The notes under the pieces: generated by a model
Told to the model about the DNA's origin: nothing
What the model saw: the letters and a program-made list of their open reading frames with translations, nothing else
Database searches by the model: none
From: Weeksellaceae bacterium TAE3-ERU29
Lineage (GTDB): Bacteria; Bacteroidota; Bacteroidia; Flavobacteriales; Weeksellaceae
Assembly: GCA_019218445.1 (NCBI GenBank)
Contig: JAHUUM010000002.1
Location: 1 to 64,000 of the forward strand
DNA: 64,000 nucleotides
Reading direction: 5' to 3'
Program-made: the position numbers and the translations under genes
Part shown: positions 1 through 64,000 of the stretch, one piece after another
Layout of the letters: each line of letters opens with the position of its first letter
Numbering within the stretch: the stretch's first letter is position 1

Positions 1-62
1 TCGATAACGGATATGCAGTATTAATATTTATTATTATATTTCATTCTTAAATCTATTTATAT

Positions 63-70
63 TATTTTTG
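63..70 (+). promoter_or_regulatory. Predicted -7 promoter box of serS
   Basis: The octamer TATTTTTG fits the Bacteroidota housekeeping -7 consensus TAnnTTTG and lies 17 bases before the serS start codon. Assignment is by consensus only; no -33 element was convincingly recognised. Confidence 0.45.
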
Positions 71-87
71 CTTAAAATTCACTATTT

Positions 88-1350
88 ATGCTACTTGTAA
101 ACGACATTAGAGATCAAAGGACTCGCATTGAAAATGGTCTAAAAAAACGTAACTTATCAGATTTAAGCGTTTTAGACCAAATTATAGAAAAAGATGATTT
201 AAGAAAACAAACTCAATTTGAGTTAGATAATATTTTAGCTGAATCTAATCAATTATCGAAAAAAATCGGTGAATTATATAAATCGGGAAAAGCAAATGAG
301 GCTAATGAACTTAAAGCTAAAACTGCTGATTTTAAAACAAAATCAAAAGATCTTCAAAATCAATTAAACGAATGTAAAACCGCTATTGAGGAAATGCTTT
401 TTCAACTTCCGAATGCGTTACATGAATCTGTACCGGAAGGTAAAGGTGAAGATGACAATGAAGAAGTTTACAGAAGTGGTGACGAATATGAAAGAGAAGG
501 TTTACCACACTGGGAATTAGCTCAAAAATACGATATAATCGATTTTGAATTAGGTACAAAAATTACTGGTGCAGGTTTTCCTGTCTATAAAGGAAAGGGA
601 GCTAAATTACAACGTGCTTTAATCAATTTTTTCTTAAATAAAAATACAGAAGCAGGATATGAGGAATTTCAAGTTCCGCACATGGTAAATGAAGCGTCTG
701 CAAGAGGTACAGGACAGTTACCCGACAAAGAGGCGCAAATGTATGAAGTTCCTTTAGACGGTTTTTATCTGATTCCGACTGCAGAAGTTCCCGTTACTAA
801 TATTTACAGAGATGTAGTTTTAGAGGATAAAGATTTCCCTATTTTAATGACCGGATATACTCCATGTTTTAGACGAGAAGCCGGGTCTTACGGAAAAGAT
901 GTAAGAGGTTTAAATAGATTACACCAATTTGATAAAGTGGAAATTGTAAGAATAGAAAAACCTGAAAATTCTTATGCAGCTTTAGATGAAATGAAAAATC
1001 ACGTTGAATCTATTTTGAAAGAGTTAGGTTTAACTTACCGTATTTTACACTTATGTGGTGGCGATACAGGTTTTGCTTCTGCTTCTACTTATGATTTTGA
1101 AGTTTGGTCTTCTGCTCAAAAAAGATGGTTAGAAGTTAGTTCAGTTTCTAATTTCGAAACTTTCCAATCCAATCGATTAAAGTTAAGATACAAAACAGAA
1201 AAAGGAACAGAATTATGCCATACATTAAATGGTAGTTCTTTAGCTTTACCAAGAGTTTTAGCTGCATTATTAGAGCATTATCAAACAGAAAAAGGTATTA
1301 AAATTCCTGAAGTTTTAAGAAATTTCTGTGGATTTGATTTAATTGACTAA
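88..1350 (+). CDS. serS: Seryl-tRNA synthetase
   Basis: This cytosolic class II aminoacyl-tRNA synthetase charges tRNA-Ser (and tRNA-Sec where present) with serine. Residues about 1-110 form the helical, charged tRNA-binding arm. Motif 2 is visible as FRREAGSYGKDVRGL near residues 260-275 and motif 3 as NGSSLALPRVLAALLE near residues 382-397. The length of 420 residues is normal for the family. The ATG at 88 follows a good -7 box, and the gene is followed by a hairpin terminator, so it is probably monocistronic. The identification is secure. Confidence 0.97.
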   Translation: MLLVNDIRDQRTRIENGLKKRNLSDLSVLDQIIEKDDLRKQTQFELDNILAESNQLSKKIGELYKSGKANEANELKAKTADFKTKSKDLQNQLNECKTAIEEMLFQLPNALHESVPEGKGEDDNEEVYRSGDEYEREGLPHWELAQKYDIIDFELGTKITGAGFPVYKGKGAKLQRALINFFLNKNTEAGYEEFQVPHMVNEASARGTGQLPDKEAQMYEVPLDGFYLIPTAEVPVTNIYRDVVLEDKDFPILMTGYTPCFRREAGSYGKDVRGLNRLHQFDKVEIVRIEKPENSYAALDEMKNHVESILKELGLTYRILHLCGGDTGFASASTYDFEVWSSAQKRWLEVSSVSNFETFQSNRLKLRYKTEKGTELCHTLNGSSLALPRVLAALLEHYQTEKGIKIPEVLRNFCGFDLID

Positions 1351-1387
1351 GTACATAGACTAATTAAAAATATTTTAGAATAAAGAA

Positions 1388-1419
1388 GCCGTCTCAAAGT
1401 TAATTAGAGGCGGTTTTTT
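1388..1419 (+). terminator. Intrinsic terminator of serS
   Basis: A stem CCGTCTC / GAGGCGG (one G-U pair) with an 11-base loop is followed by a run of T, about 38 bases after the serS stop. Confidence 0.7.
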
Positions 1420-1459
1420 ATTTGTTTTTACTCGTATTTCTCCCACAGGAATGGTGTTT

Positions 1460-1488
1460 AAATAAACCGCCCAATACTCGAGCGGTTC
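1460..1488 (-). terminator. Probable terminator of the S9 peptidase gene
   Basis: On the minus strand an AACCGC / GCGGTT stem is followed by a T/A-rich stretch, just downstream of the peptidase stop at 1509. The stem is short, so it is moderate evidence. Confidence 0.4.
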
Positions 1489-1508
1489 TGTATAATTATT
1501 TCCCTTAA

Positions 1509-3923
1509 TTAATCCTTTAAATACTTATCCAAGAATTGTTCTTGTTCCCAAAGTAAATGCAAAATATTTTCTTTGGCTTTGTATCCGTGACTTTCTTTTG
1601 GTAAAATCACCATACGCACGGGCGCTCCCAATCCTTTTAAGGCTTGGAAATAACGCTCGGTTTGTAATGTAAACGTCCCTGAATTATTATCTGCTTCTCC
1701 ATGAATCAATAAAAGTGGAGTCTTCATTTCTTTAGCATTCATAAACGGCGACATTGTATTATAAACTTCCGGAGCTTCCCAATAATTTCGTTGTTCACTT
1801 TGGAATCCAAACGGCGTCAAGGTACGGTTATACGCTCCGGAGCGAGCAATTCCACATGCAAATAAATCGGAATGTGTCAATAAGTTTGCCGTCATAAATG
1901 CTCCGTACGAGTGTCCTCCTACTCCTACTTTTTTTCTATTGATGTAACCTAAATCGTCCACTGCATCTATCGCTGCCTCTGCATTCATCACCAATTGCTC
2001 AATAAATGTATCGTTTGGCTCTTCCTTTCCTTCTCCCACAATCGGGAAAGAGGCATCGTCTAACACCGCATAGCCTTTATTCACCCAATACACAAACGAC
2101 CCATAATAAGGGAATGTAAATTCGTTCGGGTTGGCAGTTGATTGTCCCGCACTATTTTTATCCTTGTACTCAGTTGGATATGCCCAAATCAAAAGCGGTA
2201 ACTTTTCGGTTTTGGCTTTTCGGTCGTAATTTGCCGGTAAATAAAGCGTTCCTGAAAGTTCTACCCCGTCTTTTCTTTTGTATTTAATCACTTCTTTGTA
2301 CACATCTTTTATCGATTCAAAAGGATTCGGATTAAAGGTGATTTGCTTTAATTTTCCTTTTCTTTTGATGTTTCTAAAAAAGTAATTCGGGTAATCGGTT
2401 TTAGATTGAATATTGACTAAAATATCACCTTTATTAATGTCTATGATCTCCGAAATTTTTTCAATCCTATCATTAAATTTAGATTGATACAATCGTTTGG
2501 TTTTGAACGTACGAGCATCTAATTCATCAATAAAAGGAAACTGACCTTTTGGGGTGTAACCGTCCCCAATTAAGTACAATTTATTTTTATTCTTTAATAA
2601 AGTATATCTGCCGTATTCGTTTTTCTTTTGCTGAAAATTCCCCGGATCAGAATACACATCTTGATAATTTCTATCCCAAATTAATTTTAAATCGCCTCCT
2701 TTACTCGGATTTAACGCATAGGTTTTCACGTTTCGGGTATCGTACCAACGGTCATACACAATGGCAATATCATCGTCACCCCATGAAATCCCTGCATATC
2801 GTTGTGGTGTACGAGTTAAAAGTTGCGGAGCTTTATCAAACGGAGCTTTCCATGTATATACAGCATCACGATATTCCACTTTGTTTGCTGGGTCGCCCTC
2901 GTCCAACGCCTCTACATAATACAAGGTAGAAGGTGCATCACTTCGCCAACCCATATTTCTTTTACCTTTTCGTACAGCCATAAATCCTTTTGGCATGATT
3001 TCATTTAACGGAATATCGTTTACCTCCGCTATTTCTTTCCCCTGTAAATCATAGACTTTGGTTTTCATAGGAAAACGGTAATACGGCACTAAATACGAAA
3101 ACGGTTTTTCTAAAGTCGTAATCATCAAATATTTCCCGTCAGGTGAAAGCGATTCTTCATCGTACATGGCAGAAGATTTAAACAGCTTTTTACCTCCATT
3201 CAAATCAATGACATAAAGCTCTGAAGTCGCTAAATTCTCAAAGTTCGCCTCATCGGTTTTATTTTTCAATAAATCTTGATAGGTTCTATTTTGAGAAACC
3301 ACTCCTTGATTTCCTGTTGAAACAATCGGACCTGTCGGAATCATTTTTTTACTATCCACCAAAGCAGAGCGATTCTCAGGCAAAACTTTAATTAAAAGGT
3401 GATTACTGTCTTTTAACCACGTAATCGGGTTGCCTAAATTAGCATTCAAAATCGGGGCGGTCAGTTTTTTAGCTTGTGCATTTTTCACATCTACCACCCA
3501 AAGCTCGTTTCCGTTTTCAGCGGTATTGGTAAACGCCAATTTCGATTCATCAGGCGACCAAGTCAAATTGCTAATCATTGGATTTTCAGGTAATCCTTGT
3601 ACTTGCGTTTCCTTAGAATCGGTTACTTTTTTTACTTTTAAATTATTAAGGAAATTAGTACGACTCCCGATATACGTTTTGGGATTAATTCGTAATCCAC
3701 CCAAACGCAATTCATCTTGATTTAACTCCTCCAAAGAGCCATACGTATTTCGGTACATAAGCAACGCCCATTCCTTGTCCGACGTCATGGAAATGGAAGG
3801 TGCTCGTTCGTACTCCGCCAATTCCAAAATTTCTTTGGAAGGCTTTTGATACGTTATATTTTCCTGTGCCCGAAGCAAGGGAAAAAAACATAAGAGACTT
3901 AAAATTAATACATTTTTTTTCAT
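1509..3923 (-). CDS. Secreted S9-family prolyl oligopeptidase-like peptidase (glutamyl endopeptidase type)
   Basis: This is a predicted exported serine peptidase. Residues 1-19 form a signal peptide ending in RAQ. The middle region (about 100-500) is a beta-propeller-like domain with repeats such as LTWSPDESKLAF. The C-terminal part (about 560-800) is an alpha/beta hydrolase. The nucleophile elbow GGHSYGAF is near residue 670, the likely Asp is in GEADNNSG near 743 and the His in ESHGYKA near 778. Length (804) and the motif GHSYGAFMTANLL resemble bacterial relatives of plastid glutamyl endopeptidase. It has no type IX sorting domain, so a periplasmic location is likely. It stands alone, convergent with serS. 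Substrate preference is inferred. Confidence 0.88.
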   Translation of the reverse strand: MKKNVLILSLLCFFPLLRAQENITYQKPSKEILELAEYERAPSISMTSDKEWALLMYRNTYGSLEELNQDELRLGGLRINPKTYIGSRTNFLNNLKVKKVTDSKETQVQGLPENPMISNLTWSPDESKLAFTNTAENGNELWVVDVKNAQAKKLTAPILNANLGNPITWLKDSNHLLIKVLPENRSALVDSKKMIPTGPIVSTGNQGVVSQNRTYQDLLKNKTDEANFENLATSELYVIDLNGGKKLFKSSAMYDEESLSPDGKYLMITTLEKPFSYLVPYYRFPMKTKVYDLQGKEIAEVNDIPLNEIMPKGFMAVRKGKRNMGWRSDAPSTLYYVEALDEGDPANKVEYRDAVYTWKAPFDKAPQLLTRTPQRYAGISWGDDDIAIVYDRWYDTRNVKTYALNPSKGGDLKLIWDRNYQDVYSDPGNFQQKKNEYGRYTLLKNKNKLYLIGDGYTPKGQFPFIDELDARTFKTKRLYQSKFNDRIEKISEIIDINKGDILVNIQSKTDYPNYFFRNIKRKGKLKQITFNPNPFESIKDVYKEVIKYKRKDGVELSGTLYLPANYDRKAKTEKLPLLIWAYPTEYKDKNSAGQSTANPNEFTFPYYGSFVYWVNKGYAVLDDASFPIVGEGKEEPNDTFIEQLVMNAEAAIDAVDDLGYINRKKVGVGGHSYGAFMTANLLTHSDLFACGIARSGAYNRTLTPFGFQSEQRNYWEAPEVYNTMSPFMNAKEMKTPLLLIHGEADNNSGTFTLQTERYFQALKGLGAPVRMVILPKESHGYKAKENILHLLWEQEQFLDKYLKD

Positions 3924-3953
3924 TCTACCTATTTCATTTTAAAATTAAAAGAG

Positions 3954-3961
3954 TAAAGATA
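3954..3961 (-). promoter_or_regulatory. Possible -7 box of the S9 peptidase gene
   Basis: On the minus strand the sequence reads TATCTTTA, one mismatch from TAnnTTTG, about 30 bases before the start at 3923. Confidence 0.3.
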
Positions 3962-4084
3962 ATTAAAAATATTATAGAGATAACTTTACTTTTTTGAATA
4001 TTGAAGTTATTTAAAGATAAATAATGAAATATAATTGAAACTTTTTAATTTTTATAACAGACTTTGCATTTTTATCGCACAACA

Positions 4085-4117
4085 AAAAATCCGCTCTAAA
4101 AAAATAGAACGGATTTT
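4085..4117 (-). terminator. Terminator of the first receptor/lipoprotein operon
   Basis: AAAATCCG and TAGAACGGATTTT form a long hairpin with one internal mismatch and T-rich flanks, about 30 bases beyond the lipoprotein stop at 4149. Confidence 0.65.
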
Positions 4118-4148
4118 CATTTGAATTAAATCATTTTATTAAAAAAAT

Positions 4149-5357
4149 CTAATTTAAATAATGAAACAGCATTGGCTCTCCTTGTGTTTTCATAATTGGT
4201 TCAGGATCTACTTTATTCATTTCCGGATTGAGGACATAAATTCCTTTTTTAGTTTCAGAAGTATTGGTTATGACTAACTTACCATTTTTATATTTTCCTA
4301 CCATAATAGAAAATCCATTAGATAATCCTACTCCTTCTATTGCTTTCATTTTCTGATTATAAATATCAAACTCTACCGCTCTGTTAGCCATTATTCCATC
4401 TTTTGCATAACCGGGCATATCTACATATCCGTAGGCTTTTCCATTTTTTGTATATAATATAGAAGTAATAAAAGAAGATGTTTCGGTATCACCTTCAATA
4501 GTAGCTCCCGTGATTGTCCAATGATAAGTAGGGTCAAACTCTGTCTCTCCCTTTTTAATTCTTAATATTCCGGCACTATGTCCCGGAATTCTTCCAAACC
4601 CACCTAAACAGGATATATAAATATCACCTTTTTCGTCCATAAATATAGAATTAGGGTCATACGGACGCGTTGCCATTGAATACCCTTTATAAGAAATCAT
4701 TTTTATTAATTTCTCTGTTTTGGTATCAATCAACGCAACATCAGCTTGGTTATAATCTTGTGGACTAAAAAAACCTCCTACCATTTGATTAAGTCCTACA
4801 TATAAAATATGATCTCTAATTAACATTATTGAAGTATCCGGATTTTTATCCTGAATTCCTAAGGAAGCTAAATCAATTTCTCCCGTTTTCTCCATAGTTG
4901 TAGGGTTAAAAATCATGATTTTTCCAAGTCCGGATAGGGATAAATAGGCTTTACTGTCAGAGACTTTTATCATATTACAAGCCGCTGACTGAGGAGGTAA
5001 TTTTAATGGTTTACTTTCTTGTAATTTATTATCCTGATAGATATATTTTTCCAATTTATTTTTAGTATCTCCTATAAAACTCGGATACACAAAAACCTCT
5101 TTCCCAATAACTGACGGGTAAGTTCCTCCATAAGGAATTTGAATAGCATCATCATTATTTACAGTTTGTGTACCTTCTTTCTCTTTTACCAATTTAAGAT
5201 AAGAAGAACCTGTCATTCCACCCGGGTTAGGTAGTGTAGTCGCTAAGATAATATCGCCACCACCACCTTTAACTAAGTTATTGTCATCATCTTTATCACA
5301 GCTATTAAATATAAGTAATAAAGCCGCTGAAGCCATTGTTAAAATTTTGTTTTTCAT
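4149..5357 (-). CDS. Surface-type beta-propeller lipoprotein (XusB/DUF4374-like), copy 1
   Basis: The N-terminus is a lipoprotein signal peptide with lipobox FNSC; the cysteine (about residue 20) is followed by DKDDDNN, which fits the Bacteroidota lipoprotein surface-export signal. The remaining ~380 residues consist of repeated beta-rich units (for example KAYLSLSGLGKIMIFNPTT, ILYVGLNQMVGG, DIYISCLGGFG), as expected of a propeller. It is encoded 39 bases after a TonB receptor. In Bacteroides, XusB is a surface propeller lipoprotein that captures siderophore for the receptor XusA; this gene has the same neighbourhood and shape. That role is inferred, not shown. A paralogue lies at 9357-10574. 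Confidence 0.7.
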   Translation of the reverse strand: MKNKILTMASAALLLIFNSCDKDDDNNLVKGGGGDIILATTLPNPGGMTGSSYLKLVKEKEGTQTVNNDDAIQIPYGGTYPSVIGKEVFVYPSFIGDTKNKLEKYIYQDNKLQESKPLKLPPQSAACNMIKVSDSKAYLSLSGLGKIMIFNPTTMEKTGEIDLASLGIQDKNPDTSIMLIRDHILYVGLNQMVGGFFSPQDYNQADVALIDTKTEKLIKMISYKGYSMATRPYDPNSIFMDEKGDIYISCLGGFGRIPGHSAGILRIKKGETEFDPTYHWTITGATIEGDTETSSFITSILYTKNGKAYGYVDMPGYAKDGIMANRAVEFDIYNQKMKAIEGVGLSNGFSIMVGKYKNGKLVITNTSETKKGIYVLNPEMNKVDPEPIMKTQGEPMLFHYLN

Positions 5358-5396
5358 TTGATTATCATTTTAATTATTAAACATTCTATTTTTAAT

Positions 5397-7727
5397 TTAT
5401 TTGAATACATATCGAATTCGCAATGAGTAATTTCTGCCCGGTAATGGTCGGTTAAATTCGGACATCATTTTAGTATCGGTTAAATTATTGATTCTACCAA
5501 TGATAAAATAGCGTCCGTTAGCGAAACTATGTTCAAATCCCGCATTCATTGAAAACGTCGTCGGAATTCTTCGCTCTTGAAATTTACTTTGTTCAAAATC
5601 ATATAAATATTCATTTACGAAAGAAGCATCAGCATAGATTCGAGTATTTTGCTTTTGTCCGCCAAACAAATTTTCTTTGTGAAACTCAGCCCCCGTATTT
5701 GCCATCAGCCAAGGAATGTTTGGCATTCGGCTACCTTTGGTTGAATTGGGAACAGATGAATTTGCCTCCGTTTCTCGGACATCTCGCAAATCTTGATATG
5801 TACCATTAGCATACGCATATAACCATGGAAAGACATCAGCTTTCACCTCTGCTTCTATTCCAAAGGTTCTCATTTTTCCAAAATTCTGATATTGTGATTG
5901 TAAATATCCGCCCGTAAAACGAATCATATTAGTAAGATACATATAATATGCACTAACTTCTAACTGTAGATTACTTTTGGATTTTCCTGTTCTATCATAT
6001 AAAAGTCCGAAATTAAAACTTGTATTTTCTTCAGGACCAAGATCTCCTGAAGGTGCAATCATATAACCATCTCCTAACAATTCACTCTCAGAGGGTAAAC
6101 GTATATCTTTAGCAAGTGACATTTTCGCCATAAAATCAGGCGTAAAACGATAGCGAAGTGCATTGCTAACTCCAAAATTATCTCTGGTCATAGCAATTGG
6201 TTGCGGTACGGAAATAGAAATGCTGGATAGCGTGGTATTCATATCATACCAATAATATTTTACATTAAACGAGTTTAGAAATTTATCATCTTTGGAACGA
6301 AAATCATAATTCAAGCCTAAAGTCCAACTCTTCATTTGATTTTTAAAATTAGTTGTATAACCAATCGTTTTATCTTTCAACTCGTCTTTTGGATTTCTCA
6401 GTGCAAATGAAAAAATCGAATTTAAATTGATAGAATGTTGTTTGTTTAAAAGATAATTTAAGTTCAATTTATGAAGAACGGTGTGTTTGGCATCGTAAGA
6501 GTCAGAAGCCCAACGTCCGATTTCTCCACCATATTTTGATACTGCAGGGTAAGTTGTTCCGTCCCAATTCGTTCTAAAAGGTGCTTTGTCAATAAATCGA
6601 TATTCCGTAAAAGCATAGGCTAAATTCCAATCGAAATCCAATCCTGCCAACAAAAAATCTTCTTTTTCCAATTTGTTAGACAAAATATATACGTTAGATT
6701 TGGTATGTGCCTCTTGGATATTGTATTCTATTCCTTGAATTTCCTGATAAATATCCATAAAAATGGGTTCAAGTTCTACCTTATCAAACCACCAATTTCG
6801 AGCTTTAAAACTTCCTCCCACAGCTAATTTCTTAAACTTATCGTGGTCTCTTTTAATGATTAAATCATTATCAAAAGGCGATTGCATTTTATAATTATTG
6901 TCAGAATAGGTGTAAAATCCTCCCACGCCCAACTCATAGTTTTGAGTATTCCGTTTGGCAACAGCAGAGGCTTTATGAGTGTTGAAACTGGCTGTTGTAT
7001 AATTGATGTCAAGATATTTCGGCGGATATTCACGGATAACAATATTTACTGCCCCACCAATTGCTGAACCTCCAAATTTGGCGGGGACAACCCCTTTATA
7101 AATTTCAATTCGGTCAATCATTTCTACGGGAATATCATTTATATCAATAAAATCCGAATTATCATTGAGTGGTGTTCCGTCAATAAAAAAACCGATGCGC
7201 TTTCCTTCCAATCCTCGAACAGAAATCCGTGAAGCACTTCCCACACCACCCGACGAGCGAATGGTTACACCGACAGTCCGTGCCAAAACATCTTTTACAT
7301 CGCTTACCGTTCCTTGTAGTTGTTGCATACTGATAACCGAAACAGGCATAGCTTGTTCCCTCAATTTACGTGCTTCACTTTTACCAACAACAGCGATTTC
7401 TGCCAAACTGATAGACTCCTCTTGCAAAGAGAAATTTAATTCTAAAGATTGATTGGCTTTAATATTTATTTTCTTGGTTTGTCCTTCATATCCCAAAAAA
7501 GAAACTTTCAAAACATACGTTCCTTCTGGAATATTTTTAAGGTTAAAATATCCATTCTTATCGGTAAAAGCTCCTTTTTGAGTTCCCTTCAATAATATAT
7601 CAACATTTTGCAAAGCCTCTCCCGTTTCTATATCAAATACCTTTCCCGACACCTCGCCAAAAGACTCTTGACCATATAAGTTATTTATAAACAAATAGAT
7701 AATACTAAGTAAAAAAAGTTTTTTCAT
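5397..7727 (-). CDS. TonB-dependent outer-membrane receptor, siderophore type, copy 1
   Basis: The protein has a signal peptide (residues 1-19), a carboxypeptidase-regulatory-like beta domain (about 24-105, with GEVSGKVFD and NIPEGTYVLKVSFLGYEG), a plug domain (about 115-230, with RVSVRGLEGKRIGFFIDG-like text and the motif VPAKFGGSAIGGAVNIV) and a C-terminal beta-barrel ending in RIRYVFK with a terminal aromatic residue. Length 776 suits ferric-siderophore or haem receptors rather than ~1000-residue SusC proteins. It is the first gene of an operon with the lipoprotein at 4149 and is divergent from an AraC regulator, so ligand-dependent activation is likely. The ligand is unknown. Confidence 0.88.
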   Translation of the reverse strand: MKKLFLLSIIYLFINNLYGQESFGEVSGKVFDIETGEALQNVDILLKGTQKGAFTDKNGYFNLKNIPEGTYVLKVSFLGYEGQTKKINIKANQSLELNFSLQEESISLAEIAVVGKSEARKLREQAMPVSVISMQQLQGTVSDVKDVLARTVGVTIRSSGGVGSASRISVRGLEGKRIGFFIDGTPLNDNSDFIDINDIPVEMIDRIEIYKGVVPAKFGGSAIGGAVNIVIREYPPKYLDINYTTASFNTHKASAVAKRNTQNYELGVGGFYTYSDNNYKMQSPFDNDLIIKRDHDKFKKLAVGGSFKARNWWFDKVELEPIFMDIYQEIQGIEYNIQEAHTKSNVYILSNKLEKEDFLLAGLDFDWNLAYAFTEYRFIDKAPFRTNWDGTTYPAVSKYGGEIGRWASDSYDAKHTVLHKLNLNYLLNKQHSINLNSIFSFALRNPKDELKDKTIGYTTNFKNQMKSWTLGLNYDFRSKDDKFLNSFNVKYYWYDMNTTLSSISISVPQPIAMTRDNFGVSNALRYRFTPDFMAKMSLAKDIRLPSESELLGDGYMIAPSGDLGPEENTSFNFGLLYDRTGKSKSNLQLEVSAYYMYLTNMIRFTGGYLQSQYQNFGKMRTFGIEAEVKADVFPWLYAYANGTYQDLRDVRETEANSSVPNSTKGSRMPNIPWLMANTGAEFHKENLFGGQKQNTRIYADASFVNEYLYDFEQSKFQERRIPTTFSMNAGFEHSFANGRYFIIGRINNLTDTKMMSEFNRPLPGRNYSLRIRYVFK

Positions 7728-7846
7728 AAAGATTAGATATATTTATTTGTGTATATTTGCTTTTATTTAGAACAAATATTTATAGACAACAAAGATAGTT
7801 TGAGTGTTTTACAGGTCTATTTAATCTAACGGACTAATTTTTTAAT
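7728..7846. promoter_or_regulatory. Divergent control region of receptor locus 1 with face-to-face promoters
   Basis: A plus-strand -7 box TATATTTG lies at 7752-7759 (for the AraC gene at 7847) and a minus-strand -7 box TATCTTTG at 7790-7797 (for the receptor at 7727). The two promoters point toward each other, so both leaders overlap. Between them is an AT-rich segment resembling the equivalent segment of locus 2 (12948-13062), a candidate AraC operator. Boxes are assigned by consensus only. Confidence 0.5.
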
Positions 7847-8839
7847 ATGGCGGACTTTTATAGTATAACAGAAAAGGATATTCAGGAAATGGCTATAGAT
7901 GTAAGGTCATTTTATGAGGGATTAAATACAGAAAAAACTAATTTATTAGATTACGGGAATAAGTTTGGAAAGTGTTCTATTTCTTCTCAACAAAAAGGAA
8001 ATATATTTGTTTCTAATTTTGAGGTAAATCTGAATAAACCAATAAGTATAAGTTCTGCAACACAACCGCTTATTGGAATGTACTTTAATAAAAAAGGACG
8101 TTCTTTTCAGAAGTTAAATATCAAGAAGAAAGAATATCAAAAGTTTGATAATCAGCATTGTGGATTTTATTTTATGAATGAGGGGCTGGTTGGGCAAAGT
8201 GTTTATGAAGAAAATTTACCTACTGAATTTATTTCTTTTCATTTTCCACCTGATTTTTTCAAAAAATTAGCTCAAATGTATCCCGATACTTTAGAAAGTA
8301 GTTTTAAAAGATTTGAAAATGGGGAAACTTTTTGCCTTACCGAACAAACTCACCCCATTACACACCAGATGCAACAAATTCTTTCCCAAATAGAGAATGC
8401 TAATCTATTGGGAAATAGTAGCATTATGTATTTGGAAGCTAAAGTTTTGGAATTATTGGCGTTGCAGTTTGAGTTTGTGAAAAACACAAATTCTCCACAG
8501 AAAAAAGAATGTATCAAAACGATTTCTGATAAAGAAAAAATCTATGAAGCTCGTTCTATTTTACTTTCTGATTTATCGAATACTCCAAGTTTACGAAAGC
8601 TTTCTCTTCAAGTTGGGATTAACGAGAAAAAACTGAAACAAGGTTTTAAAGAGGTTTTCGGAACAACGGTTTTCGGATATTTATATCAACACAAAATGTA
8701 CCTTGCCAAGCAATATCTTTTGGACTCGTCTTTACTTATCAACGAAATTGCTCTGCTTTGCGGATATGATTATGTATCCCATTTCTCAACGGCATTTAAA
8801 CGATTTTGGGGGTGTACGCCGGGGGAGATGAGAAGGTAA
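7847..8839 (+). CDS. AraC-family transcriptional regulator, copy 1 (PchR-like context)
   Basis: The C-terminal ~100 residues (about 230-330) form the two-helix-turn-helix AraC domain, with LRKLSLQVGINEKKLKQGFKE for the first and LLINEIALLCGYDYVSHFSTAFKRF for the second. The N-terminal ~220 residues are a likely ligand-sensing domain without a clear motif. The gene is divergent from a TonB receptor, which resembles PchR-type regulators activated by ferric siderophores; that is context inference. The last ~60 residues are identical to those of the regulator at 13063, whereas the N-terminal halves differ strongly. A terminator follows. Confidence 0.88.
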   Translation: MADFYSITEKDIQEMAIDVRSFYEGLNTEKTNLLDYGNKFGKCSISSQQKGNIFVSNFEVNLNKPISISSATQPLIGMYFNKKGRSFQKLNIKKKEYQKFDNQHCGFYFMNEGLVGQSVYEENLPTEFISFHFPPDFFKKLAQMYPDTLESSFKRFENGETFCLTEQTHPITHQMQQILSQIENANLLGNSSIMYLEAKVLELLALQFEFVKNTNSPQKKECIKTISDKEKIYEARSILLSDLSNTPSLRKLSLQVGINEKKLKQGFKEVFGTTVFGYLYQHKMYLAKQYLLDSSLLINEIALLCGYDYVSHFSTAFKRFWGCTPGEMRR

Positions 8840-8877
8840 AATCAACTTATTTCGTTCTAAAAGCAAATAGTTGAAAT
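8761..8877 (+). repeat. AraC-tail repeat, copy A
   Basis: This segment, the last ~79 bases of the AraC gene plus 38 bases of 3' flank, recurs almost exactly at 14959-15073 and, up to the stop codon, at 13978-14055. It lies in its native context here. Confidence 0.85.
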
Positions 8878-8885
8878 GAATTTTT

Positions 8886-8919
8886 GAAAAATCCCTTTGA
8901 GAAACTAAAGGGATTTTTG
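8886..8919. terminator. Bidirectional terminator between AraC copy 1 and the VOC gene
   Basis: A 12-base-pair perfect stem AAAAATCCCTTT / AAAGGGATTTTT with an 8-base loop has T-runs on both strands and lies between two convergent genes. Confidence 0.75.
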
Positions 8920-8945
8920 TTTAATCATTTAATTAAAGATAATTC

Positions 8946-9350
8946 TCAACCTTCATAATTCAAATACCAAGGAATTCCAAATTTATCTACTAAACTAACT
9001 AATTTGGTTTCAATACTGGTTTCAAAGAAATCAAAAGTCACTTTACCTTCTTCCTTAAGTTTCTCAAAAACACATTTTTGTTCATCCAAATTATCAAAAT
9101 TTACCGTTACACCAATACCACCTCCAATGATTATATCTTCTTTTTCAAAACCGTCCGATATATAAAAATGAATGTTTTCAGCTTTAAATTCTGCATGAGC
9201 AATCTTATTTTCGTATTCTTTAGAAACTTTATATTTAGTTTCAGAAAATCTTTGTAAAAATGTGATTTCTCCACCAAAACAATTCTTATAAAAATTTAAA
9301 GCCTCTTCAGTTCGTCCTTTTATTGTAAAATAAACTATACTTGTTTTCAT
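8946..9350 (-). CDS. VOC-superfamily protein (PhnB/glyoxalase-like)
   Basis: At 134 residues it has the size of PhnB-type VOC proteins, with the paired beta-alpha-beta-beta-beta pattern seen in TEEALNFYKNCFGGEI near residues 14-29 and the end DKFGIPWYLNYEG. Such proteins often bind a divalent metal and act on small electrophilic or antibiotic substrates, but the substrate here cannot be told from sequence. It starts 6 bases downstream of the lipoprotein gene stop at 9357, so it is the last gene of the second receptor operon. Locus 1 has no counterpart. Confidence 0.8.
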   Translation of the reverse strand: MKTSIVYFTIKGRTEEALNFYKNCFGGEITFLQRFSETKYKVSKEYENKIAHAEFKAENIHFYISDGFEKEDIIIGGGIGVTVNFDNLDEQKCVFEKLKEEGKVTFDFFETSIETKLVSLVDKFGIPWYLNYEG

Positions 9351-9356
9351 CTTTAA

Positions 9357-10574
9357 TTATTTAACTTCTGTAAAAAACAACGGATAACCATCAACATTAA
9401 TCACAGCTTTGTCCGACATTTTTCCGGTAGTGGGGTCATACACAAAAAATCCATTGCTGGTTTGAGTCTTCAAGCCAAAAACTACTTTATCTTTATACAA
9501 ACCAACTGCTGTCGCGAAATTGGTGCTTTTTGCAGTTCCTAAACGTTTGATAGTTTTAGCTTTTAGGTCTATCTCTACGGGGAAAATAGTTTCGTCTTCA
9601 AACCAATTAGGGCGAGGTGTAGAATAATATGCAGGAATATTCACAGTAGCATATACTTTTCCTCCACCTGCGTAGGCAATTCTTACTACATAATTGGCTT
9701 TGTTAGCTTCACCTTCGATAGGTGTAGAAGTAATATCAAATTGATAGTTTGAGTCAAAATCTTCCTCTCCATTTTTAATTCTTAAGAATCCTGCTTTATG
9801 ACCTAAAAATCCAAATCCTGAAATACAATTGATATAAATGTCCTTATTTTCATCCATAAAAATAGAATGAATATCTGTTTCCGGAACAGTAGGCATTGAC
9901 ATTCCCGCAGAACTTTCTGTAATCATTTTTTTAACTTCATCAGTCTTAGTGTCAATTAATAAAACATCTACTTTTGCTCGTGTAGGATCAGGTACGTGGT
10001 CTGCTCCCACTATTTGATTTAAAGCCACAAATAAAGTATTATCACGTACAATCATCTGACAAGGATCCGGATTTCCATCTCCTACTCCATAGGAGCTAAT
10101 ATCAATATTCTTAATATGTTTCAATGTATTTTTATCATAAATTCCAATTTTTCCGAGATAAGAATAGGATACATATATTTTATTATCTTTTACTGCTAAA
10201 CTATTTGCTCCTGCACTTGCAGGAAGTTGTGTTTTAGCTTTTTCAACCAATTCGCCATTCTCATAACCATACTTTGTAAAAATATTTTCTGGTGCTACCC
10301 AACCCGGTAATGAATATATATCATCTCCAATTACATAGTTTGGGTCAAAAGTTGGTAAAGCTCGTTTATTGTTATAGCTTTGAGGCTCTATTCCCTCAAT
10401 TAACTGCATATAAGCAGCTCCCATAGAACCATCGTTATTAGCTAAAGAAGTTCCTATAAGAACATCTTTTTTATTAGAATCCGGCATATCAGGTTTGTCA
10501 TCTGAACTACACGAAGCCATCAGAAGGATAGCTATAAAAGCAAGTGCTTGCCATTTTTTAATTGTTTTTTTCAT
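9357..10574 (-). CDS. Surface-type beta-propeller lipoprotein (XusB/DUF4374-like), copy 2
   Basis: A lipoprotein signal with lipobox MASC is followed by SSDDKPD, an acidic stretch typical of surface-exposed Bacteroidota lipoproteins. The body is repeated beta blades (KIYVSYSYLGKIGIYDKNT, LFVALNQIVGA, DIYINCISGFGFLGHKAG) that line up with those of the paralogue at 4149-5357; shared positions include the phrase SIFMDE-K-DIYI. It lies 30 bases after its TonB receptor. By analogy with XusAB it should bind a siderophore-like ligand at the cell surface; no ligand can be named. Confidence 0.7.
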   Translation of the reverse strand: MKKTIKKWQALAFIAILLMASCSSDDKPDMPDSNKKDVLIGTSLANNDGSMGAAYMQLIEGIEPQSYNNKRALPTFDPNYVIGDDIYSLPGWVAPENIFTKYGYENGELVEKAKTQLPASAGANSLAVKDNKIYVSYSYLGKIGIYDKNTLKHIKNIDISSYGVGDGNPDPCQMIVRDNTLFVALNQIVGADHVPDPTRAKVDVLLIDTKTDEVKKMITESSAGMSMPTVPETDIHSIFMDENKDIYINCISGFGFLGHKAGFLRIKNGEEDFDSNYQFDITSTPIEGEANKANYVVRIAYAGGGKVYATVNIPAYYSTPRPNWFEDETIFPVEIDLKAKTIKRLGTAKSTNFATAVGLYKDKVVFGLKTQTSNGFFVYDPTTGKMSDKAVINVDGYPLFFTEVK

Positions 10575-10604
10575 TTTTATAAAATTTAAGATTATACATT
10601 ATTT

Positions 10605-12947
10605 TTATTTTAATAAATACCTGATTTTTAAGGCATAATTTCTCCCCGGTAACGGACGGTTAAATTCGGATATCACTTTGGCATCCGTTATATTGTTGGC
10701 TTGAAATCCTATGGTAAAACGTTGATTCTTAAAGCTGTGTTCTAAACCTATATCGGTTGTAAAAGCTCGGGGAATTCTCCGTTGTTGATAAATACTTTGT
10801 TCAAAATCATAAAAATATTCTTCTACAAATGATGAATTCACGAACATTCGGCTGTTTTGTTCGTGTCCTCCAAATAAGTTTTCTCGGTGTAATTCCAATC
10901 CCGCATTCACGAAAAAATACGGAATATTCGGAATTCTGTCGCCTTTAGTAGGATTCGGTACAGAGCTGTTTTCTTGGTATTCGCGAGCATCTCGCAAATC
11001 TTGATAGGTAGCATTGGTATACAGATATAAAAAGGAAGTTGCATCCCATTTAATTTCCAGTTCTGCTCCGAGTGTTTGCATTTCACCAAAATTCACATAA
11101 TTGGATTGTAAAGGTCCGCCCACAAAACGAATCATATCTTTTAAGTGCATATAAAATCCATTCATTTCTACACTAAAACGTCTGTTTTTGCCTATTTTTT
11201 TGTCATATAGTAATCCTATATTTACACTTTTGTTTCGTTCAGGCGTAAGCGTTCCTGAAGGAGCAATTAGAAATCCATCACCGATAAGTTCCGTTTCGGA
11301 AGGCAGACGCACATCATACGAAAAAGAAGTTTTTAACAGAAAATCAGGCGTAAAACGATAACGAATGGCATTACTAATTCCCCAATCGTTTTTAACATTG
11401 TGAATATCCTCCACTTTTTTAACATCAAATATATCTGCTAATTTCGTTTTGATATTGTAATAATAATACTTAGCGGTCAGGGAGTTCAATAACTTATTTT
11501 CAAAAAGACGAATTTCATAATTTAACCCTGCTACATTACTGTTCATTCGGCTGTCAAAATTTGTTTTATGACCAATTGCTTTTTCTTTTAATGGATCTGT
11601 CGGAGAGGAAGATACATTTCTATAAGTAAGATTTAAATTTAAAGAACTCCAATCATTTAATAAATAATTGAGATTTAATCGGCTGATTAACGAATGTGTC
11701 GGAGTATTAGCATCGTTTGGTTGAGACCCTAAAATTTCGCCACCGTATCTGGTAATAGGAGGAGCCATTATACTTCCGTCCCAATTATAACGGTGCATTG
11801 CTTTGTTTTGGAATTTAAAAACAGAATATAAATAGCCTATACTTATATCAAAATCTAACCCCGTGGTTAAAAAATCTTCTTTTTCTAATTTATTATTAAT
11901 GAAGAAACCCTCAGAAAACCTCTCAGCTTCTTGTATATGATACTCTATACCTTGTAACTCTTTCTTGGTTTTTACATAAACTGACTCAAACTCAACCTTA
12001 TCAAACCACCATTTATTTTTTACTTTTAGTCCTCCTCCAATGGTTTTTTTCTCAAATTTATCGTGATTTCTTCTTACAAATTTGCCTTTTTCAAGAGGTA
12101 ATTCCATTTCATAATTGTTATCGGACGAAGTGTACGCCCCTCCTATTCCTATTTCGTATCCATTTTTATTGGTTTTTAGTACTGTGCTGGTTTTTTGAGT
12201 GTTAAAAGAAGCTATTTGATAACTCAAATCAACATAAAATGGTGGATATTCCTTTAGAACAACATTCACTGCTCCACCAACGGACGAACCTCCCAATTTA
12301 GCAGGAACAATACCTTTATAAATTTCAATCCGGTCTATCATATCCACAGGAATATCATTCAAATCAACAAAATCTGAATTGTCATTTAATGGAATTTCAT
12401 CAACAAAAATCCCTATCCGTTTTCCCTCTAAACCTCGTAATGAAATCCGTGAAGAACTTCCCACTCCTCCCGAAACTCTCATTTTTACGCCTACAGTACG
12501 TGACAAAACATCATTCACATCACTAACTGCCCCATTAATTTCCTTCATACTAATGACCGAAATAGGCATCGCTTGCTCTCTGAGTTTTCGCGATTTACTT
12601 TTACCTTCGACAGCCACTTCCGAAAGGTTAATCTTCCCTTCTTTTAATGAAAAAGAAAGTTCAATATTTTTGTTAGATTGTATTTGAATCCTTTGTGCTT
12701 GACTTTCATAACCAAGAAATGAAACCTCAACAATATAATTTCCTGTGGGAATACTGGTGATTTTAAAATTTCCGTTGGCATCAGTAGTAGTTCCTTTTGC
12801 AGTATTTTTCAGTAGAATATCTACACCTTGTAAAGGCATATTTGTAGCGTTTTCTGTAACCTTTCCTGATATTGAACCCGAATAGGATTGAGCATTTAAG
12901 TTGCTAAAAATTAGAAATATAAAAATAAACAAATATGTATGTTTCAT
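10605..12947 (-). CDS. TonB-dependent outer-membrane receptor, siderophore type, copy 2
   Basis: The architecture matches the receptor at 5397: signal peptide (1-19), carboxypeptidase-regulatory-like domain (about 25-105), plug (about 115-230; LRGLEGKRIGIFVDE, VPAKLGGSSVGGAVNVV) and a barrel ending in LKIRYLLK. The plug is far more conserved between the two than the barrel, suggesting paralogues adapted to different ligands. It heads an operon with the propeller lipoprotein and the VOC gene and is divergent from the second AraC regulator. The start at 12947 gives a good signal peptide (MKHTYLFIFIFLIF). Confidence 0.88.
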   Translation of the reverse strand: MKHTYLFIFIFLIFSNLNAQSYSGSISGKVTENATNMPLQGVDILLKNTAKGTTTDANGNFKITSIPTGNYIVEVSFLGYESQAQRIQIQSNKNIELSFSLKEGKINLSEVAVEGKSKSRKLREQAMPISVISMKEINGAVSDVNDVLSRTVGVKMRVSGGVGSSSRISLRGLEGKRIGIFVDEIPLNDNSDFVDLNDIPVDMIDRIEIYKGIVPAKLGGSSVGGAVNVVLKEYPPFYVDLSYQIASFNTQKTSTVLKTNKNGYEIGIGGAYTSSDNNYEMELPLEKGKFVRRNHDKFEKKTIGGGLKVKNKWWFDKVEFESVYVKTKKELQGIEYHIQEAERFSEGFFINNKLEKEDFLTTGLDFDISIGYLYSVFKFQNKAMHRYNWDGSIMAPPITRYGGEILGSQPNDANTPTHSLISRLNLNYLLNDWSSLNLNLTYRNVSSSPTDPLKEKAIGHKTNFDSRMNSNVAGLNYEIRLFENKLLNSLTAKYYYYNIKTKLADIFDVKKVEDIHNVKNDWGISNAIRYRFTPDFLLKTSFSYDVRLPSETELIGDGFLIAPSGTLTPERNKSVNIGLLYDKKIGKNRRFSVEMNGFYMHLKDMIRFVGGPLQSNYVNFGEMQTLGAELEIKWDATSFLYLYTNATYQDLRDAREYQENSSVPNPTKGDRIPNIPYFFVNAGLELHRENLFGGHEQNSRMFVNSSFVEEYFYDFEQSIYQQRRIPRAFTTDIGLEHSFKNQRFTIGFQANNITDAKVISEFNRPLPGRNYALKIRYLLK

Positions 12948-13062
12948 TACCGACTTTATCTATAATTTATTACCTTTGTTTGAAATTAGAATAAATCTTT
13001 ATAAGGCAAAATTAGTTACATTTGGTTATGATCTGTTTAATCTAAGGAAGAAATTTTTTAAT
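12948..13062. promoter_or_regulatory. Divergent control region of receptor locus 2 with face-to-face promoters
   Basis: The plus-strand -7 box TACCTTTG is at 12971-12978 and the minus-strand box TAATTTTG at 13007-13014, giving nearly the same spacing and facing orientation as in locus 1. The last ~35 bases before the AraC start are also similar in both loci (TTTAATCTAA, then TTTTTTAATATGG). Confidence 0.5.
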
Positions 13063-14055
13063 ATGGGGAAGTTTTATAACATACAAGAAGAGGATTTAAA
13101 AGAGCTGACAATAGATACTCGGTCAATTGTTCAATCTTATAAAGATAATACAAAAGTTGAGCAGAAATACGGAAAAGGCTTGGGGAATCTTAATATTACA
13201 ACGGAGAAAAAAGGCAATATTTATACTTTTGAGGCAGATATGAACTTCAATAAAGATATAAAACTATTAGAAGAATCTTTTCCCTTAGTGGCTTTATGCT
13301 TTAATTCAGGAAAATCATTTTATCAGAATTTGAATGTTAAAGATGAGGTACATCACGAGTTTAAAAACAATCATTGGGGACTTTTCTTTATAAATAATGA
13401 TCAAAAAGGTGAAGGGGTATATAGAAAAAATGCTCCGGTTAATTTCTTGTCTTATAATTTCTTACCTGATTTTTTCACTCAATTGGTAAACTTATACCCC
13501 GAAATGTTAGAATCGTCTTATAAGAGATTTCAAAAAGGAGAATCTTTTACTTTGACCGATGAGACAAAACCAATTAATAATGAAATTAGTTATGTTTTAG
13601 CACAATTACAACATGCTCATTTAATGGGAAATAGCAGTGCAATGTACACCGAAGCAAAAATTATAGAATTGTTGGCGTTACAATTTGATTTTGTATCGCA
13701 GAAGTCTCTCAAAAAAACAGAAAGCTCGCTTAAAACCAATAGTGATTATCATAAAATCCACGAGGCTCGTCATATTTTGCTTTCGGATATTGGTAATCCA
13801 CCAAGTATTAAAGAATTATCGTTGCAAGTCGGGATCAACGAAGATAAACTCAAAAAAGGTTTTAAAGAGGTTTTCGGCACAACGGTTTTCGGATATTTAT
13901 ATCAACACAAAATGTACCTTGCCAAGCAATATTTATTAGATTCTTCTTTACTTATCAATGAAATTGCCTTGCTTTGTGGATATGATTATGTATCCCATTT
14001 CTCAACGGCTTTTAAGCGATTTTGGGGGTGTACGCCGGGGGAGATGAGAGGGTGA
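13063..14055 (+). CDS. AraC-family transcriptional regulator, copy 2
   Basis: I start the gene at the ATG at 13063, giving 330 residues (MGKFYNIQEED), the same length as its paralogue at 7847 (MADFYSITEKD). The open frame extends upstream to 12901 but that part overlaps the divergent receptor gene and its promoter, so it is not coding. The C-terminal AraC domain (two helix-turn-helix units) is identical in protein sequence over the last ~60 residues to copy 1, while the N-terminal sensing half is only loosely similar. It probably controls the receptor operon at 12947. Its end is part of a repeat recurring at 14959. Confidence 0.88.
   Translation: MGKFYNIQEEDLKELTIDTRSIVQSYKDNTKVEQKYGKGLGNLNITTEKKGNIYTFEADMNFNKDIKLLEESFPLVALCFNSGKSFYQNLNVKDEVHHEFKNNHWGLFFINNDQKGEGVYRKNAPVNFLSYNFLPDFFTQLVNLYPEMLESSYKRFQKGESFTLTDETKPINNEISYVLAQLQHAHLMGNSSAMYTEAKIIELLALQFDFVSQKSLKKTESSLKTNSDYHKIHEARHILLSDIGNPPSIKELSLQVGINEDKLKKGFKEVFGTTVFGYLYQHKMYLAKQYLLDSSLLINEIALLCGYDYVSHFSTAFKRFWGCTPGEMRG
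13978..14055 (+). repeat. AraC-tail repeat, copy B
   Basis: The final 78 bases of AraC copy 2 match copies A and C with about three substitutions. After the stop codon the similarity ends abruptly, unlike A and C, which continue to match each other for about 38 more bases. Confidence 0.8.
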
Positions 14056-14123
14056 AGTTCTTTGAAAATAAAAATATTATGAGTATATTAGCCTACTTAT
14101 TTTTGATATATAAATTTAAAATT

Positions 14124-14357
14124 ATGCCTAGAAAATCAAATCACGTCGTGCCTTCAAAAGGTATAGGTTGGTCAGTTAAAAAATCCGGAGCTTCACGAGC
14201 TTCAAGAAATTTTACAACTAAGGAACAAGCAGTTAAATACGCTACTCAATTGAGTAAAAATGAAAGAACTGAATTATATATTCATAAGAGTAATGGTATG
14301 ATTCAAAACAAGAATTCATATGGAAATGATCCTTATCCTCCAAAAGATAAAAAATAA
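14124..14357 (+). CDS. DUF2188-family small protein
   Basis: I start at the ATG at 14124 (MPRKSNHVVPSKGIGWSVKK), 77 residues; the upstream frame extension runs into the AraC gene end. The pattern VVPSKGIGWSVKKSGASRAS, an alanine/lysine helix, and a C-terminal G-x-IQ-KNSYGNDPYPPKD is characteristic of DUF2188. Family members are small soluble proteins of unknown function, often next to genes of mobile or defence-type regions. Its stop overlaps the start of the next gene by one base (TAATG), implying translational coupling. The pair lies between two copies of the AraC-tail repeat, suggesting acquisition as a unit. Confidence 0.82.
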   Translation: MPRKSNHVVPSKGIGWSVKKSGASRASRNFTTKEQAVKYATQLSKNERTELYIHKSNGMIQNKNSYGNDPYPPKDKK

Positions 14358-14967
14358 TGTCATTTGAAAAGAATATTTTTATAAACTGTCCTTTTGATCA
14401 AAAATTTATAAACGACTTATTAAAACCTATGCTATATGTTTAATAAGAAATGATTTAAACCCAAGACTTGCTATTGAAGTTTCAGATTCAGGGCAATTCC
14501 GTTTAAAAAAAATAACAGAACTGATAAAGAGTTGTAAATTTAGTATTCATGATTTATCTAAAGTAAAATCTATTAAAGAAGATGAATATGCAAGAATGAA
14601 TATGCCTTTTGAATTAGGAATTGATTGGGGAATTAAGGAGGTACTTAAATCTGAAAAACAATTTTTAATATTAGAAGCTGAGAAATATGATTACATGAAA
14701 GCTTTGTCTGATATCAATGGATTAGATGTTAAAGTTCATGAGAATAATATTGAAACCTTATTTGAGTGTCTTTATGAATGGCTGAGCGAAACTCTAAAGA
14801 TTAGGAAGCAAGACCCACCTCTAAAATTATACTATGATTTTATAGACTATAATGCAAGTTTATTTGAAGAGAAATTATTAGAATTTAAATCTAAAAAAAT
14901 AGCCATTAACTATATAGAAAAGATAAGTATCCCGGAATATATAGCTGAAGTTAAAGAACGGATATGA
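14357..14967 (+). pseudogene. Frameshifted nucleotide-binding/TIR-like fold protein, partner of DUF2188
   Basis: Reading from ATG 14357 gives MSFEKNIFINCPFDQKFIND, then a stop near 14441. The family pattern resumes in the next frame with LIRNDLNPRLAIEVSDSG, then KSCKFSIHDLSK, then MNMPFELGIDWGIK. One missing T in the TTT at about 14438-14440 would restore one ~203-residue product. The core (FINCPFD, PRLAIE, SIHDLS, NMPFELG) is a widespread uncharacterised family that I believe has a flavodoxin/TIR-like fold; that is recollection, not a search. The last codons (ERI, stop) come from the AraC-tail repeat, so the natural C-terminus may be lost. It could be a true pseudogene or a sequencing error in a homopolymer. 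Confidence 0.7.
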
Positions 14968-15073
14968 TTATGTATCCCATTTCTCAACGGCATTTAAACG
15001 ATTTTGGGGGTGTACGCCGGGGGAGATGAGAAGGTGAAATCAACTTCTCGTTCTAAAAGCAAATAGTTGAAAT
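14959..15073 (+). repeat. AraC-tail repeat, copy C (orphan gene fragment)
   Basis: This is a detached fragment of an AraC gene end plus 3' flank. It matches copy A (8761-8877) almost perfectly, including ~38 bases after the stop, with one short indel and few substitutions. With copy B it forms direct repeats around the DUF2188 cassette. It has no start and is not expressed as a regulator. Confidence 0.85.
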
Positions 15074-15191
15074 AAATTATTCCCTTTTTTATTACTTTTT
15101 AGGACAAGACTGGTTTTCATATAAATTTATTTTCTATAAATTAGCCTTTATTTTCTGCCTTTTTTACAAAAAACAATTATATCAAAAATAA

Positions 15192-15800
15192 ATGCTTATG
15201 ATTTCCATCTACAATATTAAGCCACAATTTCAGAAACTCTTAATGCCTATACTTACTTTTCTCCACAAGAAAGGAATTTCCGCCAATCAAATTACAATAA
15301 GTGCTATTATTTTATCATTGGTTATCGGGGTTTTATTTTGGAATGCAGATAAAAATCATTGGTTATTTTTAGCTCTTCCCATAGGATTATTAGTGAGAAT
15401 GGCACTAAATGCTTTGGACGGAATGCTCGCTCGCAAATACAATCAAATTACTGCAAAAGGCGAATTATTAAATGAATTAGGCGATTGTATTTCTGATGTT
15501 TTTGTATTTTTCCCTTTATTAAAATTCCAACCGGAAAGCCTTTATTTAGTGGTTGTATTTATTGTTTTAAGTTTAATTAACGAATATGCGGGCATTATGG
15601 GGAAAGTTATCACGGGCGAAAGACGCTACGAAGGACCTATGGGCAAAAGCGACCGAGCCTTCTTATTGGGACTTTACGGAGTTTTGAGTTTCTTCTCTAT
15701 AAATATAACTTCTATTTCAAATTATATCTTTCTGATTTTGATAATTTTACTCGGTATCAGCACTTGGATACGTATCAAAAAAACATTGAAGGCAACATAA
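15192..15800 (+). CDS. CDP-alcohol phosphatidyltransferase-like membrane protein (YnbA-like)
   Basis: This 202-residue protein has about six membrane segments and the CDP-alcohol transferase signature in altered form. The usual D-x2-DG-x2-AR-x8-G-x3-D-x3-D appears here as N-A-L-DGMLAR (residues about 74-82), then G-ELL-N-ELG-D-CIS-D, so the first and third acidic positions are Asn. Such enzymes move a phosphatidyl group from CDP-diacylglycerol to an alcohol in the inner membrane. It heads a six-gene operon (10 bases to the next gene) resembling E. coli ynbABCD. ATGs at 15192 and 15198 are both possible. The acceptor alcohol is unknown. Confidence 0.85.
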   Translation: MLMISIYNIKPQFQKLLMPILTFLHKKGISANQITISAIILSLVIGVLFWNADKNHWLFLALPIGLLVRMALNALDGMLARKYNQITAKGELLNELGDCISDVFVFFPLLKFQPESLYLVVVFIVLSLINEYAGIMGKVITGERRYEGPMGKSDRAFLLGLYGVLSFFSINITSISNYIFLILIILLGISTWIRIKKTLKAT

Positions 15801-15810
15801 CCGAAAATAA

Positions 15811-16605
15811 ATGTCAAATTCCCAAAGTAAATATGCAGATGTACCGATTAGAATACGAAGTTGGCTGATTATCATTGTAATAGTGAGTATTGGTTTACTT
15901 CATCATACTTTAACTTGTCTTCTTTTTACTCTACTTTCTTTTATCGGATTTAAAGAATTTTTAGCTTTGGAAAAACAAAAAAATCGGGCAATGCTTTATA
16001 GTTTTGTCCCGTTAAGTCTTTTTCAATTTTATACCTCTTGGGAAAATAATTATGTCTTGTTCATCTTTATTGTTCCGTTATATGCCTTACTTTTAGGTTT
16101 ATTATGGAAACGAATTTGGATATTTTTAATCGGAATTTTTATCAATGTTTGGACATTAGGACACTTGGCTTTTATTCCAAAACTACTTAATAATCAGTTA
16201 TCAGGAATAAAACTTCTGTTATTTTTGATTATCCTAACAGAATTAAACGATGTCTTTCAATATTTATTCGGGAAAAGTTTAGGCAAACGAAAAATATCGC
16301 CTTTCATCAGTCCCAACAAAACGAAAGAAGGACTAATAGGTGCTGTCTTTTCCACTACGATTATTTCTATTCCAATGGGATTATTTTTGATTCCCGACAA
16401 GAATATTTTTCTATATTTGGGATTAGGATTTTTAATTTCCATAGTAGGTTTTTGCGGAGATTTATTTATTTCCGCGCTCAAACGAAAAGCCAATGTAAAA
16501 GATACAAGCAATTTGATACCGGGACATGGCGGTTTACTCGATAGAATGGATAGTCTTATTTTTATTTCACCGATTTTTTACGGATTGTGCCACCTTATTT
16601 TTTAG
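15811..16605 (+). CDS. Phosphatidate cytidylyltransferase-like protein (YnbB-like CdsA paralogue)
   Basis: The C-terminal region carries the CDP-diacylglycerol synthase signature nearly intact (residues about 225-250): SALKRKANVKDTS, then PGHGGLLDRMDS. About eight hydrophobic segments fill the rest. The enzyme family makes CDP-diacylglycerol from CTP and phosphatidate, which is the donor for the CDP-alcohol transferase encoded just upstream. Because cells already need a housekeeping CdsA, this second copy is likely dedicated to the operon's own lipid. It is separated from the patatin-like gene by 3 bases. Confidence 0.88.
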   Translation: MSNSQSKYADVPIRIRSWLIIIVIVSIGLLHHTLTCLLFTLLSFIGFKEFLALEKQKNRAMLYSFVPLSLFQFYTSWENNYVLFIFIVPLYALLLGLLWKRIWIFLIGIFINVWTLGHLAFIPKLLNNQLSGIKLLLFLIILTELNDVFQYLFGKSLGKRKISPFISPNKTKEGLIGAVFSTTIISIPMGLFLIPDKNIFLYLGLGFLISIVGFCGDLFISALKRKANVKDTSNLIPGHGGLLDRMDSLIFISPIFYGLCHLIF

Positions 16606-16608
16606 AAA

Positions 16609-17664
16609 ATGATACCACAAAAACCAAAATATAAAAATGCGATTATTTTTTCGGGAGGAGGCACTCGTTTTGCTTTGTATTGCGGAATGTACGAGGCTTG
16701 CGAAGAAATGGGAATAAAACCCGATCTCATTATTTCGGCGTGTGGAGGTACAATCGCTTCGGCTGTTATCAATTCATTTTCAACGCATAAAGAACGAAAA
16801 GAATATCTGCAATCCAACGAGTTTTATCAATTTATTCTTTCGTTAAAATTAACCCACGAACGCTATTTGCATCGTATCGGTTGGCTTTGTATCAAAAAAA
16901 TGCTTTCCTCAAAAAAAGCACCTTATATAGAAGACATTTTTAATCGGTATTTGGTGGATATTCCAATGGATATTTCAACGGGATTACCTTCTTTGGCGAG
17001 AGAGTTCAGTCCGTCTGTGCCTACAATCATCGTAGGCTCAAAATTACTTTTTGACAAAGCAGAAACAGGCAACTTTCGCCACAATAGAAAACTATATCAA
17101 AAAGTGCTTTTTACTGATGAACAAACTGCAAAATCCATTGATGAAAATTCAATAAAAATCCATTCAGAAAACTATAAAACAAGTGCGGTGGACGACAAAA
17201 TTACAGTAAAAACGGATATTCCTTTACTTATAGCAACACGAATTTCAGTATCGGATATGTTTTATATGAGTCCCGTTTTTTGGCAAAATCATTATTATGC
17301 GGGTGGGGCAATTGACTTGTTACCCGCTGAATTAGCTTTGTCATTGGCAGAAAATATTATTTATGAGAAAAAACAAAATTACACCCGTTTGGAAGAGGCT
17401 CTTGTTCGGGCAGTTTTAGGCTTTAGCGGAAATGCTCGTTGGGAAGAAATCGAAAAAATCCTTCCTAAAAAATATGCTGTAAACACTACGGACGCTTCTA
17501 CCTTTTTCAAAGGTCATTATGTTTCAAAAAAGATTGATTTAAAGCGATTTGGCATCAAATTAGAAAAACCTTTCAGCTTTCAGAAATTTGTTAAAGATAT
17601 CGATTTTCAGTGGCAATACGGATATAATCGAACATTAGAAATGCTTAAAAAAGAAAGAAAATGA
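16609..17664 (+). CDS. Patatin-like phospholipase-family protein with altered catalytic dyad
   Basis: The N-terminus shows the oxyanion-hole loop of patatins (IIFSGGGTRFALYCG, residues about 11-25). The nucleophile elbow, normally GxSxG, reads SACGG (about residues 43-47), with Cys where the Ser should be. The second catalytic element, normally DG(G/A), reads YYAGGAIDLLP (about 226-236), with Ala in place of Asp. So either chemistry is changed (Cys nucleophile) or it is a non-catalytic lipid-binding member. Length 351. It overlaps the SDR gene by 4 bases (ATGA), indicating coupling within the lipid operon. Confidence 0.8.
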   Translation: MIPQKPKYKNAIIFSGGGTRFALYCGMYEACEEMGIKPDLIISACGGTIASAVINSFSTHKERKEYLQSNEFYQFILSLKLTHERYLHRIGWLCIKKMLSSKKAPYIEDIFNRYLVDIPMDISTGLPSLAREFSPSVPTIIVGSKLLFDKAETGNFRHNRKLYQKVLFTDEQTAKSIDENSIKIHSENYKTSAVDDKITVKTDIPLLIATRISVSDMFYMSPVFWQNHYYAGGAIDLLPAELALSLAENIIYEKKQNYTRLEEALVRAVLGFSGNARWEEIEKILPKKYAVNTTDASTFFKGHYVSKKIDLKRFGIKLEKPFSFQKFVKDIDFQWQYGYNRTLEMLKKERK

Positions 17665-18407
17665 AAATATTTATAATGGGCGGAACTTCAGGAATTGGTC
17701 AAGAATTGGCTCGAAGATATTTGGAAATGGGTAATGAAGTCGGAATTTGCGGACGAAATCTCGAAAAATCAGAATTACCCGAAAATCCTAACCTAAAAAG
17801 ATATGCCTTAGACGTTTACGATAAAAAAGATTTACAAAAAGCCGTAAAGAATTTTGCCGATGAGCATTTAGACATGATGATTATCTCTACCGGAACTTAT
17901 ACGGAAAGTATCGTCCACAAACTCACATACGAGGAAAGCGAGGCAATGCTAAAAACAAATCTCACGGGAACTATAAACGCCTTTGAAGTGGCACGCCAAG
18001 CAATGAAAAAATCAGGTGGACACATTGTAGCAATCGCCTCTGTTTCAGCATTATTGGACTATCCACAAAGCAGTCTGTACAGCAAAACTAAACGAATCAT
18101 TTTACAATTATGCGAAGCCTATCGGTGTGCCTTACAAGATTTTGGCATATCCGTTACCGCAATCGCACCCGGTTATGTGGACACACCAAAATTAAGAGAA
18201 CTCAAAAAAGACGACCTTTCCAAAATGCCTTTTGTCATCAGTTGTGAAAAGGCTTGCGATGAAATTATCAAAGCAATTTCCGACCGAAAAGAATTAGTTA
18301 TTTTCCCTAAAAAAATGAAACGACTAATGATGTTTTTGTCTTTTTTACCCAAAGGATTATTACGTTTTATAATGAAGAAAAAAGCACAATGGACTCAACC
18401 CGAATAA
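17661..18407 (+). CDS. Short-chain dehydrogenase/reductase of the lipid operon
   Basis: A classical SDR of 248 residues: the nucleotide-binding GGTSGIG is at residues about 7-13, a conserved Ser lies in AIASVSALL (about 127-135), and the catalytic YSKTK (YxxxK) is near 143-147. The C-terminal ~25 residues are basic and hydrophobic, suggesting membrane association. SDRs of this kind reduce or oxidise ketone/alcohol groups with NAD(P)(H). In this operon it may modify the lipid head group or acyl chain; the substrate is not known. Confidence 0.85.
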   Translation: MKIFIMGGTSGIGQELARRYLEMGNEVGICGRNLEKSELPENPNLKRYALDVYDKKDLQKAVKNFADEHLDMMIISTGTYTESIVHKLTYEESEAMLKTNLTGTINAFEVARQAMKKSGGHIVAIASVSALLDYPQSSLYSKTKRIILQLCEAYRCALQDFGISVTAIAPGYVDTPKLRELKKDDLSKMPFVISCEKACDEIIKAISDRKELVIFPKKMKRLMMFLSFLPKGLLRFIMKKKAQWTQPE

Positions 18408-19051
18408 ACCCAAAAACCTCTTTAAAAGATAGAATTATCAAATTGACAATCAGTTATTTGATTTTCTTTTTAATATATAATTTCACCGGATTTTATACCA
18501 AAAATTTAGACAATGTAAATACTTTTGTCTTTGATTTTGAGAAAAATATACCTTTCATTTCTTGGTTGATAATTCCGTATATGAGCAGTGGAATTTTCTT
18601 TGTATATGTTTTTTTGATAAGCTCTCACCAAAAAGATTTGAAATTATTATTTTGGAGAATCAATTTTATAACGATTGTTTCGGGAATATTTTTTCTTTTA
18701 TTTCCGTTGCATTTTACTTTTGAAAAACCTGAAATCCACAATTCTTTTTTAGCTTTTTTCTTTCGATTATTAGAAAAATACGACACTATTTACAACCAAG
18801 CACCTTCTTTGCATATTAGTTATGCTTATATTTTTTGGACAGTCATACGCCAAGAAATTAAATCCCCTTTTTGGAAAAATATCTTGGGAATTTGGTTATT
18901 TTTAATGGGAATTTCGACATTATTCGTATATCAACACCATTTAATTGATATTATTTCAGCATTGATTTTGGTAGCGATAACGTTGAGGATATTTCAAAAG
19001 AAAAATAAATCTATTGAGAATAAAGAAAATCAACTTCATCAAAAATGTTGA
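18389..19051 (+). CDS. PAP2-like membrane phosphatase (YnbD-like N-terminal part)
   Basis: A 220-residue protein with about six membrane segments. Two PAP2 elements are visible: APSLHISYAY (the PSGH position reads PSLH) near residues 132-142, and YQHHLIDIISA (H-x3-D) near 172-182. The first PAP2 motif (K-x6-RP) is not evident. The PSLH form occurs in the lipid phosphotransferase/phosphatase branch of the superfamily. Its start overlaps the SDR gene by 19 bases. E. coli YnbD has a similar PAP2 part fused to a dual-specificity phosphatase; that second domain is absent here. Confidence 0.75.
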   Translation: MDSTRINPKTSLKDRIIKLTISYLIFFLIYNFTGFYTKNLDNVNTFVFDFEKNIPFISWLIIPYMSSGIFFVYVFLISSHQKDLKLLFWRINFITIVSGIFFLLFPLHFTFEKPEIHNSFLAFFFRLLEKYDTIYNQAPSLHISYAYIFWTVIRQEIKSPFWKNILGIWLFLMGISTLFVYQHHLIDIISALILVAITLRIFQKKNKSIENKENQLHQKC

Positions 19052-19093
19052 ACTTTTCATTATATTTACCCTTTCATAAATCATAAATTCAAT

Positions 19094-20803
19094 ATGAAAA
19101 CAGGATATTTTAACAGCTTTGACGGTGCAGAATTGTTCTTTCGTGAATGGAAATTCAAACCCGAACAAAAAACAATTATTATATTGCATCGTGGACACGA
19201 GCATTCAGAACGACTAAACGAATTTGCTACAAATTCACGTTTTGAAAAATATAATATTTTCGGTTACGACCAACGAGGAAATGGTTATACAAAGCAAAAA
19301 GTATCCCCTATTTTTATGGATTCTGTTCGGGATTTGGATTGTTTTGTTTCTTTTCTGAACTCAAAATACGGCATTTCATCGGAAGATATTTTCATTGTAG
19401 CCAATAGTATTGCGGGCGTAATTGTTTCGGCGTGGGTTCACGATTTTGCCCCTAAAATTGCGGGTATGGTATTACTTGCTCCTGCTTTTGAAATCAATTT
19501 ATACGTACCTCTGGCAGTGCAATTTATCACGTTGGGAACGAAAATTAAAAAAGATTTGACCGTAAAAAGCTACGTAAAAGCCAAAATGCTCACTCACGAT
19601 GAAGAACAACAAAAAGCCTACGATGCCGACTCACTCATTACCAAAGATATCAATGCCCGTTTGCTTATCGATTTGCATAATGCGGGAAAACGCCTCGTAG
19701 AAGACGCTTCGGCTATTGACTTGCCTACATTGATGCTTTCTGCCGATAAAGATTATGTAGTAAAAACCAAAGCACAAAAGCAATTTTTCGTCGGGTTAGA
19801 ATCAGAATGCAAGGAATTTATTTTATTAAAAGATTTTTATCACGGAGTGCTTTTTGAAAAAGACAGACATATCGTTTACGACCATATTCTACGATTTGCC
19901 GACAAATGTTTTGCTTTGGAAAATCAAGAAAACAAACCATTAAATCCCGATAAATTCACACAAGATGAATTTCATAAAATGAATTTGGGATTGATGTCCC
20001 AAGCCGAAAATCTTAACTATAAATTTCAGAAATGGGCTTTAAAAAATATCGGCTCTTTAAGTAAAGGAATGGAAATCGGACTGAAATACGGATTTGATTC
20101 GGGAATTTCGTTGGATTATGTTTATAAAAATCAACCACAAGGAAAACTCGGTATCGGTAAAATGATTGATTCTAATTATTTAAACGCAATCGGTTGGAAA
20201 GGCATACGAAAACGTAAAGAAAATTTATTGCAATTACTCTCCGAAGCAGTCGAAAATTTGCAAAGTGAAGGTAAATTTGTAAAAATATTAGATATTGCGG
20301 GTGGTACGGGAAATTATTTATTTTCTTTAAAAGAAAAATTCCCTGATATTGAGGTTGTTATCAATGAATTTAAACTTTCTAATATTGAGGTTGGCGAAAA
20401 ATATATTACCGAAAAAGGATTGACAAATATCCGTTTTACCAATTATGATTGTTTTGATTTAGAAACCTATCAAAAGTTAAATTATCAACCCAATATTATT
20501 ATTATTTCGGGAATTTTTGAGTTATTTGAAGATAATCATTTAATAAATAAAGCTATTAGCGGAGCGGTTTCCATTGCTGAAAATAACGGATATTTGGTTT
20601 ATACGGGACAACCTTGGCACCCGCAATTAAAGACAATTGCTTATGTTTTGAACAGTCATCAAGAAAAAGACTGGGTAATGCGAAGACGCTCTCAAAAAGA
20701 ATTAGACCGAATTTTTGCTTTTAATCAAGTAAAAAAAGAAAAAATGCTACTAGATGATAATGGGATTTTTACAGTTTCATTGGGTAGGATTTTAAAAAGA
20801 TAA
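19094..20803 (+). CDS. Fused alpha/beta-hydrolase and class I SAM-dependent methyltransferase (YnbC-like)
   Basis: Residues about 1-280 are an alpha/beta hydrolase of the monoacylglycerol-lipase kind: HRGHEHSERL, YDQRGNGYT, and an elbow ANSIAG in which the usual first Gly is Asn, then a terminal His in FYHGVLFEKDR. Residues about 350-569 are a methyltransferase with SAM motif I LDIAGGTGNYL (about 400-410) and acidic NEF after strand 2. The fusion matches the size and order of E. coli YnbC. Together with the upstream genes it suggests building, methylating and remodelling of an unusual phospholipid. Substrates are unknown. Confidence 0.85.
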   Translation: MKTGYFNSFDGAELFFREWKFKPEQKTIIILHRGHEHSERLNEFATNSRFEKYNIFGYDQRGNGYTKQKVSPIFMDSVRDLDCFVSFLNSKYGISSEDIFIVANSIAGVIVSAWVHDFAPKIAGMVLLAPAFEINLYVPLAVQFITLGTKIKKDLTVKSYVKAKMLTHDEEQQKAYDADSLITKDINARLLIDLHNAGKRLVEDASAIDLPTLMLSADKDYVVKTKAQKQFFVGLESECKEFILLKDFYHGVLFEKDRHIVYDHILRFADKCFALENQENKPLNPDKFTQDEFHKMNLGLMSQAENLNYKFQKWALKNIGSLSKGMEIGLKYGFDSGISLDYVYKNQPQGKLGIGKMIDSNYLNAIGWKGIRKRKENLLQLLSEAVENLQSEGKFVKILDIAGGTGNYLFSLKEKFPDIEVVINEFKLSNIEVGEKYITEKGLTNIRFTNYDCFDLETYQKLNYQPNIIIISGIFELFEDNHLINKAISGAVSIAENNGYLVYTGQPWHPQLKTIAYVLNSHQEKDWVMRRRSQKELDRIFAFNQVKKEKMLLDDNGIFTVSLGRILKR

Positions 20804-20945
20804 AAAAGTACATATTTTTCATTTTTATAGCTTATAATAAGTATATTTTTCTATACATTCTCTCAATCTAAAAATAATTTCCAGACTTAATTTGATAGAG
20901 GAAGTTAGAAAAGAGTAAAAGAGAAATAATCTTTTCAAAATTCCG

Positions 20946-20953
20946 TACATTTG
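20946..20953 (+). promoter_or_regulatory. Predicted -7 box of the MATE gene (leaderless type)
   Basis: TACATTTG fits TAnnTTTG exactly and ends only 6 bases before the ATG at 20960. Because transcription in this phylum starts a few bases after this box, the mRNA is predicted to have almost no 5' leader. Confidence 0.5.
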
Positions 20954-20959
20954 CGCCCT

Positions 20960-22288
20960 ATGTTAGCAAAAAAAATCTCTTTTAAAGAAATTAACCGATT
21001 AGCAATTCCCGCTATTATTGCCGGAATTGTAGAGCCTTTGATTTCTCTTACCGATACCGTAGTGGCGGGGCATATTCCGTCGGATACCGATGAGGTTTTG
21101 GGGGCAGTGGGAATTGTCGGCTCTTTTATTTCGGCAATGATTTGGATGTTTGCCCAAACTTCCAATGCTATCGGGTCGTTAGTAGCACAGGGCGTTGGAC
21201 AAAATCGGATAAATCGATTGCGTTCACTCGTTTCTCAATTATTTTTCTTTAATTTGGGAGTATCATTTTTGATGTCGCTTTTAGCATTTTCACTTTCATC
21301 ATTTTTATTCCGACTTTATGGGGCAGAAGGAAGTTTGTTGGAAATCTGTTTGCGATATTTTCATATTCGGGTATGGGGATTTCCTTTTACTTTGCTGACC
21401 TTTACCTTATTCGGGGTCTTTAGAGGATATCAAAATACCTCTTGGGGAATGATTATTAGCGTAATAGGCGGAATTACGAATGTTGTTTTAGACTTACTTT
21501 TTGTTTTCTATTTTCATTGGGACGTGGAAGGCATCGCTTGGGCAAGTCTTATCGCACAGGCACTTATGTTTTTAATCGCTTTAGTTTTTTTATTTAAGAA
21601 AACTCCGTTCCGATTAATGAGATTATTCCCATTACACACCGATTTCTTAAAAACACTTGTGATGAGTTTTGATTTGTTTTTACGGTCACTTTCATTGCAA
21701 ATTACATTTTTCTTCGCTTTTAGAACCGCAACGGGATTGGGCGAAACTGAGCAAAATCAATTTGTAGCGGCACACACTTTATTGGTGCAAATTTGGCTCT
21801 TTTCAGCATTTTTATTGGACGGATATTCCAATGCGGGTGCCGTTTTGTCGGGTAAACTTTTGGGTGCAAAACAATTTTCGACCTTACGCCAACTCACCAA
21901 AGATTTATTAAAAATTACATTTAGTATCGGACTGATATTAGCAGCCGTTTATTTTATATTCTACTATCCGATTGGGGAATTTCTAACGAAAAGTACAAAT
22001 ATTTTACCCGTCTTTTATGCTTCATTTTGGATTGTTATTCTGATGCAACCGATTAATTCCATTGCATTTCTGTACGACGGAATTTATAAAGGAATGGGAA
22101 GGACGCAAGTTCTGAGAAACATACTTTTATTAGCTACTTTCATCGGCTTTTTACCTTCGTTGTACCTTTTTCAGCAGTTTGATTTGAAATTACAAGGAAT
22201 TTGGTATGCCTTTTTTATTTGGATAATTCTTAGGACAATACCTTTGATCTGGGATTTTCATAGGTTTGTAAAGAGGAATACTATTTAA
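20960..22288 (+). CDS. MATE-family efflux transporter
   Basis: The ATG at 20960 gives 442 residues (MLAKKISFKEINRLAIPAI); an upstream TTG at 20951 in the same frame is disfavoured because it lies within the promoter box. The protein has about twelve membrane segments in two related halves, with the MATE pattern LAIPAIIAGIVEPLISLTDTV at the N-terminus and GVFRGYQNT at about 138-146. MATE pumps export cationic drugs or metabolites in exchange for Na+ or H+; this one is closest in look to the DinF-like branch. It overlaps the convergent hydrolase gene by 8 bases. Confidence 0.9.
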   Translation: MLAKKISFKEINRLAIPAIIAGIVEPLISLTDTVVAGHIPSDTDEVLGAVGIVGSFISAMIWMFAQTSNAIGSLVAQGVGQNRINRLRSLVSQLFFFNLGVSFLMSLLAFSLSSFLFRLYGAEGSLLEICLRYFHIRVWGFPFTLLTFTLFGVFRGYQNTSWGMIISVIGGITNVVLDLLFVFYFHWDVEGIAWASLIAQALMFLIALVFLFKKTPFRLMRLFPLHTDFLKTLVMSFDLFLRSLSLQITFFFAFRTATGLGETEQNQFVAAHTLLVQIWLFSAFLLDGYSNAGAVLSGKLLGAKQFSTLRQLTKDLLKITFSIGLILAAVYFIFYYPIGEFLTKSTNILPVFYASFWIVILMQPINSIAFLYDGIYKGMGRTQVLRNILLLATFIGFLPSLYLFQQFDLKLQGIWYAFFIWIILRTIPLIWDFHRFVKRNTI

Positions 22289-23159
22289 TAAATTCAAGAA
22301 CCGGTTTTACACTTTCCTCCGGAATTTCTTCCATTGGAACATGCCCTGCCCCTTTGAATATTACCAATTTACTATTTGGAATATTCTTATTGAATTTTTC
22401 AGCATCAGAAAGTGAAACTAAAGTATCTTTTTCACCCCATAAAATTAAGGTAGGTTGTTGAATTTTACTAATCTCATTGATTTTAGGATCAATTTTCTTG
22501 ATTGCTAATTCTAACGTATTTCCTAAATCGACTAAAGCTTGTGGATTACCTTCTCGCAAAAATAAATCATGATATATTTCCACGGTTTCATTTTTCACTG
22601 GAGTTACCTCGCCATAAACTTCCTCCAATGATTTTTTTACTAAAAACTTTGTGGCTAAGTGTTTTAAAACACCTCCAAACTTAGGCACTTTCGTAGCTTT
22701 TGTTAAAAATAGTAAGGCTTTACTTTTTAACTCAAACCCTGCCGAATCAATTAAAATAAGTTTTTCTACTCTTTCGGAATGCTCCAACGTAAAATTCCAT
22801 GCAATCTCACCTCCCAATGAGTTTCCACCAATTATACATTTCTCAATTCCTTTAGTCTCCAAGAAGTCTTTTATAAATTTCACATAATTTGTAATGCTAT
22901 AATTATGATGTGAAAAAGCTCCTGTTAGTCCAAAAGCGGGTAAATCCATTCGTACTACTCGCTTAGTCTTTTTGAGTACTTCTGTCCAAGCATCGAACGT
23001 ATGCAAATGAGCACAAGTTCCATGTATTAAGACCAAAGGCAACTCATCATCAGGATTTCCTTCATCTCTATAATGAACGTCTAAATCCCCTATTTTTATA
23101 AATTGAGAAGGCGATTGAGCGTATTTTTCTTTTAATTCGGTTAGGCTTTTTAGTTTCAT
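22281..23159 (-). CDS. Alpha/beta-fold hydrolase
   Basis: A 292-residue hydrolase with the oxyanion HGT motif (VLIHGTCAHLHTF, about 43-55), nucleophile elbow GGNSLGG (about 112-118), an Asp in WGEKDTLV (about 240) and the His in GAGHVPMEE (about 270). The arrangement resembles epoxide hydrolase / C-C bond hydrolase relatives. No signal peptide is seen, so it is cytosolic. It is monocistronic and convergent with the MATE gene. The substrate cannot be told. Confidence 0.88.
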   Translation of the reverse strand: MKLKSLTELKEKYAQSPSQFIKIGDLDVHYRDEGNPDDELPLVLIHGTCAHLHTFDAWTEVLKKTKRVVRMDLPAFGLTGAFSHHNYSITNYVKFIKDFLETKGIEKCIIGGNSLGGEIAWNFTLEHSERVEKLILIDSAGFELKSKALLFLTKATKVPKFGGVLKHLATKFLVKKSLEEVYGEVTPVKNETVEIYHDLFLREGNPQALVDLGNTLELAIKKIDPKINEISKIQQPTLILWGEKDTLVSLSDAEKFNKNIPNSKLVIFKGAGHVPMEEIPEESVKPVLEFIK

Positions 23160-23226
23160 TTTATCATGTCTTTTCTCTATTAAGACAAGAAATATACCAA
23201 TATAAACTTTTGATTAATGCTTAACT

Positions 23227-23805
23227 TTACAATCCTACTGTTTTTAATAAATACTCTAAATCTTTTGTGAAAGACCAATTAAGAACATAATCTTTATTAA
23301 TTCTCACTTTATCAGGCCACAAAACCTCATCATTATATTTTAAAGGATTTTCAACTTTATTTAAAATCTCATTTTCGTTTCTATACGCTAATTGGGCCGG
23401 ACCTGTAATTCCAGGTTTTACAGTCAAAATTATTCGGTCTTCGCCTTTCAGCTCATCGGCGTAACCTGTAACATCAGGACGTGGACCAACAAAACTCATT
23501 GTTCCATTAAGAATATTAAAAAGCTGAGGCGTTTCGTCTAATTTTGTTTTAATAAGAAATCTACCAAACTTCGTTAATTGATGTGTTTTTTCAGTCGTTA
23601 CACTATTAGTATAAGTTCCTTTCAGAGTTCGGAATTTATAAATATTAAACGGTTTTCCCTTCTCCCCTATTCTTTTCTGAATAAATAATCCGTTTTGCTT
23701 AGTTTCTAAAGTAGTAATAATCCATATAAAAGCCATTGGAACGAATAACAATAACAGTAAAATTATTGCTAAAATATAATCAAATATGCCTTTTAAAACC
23801 TTCAT
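23227..23805 (-). CDS. Sugar-phosphate transferase (monotopic phosphoglycosyl transferase)
   Basis: This short (192-residue) enzyme has one N-terminal membrane segment (about 5-33) followed by the conserved core: FNIYKFRT, the catalytic Asp-Glu in KLDETPQLFNIL (about 110-121), SFVGPRPDV (about 127-135) and KPGITGPAQLA (about 150-160). It should transfer a sugar-1-phosphate from a UDP-sugar to undecaprenyl phosphate, starting a surface polysaccharide or glycan. No other glycan genes adjoin it. A -7 box lies 4 bases before the start. Confidence 0.9.
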   Translation of the reverse strand: MKVLKGIFDYILAIILLLLLFVPMAFIWIITTLETKQNGLFIQKRIGEKGKPFNIYKFRTLKGTYTNSVTTEKTHQLTKFGRFLIKTKLDETPQLFNILNGTMSFVGPRPDVTGYADELKGEDRIILTVKPGITGPAQLAYRNENEILNKVENPLKYNDEVLWPDKVRINKDYVLNWSFTKDLEYLLKTVGL

Positions 23806-23809
23806 AAAA

Positions 23810-23817
23810 CAAAGGTA
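23810..23817 (-). promoter_or_regulatory. Predicted -7 box of the sugar transferase gene (leaderless type)
   Basis: On the minus strand this reads TACCTTTG, an exact TAnnTTTG match ending 4 bases before the start codon at 23805, so the transcript would begin at or next to the ATG. Confidence 0.5.
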
Positions 23818-23879
23818 ATTTTTAATATTGAGAAATTAAACTTCAAACTCTTATTTTCATTATTAAAGATATAAATTAT

Positions 23880-23887
23880 TATCTTTG
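23880..23887 (+). promoter_or_regulatory. Predicted -7 box of prfC
   Basis: TATCTTTG matches TAnnTTTG and lies 19 bases before the prfC ATG. Confidence 0.5.
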
Positions 23888-23906
23888 CCCCTCATAAAAT
23901 TTAAGC

Positions 23907-25499
23907 ATGTCTAAAGTACTTCAAAAAGAAATCAATAAAAGAAAAACTTTCGGGATTGTTTCTCACCCCGATGCCGGAAAAACAACGCTTACCGAGAAAT
24001 TATTGCTTTTTGGTGGAGCTATTCAAGAAGCGGGTGCGGTAAAATCAAACAAAATTAAAAAGTCCGCTACTTCCGATTTTATGGAAATTGAGCGACAAAG
24101 AGGGATTTCCGTTGCGACTTCGGTTTTAGCATTTGAGTACAGAGATAAAAAAATCAATATTTTAGACACTCCCGGACACAAAGATTTTGCGGAAGATACT
24201 TACCGAACTTTAACTGCCGTAGATAGCGTAATTGTTGTGATAGACGTTGCCAAAGGTGTAGAGGAGCAAACTGAAAAATTAGTGGAAGTTTGTCGTATGC
24301 GTAATATTCCGATGTTGGTTTTTATCAATAAATTAGACCGTGAAGGGAAAGATGCTTTTGACTTACTTGATGAGGTCGAACAAAAATTAAATTTAACAGT
24401 TACGCCACTTTCTTGGCCTATCGGAATGGGAGAAAGATTCCAAGGGATTTATAATTTATACGAGAAAAATATTCAGCTTTTTAGTTCAAATAATAAACAA
24501 AGAATTAGTGAAGCAATTGAATTCGAAGATTTAGAAAATCCAGAATTAGACGAAATCATTGGACAAGAGCCTGCTGAAACTTTAAGAGAGGAAGTTGATT
24601 TAGTTTCAGGTGTTTATCCTGATTTTGATAAAGACGAATATCTAAACGGAACGTTACAACCTGTTTTCTTTGGTTCTGCTTTAAATAACTTTGGAGTTCA
24701 AGAATTATTAGATGCGTTTATAGACATTGCTCCTAATCCTATGCCTAAACAGAGTGATACTCGTTTGGTTGAGCCGATGGAGGAATCTTTTACGGGATTT
24801 GTATTCAAAATCCACGCAAACATGGATCCTAAACACCGAGATAGATTGGCGTTTGTAAAAGTAGTTTCAGGTAAGTTTGAAAGAAATAAACCTTATTTAC
24901 ATGTAAGACAAGGAAAAAATTTAAAATTCAGTAGTCCGAATGCCTTTTTTGCAGACAAAAAAGAAATTATAGATGAATGTTTCCCCGGGGATATTGTTGG
25001 TTTGCACGATACAGGAAATTTCCGAATTGGTGATACTTTAACCGAAGGGGAACAATTAAACTTTAAAGGAATTCCGAACTTCTCGCCTGAGCACTTCCGT
25101 TATGTAAATAATGCCGACCCAATGAAAGCTAAACAATTTGAAAAAGGTTTAGATCAATTAATGGATGAAGGTGTGGCTCAGCTGTTTACATTAGACTACA
25201 ACAACCGAAAAATCATCGGGACAGTTGGGGCTTTACAGTTTGAAGTGATAGAGTATCGTTTAGAACATGAATATAACGCGAAAGTTACCTATGAAAATAT
25301 AAATATTCATAAGGCTTGTTGGGTAGAATGTGAAGACGAGAAATCAGCAGAATTTCAAGATTTCTTACGTGTAAAACAGAAATATTTAGCTCGAGATAAA
25401 TACAATCAGTTAGTTTTCTTGGCAGATAGTTCGTTTACAATACAAATGACTTTACAAAAATATCCGAGTATTAAATTACATATGGTGAGTGAGTTTTAA
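23907..25499 (+). CDS. prfC: Peptide chain release factor 3
   Basis: RF3 is a cytosolic GTPase that removes RF1/RF2 from the ribosome after termination. The G motifs are intact: SHPDAGKTTLT (G1, about 19-29), RGISVATSV (G2), DTPGHKDFAEDTYR (G3, about 90-103) and INKLDRE (G4, about 144-150). The 530-residue length and the C-terminal QFEVIEYRLEHEY region are typical of RF3 and separate it from EF-G. It is monocistronic. Confidence 0.96.
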   Translation: MSKVLQKEINKRKTFGIVSHPDAGKTTLTEKLLLFGGAIQEAGAVKSNKIKKSATSDFMEIERQRGISVATSVLAFEYRDKKINILDTPGHKDFAEDTYRTLTAVDSVIVVIDVAKGVEEQTEKLVEVCRMRNIPMLVFINKLDREGKDAFDLLDEVEQKLNLTVTPLSWPIGMGERFQGIYNLYEKNIQLFSSNNKQRISEAIEFEDLENPELDEIIGQEPAETLREEVDLVSGVYPDFDKDEYLNGTLQPVFFGSALNNFGVQELLDAFIDIAPNPMPKQSDTRLVEPMEESFTGFVFKIHANMDPKHRDRLAFVKVVSGKFERNKPYLHVRQGKNLKFSSPNAFFADKKEIIDECFPGDIVGLHDTGNFRIGDTLTEGEQLNFKGIPNFSPEHFRYVNNADPMKAKQFEKGLDQLMDEGVAQLFTLDYNNRKIIGTVGALQFEVIEYRLEHEYNAKVTYENINIHKACWVECEDEKSAEFQDFLRVKQKYLARDKYNQLVFLADSSFTIQMTLQKYPSIKLHMVSEF

Positions 25500-25604
25500 T
25501 AGTTCAGAATACAGTGGTTTCTCTTTTTAAAAAAGTTTTATTTAAATATGTTTAGATGATTTTACTTCTTATATTTTTATATATTTGTATAAAACTATCT
25601 TATT

Positions 25605-25829
25605 ATGCCTGTCACTATAAAAATTGAAGTTAATCAAAAAACTAAAGCTGGAAAAGCTTTTTTAGAGATGATTAATGCTGTATATAAAAATCAGCCGGGG
25701 ATTAAAGTTTTTAATACAGATGATAGTGAATGCTCTGAAAAAGACACCGCTTTCATAGAGAAAATATCACAAAAAACTAATAAAAAACTTACCAAAAGAT
25801 TATTAGAAGAACGTAATATTTCTCTATAA
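25605..25829 (+). CDS. Putative antitoxin of a PIN-type toxin-antitoxin pair
   Basis: This 74-residue protein begins with a short beta strand (VTIKIEVNQKTK), a helix with KAGKAFLEMINAVY, and a lysine-rich C-terminus (KKLTKRLLEER). I recognise no named antitoxin family. The stop codon overlaps the start of the PIN gene by one base (TAATG), the usual organisation of toxin-antitoxin operons. Its role as antitoxin is inferred from position and size. Confidence 0.6.
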   Translation: MPVTIKIEVNQKTKAGKAFLEMINAVYKNQPGIKVFNTDDSECSEKDTAFIEKISQKTNKKLTKRLLEERNISL

Positions 25830-26233
25830 TGATTGTCATTACAGATAGTAATATTTTTTATAGTGCTCTTATTTCACCTAAAGGGAAAGTTGCGAGAATA
25901 TTAAAAGAACAAAAGAATATCCAATTTATTGCTCCATCTTATCTTATTGAAGGAATTAAAGAACATGCTTTAGATATAGCTGATTACCTAAAAATAAGTA
26001 AAAAGAAAGTATTGATAAATTTTCAGAATTTATTGAATAACATACAAATTATTGATGCGGGAAATATTCTTAAAAAAGAAGTAGAACAAGCTATTATCAT
26101 TGCAAAAGATATAGATATTGATGATACTTTTTTTATTGCTTTGCATTTACATACGCATCACAAAATTTGGACGAGTGATTTAAAACTTATAAAAGGGTTA
26201 AAAGCTAAAGGTTATTATTTGTATCACAACTAA
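25829..26233 (+). CDS. PIN-domain protein, probable ribonuclease toxin
   Basis: The 134-residue protein carries the acidic residues of the PIN fold: Asp6 in TDSNIFYSAL, Glu in LIEGIKEHA (about 43), Asp in DIDIDDTFFIALHLHTH (about 98-102) and Asp in WTSDLKLIKGL (about 117). PIN toxins are Mg2+-dependent RNases cleaving tRNA or rRNA. The translationally coupled upstream gene is the likely antitoxin. The intact acidic set suggests an active enzyme. Confidence 0.8.
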   Translation: MIVITDSNIFYSALISPKGKVARILKEQKNIQFIAPSYLIEGIKEHALDIADYLKISKKKVLINFQNLLNNIQIIDAGNILKKEVEQAIIIAKDIDIDDTFFIALHLHTHHKIWTSDLKLIKGLKAKGYYLYHN

Positions 26234-26267
26234 AGAGCTAGAGAAATTCCTATACAAATAAATAGCA

Positions 26268-26990
26268 TTACTTAAACATTTTCTCAGCTAATTCCGCACT
26301 ATCCGGCTTACCTACATCTAACAATTTTGCCGAGTGTTGGAAACCTAAAATCTGCTCGGATTTCATTAGTTCTAAATAGGATTTCATGATAGAAAACTTA
26401 CCTTCAAAAGTATTTTTATCAAAAAAATCAGGACTGATTACATGAATTCCACTAAAAGCCAATTCTTTATTAAAATCAGAGTTGGCAATAATTGATTGAT
26501 TATTTCTTAAATCTTTCCAACCACATAATTGGTTTTCTTGATTGAATAAAAGTTTTCTCGTACTTTCTCTATCGCTCACCGCTAAAGTAACCAACGGATT
26601 ATTCTCAAAATGGAAATCAACTAATTTATGAATGTCTAAATCGGTTAAAATATCGCTGTTCATTACCAAGAAAGACGAATTGGACAATAAATCTTTGGCT
26701 TTTAAAAGTCCGCCTCCCGTTTCTAAAAGTTCATTTGTTTCGTCAGAAATTAAAATCTCAACTCCAAAATTATTGTTTTGTTCTAAAAATTCTGTGATTT
26801 TATCGGCAAAATGATGAACATTTACCACAAATCGGGAAATCCCGAAACCCTTTAAATATTCAATGTTTCTTTGTAAAAGTGGTTTCCCGTTTACAGGAAA
26901 TAAAGCCTTTGGTGCAGATAATGTAAAAGGTTTTAATCGAGTGCCTAAACCTGCGGCAAAAATCATTGCAGTGAGTTGATTAGATTTCAT
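26268..26990 (-). CDS. Sugar-1-phosphate nucleotidyltransferase (MurU-like)
   Basis: A 240-residue nucleotidyltransferase with the signature AAGLGTRLKPFTLSAPKAL (about 12-30) and a metal-site Asp in VMNSDILTDLD (about 107-117). It resembles MurU, which makes UDP-MurNAc from MurNAc-1-phosphate, and also mannose-1-phosphate guanylyltransferases. The co-encoded AmgK-like kinase and RapZ-type sensor favour MurU function in peptidoglycan amino-sugar recycling. It overlaps the upstream RapZ-C gene by 11 bases. Its nucleotide and sugar specificity are inferred. Confidence 0.82.
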   Translation of the reverse strand: MKSNQLTAMIFAAGLGTRLKPFTLSAPKALFPVNGKPLLQRNIEYLKGFGISRFVVNVHHFADKITEFLEQNNNFGVEILISDETNELLETGGGLLKAKDLLSNSSFLVMNSDILTDLDIHKLVDFHFENNPLVTLAVSDRESTRKLLFNQENQLCGWKDLRNNQSIIANSDFNKELAFSGIHVISPDFFDKNTFEGKFSIMKSYLELMKSEQILGFQHSAKLLDVGKPDSAELAEKMFK

Positions 26991-27399
26991 TTATCCAATT
27001 TTTTTCTTCTTGCACCACATGGTGAATATTCACTTCCGCCTCCGAATATTTTTCTTTTAAATAATCTCCAACCGAATCAGCTGCAAATACCGAACGATGT
27101 TGTCCGCCAGTGCAACCAAAATTAATTTCTAAATTCGTAAATCCTCTTTTTATATAATCTTCTACGGTAATGTCTAAAATTTCTTTGATTGATGCTAAAA
27201 ACTGAGGCATTTTTGTTTTCTCCAATAAGAATTTCTGAACGCCCTCATCTCTACCCGTTTGAGTTTTGTATTCGTCTATTCTACCGGGGTTTAAAATTCC
27301 TCTACAATCAAAAACGAACCCTCCTCCATTTCCGGATTTATCTTCGGGGATTCCTTTTCGGTAAGAGAAACTTCGTACATTTATATTTAATTTACTCAT
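26980..27399 (-). CDS. Stand-alone RapZ C-terminal domain protein
   Basis: This 139-residue protein aligns with the C-terminal half of RapZ (YvcJ): VRSFSYRKGIPEDKSG near residues 8-23, FVFDCRGILNPGR, TGRDEGVQ, and the hallmark GCTGGQHRSVF (about 95-105). In E. coli that domain binds glucosamine-6-phosphate and controls glmS expression through RNA and protein contacts. The N-terminal kinase-like P-loop domain is absent. Being encoded between an AmgK-like kinase and a MurU-like transferase, it may sense or regulate amino-sugar salvage; that is inference. Confidence 0.85.
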   Translation of the reverse strand: MSKLNINVRSFSYRKGIPEDKSGNGGGFVFDCRGILNPGRIDEYKTQTGRDEGVQKFLLEKTKMPQFLASIKEILDITVEDYIKRGFTNLEINFGCTGGQHRSVFAADSVGDYLKEKYSEAEVNIHHVVQEEKNWINEI

Positions 27400-27422
27400 T
27401 TCTTAGTTTTTCGCGAAGATAA

Positions 27423-28400
27423 TTAATTTCTTTCTTGTAAGTCGATTATAATCTGTTTAATTGTAGGCAAACGCTCAATTATTTCTAAATCTAAAATATC
27501 TTTCAGGTTTTCTATTCCGAATTTTATACTTTCTAAAAAATGCTGTTTTTTCTGAATCCAACCTAATTTTCCGTATGCCCCAAGCACTTGCAACAACCTT
27601 AAAATCAAACAGATTTCAAAATCCTTTTTGATTTTTTCTTCATCAAAATTAGGAATATTTACTTTTAATTCCTGATAATAATAGGTCAATAACTCCTCCC
27701 TCGCTTCCGCCGACAAGTTTGCTTTTGCTTGCCATAACAGAGAAACCGCATCATAAACGCAAACTCCTTTCATAGCTCCCTGATAATCTATAAAATACAG
27801 TTTATCATTTTCAAGCATGATATTTCTACCTTGCAAATCTCTGTACATTAGAAATTTATATTCTGATTTTTGAAGTTCTTTGGATAGAAAATTAAATTCT
27901 TTTAGGAGTTTATGTTCCAAATATTCAACTTTGGAGAAATCTAAAAAGTAGTTTTTAAAATAAAATAAATCTCTAAAAATCAACGTTTCATCAAACTCGG
28001 AATAAGTATAAAAGTCTTGTTCATTTATCAACTTTATTCCTTCTGTCTGAAACTTGACTAAATCTTTTAAAACCTCTTTATAATAATGAATAAATTCTCC
28101 CTTTCCCAATAAAACCTGATTTAATAAAGTTTCATCGCCTAAATCTTCTTGCAAATAAAATTTAGCCTCATCAAAAAAGATAATTTCGGGAACCTTTAAA
28201 CCTAAATTTTTAAGTTTATTGGTAAAATTTATAAATACTTTATTTTCTCTAACATCATCATTTTTAACTAAAATAAGCGTTTTATATTGATATGTTTCAG
28301 AGAAAAAAACTCTAAAATATTTCCTACCTGAACCACCCGAATTAAGTGGCTCTATCTTTTTAAATTCAGGGATTTCCAATAAAAACTGAGGGATTTTCAT
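27423..28400 (-). CDS. AmgK-like anomeric sugar kinase (aminoglycoside phosphotransferase fold)
   Basis: A 325-residue protein with the APH-family catalytic region LMYRDLQGRNIM (about 190-201) and metal-binding IDYQGAMKGVCVYDAVSLLW (about 211-230). The text DYQGA...YD-VSLL strongly recalls AmgK, the MurNAc/GlcNAc anomeric kinase that feeds MurU, rather than antibiotic-inactivating enzymes. It lies 23 bases upstream of the RapZ-C gene. A pathway AmgK then MurU would return MurNAc directly to UDP-MurNAc, bypassing de novo synthesis. Confidence 0.82.
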   Translation of the reverse strand: MKIPQFLLEIPEFKKIEPLNSGGSGRKYFRVFFSETYQYKTLILVKNDDVRENKVFINFTNKLKNLGLKVPEIIFFDEAKFYLQEDLGDETLLNQVLLGKGEFIHYYKEVLKDLVKFQTEGIKLINEQDFYTYSEFDETLIFRDLFYFKNYFLDFSKVEYLEHKLLKEFNFLSKELQKSEYKFLMYRDLQGRNIMLENDKLYFIDYQGAMKGVCVYDAVSLLWQAKANLSAEAREELLTYYYQELKVNIPNFDEEKIKKDFEICLILRLLQVLGAYGKLGWIQKKQHFLESIKFGIENLKDILDLEIIERLPTIKQIIIDLQERN

Positions 28401-28403
28401 TTT

Positions 28404-29465
28404 TTATATTTTAAATTCTATTTTTTCTAAATCAGAAAAATATTTTCTTCCCTCATTTATCTCACTTTTAATAAAATAAATTAAATCATCATACTCCATC
28501 TCCCAATAAGGAGTAGGCATTTTTTTTGACAGAGATACATATCCTTTTTGCTTAGGCATATTTAATTTATTATAATTACTATTCTCTTTAATCTTAGAAA
28601 CAAAAGGAATAAAACATTCTATCTCTTTTTTCTTTGATTTATCATAATTTACTGACGCTATAGCAAACTTAATATTGTCTGCCTGTAATTGTAAAAATAC
28701 ATTAAACTTCTTTTTCTGAACATTAATTTCCCCCAATATAATATCAATTAAAGCCACTCCTCTCGTTTCATTTATAACACAATGAATACTCTCATCTATA
28801 CTATTTCTTATTTTGATAAGTATATTTTTCTGAAAAATTGTCTCTAATTGATTTATACCTATAAATTTCTCTTCCTCAGTTGGATATTCATAAGTTATTT
28901 TATCTATCTTTTTTTTACTTCCATTTAAAAATACAGTAGAATATTTTTGATAATTCTGAGAAAAATCCTTAAATATATTAATTAAGTGTTCTAAAAAACT
29001 CAAATACTCACAAAAAATAATCGCATCTATTTCTTTAGTCAATTTTATTTCTTGAAAAACACTTAATAAGTCTTCATAAGTTACATTTTGCCAATTAATT
29101 TCACTTGGAGGTTCATTTATTAATGTCAGGTAAAAATACTTTTTATCAATATTTTGAAAATCTTTTTCAGCTATTTCCCTATATTTATTAAGCTGTCCTA
29201 AATACTGACTTGATTTAAGTTTATTTTCCAATATAATTACACAACTATCTGTTTTTATAATTATATCTATATTTTTATATTCCGTTATAACGTATTCTAT
29301 ATGAGAACATTCAATATTAAATAATTTTTTAATTAAATTTATTTTATCTATATTCTGAACTTCTTTAAAATTATCTGAGAAAAACCAAGAAATAATTTGA
29401 GAATGTATTCTTTCTTGGTTTGCTATACTTAAAAACTCAAAAAAAGATTGTCTATCATTACTCAT
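28404..29465 (-). CDS. PD-(D/E)XK nuclease-superfamily protein
   Basis: The N-terminal region (about 20-110) contains HSQIISWFF, DIIIKTDSCVIILENKLKSS with the ExK of the nuclease core, and QLNKYREIAEKDF with the conserved Q-x2-KY helix; these match the PD-(D/E)XK_4 type. The remaining ~220 residues are unassigned. The gene starts inside the end of the threonine dehydrogenase gene (8-base overlap, ATGAGTAA) and ends 3 bases before the AmgK-like gene, so it is embedded in a metabolic operon. Relatives are often found in defence or mobile regions. Its role here is unknown. Confidence 0.78.
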   Translation of the reverse strand: MSNDRQSFFEFLSIANQERIHSQIISWFFSDNFKEVQNIDKINLIKKLFNIECSHIEYVITEYKNIDIIIKTDSCVIILENKLKSSQYLGQLNKYREIAEKDFQNIDKKYFYLTLINEPPSEINWQNVTYEDLLSVFQEIKLTKEIDAIIFCEYLSFLEHLINIFKDFSQNYQKYSTVFLNGSKKKIDKITYEYPTEEEKFIGINQLETIFQKNILIKIRNSIDESIHCVINETRGVALIDIILGEINVQKKKFNVFLQLQADNIKFAIASVNYDKSKKKEIECFIPFVSKIKENSNYNKLNMPKQKGYVSLSKKMPTPYWEMEYDDLIYFIKSEINEGRKYFSDLEKIEFKI

Positions 29466-30408
29466 ACCCCAATTTAATTTTCAGCTTCTCCAGCATCGTA
29501 TCCGTCATAGAAGACAAATCGAAATCCGGTTGCCAACCCCAATCTTTAACTGCAACAGAATCATCTATTTTTGCAGGCCAAGAATCGGCAATAGCTTGTC
29601 TAAAATCAGGATTATAAGAAATTTCAAAATTCGGTATTCTCTTTTTAATTTCATCTGCAATTTCTCTCGGATTGAAAGATAATCCACCTAAATTGTAAGA
29701 GGAACGAACAGTCAATTTATCATAATCTGCTTCCATTAACTGAATTGTAGCTTTTAAGGCATCGTCCATATAGAGCATTGGTAAAGTGGTTTCCTTAGAC
29801 AAAAAACATTCGTACTTTCCGTCTTCTAAGGCTTTGTAATAAATATCTACGGCATAATCTGTTGTTCCTCCCCCCGGCAAAGTTTTCCAACTAATTAAAC
29901 CGGGATAACGGATACTTCTTACATCTATCCCGTATTTTATATTATAATATTCGCAAAATCTTTCTCCGGCTAATTTTGCTATTCCGTACATACTTAGTGG
30001 AGATTGAACCTCGTCTTGCGGCGTATCATATTTTTTTGCTCCTTTTCCGTAAACAGCTATGCTACTTGGCCAAAATATTTTTTTCACCAAACCGTCTTTA
30101 GCCATTTCTAAAAGTGATAAAAGTGATTTAGTATTAAGATCCCACGCTTTTGCAGGAACTTTCTCAGCAACTCCCGATAACATTGCCGCTAAATGATAAA
30201 CTTGAGTGACCTTATTATCTTCAAGTAATTTTCGCCACGCTTCAGCATCATTTACATCTAACTGCTCATACAATCCACCATTAGGATTATCTTCCGGCTT
30301 TCTAATGTCAGACGCAATTATATTTTCTTCTCCGTATTTTTCTTTAAGTGCCAAAGTGAGTTCAGAACCTATTTGCCCTAAAGCTCCCGTAACTAAAATC
30401 TTTTCCAT
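29458..30408 (-). CDS. L-threonine 3-dehydrogenase, SDR/epimerase type
   Basis: The enzyme oxidises L-threonine to 2-amino-3-ketobutyrate with NAD+. Visible features are the Rossmann GALGQIGSEL (about 8-17), the catalytic Ser in WPSSIAVYG and YGIAK (YxxxK, about 143-147), plus the stretch RYPGLISWKTLPGGGTTDYAV typical of the short-chain TDH found in flavobacteria and archaea. Length 316 is typical. Plain UDP-sugar epimerase is less likely because of the PGGGTTDYA motif. It is the first of the closely packed leftward genes. Confidence 0.88.
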   Translation of the reverse strand: MEKILVTGALGQIGSELTLALKEKYGEENIIASDIRKPEDNPNGGLYEQLDVNDAEAWRKLLEDNKVTQVYHLAAMLSGVAEKVPAKAWDLNTKSLLSLLEMAKDGLVKKIFWPSSIAVYGKGAKKYDTPQDEVQSPLSMYGIAKLAGERFCEYYNIKYGIDVRSIRYPGLISWKTLPGGGTTDYAVDIYYKALEDGKYECFLSKETTLPMLYMDDALKATIQLMEADYDKLTVRSSYNLGGLSFNPREIADEIKKRIPNFEISYNPDFRQAIADSWPAKIDDSVAVKDWGWQPDFDLSSMTDTMLEKLKIKLGYE

Positions 30409-30458
30409 TTAAATTTTTATAATTTATAAAATTACATAAAATAATCTTACTTAAAAAA

Positions 30459-31859
30459 TTAGCTTTTCTCGTATCCTAAAATCTTCATGAAGTTACCCAC
30501 AGTTTGCTGTTCAGAGAATAATTCAGTAGTAATATTTCCATTTTCATCTTTATCAATAAGGATATGTTTTGGTTTCGGAATTAAGCAATGTTGTAATCCG
30601 CCAAATCCACCAATTGTATCTTGGTAGGCTCCTGTATTAAAAAAACCTATATATAAAGGTTTATCTTTCTTATACTTAGGTAAATAAATTGCATTTAAAT
30701 TCTGCTCTGAGTTATAATAATCATCGCTATCACACGTCAATCCACCTAAAAGAACACGCTCATACTCATCATTCCAGCGGTTGATTGCCAACATTACAAA
30801 TCGTTTACTAATCGACCAGCTATCGGGTAAGGTTGTAATAAATGAGGAATCTATCATATTCCACTTTTCTCGGTCGTTTTGTTGTTTTTGGTAAAGCACT
30901 TGGTAAATAGCTCCTCCACTTTCACCTACGGTAAAACTACCAAACTCAGTATAAAGATGCGGGACCTCCACTCCCTCATTTTCACAGTATTGTTTTATCT
31001 GATTTACAATTTCATCTGCCATATAGGCATAATCGTAAGTAAAATGCAAAGAATTTTTAATCGGAAAACCACCACCGATGTTCAAGCTGTCCAGCGTAGG
31101 ACAAATCTTTTTTAAATTAACATAGACTTTTAGACATTTAGTCAGCTCACTCCAATAATACGCAGTATCTCTAATCCCGGTATTTATAAAAAAGTGAAGC
31201 ATTTTAAGTTTTACCTTCGGATTCTTTTTTAGTTCTTTTTTATAAAACGGAACAATATCTCGGTAGCCTATTCCTAAACGAGATGTATAAAACTCAAACT
31301 TAGGCTCTTCTTCCGATGCAATACGAATTCCTACGCTAAAACTCCCTTCAATTGCTTCGCTTAACAAACCTAACTCTTCGTAATTATCTATAATGGGTAA
31401 ACATTTTTCATGTCCCTTATTAATTAATCCGGCAATATTATCAATATACTGGTCACGTTTAAAACCATTACAAATCACCCAATTGTCTTTAGTCATTTTT
31501 CCCGAAGCCATAAGAGATTCTACAATATTAATATCGTATGCAGAACTGGTTTCAATATGAATATCATTTTTTAAAGCCTCATTTAAGACAAATGAAAAGT
31601 GAGAACTTTTGGTACAATAACAATAGTTATAAGTAGCATTGTAATTATGCTTTTCTATCGCATCATTAAACCAATTTTTTGCCTTATTTATATTTTCTGA
31701 TATTTTTGGTAAATAAGTAAATTTTAACGGTGCTCCATATTCTTTTATAAGTCCCATTAAATCTATATCATGAAACTTAAGATTAGAGTTGTCTAAAGTA
31801 AACTCTTCTTGTGGAAAATAATAGGTTTGGTCTATTAAATCAAAGTATTTTAATTTCAT
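30459..31859 (-). CDS. Arginine decarboxylase (biosynthetic, short Bacteroidota form)
   Basis: This PLP enzyme converts arginine to agmatine for polyamine synthesis. The PLP lysine is in NYCYCTKSSHFSF (about 79-91), the glycine-rich phosphate site in LNIGGGFPIKN (about 258-268), and the substrate Cys/Asp region near LGGLTCDSDDYY (about 373-384). At 466 residues it is shorter than E. coli SpeA (658) but typical of Bacteroidetes forms. It lies 50 bases upstream of the threonine dehydrogenase gene and may share its transcript. Confidence 0.9.
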   Translation of the reverse strand: MKLKYFDLIDQTYYFPQEEFTLDNSNLKFHDIDLMGLIKEYGAPLKFTYLPKISENINKAKNWFNDAIEKHNYNATYNYCYCTKSSHFSFVLNEALKNDIHIETSSAYDINIVESLMASGKMTKDNWVICNGFKRDQYIDNIAGLINKGHEKCLPIIDNYEELGLLSEAIEGSFSVGIRIASEEEPKFEFYTSRLGIGYRDIVPFYKKELKKNPKVKLKMLHFFINTGIRDTAYYWSELTKCLKVYVNLKKICPTLDSLNIGGGFPIKNSLHFTYDYAYMADEIVNQIKQYCENEGVEVPHLYTEFGSFTVGESGGAIYQVLYQKQQNDREKWNMIDSSFITTLPDSWSISKRFVMLAINRWNDEYERVLLGGLTCDSDDYYNSEQNLNAIYLPKYKKDKPLYIGFFNTGAYQDTIGGFGGLQHCLIPKPKHILIDKDENGNITTELFSEQQTVGNFMKILGYEKS

Positions 31860-31907
31860 TTAGTAAAAACTATTGTTTATTTTGTAATGCAATTTTAAAT
31901 AATTTTT

Positions 31908-31915
31908 TTACTTTG
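31908..31915 (+). promoter_or_regulatory. Predicted -7 box of purK
   Basis: TTACTTTG differs from TAnnTTTG at one position, about 55 bases before the purK start. Coordinates are approximate to a base. Confidence 0.3.
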
Positions 31916-31969
31916 CACCACCATTTCAACAATTAATTTTAAAATAATTCTTTTTTTAGACTAATTCTT

Positions 31970-33064
31970 ATGAAAAAAATCGGAATCTTAGGCGGTGGAC
32001 AATTAGGCAGAATGTTTATACAAAATGCTCTTAATTACCCTTTTAAGATACATGTTTTAGACCCCAATCCGGAAGCTCCGTGCAGTAAAATTGCAGATAC
32101 ATTTGTGATGGGTGATTTTAATAATTATGATGATGTCATGGCTTTTGCTCAAAACGTAGATATTGTAGGCATTGAAATAGAACACGTTAATTTAAAAGCC
32201 TTAAAAGAACTAAAAGCACAAGGCAAAACCGTGATTCCCGACCCCGAAGTATTGGAAATTATTCAAGACAAAGGCAAACAAAAAGAATTTTATTTAAAAA
32301 ACAATATTCCTACCGCTCCACTCAAAGACAAAACCGATTTCCCCGTAGTCCAGAAATTATGTATAGGCGGATACGATGGAAAAGGCGTTCAGATTTTAAA
32401 AGCCGAAAACCAAGAAAAAGCATGGAATGAACCTTCTATTTTTGAAGAAGTTGCCGACCTGAAAATGGAACTTGCCGTGATTGTAGCAAAAAACAACCAA
32501 GGCGAAACGGCTATTTATCCCGTAGTAGAACAAGTTTTCAATCCGGAATATAATTTATTGGATTATTTACTCACTCCTGCCCGAATTAGTAAAGAAGAAG
32601 AAAAACAAGCCAAAGAAATTGCCTTGCAAGTCGTAAATGCGTTTGATTCGGCGGGGATTTATGCTGTGGAACTATTTTTAAATCATGACGGAAGTATTTG
32701 GGTGAACGAAACTGCTCCACGTGTTCATAACAGCGGTCATTCAACGATAGAAGCAGCGTATTCTTCTCAGTTTGATATGATGTTGCGTGTGCTTACCAAT
32801 TTACCATTAGGCTCCACCGAACTAAAATGTAAATCAGCGATGCTCAACCTCATCGGGGAAGAAAACGCCAAAGGAAAAGCCTGTGTAAAAGGACTGCAAG
32901 ATGTTTTATCTTTGGACGGATTTTCGATGCACTGGTACGGAAAAGAAATGACTTCGCCGGGTAGAAAAATGGGACACGCTACTTTCTGCGGAAACGATTG
33001 GGATAAAATCATTCAACAAATTGAAGTGGTAAAAGAAAATTTAAAAGTTGGAGTGGAACATTAG
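31970..33064 (+). CDS. purK: 5-(carboxyamino)imidazole ribonucleotide synthase
   Basis: PurK uses ATP and bicarbonate to carboxylate AIR to N5-CAIR in purine synthesis. The N-terminal GILGGGQLGRM (about 4-14) and ATP-grasp features such as QKLCIGGYDGKGVQ (about 126-140) and the metal-binding VNETAPRVHNSGHSTIEA (about 243-260) are intact. Length 364 is normal. The partner purE is 2 kb downstream with two unrelated small exported proteins between, an unusual separation. Confidence 0.96.
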   Translation: MKKIGILGGGQLGRMFIQNALNYPFKIHVLDPNPEAPCSKIADTFVMGDFNNYDDVMAFAQNVDIVGIEIEHVNLKALKELKAQGKTVIPDPEVLEIIQDKGKQKEFYLKNNIPTAPLKDKTDFPVVQKLCIGGYDGKGVQILKAENQEKAWNEPSIFEEVADLKMELAVIVAKNNQGETAIYPVVEQVFNPEYNLLDYLLTPARISKEEEKQAKEIALQVVNAFDSAGIYAVELFLNHDGSIWVNETAPRVHNSGHSTIEAAYSSQFDMMLRVLTNLPLGSTELKCKSAMLNLIGEENAKGKACVKGLQDVLSLDGFSMHWYGKEMTSPGRKMGHATFCGNDWDKIIQQIEVVKENLKVGVEH

Positions 33065-33145
33065 ACTCGTACTAATTTCACTATACATAAGAATATTTTA
33101 TATTTACACTTCTAAAATAGAAAAAGACAACTAAACCCTATCATT

Positions 33146-33691
33146 ATGAAAAAACTTATTTTATCCAGCTTTTTATTATTGGGAATCGCATTAACAGCGC
33201 AAACAAATTGCAATCAATTAAAGAAGAAAAACGAATCTCTTAAAAGTTTAAATGAAAATCTAACCTCTGAAAATAATTATCTAAAAGAAGTATTAAACAT
33301 AAACAAACCCATATTAAAATTAGAGAAAGACAGCACTCAAATAAAAGTTACTAAAGTTGTAGGAAATTCTAAAGACAAAACGATTTCTATCACTCTATTA
33401 TTAGAGGCTAAAAATGAAAATAAAAATTTAACTTTAGACTATATTTCCATTATTGATTTAGAAGGCGAACAATATAACTTAAACTTTTTTAAATCGAGCT
33501 CTACCTACCCTAAATTAACCAAAGATGTACCTTTAAAAGTCAAATTCACATTTAGTGACATCATAAATAAACCACTTATCATTAAATTATTAAAGTTTAA
33601 AGTAAGAACAGCACCGGAAAGTGACCCAAATATGCTTTACCCTCCTACTTCGATGTTTGAATTTAGAGATTTAAATGTAATTTGGGATTAA
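33146..33691 (+). CDS. Exported coiled-coil protein of unknown function
   Basis: A signal peptide ending near residue 19 (LTAQ) is followed by a short heptad-rich helix (CNQLKKKNESLKSLNENLT) and a ~120-residue beta-rich domain with alternating hydrophobic residues. No lipobox is present; Cys22 lies just after the cleavage site but lacks a lipobox context. I do not recognise the family. Position between purK and purE is the only context. Confidence 0.65.
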   Translation: MKKLILSSFLLLGIALTAQTNCNQLKKKNESLKSLNENLTSENNYLKEVLNINKPILKLEKDSTQIKVTKVVGNSKDKTISITLLLEAKNENKNLTLDYISIIDLEGEQYNLNFFKSSSTYPKLTKDVPLKVKFTFSDIINKPLIIKLLKFKVRTAPESDPNMLYPPTSMFEFRDLNVIWD

Positions 33692-33712
33692 AACTTCATC
33701 AAGTATTTATTT

Positions 33713-34045
33713 ATGAAAAATTTCTTTCTTCTTCCAATAATTTTTATTTGTTTTTTATCTTGTAACAGGCATGAGAATACTACAAAAAAGGAAATTATTT
33801 TCATGACGTACGGAGAGTTACCTCCTATAAATTACATTGATGAAAAAGATAGTGCTATTACTAAGAAATTTGGATTTAAAGTAAAAAGAATTGCCGATTG
33901 TGAGGTTACTAACACCATAATTTATAAAGCAAAAAGAACAAATACGGAAAGTAACATTCAAATGCAATCGAAATATGGTAATAATTGGATAAATAAATTT
34001 GAAAAAGAAACGGGAATGAGATTTTCTGTACCATTTGTTGAGTAA
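33713..34045 (+). CDS. Small putative lipoprotein of unknown function
   Basis: A 110-residue protein with a hydrophobic signal and lipobox CFLSC followed by NRHENTTKK. The mature part contains LPPINYIDEKDSAITKKFGFKVKRIADCE and a C-terminal helix NWINKFEKETGMRF. I recognise no family. It starts 21 bases after the preceding gene, so the two exported proteins may be co-transcribed. Confidence 0.6.
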   Translation: MKNFFLLPIIFICFLSCNRHENTTKKEIIFMTYGELPPINYIDEKDSAITKKFGFKVKRIADCEVTNTIIYKAKRTNTESNIQMQSKYGNNWINKFEKETGMRFSVPFVE

Positions 34046-34126
34046 TTTTATAAGTTCAATTTTCATTAAATAAACAATATTATATTTTGTACCTTTAGCA
34101 CAGATTTTTAATAAAAGAACAAAACC

Positions 34127-34648
34127 ATGTATATAGAAAATCCAACTGTAAGTATTGTCATGGGAAGTCAAAGCGATTTACCCAAAATGAAAGAAGCGGC
34201 CGAAATTTTACAAGAATTAGGCATTACATATGAATTAACTTTAATTTCGGCTCATCGCACGGCAGAACGAATGTTCAATTATGCGAAAACCGCCAAAGAC
34301 CGAGGTGTAAAAGTGATTATTGCCGGAGCAGGTGGAGCGGCTCATTTACCCGGAATGGTAGCCTCTTTAACCACATTGCCCGTGATTGGTGTACCTATTC
34401 ATTCCAGTAATTCCATTGATGGATGGGACAGTGTTTTAAGTATTCTGCAAATGCCTAACGGAATTCCTGTGGCGACTGTGGCTTTAGACGCGGCTAAAAA
34501 TGCGGGATTATTGGCAGCTCGTATCGTAGGTGCTTTTGATGAGGAAGCAGCACAAAAAATGGCAGATTATCAAAAAAGCCTGACCGAAAAAGTGGAGGAA
34601 AATGTACAAGAAGTTAAAAATTTATATCCCAACGGATTTGATTCATAA
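34127..34648 (+). CDS. purE: N5-CAIR mutase
   Basis: PurE rearranges N5-CAIR to CAIR, the step after PurK. The active-site region GSQSDLPKM (about 11-19), LISAHRTAERM (about 41-51) with the catalytic His, and GAGGAAHLPGM (about 66-76) are intact; 173 residues is the usual class I length. A TACCTTTA hexamer-like -7 box precedes it at about 34090. Eight bases separate it from the next gene. Confidence 0.95.
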   Translation: MYIENPTVSIVMGSQSDLPKMKEAAEILQELGITYELTLISAHRTAERMFNYAKTAKDRGVKVIIAGAGGAAHLPGMVASLTTLPVIGVPIHSSNSIDGWDSVLSILQMPNGIPVATVALDAAKNAGLLAARIVGAFDEEAAQKMADYQKSLTEKVEENVQEVKNLYPNGFDS

Positions 34649-34655
34649 TTAGTTT

Positions 34656-35372
34656 ATGCCTTTTATTTATGTATTATTAGGGTTCAGTCTTCTTCTCATA
34701 GCGATTGGCTTTATTGTCACTGAAAAAAATGCAAAATATATTCTTTCGGGCTACAACACTATGAGTGAAGAGGAGCAAAATAAAGTAGATATAAAATCCT
34801 TTATTCTCTATTTTAAGAAATTCCATATTTTTCTCGGGATTTCACTTTTTGTAATTGGAGCGATTTTAAACTACTTCAGCCCTAATTCTGCAGGGATTTT
34901 TATAGTGTTTTATCCTATCTTGGCATATATCTACCTTGCTGTAAAAGGAAATAAGTTCTATAAACAAAATTCTAAATCTACATTTATTGCTCTTATAATC
35001 GTTTTACTATGTTTAATAGGACTCTTACTATGGGATTTCCGAGAAAACAAATTAATTACAACACCACAAGCCCTAAAAATTGAAGGTAGCTACGGAGAAA
35101 CCATTGAAATAAATCAAATTAAAAGTATAGAGTTAGTAAATAAGATTCCTGAAATATCATACAAAGTAAATGGTGCTTCATTAGGGACAATGAGCAAAGG
35201 ATATTTTAAAACCCAAAATGGTGAAAAAGTAAAATTAATCCTGAATAACTCAGACAACTCACCGTATATTTTAATTATAAAAAAGGACGGCGAAAAGATT
35301 TATTATTCCTCCAAAAGCGATTCTGATTCCATTTTATTTAATGAAATAAAAAAACATGTCCATTTTAATTAA
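34656..35372 (+). CDS. DUF3784-type membrane protein
   Basis: The first ~100 residues contain three membrane segments, with KNAKYILSGYNTMSEEEQNKVD (about 24-45) between the first and second; that segment is the hallmark of DUF3784. A fourth segment is near 110-130, followed by a ~100-residue beta-rich domain (IKSIELVNKIPEISYKVNG) that resembles PH-like modules. Function unknown. Its end overlaps the GNAT start by 17 bases. Confidence 0.7.
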   Translation: MPFIYVLLGFSLLLIAIGFIVTEKNAKYILSGYNTMSEEEQNKVDIKSFILYFKKFHIFLGISLFVIGAILNYFSPNSAGIFIVFYPILAYIYLAVKGNKFYKQNSKSTFIALIIVLLCLIGLLLWDFRENKLITTPQALKIEGSYGETIEINQIKSIELVNKIPEISYKVNGASLGTMSKGYFKTQNGEKVKLILNNSDNSPYILIIKKDGEKIYYSSKSDSDSILFNEIKKHVHFN

Positions 35373-35775
35373 AGAAATCCCGACAGAACAAACCTACCCG
35401 ATTCGTCATCAGGAACTTCGGCAAGGTTTCCCGATAGAAACTTGTCATTTTGATGAAGATGATGATTCCAACACCTTTCATCTGGGAGCATTTGAAAACG
35501 GAAATTTGGTAGGTGTGGTGACTTTGGTGAAATCAGAAAAAGGGTATCAATTAAGAGGAATGGCGGTTTTGAGTAGTGAACAAGGCAAAGGTATCGGGGC
35601 TTTATTGATGCAAAAAGCGGAAGAAAAACTTCATGAAAAACAAGTGAACTATCTTTGGATGAATGCCCGCGTCAAAGCCATTCCGTTTTACAAAAAGCTG
35701 GGATATTCTACCAAAGGCGATAGTTTCACGATTAAAACCGTAGGCGAACATATTGTAATGGAGAAAAAATTATGA
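35356..35775 (+). CDS. GNAT-family N-acetyltransferase
   Basis: A 139-residue acetyltransferase with acetyl-CoA motif A as LRGMAVLSSEQGKGIGALLM (about 71-90) and motif B as YLWMNARVKAIPFYKKLGY (about 99-117). The compact form resembles YitI/ElaA-like small GNATs. Substrate unknown. It is translationally coupled to the DUF3784 gene by a 17-base overlap. Confidence 0.85.
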   Translation: MSILIKEIPTEQTYPIRHQELRQGFPIETCHFDEDDDSNTFHLGAFENGNLVGVVTLVKSEKGYQLRGMAVLSSEQGKGIGALLMQKAEEKLHEKQVNYLWMNARVKAIPFYKKLGYSTKGDSFTIKTVGEHIVMEKKL

Positions 35776-35876
35776 AATACTAAATAGATTAATCTGATTA
35801 TAAATAAAGATATATTTCTTATTAAGTTTTTTTTAGGTATATTTTTTGTTATTATATAATAAATTAAATTATTTAT

Positions 35877-36434
35877 ATGAAAAAATTAAAATTTGTATTA
35901 TTTGCCTTTATTATGGCTTTATTTGTAAACTGTACTAACGACGACGATGGGATTCAGCCTCCTATTAATATCCCTACTACCGTAGAAGATGTTGAGTTCC
36001 CTTTTGCAAGTATAACAGGAGTTACAATTGAAGGACCTATTAATATTCATTTAGACGTAGATTTCAATGAAATTGTTAAAGAAAAAACAAAAGGAATTTT
36101 ATCTTTAGACAATGTAAAAAAAGCTGAATTAAAAGAGTTTTCTATTGAATTAAATGATAGTAACTTTATCGGTGATTTATCTGCAGTTAAAGATGCTGAT
36201 ATTTATGTAAAAGCTGAAAATCCAACAGTTAAGGAATTAAAAGTAGCTGAAGTAAGAGACAACAAAAACAAAGATAAAATTATTTTTAAAGTTGTTACAG
36301 ATAAAAACTTAATCGATTATTTCAAATCAGAGGACACTTATGTAGTTCTAAGAAAAATAACCGGAGGTGATGCGTCACTAACTACTTTTAATGTTACAAT
36401 TAAACCAGTTTGGAGAATGGGATTCGATTTTTAA
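35877..36434 (+). CDS. Putative surface lipoprotein of unknown function
   Basis: The N-terminus (lipobox LFVNC followed by TNDDDG) is a lipoprotein signal with an acidic surface-export tag. The ~165-residue mature part is a likely beta-sandwich, reading FPFASITGVTIEGPINIHLDVDF and later LKEFSIELNDSNFIG. I recognise no family. It stands alone before a strong bidirectional terminator. Confidence 0.65.
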   Translation: MKKLKFVLFAFIMALFVNCTNDDDGIQPPINIPTTVEDVEFPFASITGVTIEGPINIHLDVDFNEIVKEKTKGILSLDNVKKAELKEFSIELNDSNFIGDLSAVKDADIYVKAENPTVKELKVAEVRDNKNKDKIIFKVVTDKNLIDYFKSEDTYVVLRKITGGDASLTTFNVTIKPVWRMGFDF

Positions 36435-36471
36435 TAAACAAATCCTTTTCCAGCAGTATATCATAAACTGT

Positions 36472-36525
36472 GTAAGTTAAAAAGAGCTTTTGAAAATTAA
36501 ATTTCAAAAGCTCTTTTTAACTTAC
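36472..36525. terminator. Perfect 24-bp hairpin, bidirectional terminator
   Basis: The arms (36472-36495 and 36502-36525) are perfect inverted repeats of 24 bases with a 6-base loop; the A/T runs inside the arms give U-tracts on both strands. It separates the convergent lipoprotein and outer-membrane genes. Confidence 0.8.
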
Positions 36526-36535
36526 TATCTTTATT

Positions 36536-37684
36536 TTATCCACCAAACCTTATTCCAATAGAAAACGGATACTCATTTATAGGATTATTTTGAAATAAAG
36601 GAGTTAGATTATATTTCATATAAAATACCGTAACACCATATCCAAAATGTGCCGAAACCCCATAAATCCATTGATTCACATTAAAGTTTCCTTTTTCTAC
36701 ATATCGTATTTTATCGCCGTTATCGTTTCGGTACTTTAAAACTTGTTTACTGTCTGCAAGTATGCCAACATATCCGCCAAGCCCAAATCTAAAGCTATCT
36801 TTTATAGGAAAATAAGTTCTATTATTTCTTGTATAAGAAGGTGTTAAGTCAAATTCAAAATTTACGGGTAATGTTACATAAACATTTTTAAATTTAGATT
36901 TTATCAGCGGTGTATCATAAGGCTTTAACTCTGTAATGCCATTATTATTTAAAAAATAATCATTTCTACTCATTTTAAGTTTGTTAACCATTACAGAAAC
37001 TCCATAATTTAAGTGCAATAAGTTATCATTAGGTAAAATCCTCACATTTCTGGAATAACCAACCTCTACCGATTTAGAACCCCACACTTTAAAATTATCG
37101 TTCCCGAACTTATCATCAGTTGCTAAACTATGAAAACCAATCGCAAAATTTAACCCTCCATGTACACGCTTAGCATTTCTTTCATGTTTTTTATTTATTT
37201 TTCTTTTGATAACCAATGAGTCTTGAACTCCTTTTATTTTTATCGTTACTTGTTGTTCCTCTTCTTCAGGTTTTGAAATAGTTTCATTAACTCTTCCACT
37301 TATTAAATCCTCTAACTTCTTTTTTTCTGCCTCTATCTTTCTCTCAATGATTAAACTGGTCTTTTTAGCCTCTTCTAATTTCCTTGCTTTAGCTTCTGCT
37401 TTAGCAGCTTTAATTTCGGCTTTTCTTGCTTCTAATTCCGCCTTTTTTGCTTGAGTTTGAGCTTTATGAGCCCATTTCTCTATTTCCGTAGCCTGTTTTT
37501 CTAATTCATTGGCAGCTTTTTCTATTTCAATTACTCTTTCTTTTAACAGTTCCTTTTCTGATAATGTTATAGAATCAATATTCTTTTTAATAGCTTCAAC
37601 CTGTTTATTAAAGTTGGTTTCCTGTGCTTTTGCAGTGCAAAAAAATGCAAGACAAAAGATGATTAAAACACTTTGTATTCTCAT
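36536..37684 (-). CDS. Outer-membrane beta-barrel protein with N-terminal coiled coil
   Basis: After a signal peptide (cleavage near AKAQ, residue 20) come about 100 residues of Ala/Lys/Glu-rich heptads (for example QTQAKKAELEARKAEIKAAK), then from about 190 a ~190-residue domain with amphipathic beta strands and a terminal GIRFGG, like PorT-type outer-membrane barrels. The coiled coil could span the periplasm or contact peptidoglycan. It is the last gene of a sigma / anti-sigma operon and starts 12 bases after the anti-sigma-like gene. Confidence 0.7.
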   Translation of the reverse strand: MRIQSVLIIFCLAFFCTAKAQETNFNKQVEAIKKNIDSITLSEKELLKERVIEIEKAANELEKQATEIEKWAHKAQTQAKKAELEARKAEIKAAKAEAKARKLEEAKKTSLIIERKIEAEKKKLEDLISGRVNETISKPEEEEQQVTIKIKGVQDSLVIKRKINKKHERNAKRVHGGLNFAIGFHSLATDDKFGNDNFKVWGSKSVEVGYSRNVRILPNDNLLHLNYGVSVMVNKLKMSRNDYFLNNNGITELKPYDTPLIKSKFKNVYVTLPVNFEFDLTPSYTRNNRTYFPIKDSFRFGLGGYVGILADSKQVLKYRNDNGDKIRYVEKGNFNVNQWIYGVSAHFGYGVTVFYMKYNLTPLFQNNPINEYPFSIGIRFGG

Positions 37685-37696
37685 AGTTATAATTTT

Positions 37697-38386
37697 TTAA
37701 TTGATTATTTTATCATTTACGGCTAAAAATTCTTTTACTTCATTTTTAATTTTATCAAAAAATTTAGTTGATTTATCTTCAAAAATCTCATCTTCTATTT
37801 TTGCTAAAAGTTCTTCCTCATTTATTCTAATTCCTTTAGATTTAGCAGTTTTTATTTCTTTTTCAATACTTGCCAATAGATCTTCTGCTGAGACATATTT
37901 TTTCTTTTCCGGTTTAATTTGGTTGGTATCTTTATTAATAATAATTTCAGGAATAATTAAATCTGATTTTATTTTAGGTTTAATTGGTTTTTGTTCTAAA
38001 TCAGCTTGATTACTTGCTATGATTTTCACTTTTTCTTCTTTCGTTTCAGAAATAATATTTTCCGATTGATTATTTTTGATTGCTAAATCTTCTCCTCTAT
38101 TCAGTTCAGGAATATCTATTATCAAAGGGGAAGGCTGATTGATTTTATATTTTGAACTTGATTTATTATTCACTATTCTAATCGCATCATCATCTGATGA
38201 GAGATAAAATAATCCTACTACAAGAATTAAACAAGCTGCAACTCCGGAAAAATACCACCATTTTAATTTAGGTTTTTCCTCTTTTGTTGAAAGTTGTTTT
38301 TCTAATTTAGTCCAACTTTCTTCGTGCGGACTTATTCGGCGTTCAGCCATTAAATCCTTTATATTATTCTTCCAATTATCTTGCAT
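37697..38386 (-). CDS. Putative anti-sigma factor, single-pass membrane protein
   Basis: A cytosolic N-terminus (about 1-42, with RRISPHEESWTKLEKQL) is followed by one membrane segment (about 44-62, YFSGVAACLILVVGLFYL) and a long charged Lys/Glu/Ile-rich periplasmic tail. The N-terminal text resembles the segment found in proteins next to flavobacterial ECF sigma genes. It overlaps the upstream sigma gene by 11 bases, as expected of a sigma / anti-sigma pair. No zinc-binding HxxxCxxC is present. Confidence 0.7.
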   Translation of the reverse strand: MQDNWKNNIKDLMAERRISPHEESWTKLEKQLSTKEEKPKLKWWYFSGVAACLILVVGLFYLSSDDDAIRIVNNKSSSKYKINQPSPLIIDIPELNRGEDLAIKNNQSENIISETKEEKVKIIASNQADLEQKPIKPKIKSDLIIPEIIINKDTNQIKPEKKKYVSAEDLLASIEKEIKTAKSKGIRINEEELLAKIEDEIFEDKSTKFFDKIKNEVKEFLAVNDKIIN

Positions 38387-38933
38387 AATTATAATCTTTA
38401 CTTAATTTTTCTTGTAATATTTTCTTTGCATACGATAACTGAGATTTAGACGTTCCCACAGATATCGATAATTCTTCCGCAATTTCTTTATGCGTAAAAT
38501 CCTCAAAAACATATAAATTAAATACCATTTTACAACCAAAAGGCAAATCATCTATAAATTTCTGCAAATACTCTGTATCTATATTTTTAGTATTAAAATC
38601 CTCGTAAGTTTCATCCATATCTTCCCACTCAGAAAATGTCATTTTATTTACGCTACTCCTCAAAAAATCAATGCATTCATTCACTGTAATTCTCCGAATC
38701 CAAGCATAAAAATGATTTTGTTCTTGATAATCCGGTAATTTCATAAATATCTTGAAAAAAGCCTTAATCATTATATCTTCGGCAAAATGCAAATCATTAA
38801 TATATAATCGGCAAATACTCAAAACCGAAGGTGAATAGGCTTCATATAACTCTTTCTGAGCTATACGGTTACCTTTTTTTACCTCTGCAATTAACCGATT
38901 ATTATTTTTATGAAATGATACAATCTTTGCCAT
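38376..38933 (-). CDS. ECF-type RNA polymerase sigma factor
   Basis: A 185-residue sigma-70-family protein. Region 2 (about 25-95) includes YINDLHFAEDIMIKAFFKIF and FYAWIRRITVNECIDFLR; region 4 (about 125-180) includes FNLYVFEDFTHKEIAEELSISVGTSKSQLSYAKK, a helix-turn-helix for -35 binding. It is followed by overlapping anti-sigma-like and outer-membrane genes, which suggests an envelope-sensing regulon that includes its own operon. Confidence 0.9.
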   Translation of the reverse strand: MAKIVSFHKNNNRLIAEVKKGNRIAQKELYEAYSPSVLSICRLYINDLHFAEDIMIKAFFKIFMKLPDYQEQNHFYAWIRRITVNECIDFLRSSVNKMTFSEWEDMDETYEDFNTKNIDTEYLQKFIDDLPFGCKMVFNLYVFEDFTHKEIAEELSISVGTSKSQLSYAKKILQEKLSKDYNYAR

Positions 38934-39042
38934 TAAAAAATCATCTTTCTACTTACATAAACGAAAGTAATACTTAAAAGGTTGGAAATTAAAATATATT
39001 TTTTATAAAAACTTTATATCTTTAGCTTTTAATATATTGATT

Positions 39043-39426
39043 ATGGGATTATTTAATTTTTTTAAATCAGACAAAAAAATAAAAGCCGTAGAGATTAACG
39101 AACAAAATTTTAACCAAGAAATTGCCGAAAGTTCTCAGCCTATTTTACTTGATTTTTATGCTACATGGTGTCAGCCATGCCAGGTAATGCATTCTCTGGT
39201 AAATAGAATGGTAAAAGAAAATCAGGATTTAATGCAAACACTAAAAGTAGCCAAAGTAGATATTGATGCCAACCCAAAGATTTCCCGAATGTTCGGGATA
39301 CAAAGTGTTCCTACATTATTATTTATTTATGATAAAAAAGTATTGGATAAACATAATGGTTTAATTCCCTACCAAAATTTAGTAGGGAAGTGTAAAGATT
39401 TCGCAGAAGACTTTATAGAAGAATAA
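39043..39426 (+). CDS. Thioredoxin-family protein with CQPC active site
   Basis: I start at ATG 39043 (MGLFNFFKSDKK), 127 residues, rather than an upstream TTG. The domain (about 20-127) has DFYATWCQPCQVM at about 43-55, FGIQSVPTLLFIYD with the cis-proline at about 89-102. The active site CQPC departs from the classic CGPC; the residue between the cysteines influences redox potential. No signal peptide, so likely cytosolic. It stands alone, with a TATCTTTA-type -7 box around 39017. Confidence 0.85.
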   Translation: MGLFNFFKSDKKIKAVEINEQNFNQEIAESSQPILLDFYATWCQPCQVMHSLVNRMVKENQDLMQTLKVAKVDIDANPKISRMFGIQSVPTLLFIYDKKVLDKHNGLIPYQNLVGKCKDFAEDFIEE

Positions 39427-39440
39427 AATCTAAGCCTATT

Positions 39441-40811
39441 TTAATGAAACCAAAATACATAGGCAATTGTTCCTATTATCAAAACACAAATTAGATTAAG
39501 AATTACACCGGCTCTTAGCATATATTTTTGTTCTACGAAACCTGTTCCGTAAGCCAAGGCATTCGGTGGTGTTGCGACAGGCATCATAAACGCACAAGAT
39601 GCTCCTAAACCAATGATCATAGATAATCCAAGCGGATCCATTCCCAAAGCCCGAGCAATGGAAATGAAAATAGGCACTAACAGTGCCGCACTGGCTGTGT
39701 TAGAAGTAAATTCGGTAAGAAATATAATGAATGTCGCAACAATTAATCCAATAAGGTAAAAATGGCGACCTTCTATAATAAAAACGATTCCCTCTACTAA
39801 AATTTTACTTGCTCCGGAATCTGTTAAAATAGAACTTAAAGTGAGCCCTCCACCGAATAACATAAGTACACCCCAATCGGTATTTTTCTGCACATCTTTC
39901 CAGTGAGCAATGCGTGTACCACAAATTAAAATTACACCTAAAAGAGCAATAACACTATCAAACTTTTCTATTTTGTCTATGTTTAAAAATTGTGAGACAT
40001 AAACATTTACTTGTTTACTGAATACCCAAGATAATGCCATAAAAGCAAATATAACTATTGTTAAAATTTGTTTGCTGTTCAACTTATAATCAGGATTTTC
40101 TATTTCAACTTTATATTTCAGCTTCGGTCTGAAAATCAATATTAAAACGACTATCATAATAGGTAGAAGAATGAGCATAACAGGAATTCCGTATTTAAGC
40201 CAATCTGCAAAACTAAGATCCATTTGAGAAGCTACAATTGCATTTGGCGGACTACCTACCAGAGTTCCTACACCTCCAATATTAGCACTGTAAGCAATCC
40301 CAAGCAATACAAAAATATAGGTTGATTTATTATCTTCAAATTTTAAATTACTAAGTAGTCCTAATGCTAAAGGAAGCATCATGGCTGTAGTTGCCGTATT
40401 ACTTATTCCCATGGAAAGGACTGCTGTTACTACAAATAATAAAATAATGGCTAAAAAGAAATTTCCACCTGAAAGAGCCACCATCTTATTGGCAATCATC
40501 TTGTCTAAACCTTGCATATGCAATGCTGTTGATAAGGCAAAACCACCAAAAAATAAAAAAATTGTCGGGTCTGAAAAAGCAGCTAAAGCTAAATCTGTTT
40601 TTACTAATCCTAATAAAACCCCAATAATAGGAACAATTAATGCTGTAATTGTAACATGTACAGCCTCAGTAAGCCACAATATTGCAACTAAAGCTAAGAG
40701 AGCCAATCCTTTGTTTTCTGTATTGGTAAATGGCAAGGAATAAATTAAAACAAAAAACAACACTAAACTTGTAATCGAAATAATGAAATTTCTACTCTTT
40801 AATATACTCAT
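39441..40811 (-). CDS. DASS/SLC13-family sodium:dicarboxylate or anion symporter
   Basis: A 456-residue transporter with about eleven membrane segments. Both SNT substrate/sodium motifs are present: SNTATTAMMLPLAL (about 139-152) and SNTASAALLVPIF (about 369-381), together with GSPPNAIV and TPPNALAYGTG. The family imports dicarboxylates, citrate or sulfate with Na+ in the inner membrane. The exact substrate cannot be told from the motifs. Confidence 0.9.
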   Translation of the reverse strand: MSILKSRNFIISITSLVLFFVLIYSLPFTNTENKGLALLALVAILWLTEAVHVTITALIVPIIGVLLGLVKTDLALAAFSDPTIFLFFGGFALSTALHMQGLDKMIANKMVALSGGNFFLAIILLFVVTAVLSMGISNTATTAMMLPLALGLLSNLKFEDNKSTYIFVLLGIAYSANIGGVGTLVGSPPNAIVASQMDLSFADWLKYGIPVMLILLPIMIVVLILIFRPKLKYKVEIENPDYKLNSKQILTIVIFAFMALSWVFSKQVNVYVSQFLNIDKIEKFDSVIALLGVILICGTRIAHWKDVQKNTDWGVLMLFGGGLTLSSILTDSGASKILVEGIVFIIEGRHFYLIGLIVATFIIFLTEFTSNTASAALLVPIFISIARALGMDPLGLSMIIGLGASCAFMMPVATPPNALAYGTGFVEQKYMLRAGVILNLICVLIIGTIAYVFWFH

Positions 40812-41035
40812 GTTTAATTCTTTTATATAAAGTTAATTATTTTCTTATAAATTTTGAATTTTTTTTATAAAAAAATATACTTGTTCTTATTAACTTAATA
40901 AATCTATTTTAATTTTTATCTCTTAAGGTTTTCTTTTTAGTAAAAACATAAATACTTAAAATTATTTTATTCTATACTCTATCTCTCTTTCTTTGTTTAA
41001 ATAATCCCTATTTTTGTGCTTTTCAAATCAATACT

Positions 41036-42916
41036 ATGAATTACGTTACCGCCGAAAACATTACCAAGTCATACGGACTAAGGACTTTATTTAACAATAT
41101 TTCTTTTCATATTAATGAAGGCGATAAAATTGCTCTGGTTGCTAAAAACGGAACGGGAAAATCTACTTTACTAAAAATTATTATGCAGCAAGAGCCTTTT
41201 GATGAAGGCGAAATCATGATTCATAAAGATATTCAAACGGTGTTTTTTGATCAAGAAATCCTTTTTGATCCACAGCTTTCCATCGAGGATTTTATGATGA
41301 CGTTGAACAGTGGGCCAATTATGGCTCTCAAAAATTACCAAAAAGTGATGCATTCCGGCGATACCGACAAACTGAACGAGGCCATTGCCCAAATGGAGTT
41401 CCATAAAGCATGGGATTTGGAAAATGAAATGCAACAAATTCTTTCCCAATTACGAATTACAGACTTAGAAATAAAAATGGGAAGACTCTCAGGTGGCGAG
41501 GTAAAACGAGTAGCATTGGCAAAACTTCTGTTGGAGTTTCGAGCAGAACATAAACACACATTACTCATCATGGACGAGCCGACCAACCACCTTGACGTGG
41601 ATATGGTGGAATGGCTGGAGCAATATCTTTCCATGGCGAAAATCACGTTGCTTTTGGTAACGCACGACCGTTATTTCTTGGACAGCGTTTGTGATACGAT
41701 TTGGGAAATGGAAGACCAACAATTATATCTTCACAAAGGTTCTTATGCTCAGTATTTGGAAAACAAAGCCATTCGGGAAGAAAATTTATTGGCAACGATT
41801 GACAAAGCCAACAACCTCTACCGAAAGGAATTAGAATGGATGCGTCGCCAACCTAAAGCAAGAACGACAAAATCTAAAAGCCGTATCGAGTCTTTTTATG
41901 ATACCGAAAAAGTGGCAAAACAAAACGTTTCAAAAGATTCTTTGTCATTGGATTTTGAAATGAAACGTCTGGGTAAAAAGATTTTAGAGTTAAAACATTT
42001 GAATAAATCTTTCGGAGACAAAAAGATTTTAGATGATTTCTCTTACACTTTTCAGCGAGGTGAAAAAGTGGGAGTTATTGGTGGAAACGGAGTCGGAAAA
42101 TCTACTTTTTTAAATATTATTCAAGGATTAGAGCCGTACGATTCGGGAACGATAGAAACGGGTGAAACCATAAAAATCGGTTATTTTTCACAAAAAGGTT
42201 TAGCATTTAAAGAAGAGGAACGTGTAATTGATTTTATTAAAGAAATTGCCGAATATTATCCGTTGGCAAATGGTAAAAGCCTTTCAGCATCACAGTTTTT
42301 ACGTCTTTTCTTGTTTGATGACCAAACACAATATTCACCGATTTCTAAGCTGTCGGGCGGGGAAAAAAGACGTCTGCATTTGATGTATGTTTTATACCAA
42401 AATCCGAATTTCCTTATTTTTGATGAGCCTACCAATGATTTGGATTTACAGACACTTACGGTGTTAGAAAACTTCTTATTACAGTTTCAGGGTTGTTTGA
42501 TTATTGTTTCGCACGACCGTTATTTTATGGACAGAATTATAGACCATACTTTGGTATTTGAAGGCGAAGGAAAAATTTCTGACTTTGTGGGTAATTTCAC
42601 GGAATACCGAGAGTTTGCTAAAGAAAAAGAGTCACAACAAAAAGAACTGGAAAAAGCGATAAAAAAGGAAGAAGAGAAAAAGACGATACCTCAACCTACT
42701 GAGAAAAAGAAACTGAGTTTTAAAGAAAAAAGAGAGTTGGAAACCATAGAAAAAGAACTCCCTGAATTAGAGAAAAAACGCGATGAACTTTCAGCTCAAC
42801 TTCAAAATGAAACCGATTATGATGTGATTTCTAAAATATCGGAAGAATTACAATCCGTTATTGATGAGCTGGAAAGAAAAGAAATGCGTTGGTTGGAATT
42901 GCAGGAGATTGGGTAA
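41036..42916 (+). CDS. ABC-F family ATPase (Uup-like)
   Basis: Two ATP-binding cassettes without membrane domains: Walker A KNGTGKST (about 40-47) and GNGVGKST (about 347-354), signatures LSGGEVKR and LSGGEKRR, Walker B LLIMDEPTNHLD and LIFDEPTNDLD. The inter-domain linker contains RRQPKARTTKSKSRIESF, and the C-terminus (about 535-626) is a Lys/Glu coiled coil as in Uup. ABC-F proteins act on the ribosome. The Uup branch is linked to ribosome assembly and replication; a resistance role is not indicated. Confidence 0.9.
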   Translation: MNYVTAENITKSYGLRTLFNNISFHINEGDKIALVAKNGTGKSTLLKIIMQQEPFDEGEIMIHKDIQTVFFDQEILFDPQLSIEDFMMTLNSGPIMALKNYQKVMHSGDTDKLNEAIAQMEFHKAWDLENEMQQILSQLRITDLEIKMGRLSGGEVKRVALAKLLLEFRAEHKHTLLIMDEPTNHLDVDMVEWLEQYLSMAKITLLLVTHDRYFLDSVCDTIWEMEDQQLYLHKGSYAQYLENKAIREENLLATIDKANNLYRKELEWMRRQPKARTTKSKSRIESFYDTEKVAKQNVSKDSLSLDFEMKRLGKKILELKHLNKSFGDKKILDDFSYTFQRGEKVGVIGGNGVGKSTFLNIIQGLEPYDSGTIETGETIKIGYFSQKGLAFKEEERVIDFIKEIAEYYPLANGKSLSASQFLRLFLFDDQTQYSPISKLSGGEKRRLHLMYVLYQNPNFLIFDEPTNDLDLQTLTVLENFLLQFQGCLIIVSHDRYFMDRIIDHTLVFEGEGKISDFVGNFTEYREFAKEKESQQKELEKAIKKEEEKKTIPQPTEKKKLSFKEKRELETIEKELPELEKKRDELSAQLQNETDYDVISKISEELQSVIDELERKEMRWLELQEIG

Positions 42917-42928
42917 AGAAGTAATAGA

Positions 42929-43780
42929 ATGTTAAAAGGTATCATTAGTTTAGCGATTAGCCAAGCCTCTTTTGGAATTACAAATAGTCTTTGGAAAAAA
43001 CCACAAAGTAAAATAGGAATTTTACCGCTGATTGTTACTCGGAGCTTTTTTACTTCCATTTTATTTGGGGTTGCCGTTTTAATTCAAAATAAATTTTCTT
43101 CGCTAACTTTAGAAATGGCAGGGAATTCTGTTTTACTATGTTTCATTAATTTTTTCGGATTTTATTTTTTCTTAAGAGCCATAAAAGAAAAACAAGTATC
43201 AGAAGTCATTGGACTAAATAAAGTAAGTGTATTATTCGGGATTTTAATCGGCTATTTCTATTACAAAGAAAATATTAATCAATATGGTTTTATTACTGTT
43301 TTATTGATTGCCTTATCTGTAATTTGCATTGAGTTTTTAAAAAAGAAAAAATCAGTTAAGATAAGTAAAGGTTTTGTATTCGCTTTACTCTCTACTATTT
43401 TTTGGTCAACTGATTTTCTGTTTAAAGATTCCATCAAGGAAATAGGAGCTTTGTTATTCTCTTTTATTTTAGAAGTTTCTGTTTTTTCTATCGGGTTTGT
43501 TTTAATGAAATTACAAAAGGAGAAATTAAATATAAGCGTACTACTTTCTTATAAAAAGACATTCTTGATACTCATTATACTTGGATTTACGGGAGTTTTA
43601 GGCACTATATATTCTATACAAAGTTTACCGATTATTGTATTTGCCTTACTTAATTTAGTATATCCGCTTACATCTTATTTATTTGCCGGTTTTTATTTAA
43701 AAGAACGCTTAACCGGAACTCAATGGGTAGGTGTGGTATTAGGCATTGTAGGCTCTTTAATATATACCATCTTTAAATAA
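42929..43780 (+). CDS. EamA/DMT-superfamily transporter
   Basis: A 283-residue inner-membrane protein with ten hydrophobic segments in two EamA repeats, ending LTGTQWVGVVLGIVGSLIY, typical of drug/metabolite transporters. Substrate unknown. It starts 12 bases after the ABC-F gene, so the two may be co-transcribed, and ends at a strong bidirectional terminator. Confidence 0.85.
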   Translation: MLKGIISLAISQASFGITNSLWKKPQSKIGILPLIVTRSFFTSILFGVAVLIQNKFSSLTLEMAGNSVLLCFINFFGFYFFLRAIKEKQVSEVIGLNKVSVLFGILIGYFYYKENINQYGFITVLLIALSVICIEFLKKKKSVKISKGFVFALLSTIFWSTDFLFKDSIKEIGALLFSFILEVSVFSIGFVLMKLQKEKLNISVLLSYKKTFLILIILGFTGVLGTIYSIQSLPIIVFALLNLVYPLTSYLFAGFYLKERLTGTQWVGVVLGIVGSLIYTIFK

Positions 43781-43812
43781 AACAGTGCTGATATTTAATA
43801 TCAACACTGTTT
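43781..43812. terminator. Bidirectional terminator
   Basis: AACAGTG-TGATA and TATCA-CACTGTT form a 13-base-pair arm with one mismatch and a 5-6 base loop, with T-rich flanks, between convergent genes. Confidence 0.7.
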
Positions 43813-43818
43813 TTTATT

Positions 43819-44670
43819 TTATTTATTATATATTTCAAAACATTTTTTTCCGTAAAGAGACATCTGTTTATAAGCGTTTGGTAAACTTTGATTAGGAAAA
43901 GTATGGGCTATACCGGCTTTAATTTTTTTGTTATTATATTCTATTTCAAAAACACTAAAAGTGGCTTTGTTTTTAAGTCCTTCTATTTCAAATTTCACTT
44001 CATTATGTAAAATATCAACGTTCCAGCCTAATTTCTTTAAGGCTTTAAAAATATAATAGAATTGTTTACTTCCGAATAAGACAATGTTTCTCTCGTGTTC
44101 CGTAATAATTTTAAATAAATTCTCTACATATTCCAGAATGTGAGGTACATTCTTATCAGCTAATTTTTGAGAATTGAATAATCCTGCAAATTTTCTTGAA
44201 CCATACGGAATTAGCTCTAATTGCAATTTATCTTTTAATACATTTCTTTTTGCATCTTTCCAAACTTCCGGATTTTCTTTTTTATCTGTTTCCCAGAAAT
44301 TTTTTATAATATCAATTCCTGTATTTTCCCAATCATTAAAAAATGCAGATTGTTTTGTGTCAAAATTATCTAACCTATCATAATCAGTAATGGCATATTC
44401 CTCATTGCTTTTTATAATTTCTTCTACTATATCTTTTGCTGACTTGTCTTTAAACGCTTTTGTAGAAAACATTTCATTATCCTTATCCGTTCCCGGATTT
44501 AGCATAACAAAAACGGTTTTTGCTTTGGGGTTTCCATTAAAAAGAAAATATTTAGATTTAGGATTAAAATCTGTTCCTAATTTCTCATTAAGGGATACAG
44601 CTCTCTCATCTTTTCCGTTTTCTTTTACAGATCTTATGTGCTCTAAGTATAAGTCTTTGATTAATTTCAT
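43819..44670 (-). CDS. Uncharacterised protein with uracil-DNA-glycosylase-like motifs
   Basis: I start at the ATG whose first base is 44670 (MKLIKDLYLEHIRS), 283 residues; the frame extends further upstream but into a promoter region with unlikely composition. Two elements recall the UDG superfamily: VFVMLNPGTDKDN (about 51-63, compare GxNPG) and AHTFPNQSLPN (about 261-271, where UDGs have HPS/P). The middle has ELIPYGSRKF. I am not certain; it may be an unrelated alpha/beta protein. It is divergent from an HTH protein with which it may share regulation. Confidence 0.5.
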   Translation of the reverse strand: MKLIKDLYLEHIRSVKENGKDERAVSLNEKLGTDFNPKSKYFLFNGNPKAKTVFVMLNPGTDKDNEMFSTKAFKDKSAKDIVEEIIKSNEEYAITDYDRLDNFDTKQSAFFNDWENTGIDIIKNFWETDKKENPEVWKDAKRNVLKDKLQLELIPYGSRKFAGLFNSQKLADKNVPHILEYVENLFKIITEHERNIVLFGSKQFYYIFKALKKLGWNVDILHNEVKFEIEGLKNKATFSVFEIEYNNKKIKAGIAHTFPNQSLPNAYKQMSLYGKKCFEIYNK

Positions 44671-44797
44671 GATTTTTAAATTTTTAAATTTCTTCAAAGT
44701 TACTTTTTTGGCTACTTTCCTTGCAAGTCCAATTTTGTCCAATTTATATTTAATCCTTATCTTTGTTAAGATAGATTTAACTTTACTAAAAACTAAA
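44671..44797. promoter_or_regulatory. Divergent promoter region of the UDG-like and HTH genes
   Basis: On the minus strand TAACTTTG at 44695-44702 fits TAnnTTTG for the gene starting at 44670, and on the plus strand TATCTTTG at about 44758-44765 fits for the gene starting at 44798. Together they support the downstream start codons chosen for both genes. Confidence 0.5.
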
Positions 44798-46015
44798 ATG
44801 TCTGTAAACGTTTCACGAAAAGAAATTAAAGTCTTACAAAAAAAAGTCAAAGTAAGATTTGATGATTCTATAAATTCTACAAAAAAATTAGAAGAGTTAG
44901 CAGGCGAAATAGGTATAAGTTATCAAACTTTACGAAGATTTTTTAATAAAATAGATAAAGGAAGTAAATTAAGAGAATCTTCTTTAAACTTTATCTGTAA
45001 ATATGTAGGATATTCTGATTGGGAAGATTTTGTACATCAACAGGGAAATTTAAAACAAAAAGAAAAATTAGTAGATATAATAAATGGTTCTGTCCCATTT
45101 TTTTCAAAACTAAATGAATACGATATGGGAGTTTTTTCTACTCCGGGTATATGGGATACAATCAACGATTATTCATTAATTTTTTTTAAGAACGAGGAAA
45201 CTATACAATATGGCTACAAAACATTAAAACCTTATCCCAAAGCATGTGAAATTCTATTTTCTATAAATCCGTGCTATAATTATTGTACAAAAAAATGGTA
45301 TCGTAAAATATGGAAGGAAATATTAAATACAGATGTAGAAGTAGATGTAAAAGTAAGTATGAATAGTTTTTTGGCATATTCTGCTTTTTTAAGTACGGAA
45401 TATGATTTAGCTTTACAATACATTAAAGAGGCGGAGAAATACGTAGAGTCCATGAGGGAAAAATACCTTCATTTTGTATTCCCTGAAATGAGGTACTGTA
45501 TTGCTCAACTTATAAAACTAAAAATAGAGAATAATTCAACTTTTTTCTTTCAACCAATAAAAGAATTATTAGAAAGTATAAACAAGAATATTACTGATGA
45601 AAAAGAGTATGCTGAGTTTTCCAGTAAGATTTATATAGCTAATGCATTGGTTTGGTTAGGAGAATTTAATTTAGCTAATGAACTTTTAGATTCTAAAATG
45701 TATAAAATAGCACAAGAATTTAATTGGACTTTTTCTAATAATTATATAGATTCTTCATATGTTTTATTAGAGCCTACTGTAAATTTAATTAATTCTATTT
45801 TAGATACAAAAATCAGCTCAGATACTAAATTTCAAAACACCCATTCTTTTAATCTAAAGAAAGATTATATTCATTTACATAATCTTATATACCAAATGGG
45901 ACAGTTACAACATGGAAATACAGAGAAAAAACACAGCCTTCAAAAAGAAATAGAATCTTATATAGAACAAACCGGTTTTAAACAGGCATATAACGTGATG
46001 AAGTATTTTTTATAA
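44798..46015 (+). CDS. HTH-domain protein with helical-repeat C-terminal region
   Basis: The ATG at 44798 (MSVNVSRKEIKVL) gives 405 residues; the open frame upstream (to 44390) is antisense to the neighbouring gene and is not coding. Residues about 20-60 look like a helix-turn-helix (TKKLEELAGEIGISYQTLRRFF), followed by SSLNFICKYVGYSDWEDFV. Residues about 160-400 are helical with repeat-like pairs such as SAFLSTEYDLALQYIKEAEKY, suggesting TPR-like structure. It may be a regulator responding to a protein partner. I do not recognise a named family. Confidence 0.6.
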   Translation: MSVNVSRKEIKVLQKKVKVRFDDSINSTKKLEELAGEIGISYQTLRRFFNKIDKGSKLRESSLNFICKYVGYSDWEDFVHQQGNLKQKEKLVDIINGSVPFFSKLNEYDMGVFSTPGIWDTINDYSLIFFKNEETIQYGYKTLKPYPKACEILFSINPCYNYCTKKWYRKIWKEILNTDVEVDVKVSMNSFLAYSAFLSTEYDLALQYIKEAEKYVESMREKYLHFVFPEMRYCIAQLIKLKIENNSTFFFQPIKELLESINKNITDEKEYAEFSSKIYIANALVWLGEFNLANELLDSKMYKIAQEFNWTFSNNYIDSSYVLLEPTVNLINSILDTKISSDTKFQNTHSFNLKKDYIHLHNLIYQMGQLQHGNTEKKHSLQKEIESYIEQTGFKQAYNVMKYFL

Positions 46016-46107
46016 ATAACAAATTTGAAAGGAATACATTAGTAAGAATTTATACTGATTTTAATATTTTTTAAGAAATAATTACTATATTTAGACAAAT
46101 ATCTACC

Positions 46108-46856
46108 ATGAAAAATATAGTATTTCTGATTTTATTGTTAAGTTCACTCTTATTTTCGCAGAATAATAAAATTAAAGTAGAATATAAAGCAATAATTACA
46201 GTTAATGAAAATGCAATTGATAATATTTCAGGAAACTTAGAGGTTAAAAAAGGTTTAATAGATGAAATGACGAAGAATAGATATTATTTATTGGAAATAG
46301 ATACAAAAATAATATTTCATCTTTTGTTGAAAAAGAATCTATAAATAATGAATTACCAAAAGAGAATAATTTAAATATTAGATTTGGAGAAAATCAAAAC
46401 TTATATTTTTATAAAGATATTCCAAAGTTAACTTCTTTTGAAGATGTTAATTTGGATAAAAAATATTTAGTAAAAGATTCTCTTATTCAATTCCCTTGGA
46501 AGATAGAGCGAGAAACTAAAAAATTAGGGGAATTACCTGTTAGAAAAGCTACTTTTCATAATGAATTAGACAATACAAATATTACAGCATGGTATTCTCC
46601 GAAAATTCCATTTGCTCACGGACCACAAAAGTATTGGGGTTTACCGGGATTGATATTACAATTAGAAATTAAATATTTAAATAAGAATTCTCTTTTTAAA
46701 ACATTCACATTTAATCTTTTAAATATGGAATTAGAAAAAGGACTTCCTATAAAAAATGTAAATCAAAAAGGAGTCATAAGCAGAGAAGAGTATAATCAAA
46801 AAATAGATTATGCAATGAAAATGACAGAAGATAGAGGCGTAGAAACCAACGAATAA
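46108..46856 (+). pseudogene. GLPGLI-family protein with a frameshift
   Basis: The start codes for a signal peptide (MKNIVFLILLLSSLLFSQ) and continues as KIKVEYKAIITVNEN to RYYLLEIDTK near 46308, then runs into a stop at 46342. The rest continues in another frame (NNISSFVEKESINN onward) and carries the family hallmark KYWGLPGLILQLE near 46633-46671. One missing A in the A-run at about 46304-46308 explains the break; the restored product would be ~249 residues. GLPGLI proteins are exported Bacteroidota proteins of unknown role, often in surface-repair or secretion contexts. A sequencing error is possible. Confidence 0.8.
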
Positions 46857-46904
46857 AAACCTTACTAAAACCGGTAATTATAAGTATAGTCCTATAATTT
46901 TGTT

Positions 46905-46933
46905 CATAAAAAACCATCAAGGTATCTTGATGG
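46905..46933 (-). terminator. Terminator of the 147-residue exported protein gene
   Basis: On the minus strand CCATCAAG / CTTGATGG (8-base-pair perfect stem, 4-base loop) is followed by TTTTTT, downstream of the stop at 46975. Confidence 0.7.
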
Positions 46934-46974
46934 CAAATAAGTCTGTAATGGCTTTTTAGAACTGAATATAATAT

Positions 46975-47418
46975 TTAAAAATTAATACTCAAACCTCCAT
47001 TATTAAATCTTATAGATACATTTTTATTTACTTCTATCTCTTTATATTTAGGAAACAAAAAGCCAACAGCTGTACCAGCTAATGTCCCTACAAGAATTCT
47101 CGGACCTGCTCCATACCACCAAGAACCTTCTCCATTATGCATAACAACAGAGCCTAATACTCCACCTCCTAAGCCTCCTAACATTCCGGCTAACCAATAA
47201 GAGCCTTTCTTTTGATAAACAGAAACCTCAGATAAATTTCCGGTTACAATTTGTCCGTTATCTAAAGTATAACTATAAGTATTATTGATTTCATCAATTT
47301 TTAAAAAATCGAGTTTAACGTTAGCTCCATCTTTTACTACCATTACATTTTTATACTCCTGTGCACTGATATTGACAGATGCCAGAGTAACAAGTAAACC
47401 AAAAATAATTTGTTTCAT
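46975..47418 (-). CDS. Exported protein with glycine-rich membrane segments
   Basis: A signal peptide ends near residue 19 (NISAQ). A beta-rich stretch follows (VKLDFLKIDEINNTYSYTLDNG), then two Gly-rich hydrophobic segments (YWLAGMLGGLGGGVLGSVV, about 73-91, and ILVGTLAGTAVGFLF, about 107-121) that could insert in a membrane as glycine zippers. Function unknown. It is 10 bases downstream of murF and may be co-transcribed. Confidence 0.65.
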   Translation of the reverse strand: MKQIIFGLLVTLASVNISAQEYKNVMVVKDGANVKLDFLKIDEINNTYSYTLDNGQIVTGNLSEVSVYQKKGSYWLAGMLGGLGGGVLGSVVMHNGEGSWWYGAGPRILVGTLAGTAVGFLFPKYKEIEVNKNVSIRFNNGGLSINF

Positions 47419-47428
47419 ATTCTAATAT

Positions 47429-48709
47429 TTAATCTAAGTTTATTTTCTCTAATTGCATTCCTCTTGAACCTTTTACTAAAATACTTTGAGAGGAAATAGG
47501 ATGATTTATTATAAATTCCTGAAAATCTTCTCTATTTCTAAATGCATGAAGATGTTCGTCTTGCTTTTTGGCACAATTATAAAAATTATCACCTAATAAA
47601 TAAATCTCATTAAAATTAAGATCTTTTACTAAAGATAAAACTTTACAATGCTCCTCCTCAGAATATTTTCCTAATTCAAACATATCTCCTAATAAAACTG
47701 CTTTAGTCCCATCATAATAAGAAAAATGTTTTAAAGCCACTTCCATACTACTTGGATTTGCATTATAAGCATCCATTATAATGGTTCTTCCGTTTTTCTC
47801 TACTATTTGAGAACGGTTTATTTTTGGAATATAATTTTCTACAGCATCTTTTATTTCATTGATGTCTATCCCAAAGTGTAAAGCAATACTTACAGCTACT
47901 GCAATATTATTTTGATTATAATTTCCTACTAAATTGGACTGGATAGTGACATTATTGAAAGAAACCCCTGCTTTCCCTTCTCTTAAAATTCGACTAAAGT
48001 TATAATCTCCTTTATTTTCAAAGGCAAAAGTAATTTTTTGTATTCCTTCCGATTGCTGAATTTGTTTATTATCATCATTATTTATAAAAGCTGTCCCCTT
48101 GCTTTTTCTTAAATAATCATATAATTCAGATTTAGCTTTTACAACTCCTTCTGCACTTCCAAAGCCTTCTAAATGTGCTTTTCCAAAATTTGTAATATAA
48201 CCATAATCAGGGTTTGCAATCTTGCATAACTCTTTTATCTCATTCGGGTGATTAGCCCCCATTTCTACCACAGCGAGTTCATGATATTTATTAATGCTCA
48301 ATAAAGTTAACGGAACACCTATATGATTATTTAAATTACCTTTTGTAAACGCAATTTTATACTTTTTCATTAAGCAATTTGCAATAAGCTCTTTTGTTGT
48401 TGTCTTTCCGTTACTCCCGGTGAGTGAAATTATCTTTATATCTAATTGATTTCTATGATAATTTGCCAGTTTCTGCAAAAATGTTAAAGAATTCTCTACT
48501 AAATAAATATTATTACTTTCATCTTTATATTTATCTTCATCTACGATAGCTACTATTGCTCCATTTTCTATTGCTTGTTTTGCATATTCATTTCCATTAA
48601 AGTTATCACCTTTAAGAGCTACAAAAATATCATTTTTTTTAAGTTTTCGAGTGTCTGTACATATTGATAATTGATTTTTATATTCTTTATAAAAGTCCTT
48701 AATATTCAT
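47429..48709 (-). CDS. murF: UDP-MurNAc-tripeptide:D-Ala-D-Ala ligase
   Basis: MurF adds D-Ala-D-Ala to complete the peptidoglycan precursor in the cytosol. The ATP site reads LTGSNGKTTTKELIA (about 95-109), the Mur-ligase substrate region YNANPSSMEVAL (about 318-329), and the N-terminal substrate domain STDTRKLKKNDIFVALKGDNFNGN-like text is visible in pieces (DTRKLKKNDIFVALKG). Length 426 is typical of Bacteroidetes. It lies downstream of gldJ, an order I recognise from flavobacteria. Confidence 0.95.
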   Translation of the reverse strand: MNIKDFYKEYKNQLSICTDTRKLKKNDIFVALKGDNFNGNEYAKQAIENGAIVAIVDEDKYKDESNNIYLVENSLTFLQKLANYHRNQLDIKIISLTGSNGKTTTKELIANCLMKKYKIAFTKGNLNNHIGVPLTLLSINKYHELAVVEMGANHPNEIKELCKIANPDYGYITNFGKAHLEGFGSAEGVVKAKSELYDYLRKSKGTAFINNDDNKQIQQSEGIQKITFAFENKGDYNFSRILREGKAGVSFNNVTIQSNLVGNYNQNNIAVAVSIALHFGIDINEIKDAVENYIPKINRSQIVEKNGRTIIMDAYNANPSSMEVALKHFSYYDGTKAVLLGDMFELGKYSEEEHCKVLSLVKDLNFNEIYLLGDNFYNCAKKQDEHLHAFRNREDFQEFIINHPISSQSILVKGSRGMQLEKINLD

Positions 48710-48734
48710 AAATTAGAATTTTAACAAATATAAA

Positions 48735-48764
48735 AAAAGAGATTCAAATATTTGAATCTCTTTT
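48735..48764. terminator. Palindromic hairpin between gldJ and murF
   Basis: A perfect 15-base-pair palindrome (AAAAGAGATTCAAAT and its complement) with no spacer and a T-run; it may attenuate or terminate gldJ transcription before murF. Confidence 0.6.
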
Positions 48765-48783
48765 ATAATATTATTTGATAGTT

Positions 48784-50421
48784 TTATTTTCTCTTTGTTA
48801 TTCCTCTTTTTGTTTTAGAAGTTTCATTTGCTCCTGTATAATCTTGAGCTACTCTAAAACCAATCCAAGATGCACTGAAGGCTTCATCCATATACCTTCT
48901 TTGTCCTGGATCTAACCAATAAATATGGTCTCTCCAAGAACCTCCTTTTACTACTCTGGTACTATTACTAATGTCAGTATATCTCTTTTTAGCATCTTTT
49001 TCCATAATTAATCTTCCGCCATCTGTCACTACAAACTGGCGTATAGGTGAATTATACATAGCTTCATTAGTAGCTTCCGGATTAGCCTCTGCTTTTCCTA
49101 AGTCTAAAGATGATCTGTAATCCCCATCTCCAAAATCTCTTGCATCTTCCACTACTTCTCGTTTATAACTTCCCGGTAATGCTTTTGCTAATAATTGTCC
49201 GTTTGCCAAAGTATCATAAGCAACTTCTCCTTCTTGATAAACTTCATAGCCACCTTGTCCATTTTGAATTTTTTTAGTGTAGATATTTCCTCTATAATAA
49301 TTAAAATCACTTGCGTCATCATCTATTATTGGTCTATAAACATCTGCCACCCATTCTGCTACATTTCCTAACATTCCATATAAACCAAATTCGTTTGAAG
49401 GGTATTTTTTCACATCATTACTAATAGCTGAACCGTCATTACCCCATCCTCCTACACCGGAATAATCGCCACGCCCTTGCTTAAAGTTAACCATGAACTC
49501 TCCTCTTCTTCTTCCTTTTTTTTCTCTTAAATCATTTTGAGCAATAGGTTTTCCTTCATAGTTATTATATTCTCTATCAGCAGGAAGAGCTAATGCGGCA
49601 TATTCCCATTCTGCTTCTGTAGGTAATCTAAATGCAGGCACTAAACTTGCATTCATAGAAGAACGATAATTAATTCTTGGATTTGTAGATTTAACTTTTA
49701 AATCCTTCATTATTTTAGTACTGTCTATAATTCCGTCTCCTTGATATACTTGTCCCGGGCTTTGTTTAAACCTTTCGGTATTAAAGTGATTTGCTCCTAT
49801 ATTTACATCTTCTTTTAAATAAAGATCTTTGCTTATATAGCCTTTATCCATCATTGCCTTTTCGTTAGCTCTATCCGTTAACCAATCGCAGTATCTAACT
49901 GCCTGAAGCCATGAAACGCCCACCACAGGGTAATAATCAAAAGATGGATTACGTAAATACTCTTTAGAATATAAATCATTTTTGGATAATTTATTACCCC
50001 ATACTAAAGTATCAGGCTTTATTCCGTTATTTATATTTACATTTTCGGGATTATTCGGTGGAAATACATAAGCAATCCAAGACATATATTCTCTATAAGC
50101 TATATTTGTAACTTCTGTATCTCCAAGATAAAACGAACGAACTTGCATACGGCGTGGAGTATTATTCCAATCTCGCATTACATCTGTTTTCACTTGCCCC
50201 ATAGTAAATGTTCCACCTTCTACGAATACCATTCCTTGAGAAGCTTTTTGTTTACTTTTTTCTCCTGTAAAAAACCATCCTTTTTTATCATTTGGTTTCC
50301 AGCCGGTACGGCTTACATATTTTTTAGTTCCGCCACCTGCTTTTCTACCACTATTACCACAACTTGTGAGTATAAATGTAGCCATTAAACCTAAAACGAA
50401 AATGAACTTAGTTTTATTCAT
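48784..50421 (-). CDS. gldJ: Gliding-motility / type IX secretion lipoprotein GldJ
   Basis: GldJ is an outer-membrane-associated lipoprotein needed for gliding and for type IX secretion (stability of GldK and others). Here a lipoprotein signal (lipobox LTSC, about residue 21) is followed by a formylglycine-generating-enzyme-like (SUMF1) domain: MVFVEGGTFTMGQ (about 64-76), RSFYLGDTEVTNIAYREYM, FRLPTEAEWEYAAL (about 264-277), GNVAEWVADVY (about 352-362) and WIGFRVAQ near the C-terminus. The catalytic cysteines of true FGE are not evident, as expected for GldJ. The order gldJ-murF supports this over GldK. Confidence 0.92.
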   Translation of the reverse strand: MNKTKFIFVLGLMATFILTSCGNSGRKAGGGTKKYVSRTGWKPNDKKGWFFTGEKSKQKASQGMVFVEGGTFTMGQVKTDVMRDWNNTPRRMQVRSFYLGDTEVTNIAYREYMSWIAYVFPPNNPENVNINNGIKPDTLVWGNKLSKNDLYSKEYLRNPSFDYYPVVGVSWLQAVRYCDWLTDRANEKAMMDKGYISKDLYLKEDVNIGANHFNTERFKQSPGQVYQGDGIIDSTKIMKDLKVKSTNPRINYRSSMNASLVPAFRLPTEAEWEYAALALPADREYNNYEGKPIAQNDLREKKGRRRGEFMVNFKQGRGDYSGVGGWGNDGSAISNDVKKYPSNEFGLYGMLGNVAEWVADVYRPIIDDDASDFNYYRGNIYTKKIQNGQGGYEVYQEGEVAYDTLANGQLLAKALPGSYKREVVEDARDFGDGDYRSSLDLGKAEANPEATNEAMYNSPIRQFVVTDGGRLIMEKDAKKRYTDISNSTRVVKGGSWRDHIYWLDPGQRRYMDEAFSASWIGFRVAQDYTGANETSKTKRGITKRK

Positions 50422-50609
50422 TTGTATATATTTGTTTTATTGTATAAAATTATATCCTGCAAAGAAAAAAATTTACAATGAATATTGCAATTTTTCTTTC
50501 ACTTTTATCTAACGGAAGATAATTCTTTTTATTGTATCTATTCTATACAATTTAATTTTTTAATTATAAAAAAAGTTTATTTACTCTTTTATTACATTTA
50601 CATCTTTAA

Positions 50610-50643
50610 AAAAAAAAGGCTACTCTTCTCATAAAGTAGCCTT
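50610..50643 (-). terminator. Terminator of the YceI gene
   Basis: On the minus strand AAGGCTACT and AGTAGCCTT form a hairpin with a long T-run, about 30 bases after the YceI stop. Confidence 0.75.
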
Positions 50644-50671
50644 ATTATTTAATAATATAAAAATTTTCTTT

Positions 50672-51202
50672 TTATTTCGCCTCTTTTAAAATTAAATAAA
50701 AGCTAATAGAAACTTGATCTCCTGTTTTTATTGTATTATAAAATGTAGGAGGTGTAATATTATAATCGCTCATATTTAATTCTGTTTGCCCTTTTACTAA
50801 ATAGAAGCCTTTGGTTTTTTGTATGGCTAAAGGAATTTGAATATTTTTAGTAACATTATTTATAGTCAATTTTCCATCTACTACTCCATTTCGTAATTTA
50901 CTTGTCTCGAAAGTAATATTAGGATATTTTTCTGTATTAAGTGCTCTATAAGCATTTGCATCCATACCTCTTCTACTACTGTGTAAATCTTCTGCTTTCA
51001 TTACGAATTTAGCATCTCTAATTTCTTTACCCTCCAATGTTCCACTAAAATCTCCGTGGTAGGAATTCATTACCCAATCATGGATTGTAGAAGTTCCGCT
51101 AAGTTGCACTTGAACTCTCGAAGTTTCTAAAGCTTGTCCAAACATCAAGCTATTAACAAAAATAAATACTAAACTGAATAGAACTGTCTTAAAATTTCTC
51201 AT
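50672..51202 (-). CDS. YceI-family periplasmic lipid-binding protein
   Basis: After a signal peptide (about 1-24) the 176-residue protein shows the YceI lipocalin-like beta-barrel pattern: STIHDWVMNSYHGDFSGTL (about 35-53), MDANAYRALNTEKYPNITFE (about 78-97) and a C-terminal ITPPTFYNTIKTGDQVSISFYL. YceI proteins bind polyisoprenoid or other lipids in the periplasm. It is monocistronic, flanked by terminators. Confidence 0.9.
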   Translation of the reverse strand: MRNFKTVLFSLVFIFVNSLMFGQALETSRVQVQLSGTSTIHDWVMNSYHGDFSGTLEGKEIRDAKFVMKAEDLHSSRRGMDANAYRALNTEKYPNITFETSKLRNGVVDGKLTINNVTKNIQIPLAIQKTKGFYLVKGQTELNMSDYNITPPTFYNTIKTGDQVSISFYLILKEAK

Positions 51203-51437
51203 TGTTATTGATTTTTAATTATTTTTATTTTGATATTCAAATTTAAGTCATTTTTTTTAATAAATTAAATTAAAAAGGAATTTATTGAATGATTTTAATT
51301 AGTATTAAGCTTTTGATTATTTTCTTACAATAAGAATAATTGACATTTCTTTAAAAAAGATAATATATGATAAGGTTTTTATAAATTATTTATCAAAAAA
51401 ATATTTTTCTGTTATTAAAATTATTATTATGATAAAT

Positions 51438-51470
51438 AAAAAAGCTATCCAGAATTTGAATAGCTTTTAA
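51438..51470 (-). terminator. Terminator of porV
   Basis: AAAAGCTAT and ATAGCTTTT form a hairpin with flanking T-run, 25 bases beyond the porV stop. Confidence 0.65.
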
Positions 51471-51492
51471 ATATTTATACTATAATATTTTT

Positions 51493-52635
51493 TTAATAGT
51501 TAGCTTCTCCTCCGAAATCCCAAGTTAATCCAAATCGAAGTGTATTTGCTAATGCATCATTTATATTATTAGTTGGAATTAAATATGATAAATCAAGTCC
51601 GAAAGAGTTGAATTTAAATCCTGCTCCTAATGTTGCATATTGGCGAGCCCCTTTCTCCATGCTTTCGTGGAAATATCCTGTTCTAAAAGCAAAAGCATCA
51701 TTATAAACATACGCTGCACTCAATGCCCATGTAAACTCTTTTAATTCCTCTGAGAAGCCATCCGGAGCATCGTTAAATGATCCAAAAATACCTGAAATTA
51801 CTCCTTTATTAGGTGTTTCATAATAAGCTCCGTTTTCTGATAAAACAGGAGTCGGCACTAATAATTTATTAAGTTCTAATCCTAATGTAAGTTTATTATA
51901 ATCATCTAATAAGAAATCATAAGTAGAACCTAATCTAAGATTTGTAGGTAAATAACTTTCTTTTTCATCAGAGTTTGAATAATCTAACTTAGGACCTACA
52001 TTACTAATATTAAAACCGGCTCTTAAAACTCCTTGAGTTCCTACTAAGTCCATTCTATCAGACTCATAGAAACCGGCAACGTCTACTGCAAAAGTATTTG
52101 CAGCTTTGGTGTTCGCATTTTGATCTCCGTTATTTAAATCTGAACGGACATAACGCCCTGCTACTGCCATACCAAAATTATCACTTAATTTTAAACCGTA
52201 AGAAACATCTAATGAAAACTCGTTAGGTTTTGCTTTCCCTTGGTCTATTATTTGTCCTCCAACATAATTAGTTAAATCAACAGTTCCTATATTAAAGTAA
52301 TAGATACTTACCCCTAATGCACTTCTTTGCTCATCGCCTAAATAAGTGTGGAATGCACTATTTAATAAAAACACATCATCCGTTAATTTAGTCATATAAG
52401 GTGTATATGAAACTCCTACTCCCGAGTAACTTTTAGAAAACACATATTTTGCAGGGTTCCAATATTGAGAGAAAGCATCACTGGAAGTTGCAACCCCCAT
52501 ATCTCCTAATCCACCGGCTCTTGCATCCGGAGAAATTCTTAAAAAAGGTGCACCTGTTAATACCGGTCTATTAGTTTGTGCGTTTACCCCATAAGATAAA
52601 AATGCAGCTAAGCCTAAAGTTAATAATTTTTTCAT
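51493..52635 (-). CDS. porV: Type IX secretion outer-membrane protein PorV (LptO)
   Basis: I start at the internal ATG near 52635 (MKKLLTLGLAAFLSYGVNAQ), 380 residues, since it gives a signal peptide; the upstream ATG lies in the promoter. The mature N-terminus TGAPFLRISPDARAGGLGDMGVATSSD (given here in part: FLRISPDARAGGLGDMG) is the PorV hallmark, followed by a FadL-like beta-barrel ending GLTWDFGG. PorV binds secreted cargo C-terminal signals and delivers them to the PorU sortase. porU is not seen nearby, unlike in some relatives. Confidence 0.93.
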   Translation of the reverse strand: MKKLLTLGLAAFLSYGVNAQTNRPVLTGAPFLRISPDARAGGLGDMGVATSSDAFSQYWNPAKYVFSKSYSGVGVSYTPYMTKLTDDVFLLNSAFHTYLGDEQRSALGVSIYYFNIGTVDLTNYVGGQIIDQGKAKPNEFSLDVSYGLKLSDNFGMAVAGRYVRSDLNNGDQNANTKAANTFAVDVAGFYESDRMDLVGTQGVLRAGFNISNVGPKLDYSNSDEKESYLPTNLRLGSTYDFLLDDYNKLTLGLELNKLLVPTPVLSENGAYYETPNKGVISGIFGSFNDAPDGFSEELKEFTWALSAAYVYNDAFAFRTGYFHESMEKGARQYATLGAGFKFNSFGLDLSYLIPTNNINDALANTLRFGLTWDFGGEANY

Positions 52636-52684
52636 TCTATGTTTTTTTTTACAAAATTTTGATAATATCTTTAAATCTGAATTA

Positions 52685-52692
52685 CAAATATA
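52685..52692 (-). promoter_or_regulatory. Predicted -7 box of porV
   Basis: Reads TATATTTG on the minus strand, an exact TAnnTTTG match, about 50 bases before the chosen porV start. Confidence 0.45.
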
Positions 52693-52800
52693 CATTATTT
52701 TGATAACTTAATTTTAATTAATAATTAAAATCATACTAAAAAGTAAACGTATTCTTACTAAATAATATTGTTTAACAATTCAAAAATATTATAAAAATGC

Positions 52801-52808
52801 TATCTTTG
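52801..52808 (+). promoter_or_regulatory. Predicted -7 box of the E2 gene
   Basis: TATCTTTG matches TAnnTTTG and is 27 bases before the ATG at 52836. Confidence 0.5.
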
Positions 52809-52835
52809 TAGAACATTCAAACTAAAGAATAAGAT

Positions 52836-54182
52836 ATGGCTGAATATAAATTTTTATTACCTTCTATGGGTGAAGGCGTAATGGAAGCAACTGTTACTAC
52901 ATGGTTAAAGAGCGTTGGAGATAAAATTGAAGAAGATGAATCTATTGTAGAAGTTGCTACCGATAAAGTGGACTCTGATGTTCCTTCTCCTGTAAGTGGT
53001 GTGCTAAAAGAAATTATAGTAAAAGAAAATAAAGTTGCTAAAGTTGGAGAAGCTATGGCTATTATAGAAACAGAATCCTCCAATGAAAATGATAGTAATT
53101 CTATTGATAATGAAAATTTAGAATCAGAGCAAAAAGGTGAAAAAATAGCAGAAATCTCTGAATTAGAAAAAGAGGTTATAGAAGAAGTTGCTAAACCTTT
53201 AAATAATGTGAATAACAAAATTATCTCTACAGAAGATAATTTCTTTTCACCATTAGTAAAATCTATCGCAGAAAAAGAAGGAATTTCTATAGCCGAACTT
53301 AAAAACATCTCGGGCTCAGGCGTTAAAGGTAGAGTGACAAAAGATGATATTTTAAAGTACATAAAAGATGGAAGAAGTACTAAAACTGTTCCGAATAATC
53401 AGTCGGAGGAAAAAACACCATCATCTCAACCAAAAGAAAATATTTTTGCGTCTACTAATGTTACCGCAGGAACAAACGAGGAAATTATAGAAATGGACCG
53501 AATGCGAAAAATCATAGCTCAGCATATGGTAGATAGCGTTCGTACTTCTCCACACGTTTCTTCTTTTGTAGAAACTGATATGACAAATATTGTTTTATGG
53601 CGAAATAAAATTAAAAATAATTTCCAAAAACGCGAAGGTGAGAAAATTACTTTTATGCCAATTATAGTTCATGCAATTATAAGAGCTATAAAAGATTTCC
53701 CTATGATTAATGTTTCTGTAGAAGGAGATAAAATTATTAAGAAAAATAATATAAATATAGGGATTGCAGTAGCTCGTGCCGATGGTAATTTAATAGTTCC
53801 CGTAATTAAAAATGCTGATCAATTAAGTTTAATCGGATTAACGAAAAAAATAAATGATTTAGCTTTAAGAGCAAAAAATAATCAGTTAAAACCTGACGAA
53901 ATACAAGGCGGAACTTATACTGTTTCTAATATCGGAAGTTTCGGTAATATTTTGGGAACTCCAATTATTAACCAACCACAAGTAGCAATTATGGCGGTGG
54001 GAAGTATTGTTAAAAAACCGGCAGTTATAGAAACGCCTCAAGGAGATTTGATAGGGATAAGACATAAAATGTATTTATCTCACTCTTATGATCACCGAGT
54101 GGTAGACGGAGCTTTGGGTGGAATGTTTGTAAAACGTGTCTCTGATTATTTAGAAGATTTTGATATTAATCAAGAAATATAA
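52836..54182 (+). CDS. 2-oxoacid dehydrogenase E2 (dihydrolipoamide acyltransferase)
   Basis: This is the acyltransferase core of a 2-oxoacid dehydrogenase complex. A single lipoyl domain (about 1-78) has the lipoylated Lys in VEVATDKVDSDV (about 44). An acidic linker (about 85-135) follows, then a peripheral subunit-binding domain (about 144-184, FSPLVKSIAEKEGIS and SGVKGRVTKDDIL) and a catalytic domain (about 215-445) with the active HSYDHRVVDGALGG (about 418-431). The overall look is closer to branched-chain or generic acyltransferases than to pyruvate E2 with several lipoyl domains. E1 and E3 are not adjacent. Confidence 0.9.
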   Translation: MAEYKFLLPSMGEGVMEATVTTWLKSVGDKIEEDESIVEVATDKVDSDVPSPVSGVLKEIIVKENKVAKVGEAMAIIETESSNENDSNSIDNENLESEQKGEKIAEISELEKEVIEEVAKPLNNVNNKIISTEDNFFSPLVKSIAEKEGISIAELKNISGSGVKGRVTKDDILKYIKDGRSTKTVPNNQSEEKTPSSQPKENIFASTNVTAGTNEEIIEMDRMRKIIAQHMVDSVRTSPHVSSFVETDMTNIVLWRNKIKNNFQKREGEKITFMPIIVHAIIRAIKDFPMINVSVEGDKIIKKNNINIGIAVARADGNLIVPVIKNADQLSLIGLTKKINDLALRAKNNQLKPDEIQGGTYTVSNIGSFGNILGTPIINQPQVAIMAVGSIVKKPAVIETPQGDLIGIRHKMYLSHSYDHRVVDGALGGMFVKRVSDYLEDFDINQEI

Positions 54183-54203
54183 AATGAAAAATATTTAAAG
54201 AAA

Positions 54204-54241
54204 AAATAAGGTCGTTTCTATTTTATGAAACGACTTTATTT
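54204..54241 (+). terminator. Terminator after the E2 gene
   Basis: AAATAAGGTCGTTTC and GAAACGACTTTATTT form a 15-base-pair hairpin (one wobble) with an 8-base loop and T-rich end, 22 bases after the stop. Confidence 0.8.
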
Positions 54242-54264
54242 GTTCTAACGAAATTATAAAATCA

Positions 54265-56196
54265 ATGAAAAACGTAATAAGATTCCCCGAATTAAAAGTA
54301 TTGGCTTATCGCATTCTTTTGGCTTATATTTTTTATCAAATTGCAAGAATTTTATTCTGGTCTTACAATCAAAATTTATTGGCAGTAGATTCATTTTCAG
54401 ACTTAATGAGGCTTTGCTATTACGGGACAGCTTTCGATACCAGTGCCATACTTTATGTTAATTCAGTTTTTATTTTACTGAGTGTTTTGCCTTTGGTAAT
54501 CAATACTCGCTCAGGCTTTCAAAAGTTTTTAATGTGGTGGTATTTTATAACTAACGGAATTGCTTACAGTTTAAATTTCGGAGATTTTATTTATTTCAAG
54601 TTTAGCCAAAGTAGATTGACTTCCGCCGTTTTTTCTGTGGTAGAAAATGAAAATAACTTAAATAAAGTCTTTTTAGAATCTATTAAAGAATACCCTTCTA
54701 TTCCAATTATTTTTATTGTCTTAATGGTGATTTGGATTTATTTATACAAATTAATAAAAATTAAACCTTATTACCCTAAGAAGAAATTTGTTTATTTTGG
54801 TGTTTCTATTTTAGAATTATTAATCATTACAACTTTGGCAATTGGCGGAATTAGAGGAGATTTTAAACATAGCACAAGGCCTATAAATATGGTAGATGCA
54901 GGTCGCCATACGCAAAATCCTATCAATGCAAATGTAGTACTTAACAGTCCATTTTCACTAATAAGAACCATTAATAGCAATGGCTTTAAAAAAGAAAATT
55001 GGTATTCTATTGAGGAAGCGGAAAACAGCATAAAATCGGTAAAATTATATCATCGAGAAGTTGAAAACCGACCAAATATTGTAATCTTTATTATGGAAAG
55101 TTTTGGTAAAGAATACAGCGGAGCTTTCAATAAAAACACTAATATTCCTGATTTTGTTTCATATACGCCTTTCTTAGATTCATTGGCTTCTAAAAGTTTA
55201 ATTTTTACAGAGGCTTATGCCAACGGACGACAATCCATACACGGAATGTCCTCAATTTTATCAGGGATTCCATCATTAAAAGATGCTTTTACCTCATCAC
55301 CTTATGCCAACCAAAAAATACAATCCATTGTTTCTGTTTGTAATGATTTGGGATATGACACCTCTTTCTTTCACGGAGCACCAAATGGTTCTATGGGATT
55401 TCTTGGGTTTGGAAATATTTTAGGTTTTAATCATTATTACGGAAAAACTGAATATAATAATGATGCTGATTATGATGGAATTTGGGGAATTTGGGACGAA
55501 GAGTTTTTTCAGTTTTTCGCTAAAACTTTAGACCAAAAGAAAGCTCCGTTTATGGCAACTTTGTTCAGTGTTTCCTCTCATCACCCGTTCAAAATTCCGC
55601 AAAAATATGAAGGTAAATTCAAAAAAGGAAAAATTCCACTTCACGAGCCAATCGAATATTCTGATTTTGCATTGAAAGAGTTCTTTAAAACTGCCTCTAA
55701 AATGCCGTGGTACGAAAATACTATTTTTGTAATTACTGCCGACCATACCAATCAGATTTATTATGATGAGTACAAAAAAACAATGAACCGATTTGCGATT
55801 CCTATTTTATTTTTTAGTCCAAATCCTGCGTATAATTTACATGGAGAAGTGAGTGTTCCGGCTCAGCAAATTGATATTTATCCTACACTTGCCGATTTAA
55901 TCGGGTATAATAAAAAAATTAGAAGTTGGGGACGAAGTCTTGTAAGAACAGACTCTAATGAACCTAATATTATTGTAAATTCCACAGAAGTTGTAAATGA
56001 ATTTTTAATCGGGAACTATATTTATTTATTTGATGGTAGGAAATTCCGAGGGATTTATGATAAAAGTGATTTAGGCTTAGAAAATAATTTAATAAACCAA
56101 CCTCTAAACGAAGAAATGAAAAACTCTCAGGAATTAGTGAAAAAATGGTTTCAAGATTACAATTATAGAATCATTGATAGGAAATTAAACGAATAA
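54265..56196 (+). CDS. LTA synthase-family sulfatase-fold membrane protein
   Basis: Five membrane segments (about 10-200) precede a large extracytoplasmic sulfatase/phosphatase domain (about 270-600). Metal-site and nucleophile elements include NIVIFIMESFGKEYSG (about 272-287), YANGRQSIHGMSSILSGIPS (about 314-333), FFHGAPNGSMGF (about 370-381), and VITADHTNQ (about 490-498). In Gram-negative bacteria the family transfers phosphoglycerol or phosphoethanolamine groups to envelope glycans or lipids. No lipoteichoic acid is expected here, so the acceptor is unknown. It is monocistronic. Confidence 0.88.
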   Translation: MKNVIRFPELKVLAYRILLAYIFYQIARILFWSYNQNLLAVDSFSDLMRLCYYGTAFDTSAILYVNSVFILLSVLPLVINTRSGFQKFLMWWYFITNGIAYSLNFGDFIYFKFSQSRLTSAVFSVVENENNLNKVFLESIKEYPSIPIIFIVLMVIWIYLYKLIKIKPYYPKKKFVYFGVSILELLIITTLAIGGIRGDFKHSTRPINMVDAGRHTQNPINANVVLNSPFSLIRTINSNGFKKENWYSIEEAENSIKSVKLYHREVENRPNIVIFIMESFGKEYSGAFNKNTNIPDFVSYTPFLDSLASKSLIFTEAYANGRQSIHGMSSILSGIPSLKDAFTSSPYANQKIQSIVSVCNDLGYDTSFFHGAPNGSMGFLGFGNILGFNHYYGKTEYNNDADYDGIWGIWDEEFFQFFAKTLDQKKAPFMATLFSVSSHHPFKIPQKYEGKFKKGKIPLHEPIEYSDFALKEFFKTASKMPWYENTIFVITADHTNQIYYDEYKKTMNRFAIPILFFSPNPAYNLHGEVSVPAQQIDIYPTLADLIGYNKKIRSWGRSLVRTDSNEPNIIVNSTEVVNEFLIGNYIYLFDGRKFRGIYDKSDLGLENNLINQPLNEEMKNSQELVKKWFQDYNYRIIDRKLNE

Positions 56197-56205
56197 AAAG
56201 AGAGA

Positions 56206-56698
56206 TGCCTTATGTATATTGCAGAAATATGTAGGTTCTTTTACTGTCTGTAGTGGTGAAGAGAAGAAGTCCTCGATTTGGAAAAATTATTATCAACCGT
56301 CTCTTATAAAAATTATTAAAATTTCCTATATGCAACGTCTTGTAAAACTGTTTTTATCAGTGTTAATGAAGAAACCAACGACCTATTTGTCCGTACGATT
56401 TATAATATTATTGCTAAAAAAACAGCGACTGGAAACTCAAACAAGCCACTGATTATTTGAATGGGATTGACAAATTCTAAAAAGAAAAAACGATAAGATA
56501 TATCATTCCACCACACAGAAAACTCAACCATAGATTTAGCCGCCCCCCTCAACCCATATGAGCTTTTGTATTATCAAGAAGAAACCTCCTTACTTAAGGC
56601 GCTTTAGTCTGTGAAATCATTATCAAAAAATACGAAAATAAAAAACACCTCGATATAGATTCTTCAGAGTATTTTAATCTAATCGATAAATTTCCATA
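56206..56698 (+). pseudogene. Decayed gene of unknown identity
   Basis: This ~480-base gap holds no intact gene but several coding-like stretches in different plus-strand frames. One frame reads EEVLDLEKLLSTVSYKNY, a stop, then KTVFISVNEETNDLFVRTI (from about 56344). Another reads DISFHHTENSTIDLAAPLN continuing PYELLYYQEETSLLKAL (about 56482-56606). A third reads VCEIIIKKYENKKHLDIDSS up to about 56690. Together they look like one protein gene broken by several frameshifts and stops. I cannot name the family. Its end overlaps the stop of the carbonic anhydrase gene on the other strand. Confidence 0.5.
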
Positions 56699-57300
56699 AT
56701 TTCTGCTAATAGAGATTCAGCATTTAAATTTTGATCAATTAGTTTTCCCGTACTTATATCAAATACCCAACCATGAACTTTTAATCCGTAATCTTTGTAG
56801 GCTTTCTGAACTTCTGCCATTTTTAGAACATTTATGCATTGTTCTTCTACATTTAATTCTACTAATCGGTTATAGCGTTCATGTTCATTCTTTATAAGAT
56901 TTAATTCTTTGCTGTGATGCCGGTAAACATCTCTTATATTTCTAAGCCAAGGATTTAATAAGCCTAAATCTTTTTGTTCCATTGCAGATTTTACACCGCC
57001 ACAATTATAATGACCACAAACTACAATATGTTTTACTTTTAAATGTTTTACAGCATAATTAATTACACTCTGAGCATTTAAATCTATGGAATTTACAACA
57101 TTCGCAATATTACGATGCACAAAAACTTCTCCCGGTTGCATTCCCATTAAGTCCTCTGCGGTCACACGACTATCGCTACATCCAATGTATAAAACTTCAG
57201 GTTTTTGTCCTCTGTTAAGTTTTTTAAAATAGTCGGGATCTTCTTTTAATTTTGAGGAAATCCATACTTTATTATTCTCAAATATTTTATTTAATTCCAT
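56674..57300 (-). CDS. Beta-class carbonic anhydrase
   Basis: The zinc enzyme interconverts CO2 and bicarbonate. Zinc ligands are visible as Cys and Asp in GCSDSRVT (about 39-46) and His/Cys in VVCGHYNCGG (about 97-106). The segment GEVFVHRNIANVV follows the first site. Length 208 is typical of the clade with a C-terminal helix. It lies 16 bases downstream of the dGTPase-like gene, last of the leftward series. Confidence 0.94.
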   Translation of the reverse strand: MELNKIFENNKVWISSKLKEDPDYFKKLNRGQKPEVLYIGCSDSRVTAEDLMGMQPGEVFVHRNIANVVNSIDLNAQSVINYAVKHLKVKHIVVCGHYNCGGVKSAMEQKDLGLLNPWLRNIRDVYRHHSKELNLIKNEHERYNRLVELNVEEQCINVLKMAEVQKAYKDYGLKVHGWVFDISTGKLIDQNLNAESLLAEIMEIYRLD

Positions 57301-57316
57301 AAATTAAGAATTAATA

Positions 57317-58681
57317 TTACATTCCTATTTCTATCCCTTTTATTCTTCGGTATAATTCAACAGCGTAATTATCAGTCATTTCTGTGATAAAGTCTAAAAT
57401 CCCCATTACTTTTTTGTAAGGAGATTCGCCATCATAATTACAAGTTGGCGGCAATAGTTTTATAGCATTTTTATCATAACCGGTTCGATCTGATTTATCT
57501 TTTAAAATAGCCGAAATAAAATAGCCCAATAATTCGTTCATTACATTATAACCCGCAGTTTCTATTTCTACCACGTTTCTATTATTATAAATATTTTCGA
57601 TAGAAAAATCACGAATAGTTTTTAAAGCCTCAGATTTATTTAAAATTAAATCATACAAACTTGTATTAAAATCACCAATCAATAATTTATCAAAATGAAT
57701 TTTATATTTTTTAGTAACTTCCTCTACAAGACAACCGATTATTTTTGCTCTTAGATATGAAATTTTATCGTTTTTATCTTGAATTTCATTTAATCTATTT
57801 TCAATTTTAGAACGATCTGTGTTTCCTATTTCTTCAATTATCTTTCTAAATAAATCTATGCAAGTGCTGTGTTCTACAATTCCCAAACGGTGGGCATCTT
57901 CAAAATCGATAATGTTATAACAAATATCGTCTGCAGCTTCTGTTAGCCATACAAACGGATGTCTGAAATATACCAAAGAATTTTCTTGTGATTTAATCAT
58001 TCCACAATTAAGTGCAATCTCTTTAAAAGTATCTATTTCCGATTGAAAAAATCCAAATTTTTTACGGTGTAACTGTTTTCCTTTTTTACCCAAAGAGGCA
58101 GAGGACTCACAAGGATATTTTGCGATAGATGCCAATGTGGTATGTGTAAGCATTACACCACCGGGAGATTTCCCTCTTTGTTGGTGCGTTAAAACTCTAA
58201 TGGCATTAGCATTTCCTTCAAAATTGATAAAATCATTCCATTCTTCATTAGAGAAATGTTCTTTTAAATTACTTTCATTTTGTTTAAAAAATTCAGCAAT
58301 AGCATCCTCTCCCGAATGACCGAATGCCGGATTTCCTATGTCATGACATAAACAAGCCGAGGCAATTACATACGCTAAATTATGTTGATAAAAGTATCTA
58401 TCTTCCTCAGTTAAGTTCCCTTTAAATTTCTGTAAAAAAAGTTCTCCTACCAAAGTTCCCAAAGAGCGTCCAACTGATGAAACTTCTAACGAATGGGTTA
58501 ATCGGTTATGAACAAAAATGCTTCCCGGTAAAGGAAAAACTTGTGTTTTATTTTGTAAACGCCTAAAAGCAGAAGAGAATATAATTCGGTCATAATCTCT
58601 CTGAAAATCCGTACGGTTTTCGGTTTTTTTCTTTACCGATTTCTCTCCCGTTCGCTGAGTTGAATATAATTTTGGTAACAT
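57317..58681 (-). CDS. dgt: Deoxyguanosinetriphosphate triphosphohydrolase-like protein
   Basis: An HD-domain enzyme hydrolysing dGTP to deoxyguanosine and triphosphate. Metal residues are in RLTHSLEVSSVGRSLG (H near 63), CHDIGNPAFGHSGE (HD near 112-113) and WLTEAADDICYNIID (D near 248-249). Length 454 matches the dGTPase family of this phylum. Such enzymes tune dNTP pools and can limit phages. It is followed closely by the carbonic anhydrase gene. Confidence 0.92.
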   Translation of the reverse strand: MLPKLYSTQRTGEKSVKKKTENRTDFQRDYDRIIFSSAFRRLQNKTQVFPLPGSIFVHNRLTHSLEVSSVGRSLGTLVGELFLQKFKGNLTEEDRYFYQHNLAYVIASACLCHDIGNPAFGHSGEDAIAEFFKQNESNLKEHFSNEEWNDFINFEGNANAIRVLTHQQRGKSPGGVMLTHTTLASIAKYPCESSASLGKKGKQLHRKKFGFFQSEIDTFKEIALNCGMIKSQENSLVYFRHPFVWLTEAADDICYNIIDFEDAHRLGIVEHSTCIDLFRKIIEEIGNTDRSKIENRLNEIQDKNDKISYLRAKIIGCLVEEVTKKYKIHFDKLLIGDFNTSLYDLILNKSEALKTIRDFSIENIYNNRNVVEIETAGYNVMNELLGYFISAILKDKSDRTGYDKNAIKLLPPTCNYDGESPYKKVMGILDFITEMTDNYAVELYRRIKGIEIGM

Positions 58682-58728
58682 AGTAGGAGCTGATAGATTT
58701 TGAAAATCTTAAATATTTAATCCCTTTT

Positions 58729-59205
58729 TTATTCGGGGTAAACTAAATTTTCTTCAGTTAAATTATAAAGTACTTCTTCTAAAAACTTTTTAGATTCATA
58801 CTTAGCCATAGGTAAATTATTATTGTAGTAATTACCACATTCTAAAGTAGATGCTCCCGGAATTTCACCTTCAAAATTACTCATAAATTCATAAAGACCT
58901 GTGATTAATTCTACAATATCTTTAGATTCGTAATCTCCGGCAATTATTAAATAATTTCCTGTTTGGCAGCCCATTGGTCCCCAATAGATAATTTTGTCTT
59001 TCCAGTCACTGTTTCTAAGCCATGTTGCAGCTAAATGTTCTATGGTGTGTATTTCTGCAGCCCCTAAAACGGGCTCTCTGTAAGGCTTTTTCATTCTTAT
59101 ATCGAAAGAAGTTAAAGTTTCATTTCCAACTTTATCTTTTCTGGAAACATAAATTCCTCTTTTCAATTTTAAATGGTCTATTGTAAAACTTGCTATTTTT
59201 TCCAT
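58729..59205 (-). CDS. luxS: S-ribosylhomocysteine lyase
   Basis: LuxS splits S-ribosylhomocysteine to homocysteine and DPD, the precursor of the signal AI-2. The metal site HTIEH (about 53-57) and the distal Cys in TLECGNYYN (about 119-127) are intact, as is the catalytic Cys in GPMGCQTGN (about 79-87). Length 158 is standard. The upstream neighbour mtnN makes its substrate, so the two form a complete SAH detoxification route; the gap is 49 bases. Confidence 0.96.
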   Translation of the reverse strand: MEKIASFTIDHLKLKRGIYVSRKDKVGNETLTSFDIRMKKPYREPVLGAAEIHTIEHLAATWLRNSDWKDKIIYWGPMGCQTGNYLIIAGDYESKDIVELITGLYEFMSNFEGEIPGASTLECGNYYNNNLPMAKYESKKFLEEVLYNLTEENLVYPE

Positions 59206-59254
59206 GATTCAATTATATTAATTTATTTTTGATTATAAAAATTATATCTTCAAG

Positions 59255-59941
59255 TTATATATTTTTTATAAAATCGATATTTATTTTTGCAGATATTGCT
59301 CCGGCTCCTTTTACAAAAGTATTAAAAGATTGAGCGTCTCCTTCTCCCGCAATATCAGAAATTGCTCTTAAAATAATAAACGGTACATTCATTTGATGAC
59401 ATACTTGTGCGATAGATGCCGCTTCCATTTCTACAGCTTTTGCCGTAGGAAAATTATTCCTAATTTGTTCAAATTTTTCAGGAGCATTTATAAAAGCATC
59501 TCCACTTACTACCAAACCTTTATTCGCTTTTTCGCCGTGTTTAGTAATTATATCTTCAGCTATTTGCATAAATTTATTGTCCGGTTTAAAAGCTGCCGGC
59601 ATCTTAGATTGCTGACCTAATTCATAACCAAATGCAGTAAGGTCTACATCATGATGTCTTACTTCTGTAGCTAAGATAATATCGTGAACTTCTACATTTT
59701 TTAGACCTCCGGCTGTGCCCGTATTTATGATTAAATCTGGTGAGAATTTTTCTATAAGTAAAGCTGTTCCAACTGCTGCACTTACTTTTCCTACTCCGGA
59801 AAGTAATACGATTACTTCATGCTCTCCGATTTGTCCTGTATAGAAGTTAAAAGAATATAATGTTTGAGTTTTTAAGTTTGCTAAAGTATCTCGCAGAAGT
59901 TCTACTTCCACTTCCATAGCTCCGATTATTCCTATTTTCAT
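59255..59941 (-). CDS. mtnN: 5'-methylthioadenosine/S-adenosylhomocysteine nucleosidase
   Basis: The enzyme removes adenine from methylthioadenosine and S-adenosylhomocysteine. Family marks are GIIGAMEVEVELL (about 3-15), GVGKVSAAVGTALLIE, NTGTAGGL (about 74-81), MEAASIAQVC (about 171-180) and the catalytic Asp in RAISDIAGEGD (about 195-205). Length 228 is usual. It precedes luxS in the same direction, as expected of the activated-methyl cycle. Confidence 0.95.
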   Translation of the reverse strand: MKIGIIGAMEVEVELLRDTLANLKTQTLYSFNFYTGQIGEHEVIVLLSGVGKVSAAVGTALLIEKFSPDLIINTGTAGGLKNVEVHDIILATEVRHHDVDLTAFGYELGQQSKMPAAFKPDNKFMQIAEDIITKHGEKANKGLVVSGDAFINAPEKFEQIRNNFPTAKAVEMEAASIAQVCHQMNVPFIILRAISDIAGEGDAQSFNTFVKGAGAISAKINIDFIKNI

Positions 59942-59971
59942 TTTTTCAAAAATTATTCTTATTTAAACAAG

Positions 59972-59993
59972 TAAGGCATCCTTTCGGATGCCC
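59972..59993 (-). terminator. Hairpin between L25 and mtnN genes
   Basis: GGCATCC / GGATGCC with a 4-base loop, GC-rich for this genome, lies just after the L25 stop. The minus-strand T-run is weak, so termination may be partial. Confidence 0.5.
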
Positions 59994-60018
59994 TATAAAT
60001 CTTACAAAATAAATGAAA

Positions 60019-60681
60019 TTATTCTGCTGATTCGTTGTTAGACTCTTCTGAGTTAGTGTTTTCTTCACCACCTTCATTTTCACCATCTTCATTTTCTTCA
60101 TCCTCATCGTCTTCATCAGCGTCTCCACCAATAGCAGTACGAGAAGTTTTAATCATACAAACAACAGCGTTGTCAGGGTGAATTAAACTATATTCGTCAA
60201 CTCTAATATCTTTGATATATTTTTTGTGACCAATTCTCATTTTAGAGATATCGATTACTATTTCGTCCGGTAATTTTGATGGAATAGCTCTAACTTTAAG
60301 TTTTCTTAAGTTAAAACGTAATACACCACCGGCTAATACCCCACGAGCACGTCCTTCTAAACGTACAGGAATATTCATAGTTACAGGTTTCTCATCACTA
60401 ATTTGATAGAAGTCTGCATGTAAAATTCTGTCGGTTACCGGGTGAAATTGAATGTCTTGTAACACGCAATTAACAGCTTCTCCTCCGTCTAGCTCTAGTA
60501 CAACAATGTGTGCTTCCGGAGTGTAAACCAAATCTCTAAATTCTCTTACATCTGCAGAGAAATGAATTGGCTCGCTTCCACCGTAAACAACACAAGGAAC
60601 TTGATCAGCATTACGAAGTGCACGCGTACTAGCTTTGCCTACGCTTTCTCTTTTTTTCCCTTGAATCGTTAATGATTTCAT
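60019..60681 (-). CDS. rplY: 50S ribosomal protein L25 (CTC/general stress form)
   Basis: The N-terminal L25 domain binds 5S rRNA (residues about 1-95, GKKRESVGKASTRALRNADQVPCVVYGG in part) and is followed by the TL5/CTC beta domain (about 96-180, IPVRLEGRARGVLAGGVLRF). The last ~36 residues are an Asp/Glu/Asn/Gly-rich acidic tail with no fixed structure. It lies 36 bases downstream of prs, a common pairing in bacteria. Confidence 0.95.
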   Translation of the reverse strand: MKSLTIQGKKRESVGKASTRALRNADQVPCVVYGGSEPIHFSADVREFRDLVYTPEAHIVVLELDGGEAVNCVLQDIQFHPVTDRILHADFYQISDEKPVTMNIPVRLEGRARGVLAGGVLRFNLRKLKVRAIPSKLPDEIVIDISKMRIGHKKYIKDIRVDEYSLIHPDNAVVCMIKTSRTAIGGDADEDDEDEENEDGENEGGEENTNSEESNNESAE

Positions 60682-60717
60682 TTAATTAATATATTTAATG
60701 TTAATAAATTTCTATAA

Positions 60718-61653
60718 TTAGATTATAAATTTGTTGCTTATAGATTTTCTTGCATGTACAAGATGCATTACATCCGCAAACAACGGAGCGCAAGATACAA
60801 CTTTTATTTTAGAAATATCATCTCTTTTTAAAGGAATTGTATCTGTTACTACTAATTCTTCTAAAACTGAGTTTTCTATTCTGTTATAAGCTTCACCGGA
60901 AAGTACTGCATGAGTAGCCATTGCACGCACACTATTAGCTCCTTTTTCCATCATTAGTGCAGCCGCTTTAGTAATAGTTCCTGCGGTATCTACCATGTCA
61001 TCTACAATAATCACGTCTTTTCCTTTTACGTCACCTATCAGCATCATATTGTCTACTACATTTGCTTTTTTACGCTCTTTGTAGCAAATTACTATATCAC
61101 TTTTTAAATAGCTTGCATAAGCATTTGCTCTTTTTGCACCTCCCATATCCGGAGAAGCGATAGTAAGATTTTTAAGGTTTAGTTTTTTCACATAATCTAC
61201 CAAGATTGTAGAAGCATAAATATGATCTACAGGAATTTCAAAAAATCCTTGAATTTGATCAGCGTGTAAATCCATTGTCATAATACGTGTTGCACCTGCA
61301 GCACTTAATAAATTAGCTACTAATTTTGCTCCTATGGGAACTCTTGGTTTATCTTTTCTATCTTGTCTTGCATATCCAAAATAAGGAATTACCGCTGTTA
61401 TACTTTTTGCGGATGCTCTTTTGGCTGCATCACACATTAAAAGCATTTCCATTAGGTTGATATCCGGCATAAAGGTAGAGCCGATTAAGAAAACTCTTGC
61501 TCCTCTTATTGATTGCTCAAAACAAGGTTGATATTCTCCATCACTAAACTCTTGAAATTTTACTTTCCCGAGTGGATGACCATAATGTTCTGCAATTTTT
61601 TCTGCTAAATATTTACTTTGACGTGTTGAAAATAGTAATGCTGGTTGGTCCAT
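60718..61653 (-). CDS. prs: Ribose-phosphate pyrophosphokinase
   Basis: Makes PRPP from ribose-5-phosphate and ATP. Class I features: FSDGEYQPCF (about 36-45), the flexible loop YARQDRKDKPRVPI (about 93-106), DLHADQIQGFF (about 128-138) and the PRPP-binding VIIVDDMVDTAGTI (about 214-227). Length 311. It heads the leftward group with L25. Confidence 0.97.
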   Translation of the reverse strand: MDQPALLFSTRQSKYLAEKIAEHYGHPLGKVKFQEFSDGEYQPCFEQSIRGARVFLIGSTFMPDINLMEMLLMCDAAKRASAKSITAVIPYFGYARQDRKDKPRVPIGAKLVANLLSAAGATRIMTMDLHADQIQGFFEIPVDHIYASTILVDYVKKLNLKNLTIASPDMGGAKRANAYASYLKSDIVICYKERKKANVVDNMMLIGDVKGKDVIIVDDMVDTAGTITKAAALMMEKGANSVRAMATHAVLSGEAYNRIENSVLEELVVTDTIPLKRDDISKIKVVSCAPLFADVMHLVHARKSISNKFII

Positions 61654-61669
61654 TGTTTGAATTTGACCG

Positions 61670-61677
61670 CAAAAGTA
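61670..61677 (-). promoter_or_regulatory. Predicted -7 box of prs
   Basis: Reads TACTTTTG on the minus strand, an exact TAnnTTTG match 16 bases before the prs start. Confidence 0.45.
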
Positions 61678-61854
61678 AAAAATATCATACTAAATTAAAA
61701 GTAATTTGAATATTAAATCTTGCTTATTTTAAACTTTTTAAATTATTTTGAATGTTTCAAAGATGCCGAATAATTTTCGAGGACTACATTTATTAATATA
61801 AATTTCAATTGAAAAATAATTATCGACAAATAAAATCAGAAAGTTTTTTTTATT

Positions 61855-61862
61855 ACCTTTGA
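61855..61862 (+). promoter_or_regulatory. Predicted -7 box of the 3'-most TonB receptor gene
   Basis: TACCTTTG matches TAnnTTTG about 44 bases before the start at 61907. Confidence 0.45.
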
Positions 61863-61906
61863 TACTTATGAAAATCTCTTATTTATGAAATTTTAATTTA
61901 TTATAT

Positions 61907-64000
61907 ATGAGGAAAATATATTTATTATTTACAGTACTTATAATTATAAGTTTTGTAAAAAGTTATGCTCAAGAAAATAAATATACTATTAGTGGATATA
62001 TTACTGAGGAAGGCAGTAAGGAATCTATTATTGGGGCAAATATATATTTTCCTGAGATTGATAAAGAAACAACATCTAATAATTATGGTTATTACGCTAT
62101 GTCTCTGCCTGAAGGAACTTACCATCTTATTTGCTCTTATGTTGGTTTTCAGGATTTTGAAAAAGAGGTAAAACTTGACAAAAACTTAGTTTTAAATATC
62201 AGTTTAAGTAACAGTATAAAACTATCTGAGGTAGTAGCTACTGCGGAAAACTCTATTAGACAAAGCAAAACTTCTCGTATGAGTGAGGTTAAAATTCCGA
62301 TTACTCAGATAAAACAACTTCCGGGATTACTGGGAGAAAAAGATGTATTAAAAGCATTACAACTTACCCCGGGAGTGCAATCGGGGTCTGAGGGAAATAG
62401 TGGATTATATGTGAGAGGTGGCGGACCTGATCAGAATTTACTTATTTTAGACGATGCTCCTGTTTATAATGCTTCTCACCTTTTCGGGTTTTTCTCTATT
62501 TTTAATGGAGATGCTATAAAAAACGTAACTTTAACGAAAGGAGGATTCCCAGCACGTTACGGAGGTAGATTATCTTCTGTTTTAGACATGAGTATGAAGG
62601 ACGGAAATAAAGAAAAATTTGCAGGAGAAGTAGGAATTGGATTAATTTCATCTCGACTTACATTGGAAGCTCCTATTATTAAAAATAAATCATCTTTTAT
62701 TATTTCGGGAAGACGTACTTATGTAGATTTAATCGCTCGTCCGCTTATGGATTCTGATGAAAAAGTCGGATATTATTTCTATGACCTTAATGCTAAAATA
62801 AATTATGAAATAGACCAAAATAATAAACTGTATTTAAGCGGATATTTCGGAAAAGATAAATTTAATTCAACTTTTAAAACTGATTACAGCGAGACAAAAG
62901 GAGCTCTCCTATGGGGAAATGCTACGGGAACAATTCGCTGGAATAGATTATTTGGTAATCATATATTCTCGAACACCTCATTAATCTTCAGTGATTATAA
63001 TTTCCAAATATCAAATACCGATAAGCATAAAGAAAATTCCAATAATACCGATAAATATATTTTCTACGAAAGTAAATATAAATCAAGTATCAGTGATTTA
63101 GGACTTAAATATGATATGCAATTTAGTTTAATGCCTAATTACACACTACGTACAGGATTAGCTTCTACAATTCATAACTTTAGCCCGAGTGCTATTACTA
63201 CTAAAAATGAATCGGCTTCTTTGTCTAATTACGAGAATTCAGTAGAAAAAATTAAAACAATAGAATCCGGAATATATGCAGAAAATGAACTTAAATTCTT
63301 AGACAAAATCCGAATGAATGTAGGTTTACGTTTCAGTCATTATCATCACGAAGAAAAAACATATATGGGGTTAGAACCACGCTTTTCAGTAGGATATTCC
63401 TTATCAGACGATATGGCAATAAAGGGTTCTTATGCTTCTATGTATCAATATGTACATTTACTTACAAGTTCAGGAATAAGTCTCCCTATGGATTTATGGG
63501 TACCTACAACCAATATTATAAAACCACAACACTCTCAGCAAGTTGCCATTGGTTTTACTAAAGATTGGATAGAAAGAAAAATTGCATTTTCTATAGAAGG
63601 TTATTACAAAAAAATGAATAGCATAATCGGCTATGCTCCCGGTGCTAATTTCCTTTTAAATAGCACAGATCCAAGTAATGCCAGTCAAGATTATTCTTGG
63701 GAAGAAAACATTATACAAGGGCAAGGTTGGTCTTATGGGGTAGAATTGTTTGCTCATAAAAAAGTTGGAAAACTTTCAGGGTGGTTAGGTTATACACTAT
63801 CTTGGACTCAGCACCAGTTTGATGAGGATAATGGAGGTGAAAAGTATTTTGCCCGATATGATAGAAGACATGACTTCTCTTTTGTCGGAATTTATAATAT
63901 TACTGATAATATTACGCTCTCCGGAACTTGGGTGTACGGCACAGGGAATGCGATAAGCCTACCTAATGCTACTTATATCTCAGAGAATGATCCTATTGGA
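61907..64000 (+). CDS. TonB-dependent receptor with carboxypeptidase-regulatory-like domain (partial, runs off the window)
   Basis: The frame from ATG 61907 stays open to the window edge (698 codons seen). Signal peptide MRKIYLLFTVLIIISFVKSYA is followed by a carboxypeptidase-regulatory-like domain (about 25-105, YTISGYITEEG and CSYVGFQDFEKE), a plug (about 125-235, LPGLLGEKDVLKALQLTPGV, GLYVRGGGPDQNLLILDDAP and PARYGGRLSSVLDM) and a barrel. It lacks the TonB-box text of the two siderophore receptors. The RGGGPDQNLLILDD form is typical of a distinct Bacteroidota receptor group often lacking a SusD partner. The ligand is unknown. Confidence 0.88.
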   Translation, partial: MRKIYLLFTVLIIISFVKSYAQENKYTISGYITEEGSKESIIGANIYFPEIDKETTSNNYGYYAMSLPEGTYHLICSYVGFQDFEKEVKLDKNLVLNISLSNSIKLSEVVATAENSIRQSKTSRMSEVKIPITQIKQLPGLLGEKDVLKALQLTPGVQSGSEGNSGLYVRGGGPDQNLLILDDAPVYNASHLFGFFSIFNGDAIKNVTLTKGGFPARYGGRLSSVLDMSMKDGNKEKFAGEVGIGLISSRLTLEAPIIKNKSSFIISGRRTYVDLIARPLMDSDEKVGYYFYDLNAKINYEIDQNNKLYLSGYFGKDKFNSTFKTDYSETKGALLWGNATGTIRWNRLFGNHIFSNTSLIFSDYNFQISNTDKHKENSNNTDKYIFYESKYKSSISDLGLKYDMQFSLMPNYTLRTGLASTIHNFSPSAITTKNESASLSNYENSVEKIKTIESGIYAENELKFLDKIRMNVGLRFSHYHHEEKTYMGLEPRFSVGYSLSDDMAIKGSYASMYQYVHLLTSSGISLPMDLWVPTTNIIKPQHSQQVAIGFTKDWIERKIAFSIEGYYKKMNSIIGYAPGANFLLNSTDPSNASQDYSWEENIIQGQGWSYGVELFAHKKVGKLSGWLGYTLSWTQHQFDEDNGGEKYFARYDRRHDFSFVGIYNITDNITLSGTWVYGTGNAISLPNATYISENDPIG

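Follow-up and report, generated by a model that had tools for sequence, protein, structure and literature searches.

How does a small module with no transposase or integrase gene beside it come to stand directly behind an intact regulatory gene, with a copy of that gene's end on its far side? The question is posed by a locus in Weeksellaceae bacterium TAE3-ERU29 (Bacteroidota, Flavobacteriales), whose AT-rich draft genome comprises 2.37 Mb in 52 contigs. The stretch analysed, henceforth the window (the 64,000 nucleotides at positions 1 to 64,000 of contig JAHUUM010000002.1, assembly GCA_019218445.1), carries at 4149-14055 two tandem units, each made up of a lipoprotein-like gene, a TonB-dependent receptor and an AraC regulator, and the module follows the regulator of the second unit (Table 1). 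A preliminary description had placed a DUF2188 gene and a frameshifted second gene between direct repeats of the AraC tail, with no transposase or integrase, and its inventory was accurate: these two genes, and only these, lie between the repeats, and the window ORF list holds no transposase or integrase ORF between or beside them. It ascribed their arrival to homologous or site-directed recombination at the AraC tail, and the two fare differently below.

Table 1. Features of the AraC2 locus and its inserted module (positions in the window; nt, nucleotides; aa, amino acids)
Feature	Position	Strand	Remarks
AraC1, AraC-family regulator	7847-8839	+	PF12833/PF00165; the orphan tail is similar to its 8761-8882 (final 79 nt plus 3' flank)
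AraC2, AraC-family regulator, intact	13063-14055	+	PF12833/PF00165; its end carries the left repeat
Left direct repeat (end of AraC2), 79 nt	13978-14056	+	96.2% identical to 14960-15038
Inserted cassette, 0.9 kb	14057-14958	+	26.8% G+C (whole window, 31.6%)
DUF2188 protein, 77 aa, intact	14124-14357	+	PF09954, E 5e-21; stop shares 1 nt with the start codon of the second gene
Second gene, predicted TIR/nucleoside-deoxyribosyltransferase-fold protein	14357-14967	+	Frameshift near 14437; second frame (14440-14967) runs to the native C-terminus
Overlap of 9 nt, CGGATATGA	14959-14967	+	Second cassette gene ends here (two codons and stop), and the orphan tail begins
Orphan AraC tail (right repeat, 79 nt) with about 40 nt of AraC1-like 3' flank	14959-15080	+	

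The two genes of the module belong together well beyond this genome. A scan of 84,980 species genomes yielded 555 confirmed relatives of the second gene, and among the best 80 of these a DUF2188 ORF lies just upstream in 60 loci, from many phyla, which marks the pair as a conserved two-gene operon rather than chance neighbours; a search of the open-access literature at the level of listings returned no description of such an operon. The window DUF2188 protein also matches phrog_3220 (E 5.6e-30) and the PADLOC candidate PDC-S16 (E 1.7e-32), a model that consists of DUF2188 alone, whereas in the window the gene forms an operon with the protein of TIR/nucleoside-deoxyribosyltransferase (NDT) fold, a partner that none of the PADLOC models matches. 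Seven relatives of the second gene among the matches listed are from Bacteroidota (57-69% identical). In four of seven close homologues (L019-L022) the protein ends in ERI or ERV followed by the stop, just as in the window, so that the module here is complete at its right end. Its identity as a conserved operon and its complete ends are direct readings of the data.

The module would appear to be foreign to this lineage, since its G+C content is lower than that of the window, the second gene is absent from the 319 other family genomes, and DUF2188 has no match in any of the three congeneric species. The preliminary description had named the pair and orphan tail at this position in all distant relatives as the pattern that would speak against its reading; with the second gene in 0 of 319 family genomes and DUF2188 in 0 of 3 congeners, that pattern was not seen. 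The one AraC relative found elsewhere in the family (G035, 47% identity) is followed by an ordinary gene, without the module. No counterpart of the window locus was found in genomes of the genus, in which some 50 to 400 kb separate prfC from the S9 peptidase relative. As for carriers, phage records held no relative of the second gene; IMG/VR held ten, none of them with internal direct repeats (40 nt, 85%), and a 20-nt word of the AraC tail is absent from the viral contigs searched. Elsewhere in the window, a lone, putative nuclease-like ORF (28404-29465) in an AT-rich patch (26.8% G+C around 28-30 kb) is flanked by metabolic genes and may be another insert.

What the module does can be approached through the predicted structures of its proteins. 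A model of an intact relative of the second gene (L021; pLDDT 90.5) aligns with DNPH1 (8rps, Z 13.5 over 125 residues, 2.7 Å), the AbTir TIR domain (7uxu, Z 13.4, 131 residues, 3.0 Å) and the SPARTA TIR domain (8ifl, Z 13.0, 138 residues, 3.4 Å), with a best Foldseek E of 1.7e-3, and the predicted fold is accordingly that common to TIR domains and nucleoside deoxyribosyltransferases. While the fold is thus shared, the sequence link is weak, PF10137 (CAP12-PCTIR_TIR, the CAP12/Pycsar TIR domain) being matched in 6 of 62 family members with a best E of 9.6e-4. Glu86 of L021, within NMPFELG, is invariant among the 62 members and, by topology, would correspond to the catalytic Glu of these folds, which opens the helix that follows the third strand. 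The DUF2188 model (pLDDT 81.9) has no convincing fold match, the best being AcrIF5 at Z 5.5. A defence role is plausible, given the modelled fold and a DUF2188 gene in another genome (L110 in G089, 6613-9815) that adjoins a CBASS cyclase (E 1e-77) and a 4TM effector (E 8e-55), and the module would probably consist of an effector of anti-phage or stress type and its small partner. Defence genes were also sought around the module: PADLOC families number 47 among its 109 nearest neighbours, including, among the 25 listed, Thoeris, IetA, LmuA, CBASS E2 and MzaA, and 26 among 68 far ones, which is no clear enrichment, since several PADLOC families match one and the same protein.

The evidence on how the module arrived lies in the repeats. 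As the preliminary description had noted, the AraC tail recurs as an orphan behind the cassette: 76 of 79 nt are identical to the end of AraC2, the 3 mismatches leaving identical blocks of 32 and 33 nt. This is the only pair of direct repeats of at least 40 nt and at least 85% identity less than 3 kb apart in the window, and it is far beyond chance; excision of the cassette through the 79-nt repeats is possible, to judge from their sequence. A repeat search and blastn place three copies of the tail, at 8761-8848, 13977-14064 and 14959-15046, and a 120-nt orphan query finds only these three places, and no fourth copy, in the organism's own genome. Relative to AraC1 the orphan has a single mismatch within the 79 nt (TGA instead of TAA); of the four bases that tell the copies apart, the one in the stop codon (TGA) agrees with AraC2 and the remaining three with AraC1, a mixture that makes the orphan a fresh copy of neither. 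Past the stop, alignment bears out the earlier observation that the orphan resembles the 3' flank of AraC1 for about 40 nt, with small indels, whereas the present 3' flank of AraC2 does not resemble it. The repeats, with their extent and differences, and the overlap at the right joint are likewise read directly from the data.

The likeness of the two AraC genes is itself uneven. Over most of their length the alignment has 30-45 identical columns per 60; between about 13849 and the stop codon this rises to 53-57, and the last 198 nt hold 14 differences, 10 of them at third codon positions. We read this stretch of some 200 nt as an older conversion or exchange tract. The three mismatches between the repeats, for their part, would not separate a donor tail from a recipient tail.

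With fair confidence, we take the insert to have come in by homology-facilitated entry, with a homologous left side, a short-overlap joint on the right, and the orphan as the displaced tail and flank of AraC2. The two joints have the corresponding form: on one side an anchor common to insert and target is present in the 79-nt tail (96.2%), and on the other there is little homology, an overlap of at most 9 nt, with the stop of the second gene inside the first 9 nt of the orphan, which makes the right joint a micro-overlap. The foreign module would first have been joined behind an AraC gene elsewhere, and the fragment taken up would have brought the end of that gene along. On the left, this fragment would have recombined by homology with AraC2; on the right, either the module end would have joined the resident AraC2 at CGGATATGA, that is, by homology-facilitated illegitimate recombination, or the fragment would have circularised at CGGATATGA and entered by a single crossover. 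Either course would give AraC2 with its tail, then the module, then the old tail and old flank, so that AraC2 would be rebuilt intact and its former 3' end, tail and flank together, displaced downstream as the orphan. Most likely, then, the orphan is the original 3' end of AraC2, and its AraC1-like flank would follow if the duplication or conversion that gave rise to the two genes had left that old end with the same flank as AraC1. Later, the second gene would have decayed by frameshift and, being broken, probably leaves the module inactive as it stands. The order of these events and the route of uptake are reconstructed, and natural transformation is a plausible route. Riemerella is presumably a near relative of the window organism. 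In the accessible parts of the reports concerned, natural competence is described for Riemerella anatipestifer and R. columbina.

The account has precedents in the literature. In the accessible text of two studies of homology-facilitated illegitimate recombination or single crossover of circularised fragments (PMC3240628, PMC2884548), as in the window, homology is one-sided and the other joint short or without homology, the foreign insert is about 1 kb, and part of the homologous locus is duplicated; the window event differs in being reconstructed from one genome rather than observed. Where the substrate was conjugated, linearised and homologous at one end, 56 of 60 clones had the homologous locus duplicated, by 109-950 bp in the 14 clones sequenced, duplications explained in the accessible part of that report by single crossover of circular molecules (PMC3240628). 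The same text has true one-sided illegitimate events as very rare in E. coli, which counts against our main reading. Homology-facilitated illegitimate recombination has also been proposed, in the part of the article available, for the displaced immunity genes of the Vibrio cholerae T6SS orphan immunity arrays (PMC5361080), where again a module stands behind a conserved anchor with the old 3' part displaced downstream; in the window, by contrast, the anchor is the end of an AraC gene and what is displaced is a 79-nt tail with its flank, not a functional gene. The mechanism of insertion is already known, and the window locus is a further case.

Comparison with related modules bears both on this reading and on its rivals. 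In Brumimicrobium glaciale (L079) the gene ahead of the module encodes a GTPase, and 85 nt of it (5421-5505) recur at 6519-6603 with 96.5% identity, 2 nt behind the module; the copy stops 69 nt before the GTPase gene end and is joined at its rear to a VapC-like gene cut short. This architecture is similar to that of the window, a piece of the preceding gene recurring behind the module. The GTPase has no match in 366 genomes of the order, which shows little. Long flanking repeats are absent around all seven of the closest module relatives among the matches listed, and tail repeats as a general trait of the module were rejected on that ground and on the counts of flanking matches given below. 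This counts against our main reading to the extent that tail duplication is not the module's usual way of insertion, and makes the tail copy one route among several.

These comparisons also weigh on the possibility that a recombinase acting in trans inserted a circular cassette with the AraC tail as its attachment site. Islands do insert at the 3' ends of genes. Such an event would restore the gene end and displace the tail to the far side between direct repeats of about 80 nt, as is found here, and the architecture in B. glaciale is similar. Yet, unlike an integrase-borne island at a gene's 3' end, the cassette has no integrase near it; the repeat in B. glaciale, the sole similar case, is unrelated to that of the window, their longest shared word being 6 nt, so that no attachment core is common to them and a dedicated or common integrase or recombinase is unsupported; and both the lack of long repeats around the seven close relatives and the early end of the GTPase repeat point the same way. 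We hold this possibility to be unlikely, and of the routes named in the preliminary description the site-directed one finds no support, whereas entry at the AraC tail with direct repeats left behind is still the preferred reading, and one-sided homologous recombination agrees with it. A transposon is not indicated either: in addition to the lack of a transposase ORF, terminal inverted repeats were not found, the longest inverted match between the flanks being 7 nt, as in mismatched pairs. Homologous recombination of a sloppy kind, rather than a transposon, is most likely.

Improbable in similar degree is the proposal that a third AraC gene once stood in the array, lost its front when the module moved in, and survives as the orphan. 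The locus is indeed a tandem array of lipoprotein, TonB receptor and AraC units, and the orphan sides with AraC1 at three of the four distinguishing bases and has a flank of AraC1 type. This would require, however, the loss of a whole third receptor unit exactly to the overlap with the module's stop, and the window holds no other trace of such a unit. A purely illegitimate insertion behind AraC2, with templated filler at the far junction drawn from a short stretch of the AraC tail, has a slim chance: it would suit B. glaciale, where unrelated sequence (the module on one side, the shortened VapC-like gene on the other) abuts the repeat at either end, but the orphan continues into an AraC-type flank that the present AraC2 lacks and so cannot have supplied. 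An assembly artefact, conceivable in a draft of 52 contigs, is hardly credible, as the copies are not identical, each sits in a coherent flanking context of its own, and the module has the same gene order as in many other genomes.

To what extent repeats accompany such modules in general was assessed among the 60 with a DUF2188 match in the best 80 of 555. Only two of them, the window and B. glaciale, have flanks that match directly over at least 13 nt, against 0.028% of 3,540 mismatched flank pairs. Shorter matches of at least 9 nt are suggestive only (direct in 18 of 60, inverted in 10 of 60, and about 10% in mismatched pairs, which mix base compositions). Bracketing repeats (at least 40 nt, 85%) surround 3 of 58 modules (L050, L067 and L079, the window left out; L090 and L098, with a larger gap or the second-gene start motif missing, being set aside), a level reached by random placement in 11 of 20,000 trials, with the criterion set after the first cases were known and the three repeats of different kinds. 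In a Bacteroidia MAG (L050) the module lies between interspersed repeats of about 250 nt. In Cyanobium sp. FGCU6 (L067) attC-like repeats stand at 5-63, 1134-1225 and 4757-4848 around the module; they fold as hairpins (z -2.7 and -3.1), and this module looks like an integron cassette. The window repeats, in contrast, are AraC coding sequence, right flank included, and the folding of 15037-15080 is little better than that of shuffles (z -1.28). Two further loci may be mentioned for their own sake. In a Segetibacter MAG (L020, 4780-7400) the module splits one minus-strand reading frame, putatively AsmA-like, and its ends carry a 10-nt inverted match, GTTAGCGGCA/TGCCGCTAAC. In the window's own family, a contig of 4762 bp (L109; G052 contig 14) bears a cassette array with repeats of about 190 nt, in which DUF2188 has a different partner and a putative YoeB-like toxin pair and a putative acetyltransferase also occur.

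The variety of these settings prompts a broader suggestion, tentative and on balance doubtful: that DUF2188 and TIR/NDT-fold pairs are 0.9-kb defence-like cassettes without a recombinase that travel by borrowed repeats of any kind, be these a copied tail (the window, B. glaciale), attC (Cyanobium) or interspersed repeats (the Bacteroidia MAG). Were this so, the tail would serve to rebuild the host gene and would leave direct repeats for later loss or onward transfer. The operon itself is a candidate defence pair open to testing, and the locus offers a readable fossil of how tiny defence-like modules may enter a genome without mobile-element genes, behind a gene whose end is rebuilt in the process.

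Follow-up and report, generated by a model that had tools for sequence, protein, structure and literature searches.

Six ORFs, all on the plus strand, were found between positions 15192 and 20803 of the window, the whole stretch of 64,000 nucleotides analysed. They encode G1 (15192–15800, 202 aa), a YnbA-like CDP-alcohol phosphatidyltransferase matching PF01066 (CDP-OH_P_transf, 9e-12); G2 (15811–16605, 264 aa), a YnbB-like CDP-diacylglycerol synthase matching PF01148 (CTP_transf_1, 4e-58); G3 (16609–17664, 351 aa), a patatin-fold protein matching PF01734 (Patatin, 1e-9); G4 (17661–18407, 248 aa), a classical SDR matching PF00106 (adh_short, 8e-33); G5 (18389–19051, 220 aa), a PAP2-fold integral membrane protein matching PF01569/PF14378 (PAP2/PAP2_3) just at the cut-off; and G6 (19094–20803, 569 aa), a YnbC-like hydrolase-methyltransferase fusion matching PF12146 (Hydrolase_4, 3e-51) and PF12147 (Methyltransf_20, 5e-90). 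The distances between successive genes are 10, 3, -4, -19 and 42 bases. ORF coordinates, spacing and Pfam matches thus agree with the initial annotation, which described a tightly packed six-gene operon of these families. The G + C content of the operon (27–37%) is not an outlier against that of the window (32%), and promoter and terminator scans gave matches at chance level only. Comparison of the insertion site with three genomes of the same genus without the operon matched only the downstream MATE gene (53–55% identity), which lies in a different neighbourhood in those genomes; the site is therefore uninformative on insertion.

Comparison with the ynbABCD genes (b1408–b1411) of E. coli K-12 MG1655 gave matches of G1 to YnbA (49% over 162 aa), G2 to YnbB (41% over 271), G6 to YnbC (38% over 570, full length) and G5 to the PAP2 half only of YnbD (35% over 162). 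The four proteins are homologues, and probably orthologues, of YnbA, YnbB, YnbC and the PAP2 half of YnbD, respectively. At least 80% of ynbABCD is held by 4242 of 5426 E. coli genomes, yet the sole enzyme activity found in the literature is that of YnbB, which forms CDP-DAG in vitro (reviewed in PMC7018664). A polyphosphate phenotype has been described for ynbC; ynbB is dispensable in E. coli (PMC6362211), as are the remaining ynb genes (gene list of DGF-298). In the literature searched, neither a name for the lipid product of the operon nor a relevant paper describing a gene cluster of this composition was found.

G1 scored 46 bits against PF01066 (cut-off 22). Its motif, N73..D76G77..A80R81........G90...N94...D98...D102, was compared with the canonical D1..D2G..AR........G...D3...D4, the metal-site positions being placed by comparison with the AF2299 structure. 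By this alignment two of the four metal-binding Asp residues, D1 and D3, appear as Asn in G1 and in every YnbA copy read, which is described here for the first time; all 30 housekeeping enzymes were canonical, with the Asn replacement in 0/30. With Asn at these two metal-binding positions, YnbA may be unable to perform the usual reaction. In G2, the CDS signature S-x-[LIVMF]-K-R-x4-K-D-...-H-G-G-x-x-D-R-x-D is intact, as SALKRKANVKDTSNLIPGHGGLLDRMD, and a second CdsA is encoded elsewhere in the genome. The homology of G2 to a CDP-lipid synthase and of G1 to a transferase bears out the dedicated donor synthesis and head-group transfer proposed initially.

The model of G3 (pLDDT 88) has a patatin fold, matching PlpD, CapV and cPLA2 with E values of 9e-8 to 6e-5, and its nearest structures are PlpD and CapV. 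The Ser-Asp dyad of patatin-like phospholipases (GxSxG and DGG) was not found in G3: Cys45 stands at the position of the nucleophile Ser, and the Asp of DGG is replaced by Ala. Aligned sequences place a Cys at the nucleophile position, with the Asp before GG missing, in 34 of 34 patatin-like homologues, a consistent replacement that is also new here. G4 retains the GGTSGIG cofactor loop and the S127-Y140-K144 triad of classical SDRs, and its C-terminus is conserved and basic/hydrophobic. Its PDB profile matches were ElxO and FabG; neither NCBIfam nor PDB gave a hint of the substrate.

G5 carries the motifs PSLH ... QHHLID and corresponds to the N-terminal half of YnbD. Most Bacteroidota YnbD copies have a C-terminal dual-specificity phosphatase domain; it is absent from G5, as it is at locus L017 and in Capnocytophaga, and no PF00782 match was found anywhere in this genome. 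The model of G5 (pLDDT 86) matched SMSr with a Z score of 14.7, IPC synthase and Aur1 both with 13.2, LpxE with 10.8 and PgpB with 10.3. G5 as modelled thus resembles sphingomyelin/IPC synthases more than phosphatases, a likeness not noted before, but the wider PAP2 fold is common to both groups and is not decisive alone. The dephosphorylation step that the initial annotation assigned to this protein accordingly loses ground, the separate phosphatase domain also being missing here. The hosts E. coli and Moraxella are not known for sphingolipids. The hydrolase of G6 is of monoglyceride lipase type, with monoglyceride lipase as its PDB profile match and a Ser-Asp-His triad (S105-D220-H250) that is invariant, E. 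coli included, and the methyltransferase (Methyltransf_20) has the motif DIAGGTG. Reduction and methylation of a lipid are predictions drawn from family names only.

Of the roughly 33 Bacteroidota loci, almost all kept this gene order. All six genes are arranged in this way in Flavobacterium, Sphingobacterium, Myroides, Cellulophaga and Aquimarina; loci of Dysgonomonas and Capnocytophaga show the order too, but lack individual genes. This conservation is far above chance, and the proposal of an operon, which had been staked on its gene neighbours being conserved in other genomes, survives. No further neighbour was conserved beyond the genus in the 24 loci examined. Four Capnocytophaga loci are without the PAP2 gene, and in one Capnocytophaga-like genome YnbC is the only member present; some steps of the pathway are thus not needed everywhere. 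The operon is rare and patchy, being found in about 1–4% of genomes in host families. The A-B-C core is present also in Proteobacteria, one cyanobacterium and Fusobacterium, where it is minimal and ordered C-A-B. Among 30 YnbA-bearing records of the plasmid collection, the YnbC/Methyltransf_20 gene was missing only at the Caballeronia locus; YnbA and YnbC thus travel together. The closest YnbC match of G6 is from Dysgonomonadaceae, to which the host does not belong; it is in one family with a MAG labelled Flavobacteriaceae. No relative was found in viral contigs and phage records. We regard the operon as self-contained and probably spread by horizontal transfer.

The patatin and SDR genes were found in 34 loci, always as a pair (34/34), and a PlsC-type acyltransferase in 11, with both types in none; in these counts loci L063 and L026 are one and the same contig. 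The PlsC-like proteins match PF01553 (three tested), and 8/9 have the NHx4D motif. In the YnbC tree, the two types are split by one change (97/89); contrary to host taxonomy, Moraxella groups with the patatin-bearing loci and a Flavobacteriales genome with those bearing PlsC, although the tree is weakened by the long branches of Pseudanabaena, G919 and Moraxella. The choice of module therefore tracks the phylogeny of the operon and not that of the host, as first observed here. Since the modules are mutually exclusive and their choice follows operon phylogeny, patatin + SDR and the PlsC-type acyltransferase look like alternative acyl modules, which is likewise new; the exclusivity is drawn from two large clades and hence reflects few independent events. 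The patatin and SDR, initially described as added to an E. coli-like operon, are better seen as one of these two modules.

The homology to YnbA, YnbB, YnbC and YnbD and the fixed gene order without other conserved neighbours suggest, with somewhat better than even confidence in the general claim but not in each step, that the operon is a dedicated pathway building or remodelling one minor membrane phospholipid. All reactions other than the CDP-DAG formation reported for YnbB, as well as their order and the product, we infer. In the proposed route, a phosphatidate-like acceptor dedicated to the pathway would be supplied or edited by the acyl module, which is Cys-patatin + SDR in this operon and the PlsC-type acyltransferase in others; this may involve acyl transfer via the Cys and reduction of a ketone of the acyl-dihydroxyacetone-phosphate type. 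The YnbB-like enzyme would convert this acceptor with CTP to CDP-diacylglycerol, from which the YnbA-like enzyme, with its changed metal site, would move the phosphatidyl group onto an alcohol or alcohol phosphate. The YnbC-like fusion may then methylate the product, its lipase-type domain trimming or transacylating it, and the PAP2 protein, with its sphingomyelin/IPC-synthase-like fold, may exchange or remove a phosphate-linked head group on the outer leaflet.

If YnbA took an alcohol phosphate and the PAP2/dual-specificity phosphatase part stripped the phosphate, the product would be a phosphatidylinositol-like or other polyol-phosphate lipid. The best NCBIfam match of G1 is indeed archaetidylinositol phosphate synthase (78 bits, versus 32 bits for PgsA), basic residues in GKSDRA after the YnbA core motif are conserved, and most YnbD proteins carry the phosphatase domain. 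However, 78 bits is far under the family cut-off of 180, no inositol phosphate synthase was seen in the loci, and the lack of the phosphatase domain here, in L017 and in Capnocytophaga and the phosphotransferase-like PAP2 fold make this product rather unlikely. Three proteins of lipase/phosphatase superfamilies, among them G6 with its invariant triad, could instead point to repair or turnover, in which hydrolase, patatin and PAP2 degrade damaged phospholipid and CdsA and the CDP-transferase recycle it; E. coli ynbA is also reported to be activated by BglJ-RcsB after acid stress, according to a citation in PMC12871917. But the lipase dyad is missing from the patatin, the other module consists of an acyltransferase, which is an anabolic enzyme, and the rarity of the operon ill suits general repair, so we consider such a role distinctly unlikely.

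A backup route to MPIase, in which the YnbB-like enzyme would produce GlcNAc-PP-diacylglycerol and the other five genes would serve to complete or tune the glycolipid, is suggested by the rise of MPIase on overproduction of E. coli YnbB, described as an MPIase-dedicated CdsA paralogue (PMC6362211, PMC7018664). Deletion of ynbB nevertheless left MPIase unchanged (PMC6362211), the annotated loci hold no glycosyltransferase except a convergent GT2 in Caballeronia, and no account would be given of the YnbA, YnbC and YnbD proteins that accompany YnbB; we find this route very improbable. Within the preferred reading of a dedicated phospholipid pathway, we raise as a possible, though doubtful, extension that the product is an undescribed phospholipid class and the pathway a mobile one: a patatin acyltransferase with a Cys nucleophile, together with the SDR, would stand in for the PlsC acyltransferase, the head group would be added by a CDP-alcohol transferase whose metal site is remodelled, and a bacterial PAP2 protein resembling sphingomyelin synthase would exchange that group. 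Were the product a new lipid, the lipidomics of these bacteria would have missed it. For biochemists, the comparison provides the minimal core (A, B, C), two acyl modules that look interchangeable, unusual residues that are invariant and thus targets for mutation, and several natural hosts to choose from.

The locus at 15192–20803, with linked YnbA, YnbB and YnbC homologues as in a ynbABCD-type operon, shares with E. coli ynbABCD the A-B start, and the motif of E. coli YnbA (N..DG...N...D) is identical in kind to that of G1. E. coli has neither patatin nor SDR and the order A-B-C-D without further genes, whereas the order here and in relatives is A-B-patatin-SDR-D-C, and E. coli YnbD has an additional dual-specificity phosphatase domain where G5 is the PAP2 half alone. 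The initially suggested match to ynbA, ynbB, ynbC and part of ynbD thus held as homology (35–49%) but did not extend to gene order or to the phosphatase half of YnbD. The proteobacterial ynb loci (E. coli IncK2/Z plasmid, Citrobacter, Shinella, Rhizobium, Burkholderia) have the core A, B, C and usually D, as here, but a PF01553 acyltransferase in the place of patatin + SDR, and often an additional protein of 136–150 aa without Pfam match. The patatin-like phospholipases PlpD, CapV and CapE have in common with G3 the patatin fold and the GGGxR oxyanion loop, but possess the catalytic Ser and Asp where G3 has Cys and no Asp. The PAP2-fold phosphotransferases SMSr, IPC synthase and Aur1 share their fold with G5 over nearly its full length (193–212 residues, Z 13–15), with just 10–12% identity.

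Inspection of the ORFs in the window found that the six forward-strand genes (15192-20803), which the initial annotation had read as a phospholipid operon, have the positions and spacing described there. Pfam searches found the family assignments of the six proteins sound, the PAP2 match being barely above the cut-off. A 123-aa ORF upstream (14596-14967) has no Pfam or NCBIfam match and is not conserved with the operon.

When GTDB species genomes were scanned, the operon turned up at 24 Bacteroidota loci. Conservation of the gene neighbours was borne out, 23 of the 24 sharing the order YnbA-like CDP-alcohol transferase, CdsA-type YnbB-like protein, patatin, SDR and YnbC-like hydrolase-Methyltransf_20 fusion; the sole exception is a Dysgonomonas locus (L004) from which ynbB is missing. 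In Sphingobacterium multivorum NCTC11343 (L013) the ynbB-like gene (3860-4691) is split in two frames, with one in-frame TAG found by genome search, and is either broken or affected by a sequencing error. The PAP2 gene is missing in four Capnocytophaga loci. Genome searches yielded more complete six-gene loci (L061-L065 and L083-L085), L063 being on the same contig as L026, and likewise L082 and L007 are duplicates. When all neighbouring ORFs were clustered, no additional neighbour was conserved past one genus.

The operon is rare. When the phylum was sampled evenly, 295 other genomes gave no strong Methyltransf_20 match, and the operon-type patatin was in none of 394 other genomes. Searches in three families found a YnbC-type protein in 3/249, 5/201 and 6/148 genomes, counting in each case the genome on which the search was centred, and the operon was absent from three genomes of the host's genus. 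Genome G329 carries a complete Capnocytophaga-type YnbC gene (L060, 4103-5806) with no other operon member within the 14 kb examined. Such rarity, together with the fixed order inside the operon and its variable flanks, suggests that it has spread horizontally or has often been lost.

Across 48 loci scanned with profiles, the patatin occurred in 34, always with the SDR, a PlsC-like acyltransferase in 11, and both in none. Patatin and SDR form the module of Bacteroidota and Moraxella loci; the acyltransferase (PF01553 in all three proteins tested) is found in Proteobacterial and cyanobacterial loci and in one Flavobacteriales genome (G919, locus L086). In the YnbC tree one change suffices to part the two module types (support 97/89), the two clades representing few independent events, and Moraxella and G919, the two exceptions to host taxonomy, each group with their own module type; both have long branches, as does Pseudanabaena, and the Moraxella gene, which lies in two frames, entered the tree by its methyltransferase part only. 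We infer that the two modules do related jobs, most simply the supply or editing of an acylated precursor; a reductase with an acyl-transfer enzyme would be compatible with an acyl-dihydroxyacetone-phosphate route. Acyltransferase-type loci also encode, after ynbD, a protein of 136-150 aa (L074, 11073-11513; L076, 11140-11592; L077, 11076-11513; L088, 12183-12593; L091, 3372-3803) that contains hydrophobic segments, gave no Pfam match in the three tested and is possibly a further pathway member.

The YnbA core motif is N..DG..A..........G...N...D, with Asn in place of the first and third metal-binding Asp. This Asn pair is common to Bacteroidota, E. coli, Fusobacterium, Rhizobium, Burkholderia, Shinella, Pseudanabaena, Caballeronia and Citrobacter, whereas the aligned AF2299 structure has Asp at both positions; housekeeping CDP-alcohol transferases of relatives have Asp-Asp-Asp in 30/30 sampled. 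With catalytic positions placed by alignment to PlpD, all 34 patatins have Cys as the nucleophile and Ala, Leu, Thr or Met in place of the dyad Asp; the model (pLDDT 88) adopts the patatin fold and puts Cys45 at the strand-helix elbow. Having the Cys but not the Asp sets the protein apart from lipases and would be in keeping with acyl transfer or a non-catalytic function. The YnbC hydrolase triad is intact by alignment.

The PAP2 model (pLDDT 86) matched human SMSr (Z 14.7, rmsd 4.5, 196 residues), IPC synthase (Z 13.2, rmsd 3.8, 193 residues) and Aur1 (Z 13.2, rmsd 4.3, 212 residues) better than LpxE (Z 10.8, rmsd 3.4, 148 residues) and PgpB (Z 10.3, rmsd 3.9, 156 residues), the last two alignments beginning only at about residue 42; Foldseek E-values were weak (best 3e-3). 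Judged from the predicted fold, the dephosphorylation proposed in the initial annotation should not be assumed in its simple form, nor would such a fold by itself prove transfer.

In a plasmid collection, some records of which are mislabelled chromosomes, YnbC was found in Fusobacterium, Rhizobiaceae, Burkholderiales, Moraxella and Enterobacteriaceae, and its methyltransferase part only in Pseudanabaena. All 30 records with YnbA also had a YnbC or Methyltransf_20 gene, except Caballeronia. The Fusobacterium locus is limited to ynbC, ynbA and ynbB, and this sets the core. The locus of Caballeronia sp. M1242 (L087, 5236-8600), possibly a sugar-linked variant, lacks YnbC and has YnbB, acyltransferase and YnbA next to a convergently oriented family 2 glycosyltransferase. 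On Kosakonia cowanii plasmid p888-76-2 (L079, 3430-9155), a Methyltransf_20-type YnbC relative (31% over 66%) is last in a cluster, preceded by a carrier protein, ketosynthase, MaoC dehydratase, FabG and a metal-dependent hydrolase, so that the methyltransferase family may also act in a fatty-acid-like pathway.

No description of the six-gene form or of the module exchange was found in open-licence literature. E. coli YnbB forms CDP-DAG and its overproduction can sustain MPIase synthesis; it is dispensable and no substitute for CdsA in bulk phospholipid (PMC6362211, PMC7018664). After disruption of ynbC, polyphosphate accumulated in one E. coli background; Keio strains did not show this, and polar effects may be involved (PMC2435150). 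The ynbA-D genes are in a gene list of the DGF-298 reduced-genome paper, which we read as deleted genes (PMC10652928).

Most of ynbABCD is carried by 4242 of 5426 E. coli genomes, and the acyltransferase form by plasmids of three. The kinship to these genes, stated in the initial annotation, was upheld by direct protein comparison with MG1655: the homologues match YnbA at 49%, YnbB at 41%, YnbC at 38% with the full fusion covered, and YnbD at 35% over its PAP2 half only. The phosphatase half of YnbD is absent from the operon and from the entire host genome, and the gene order differs from that of E. coli, being ynbA, ynbB, patatin, SDR, PAP2 and ynbC in the window. We conclude that this is a genuine uncharacterised lipid operon, a ynb-type variant that carries an alternative acyl module and in which catalytic residues are altered.
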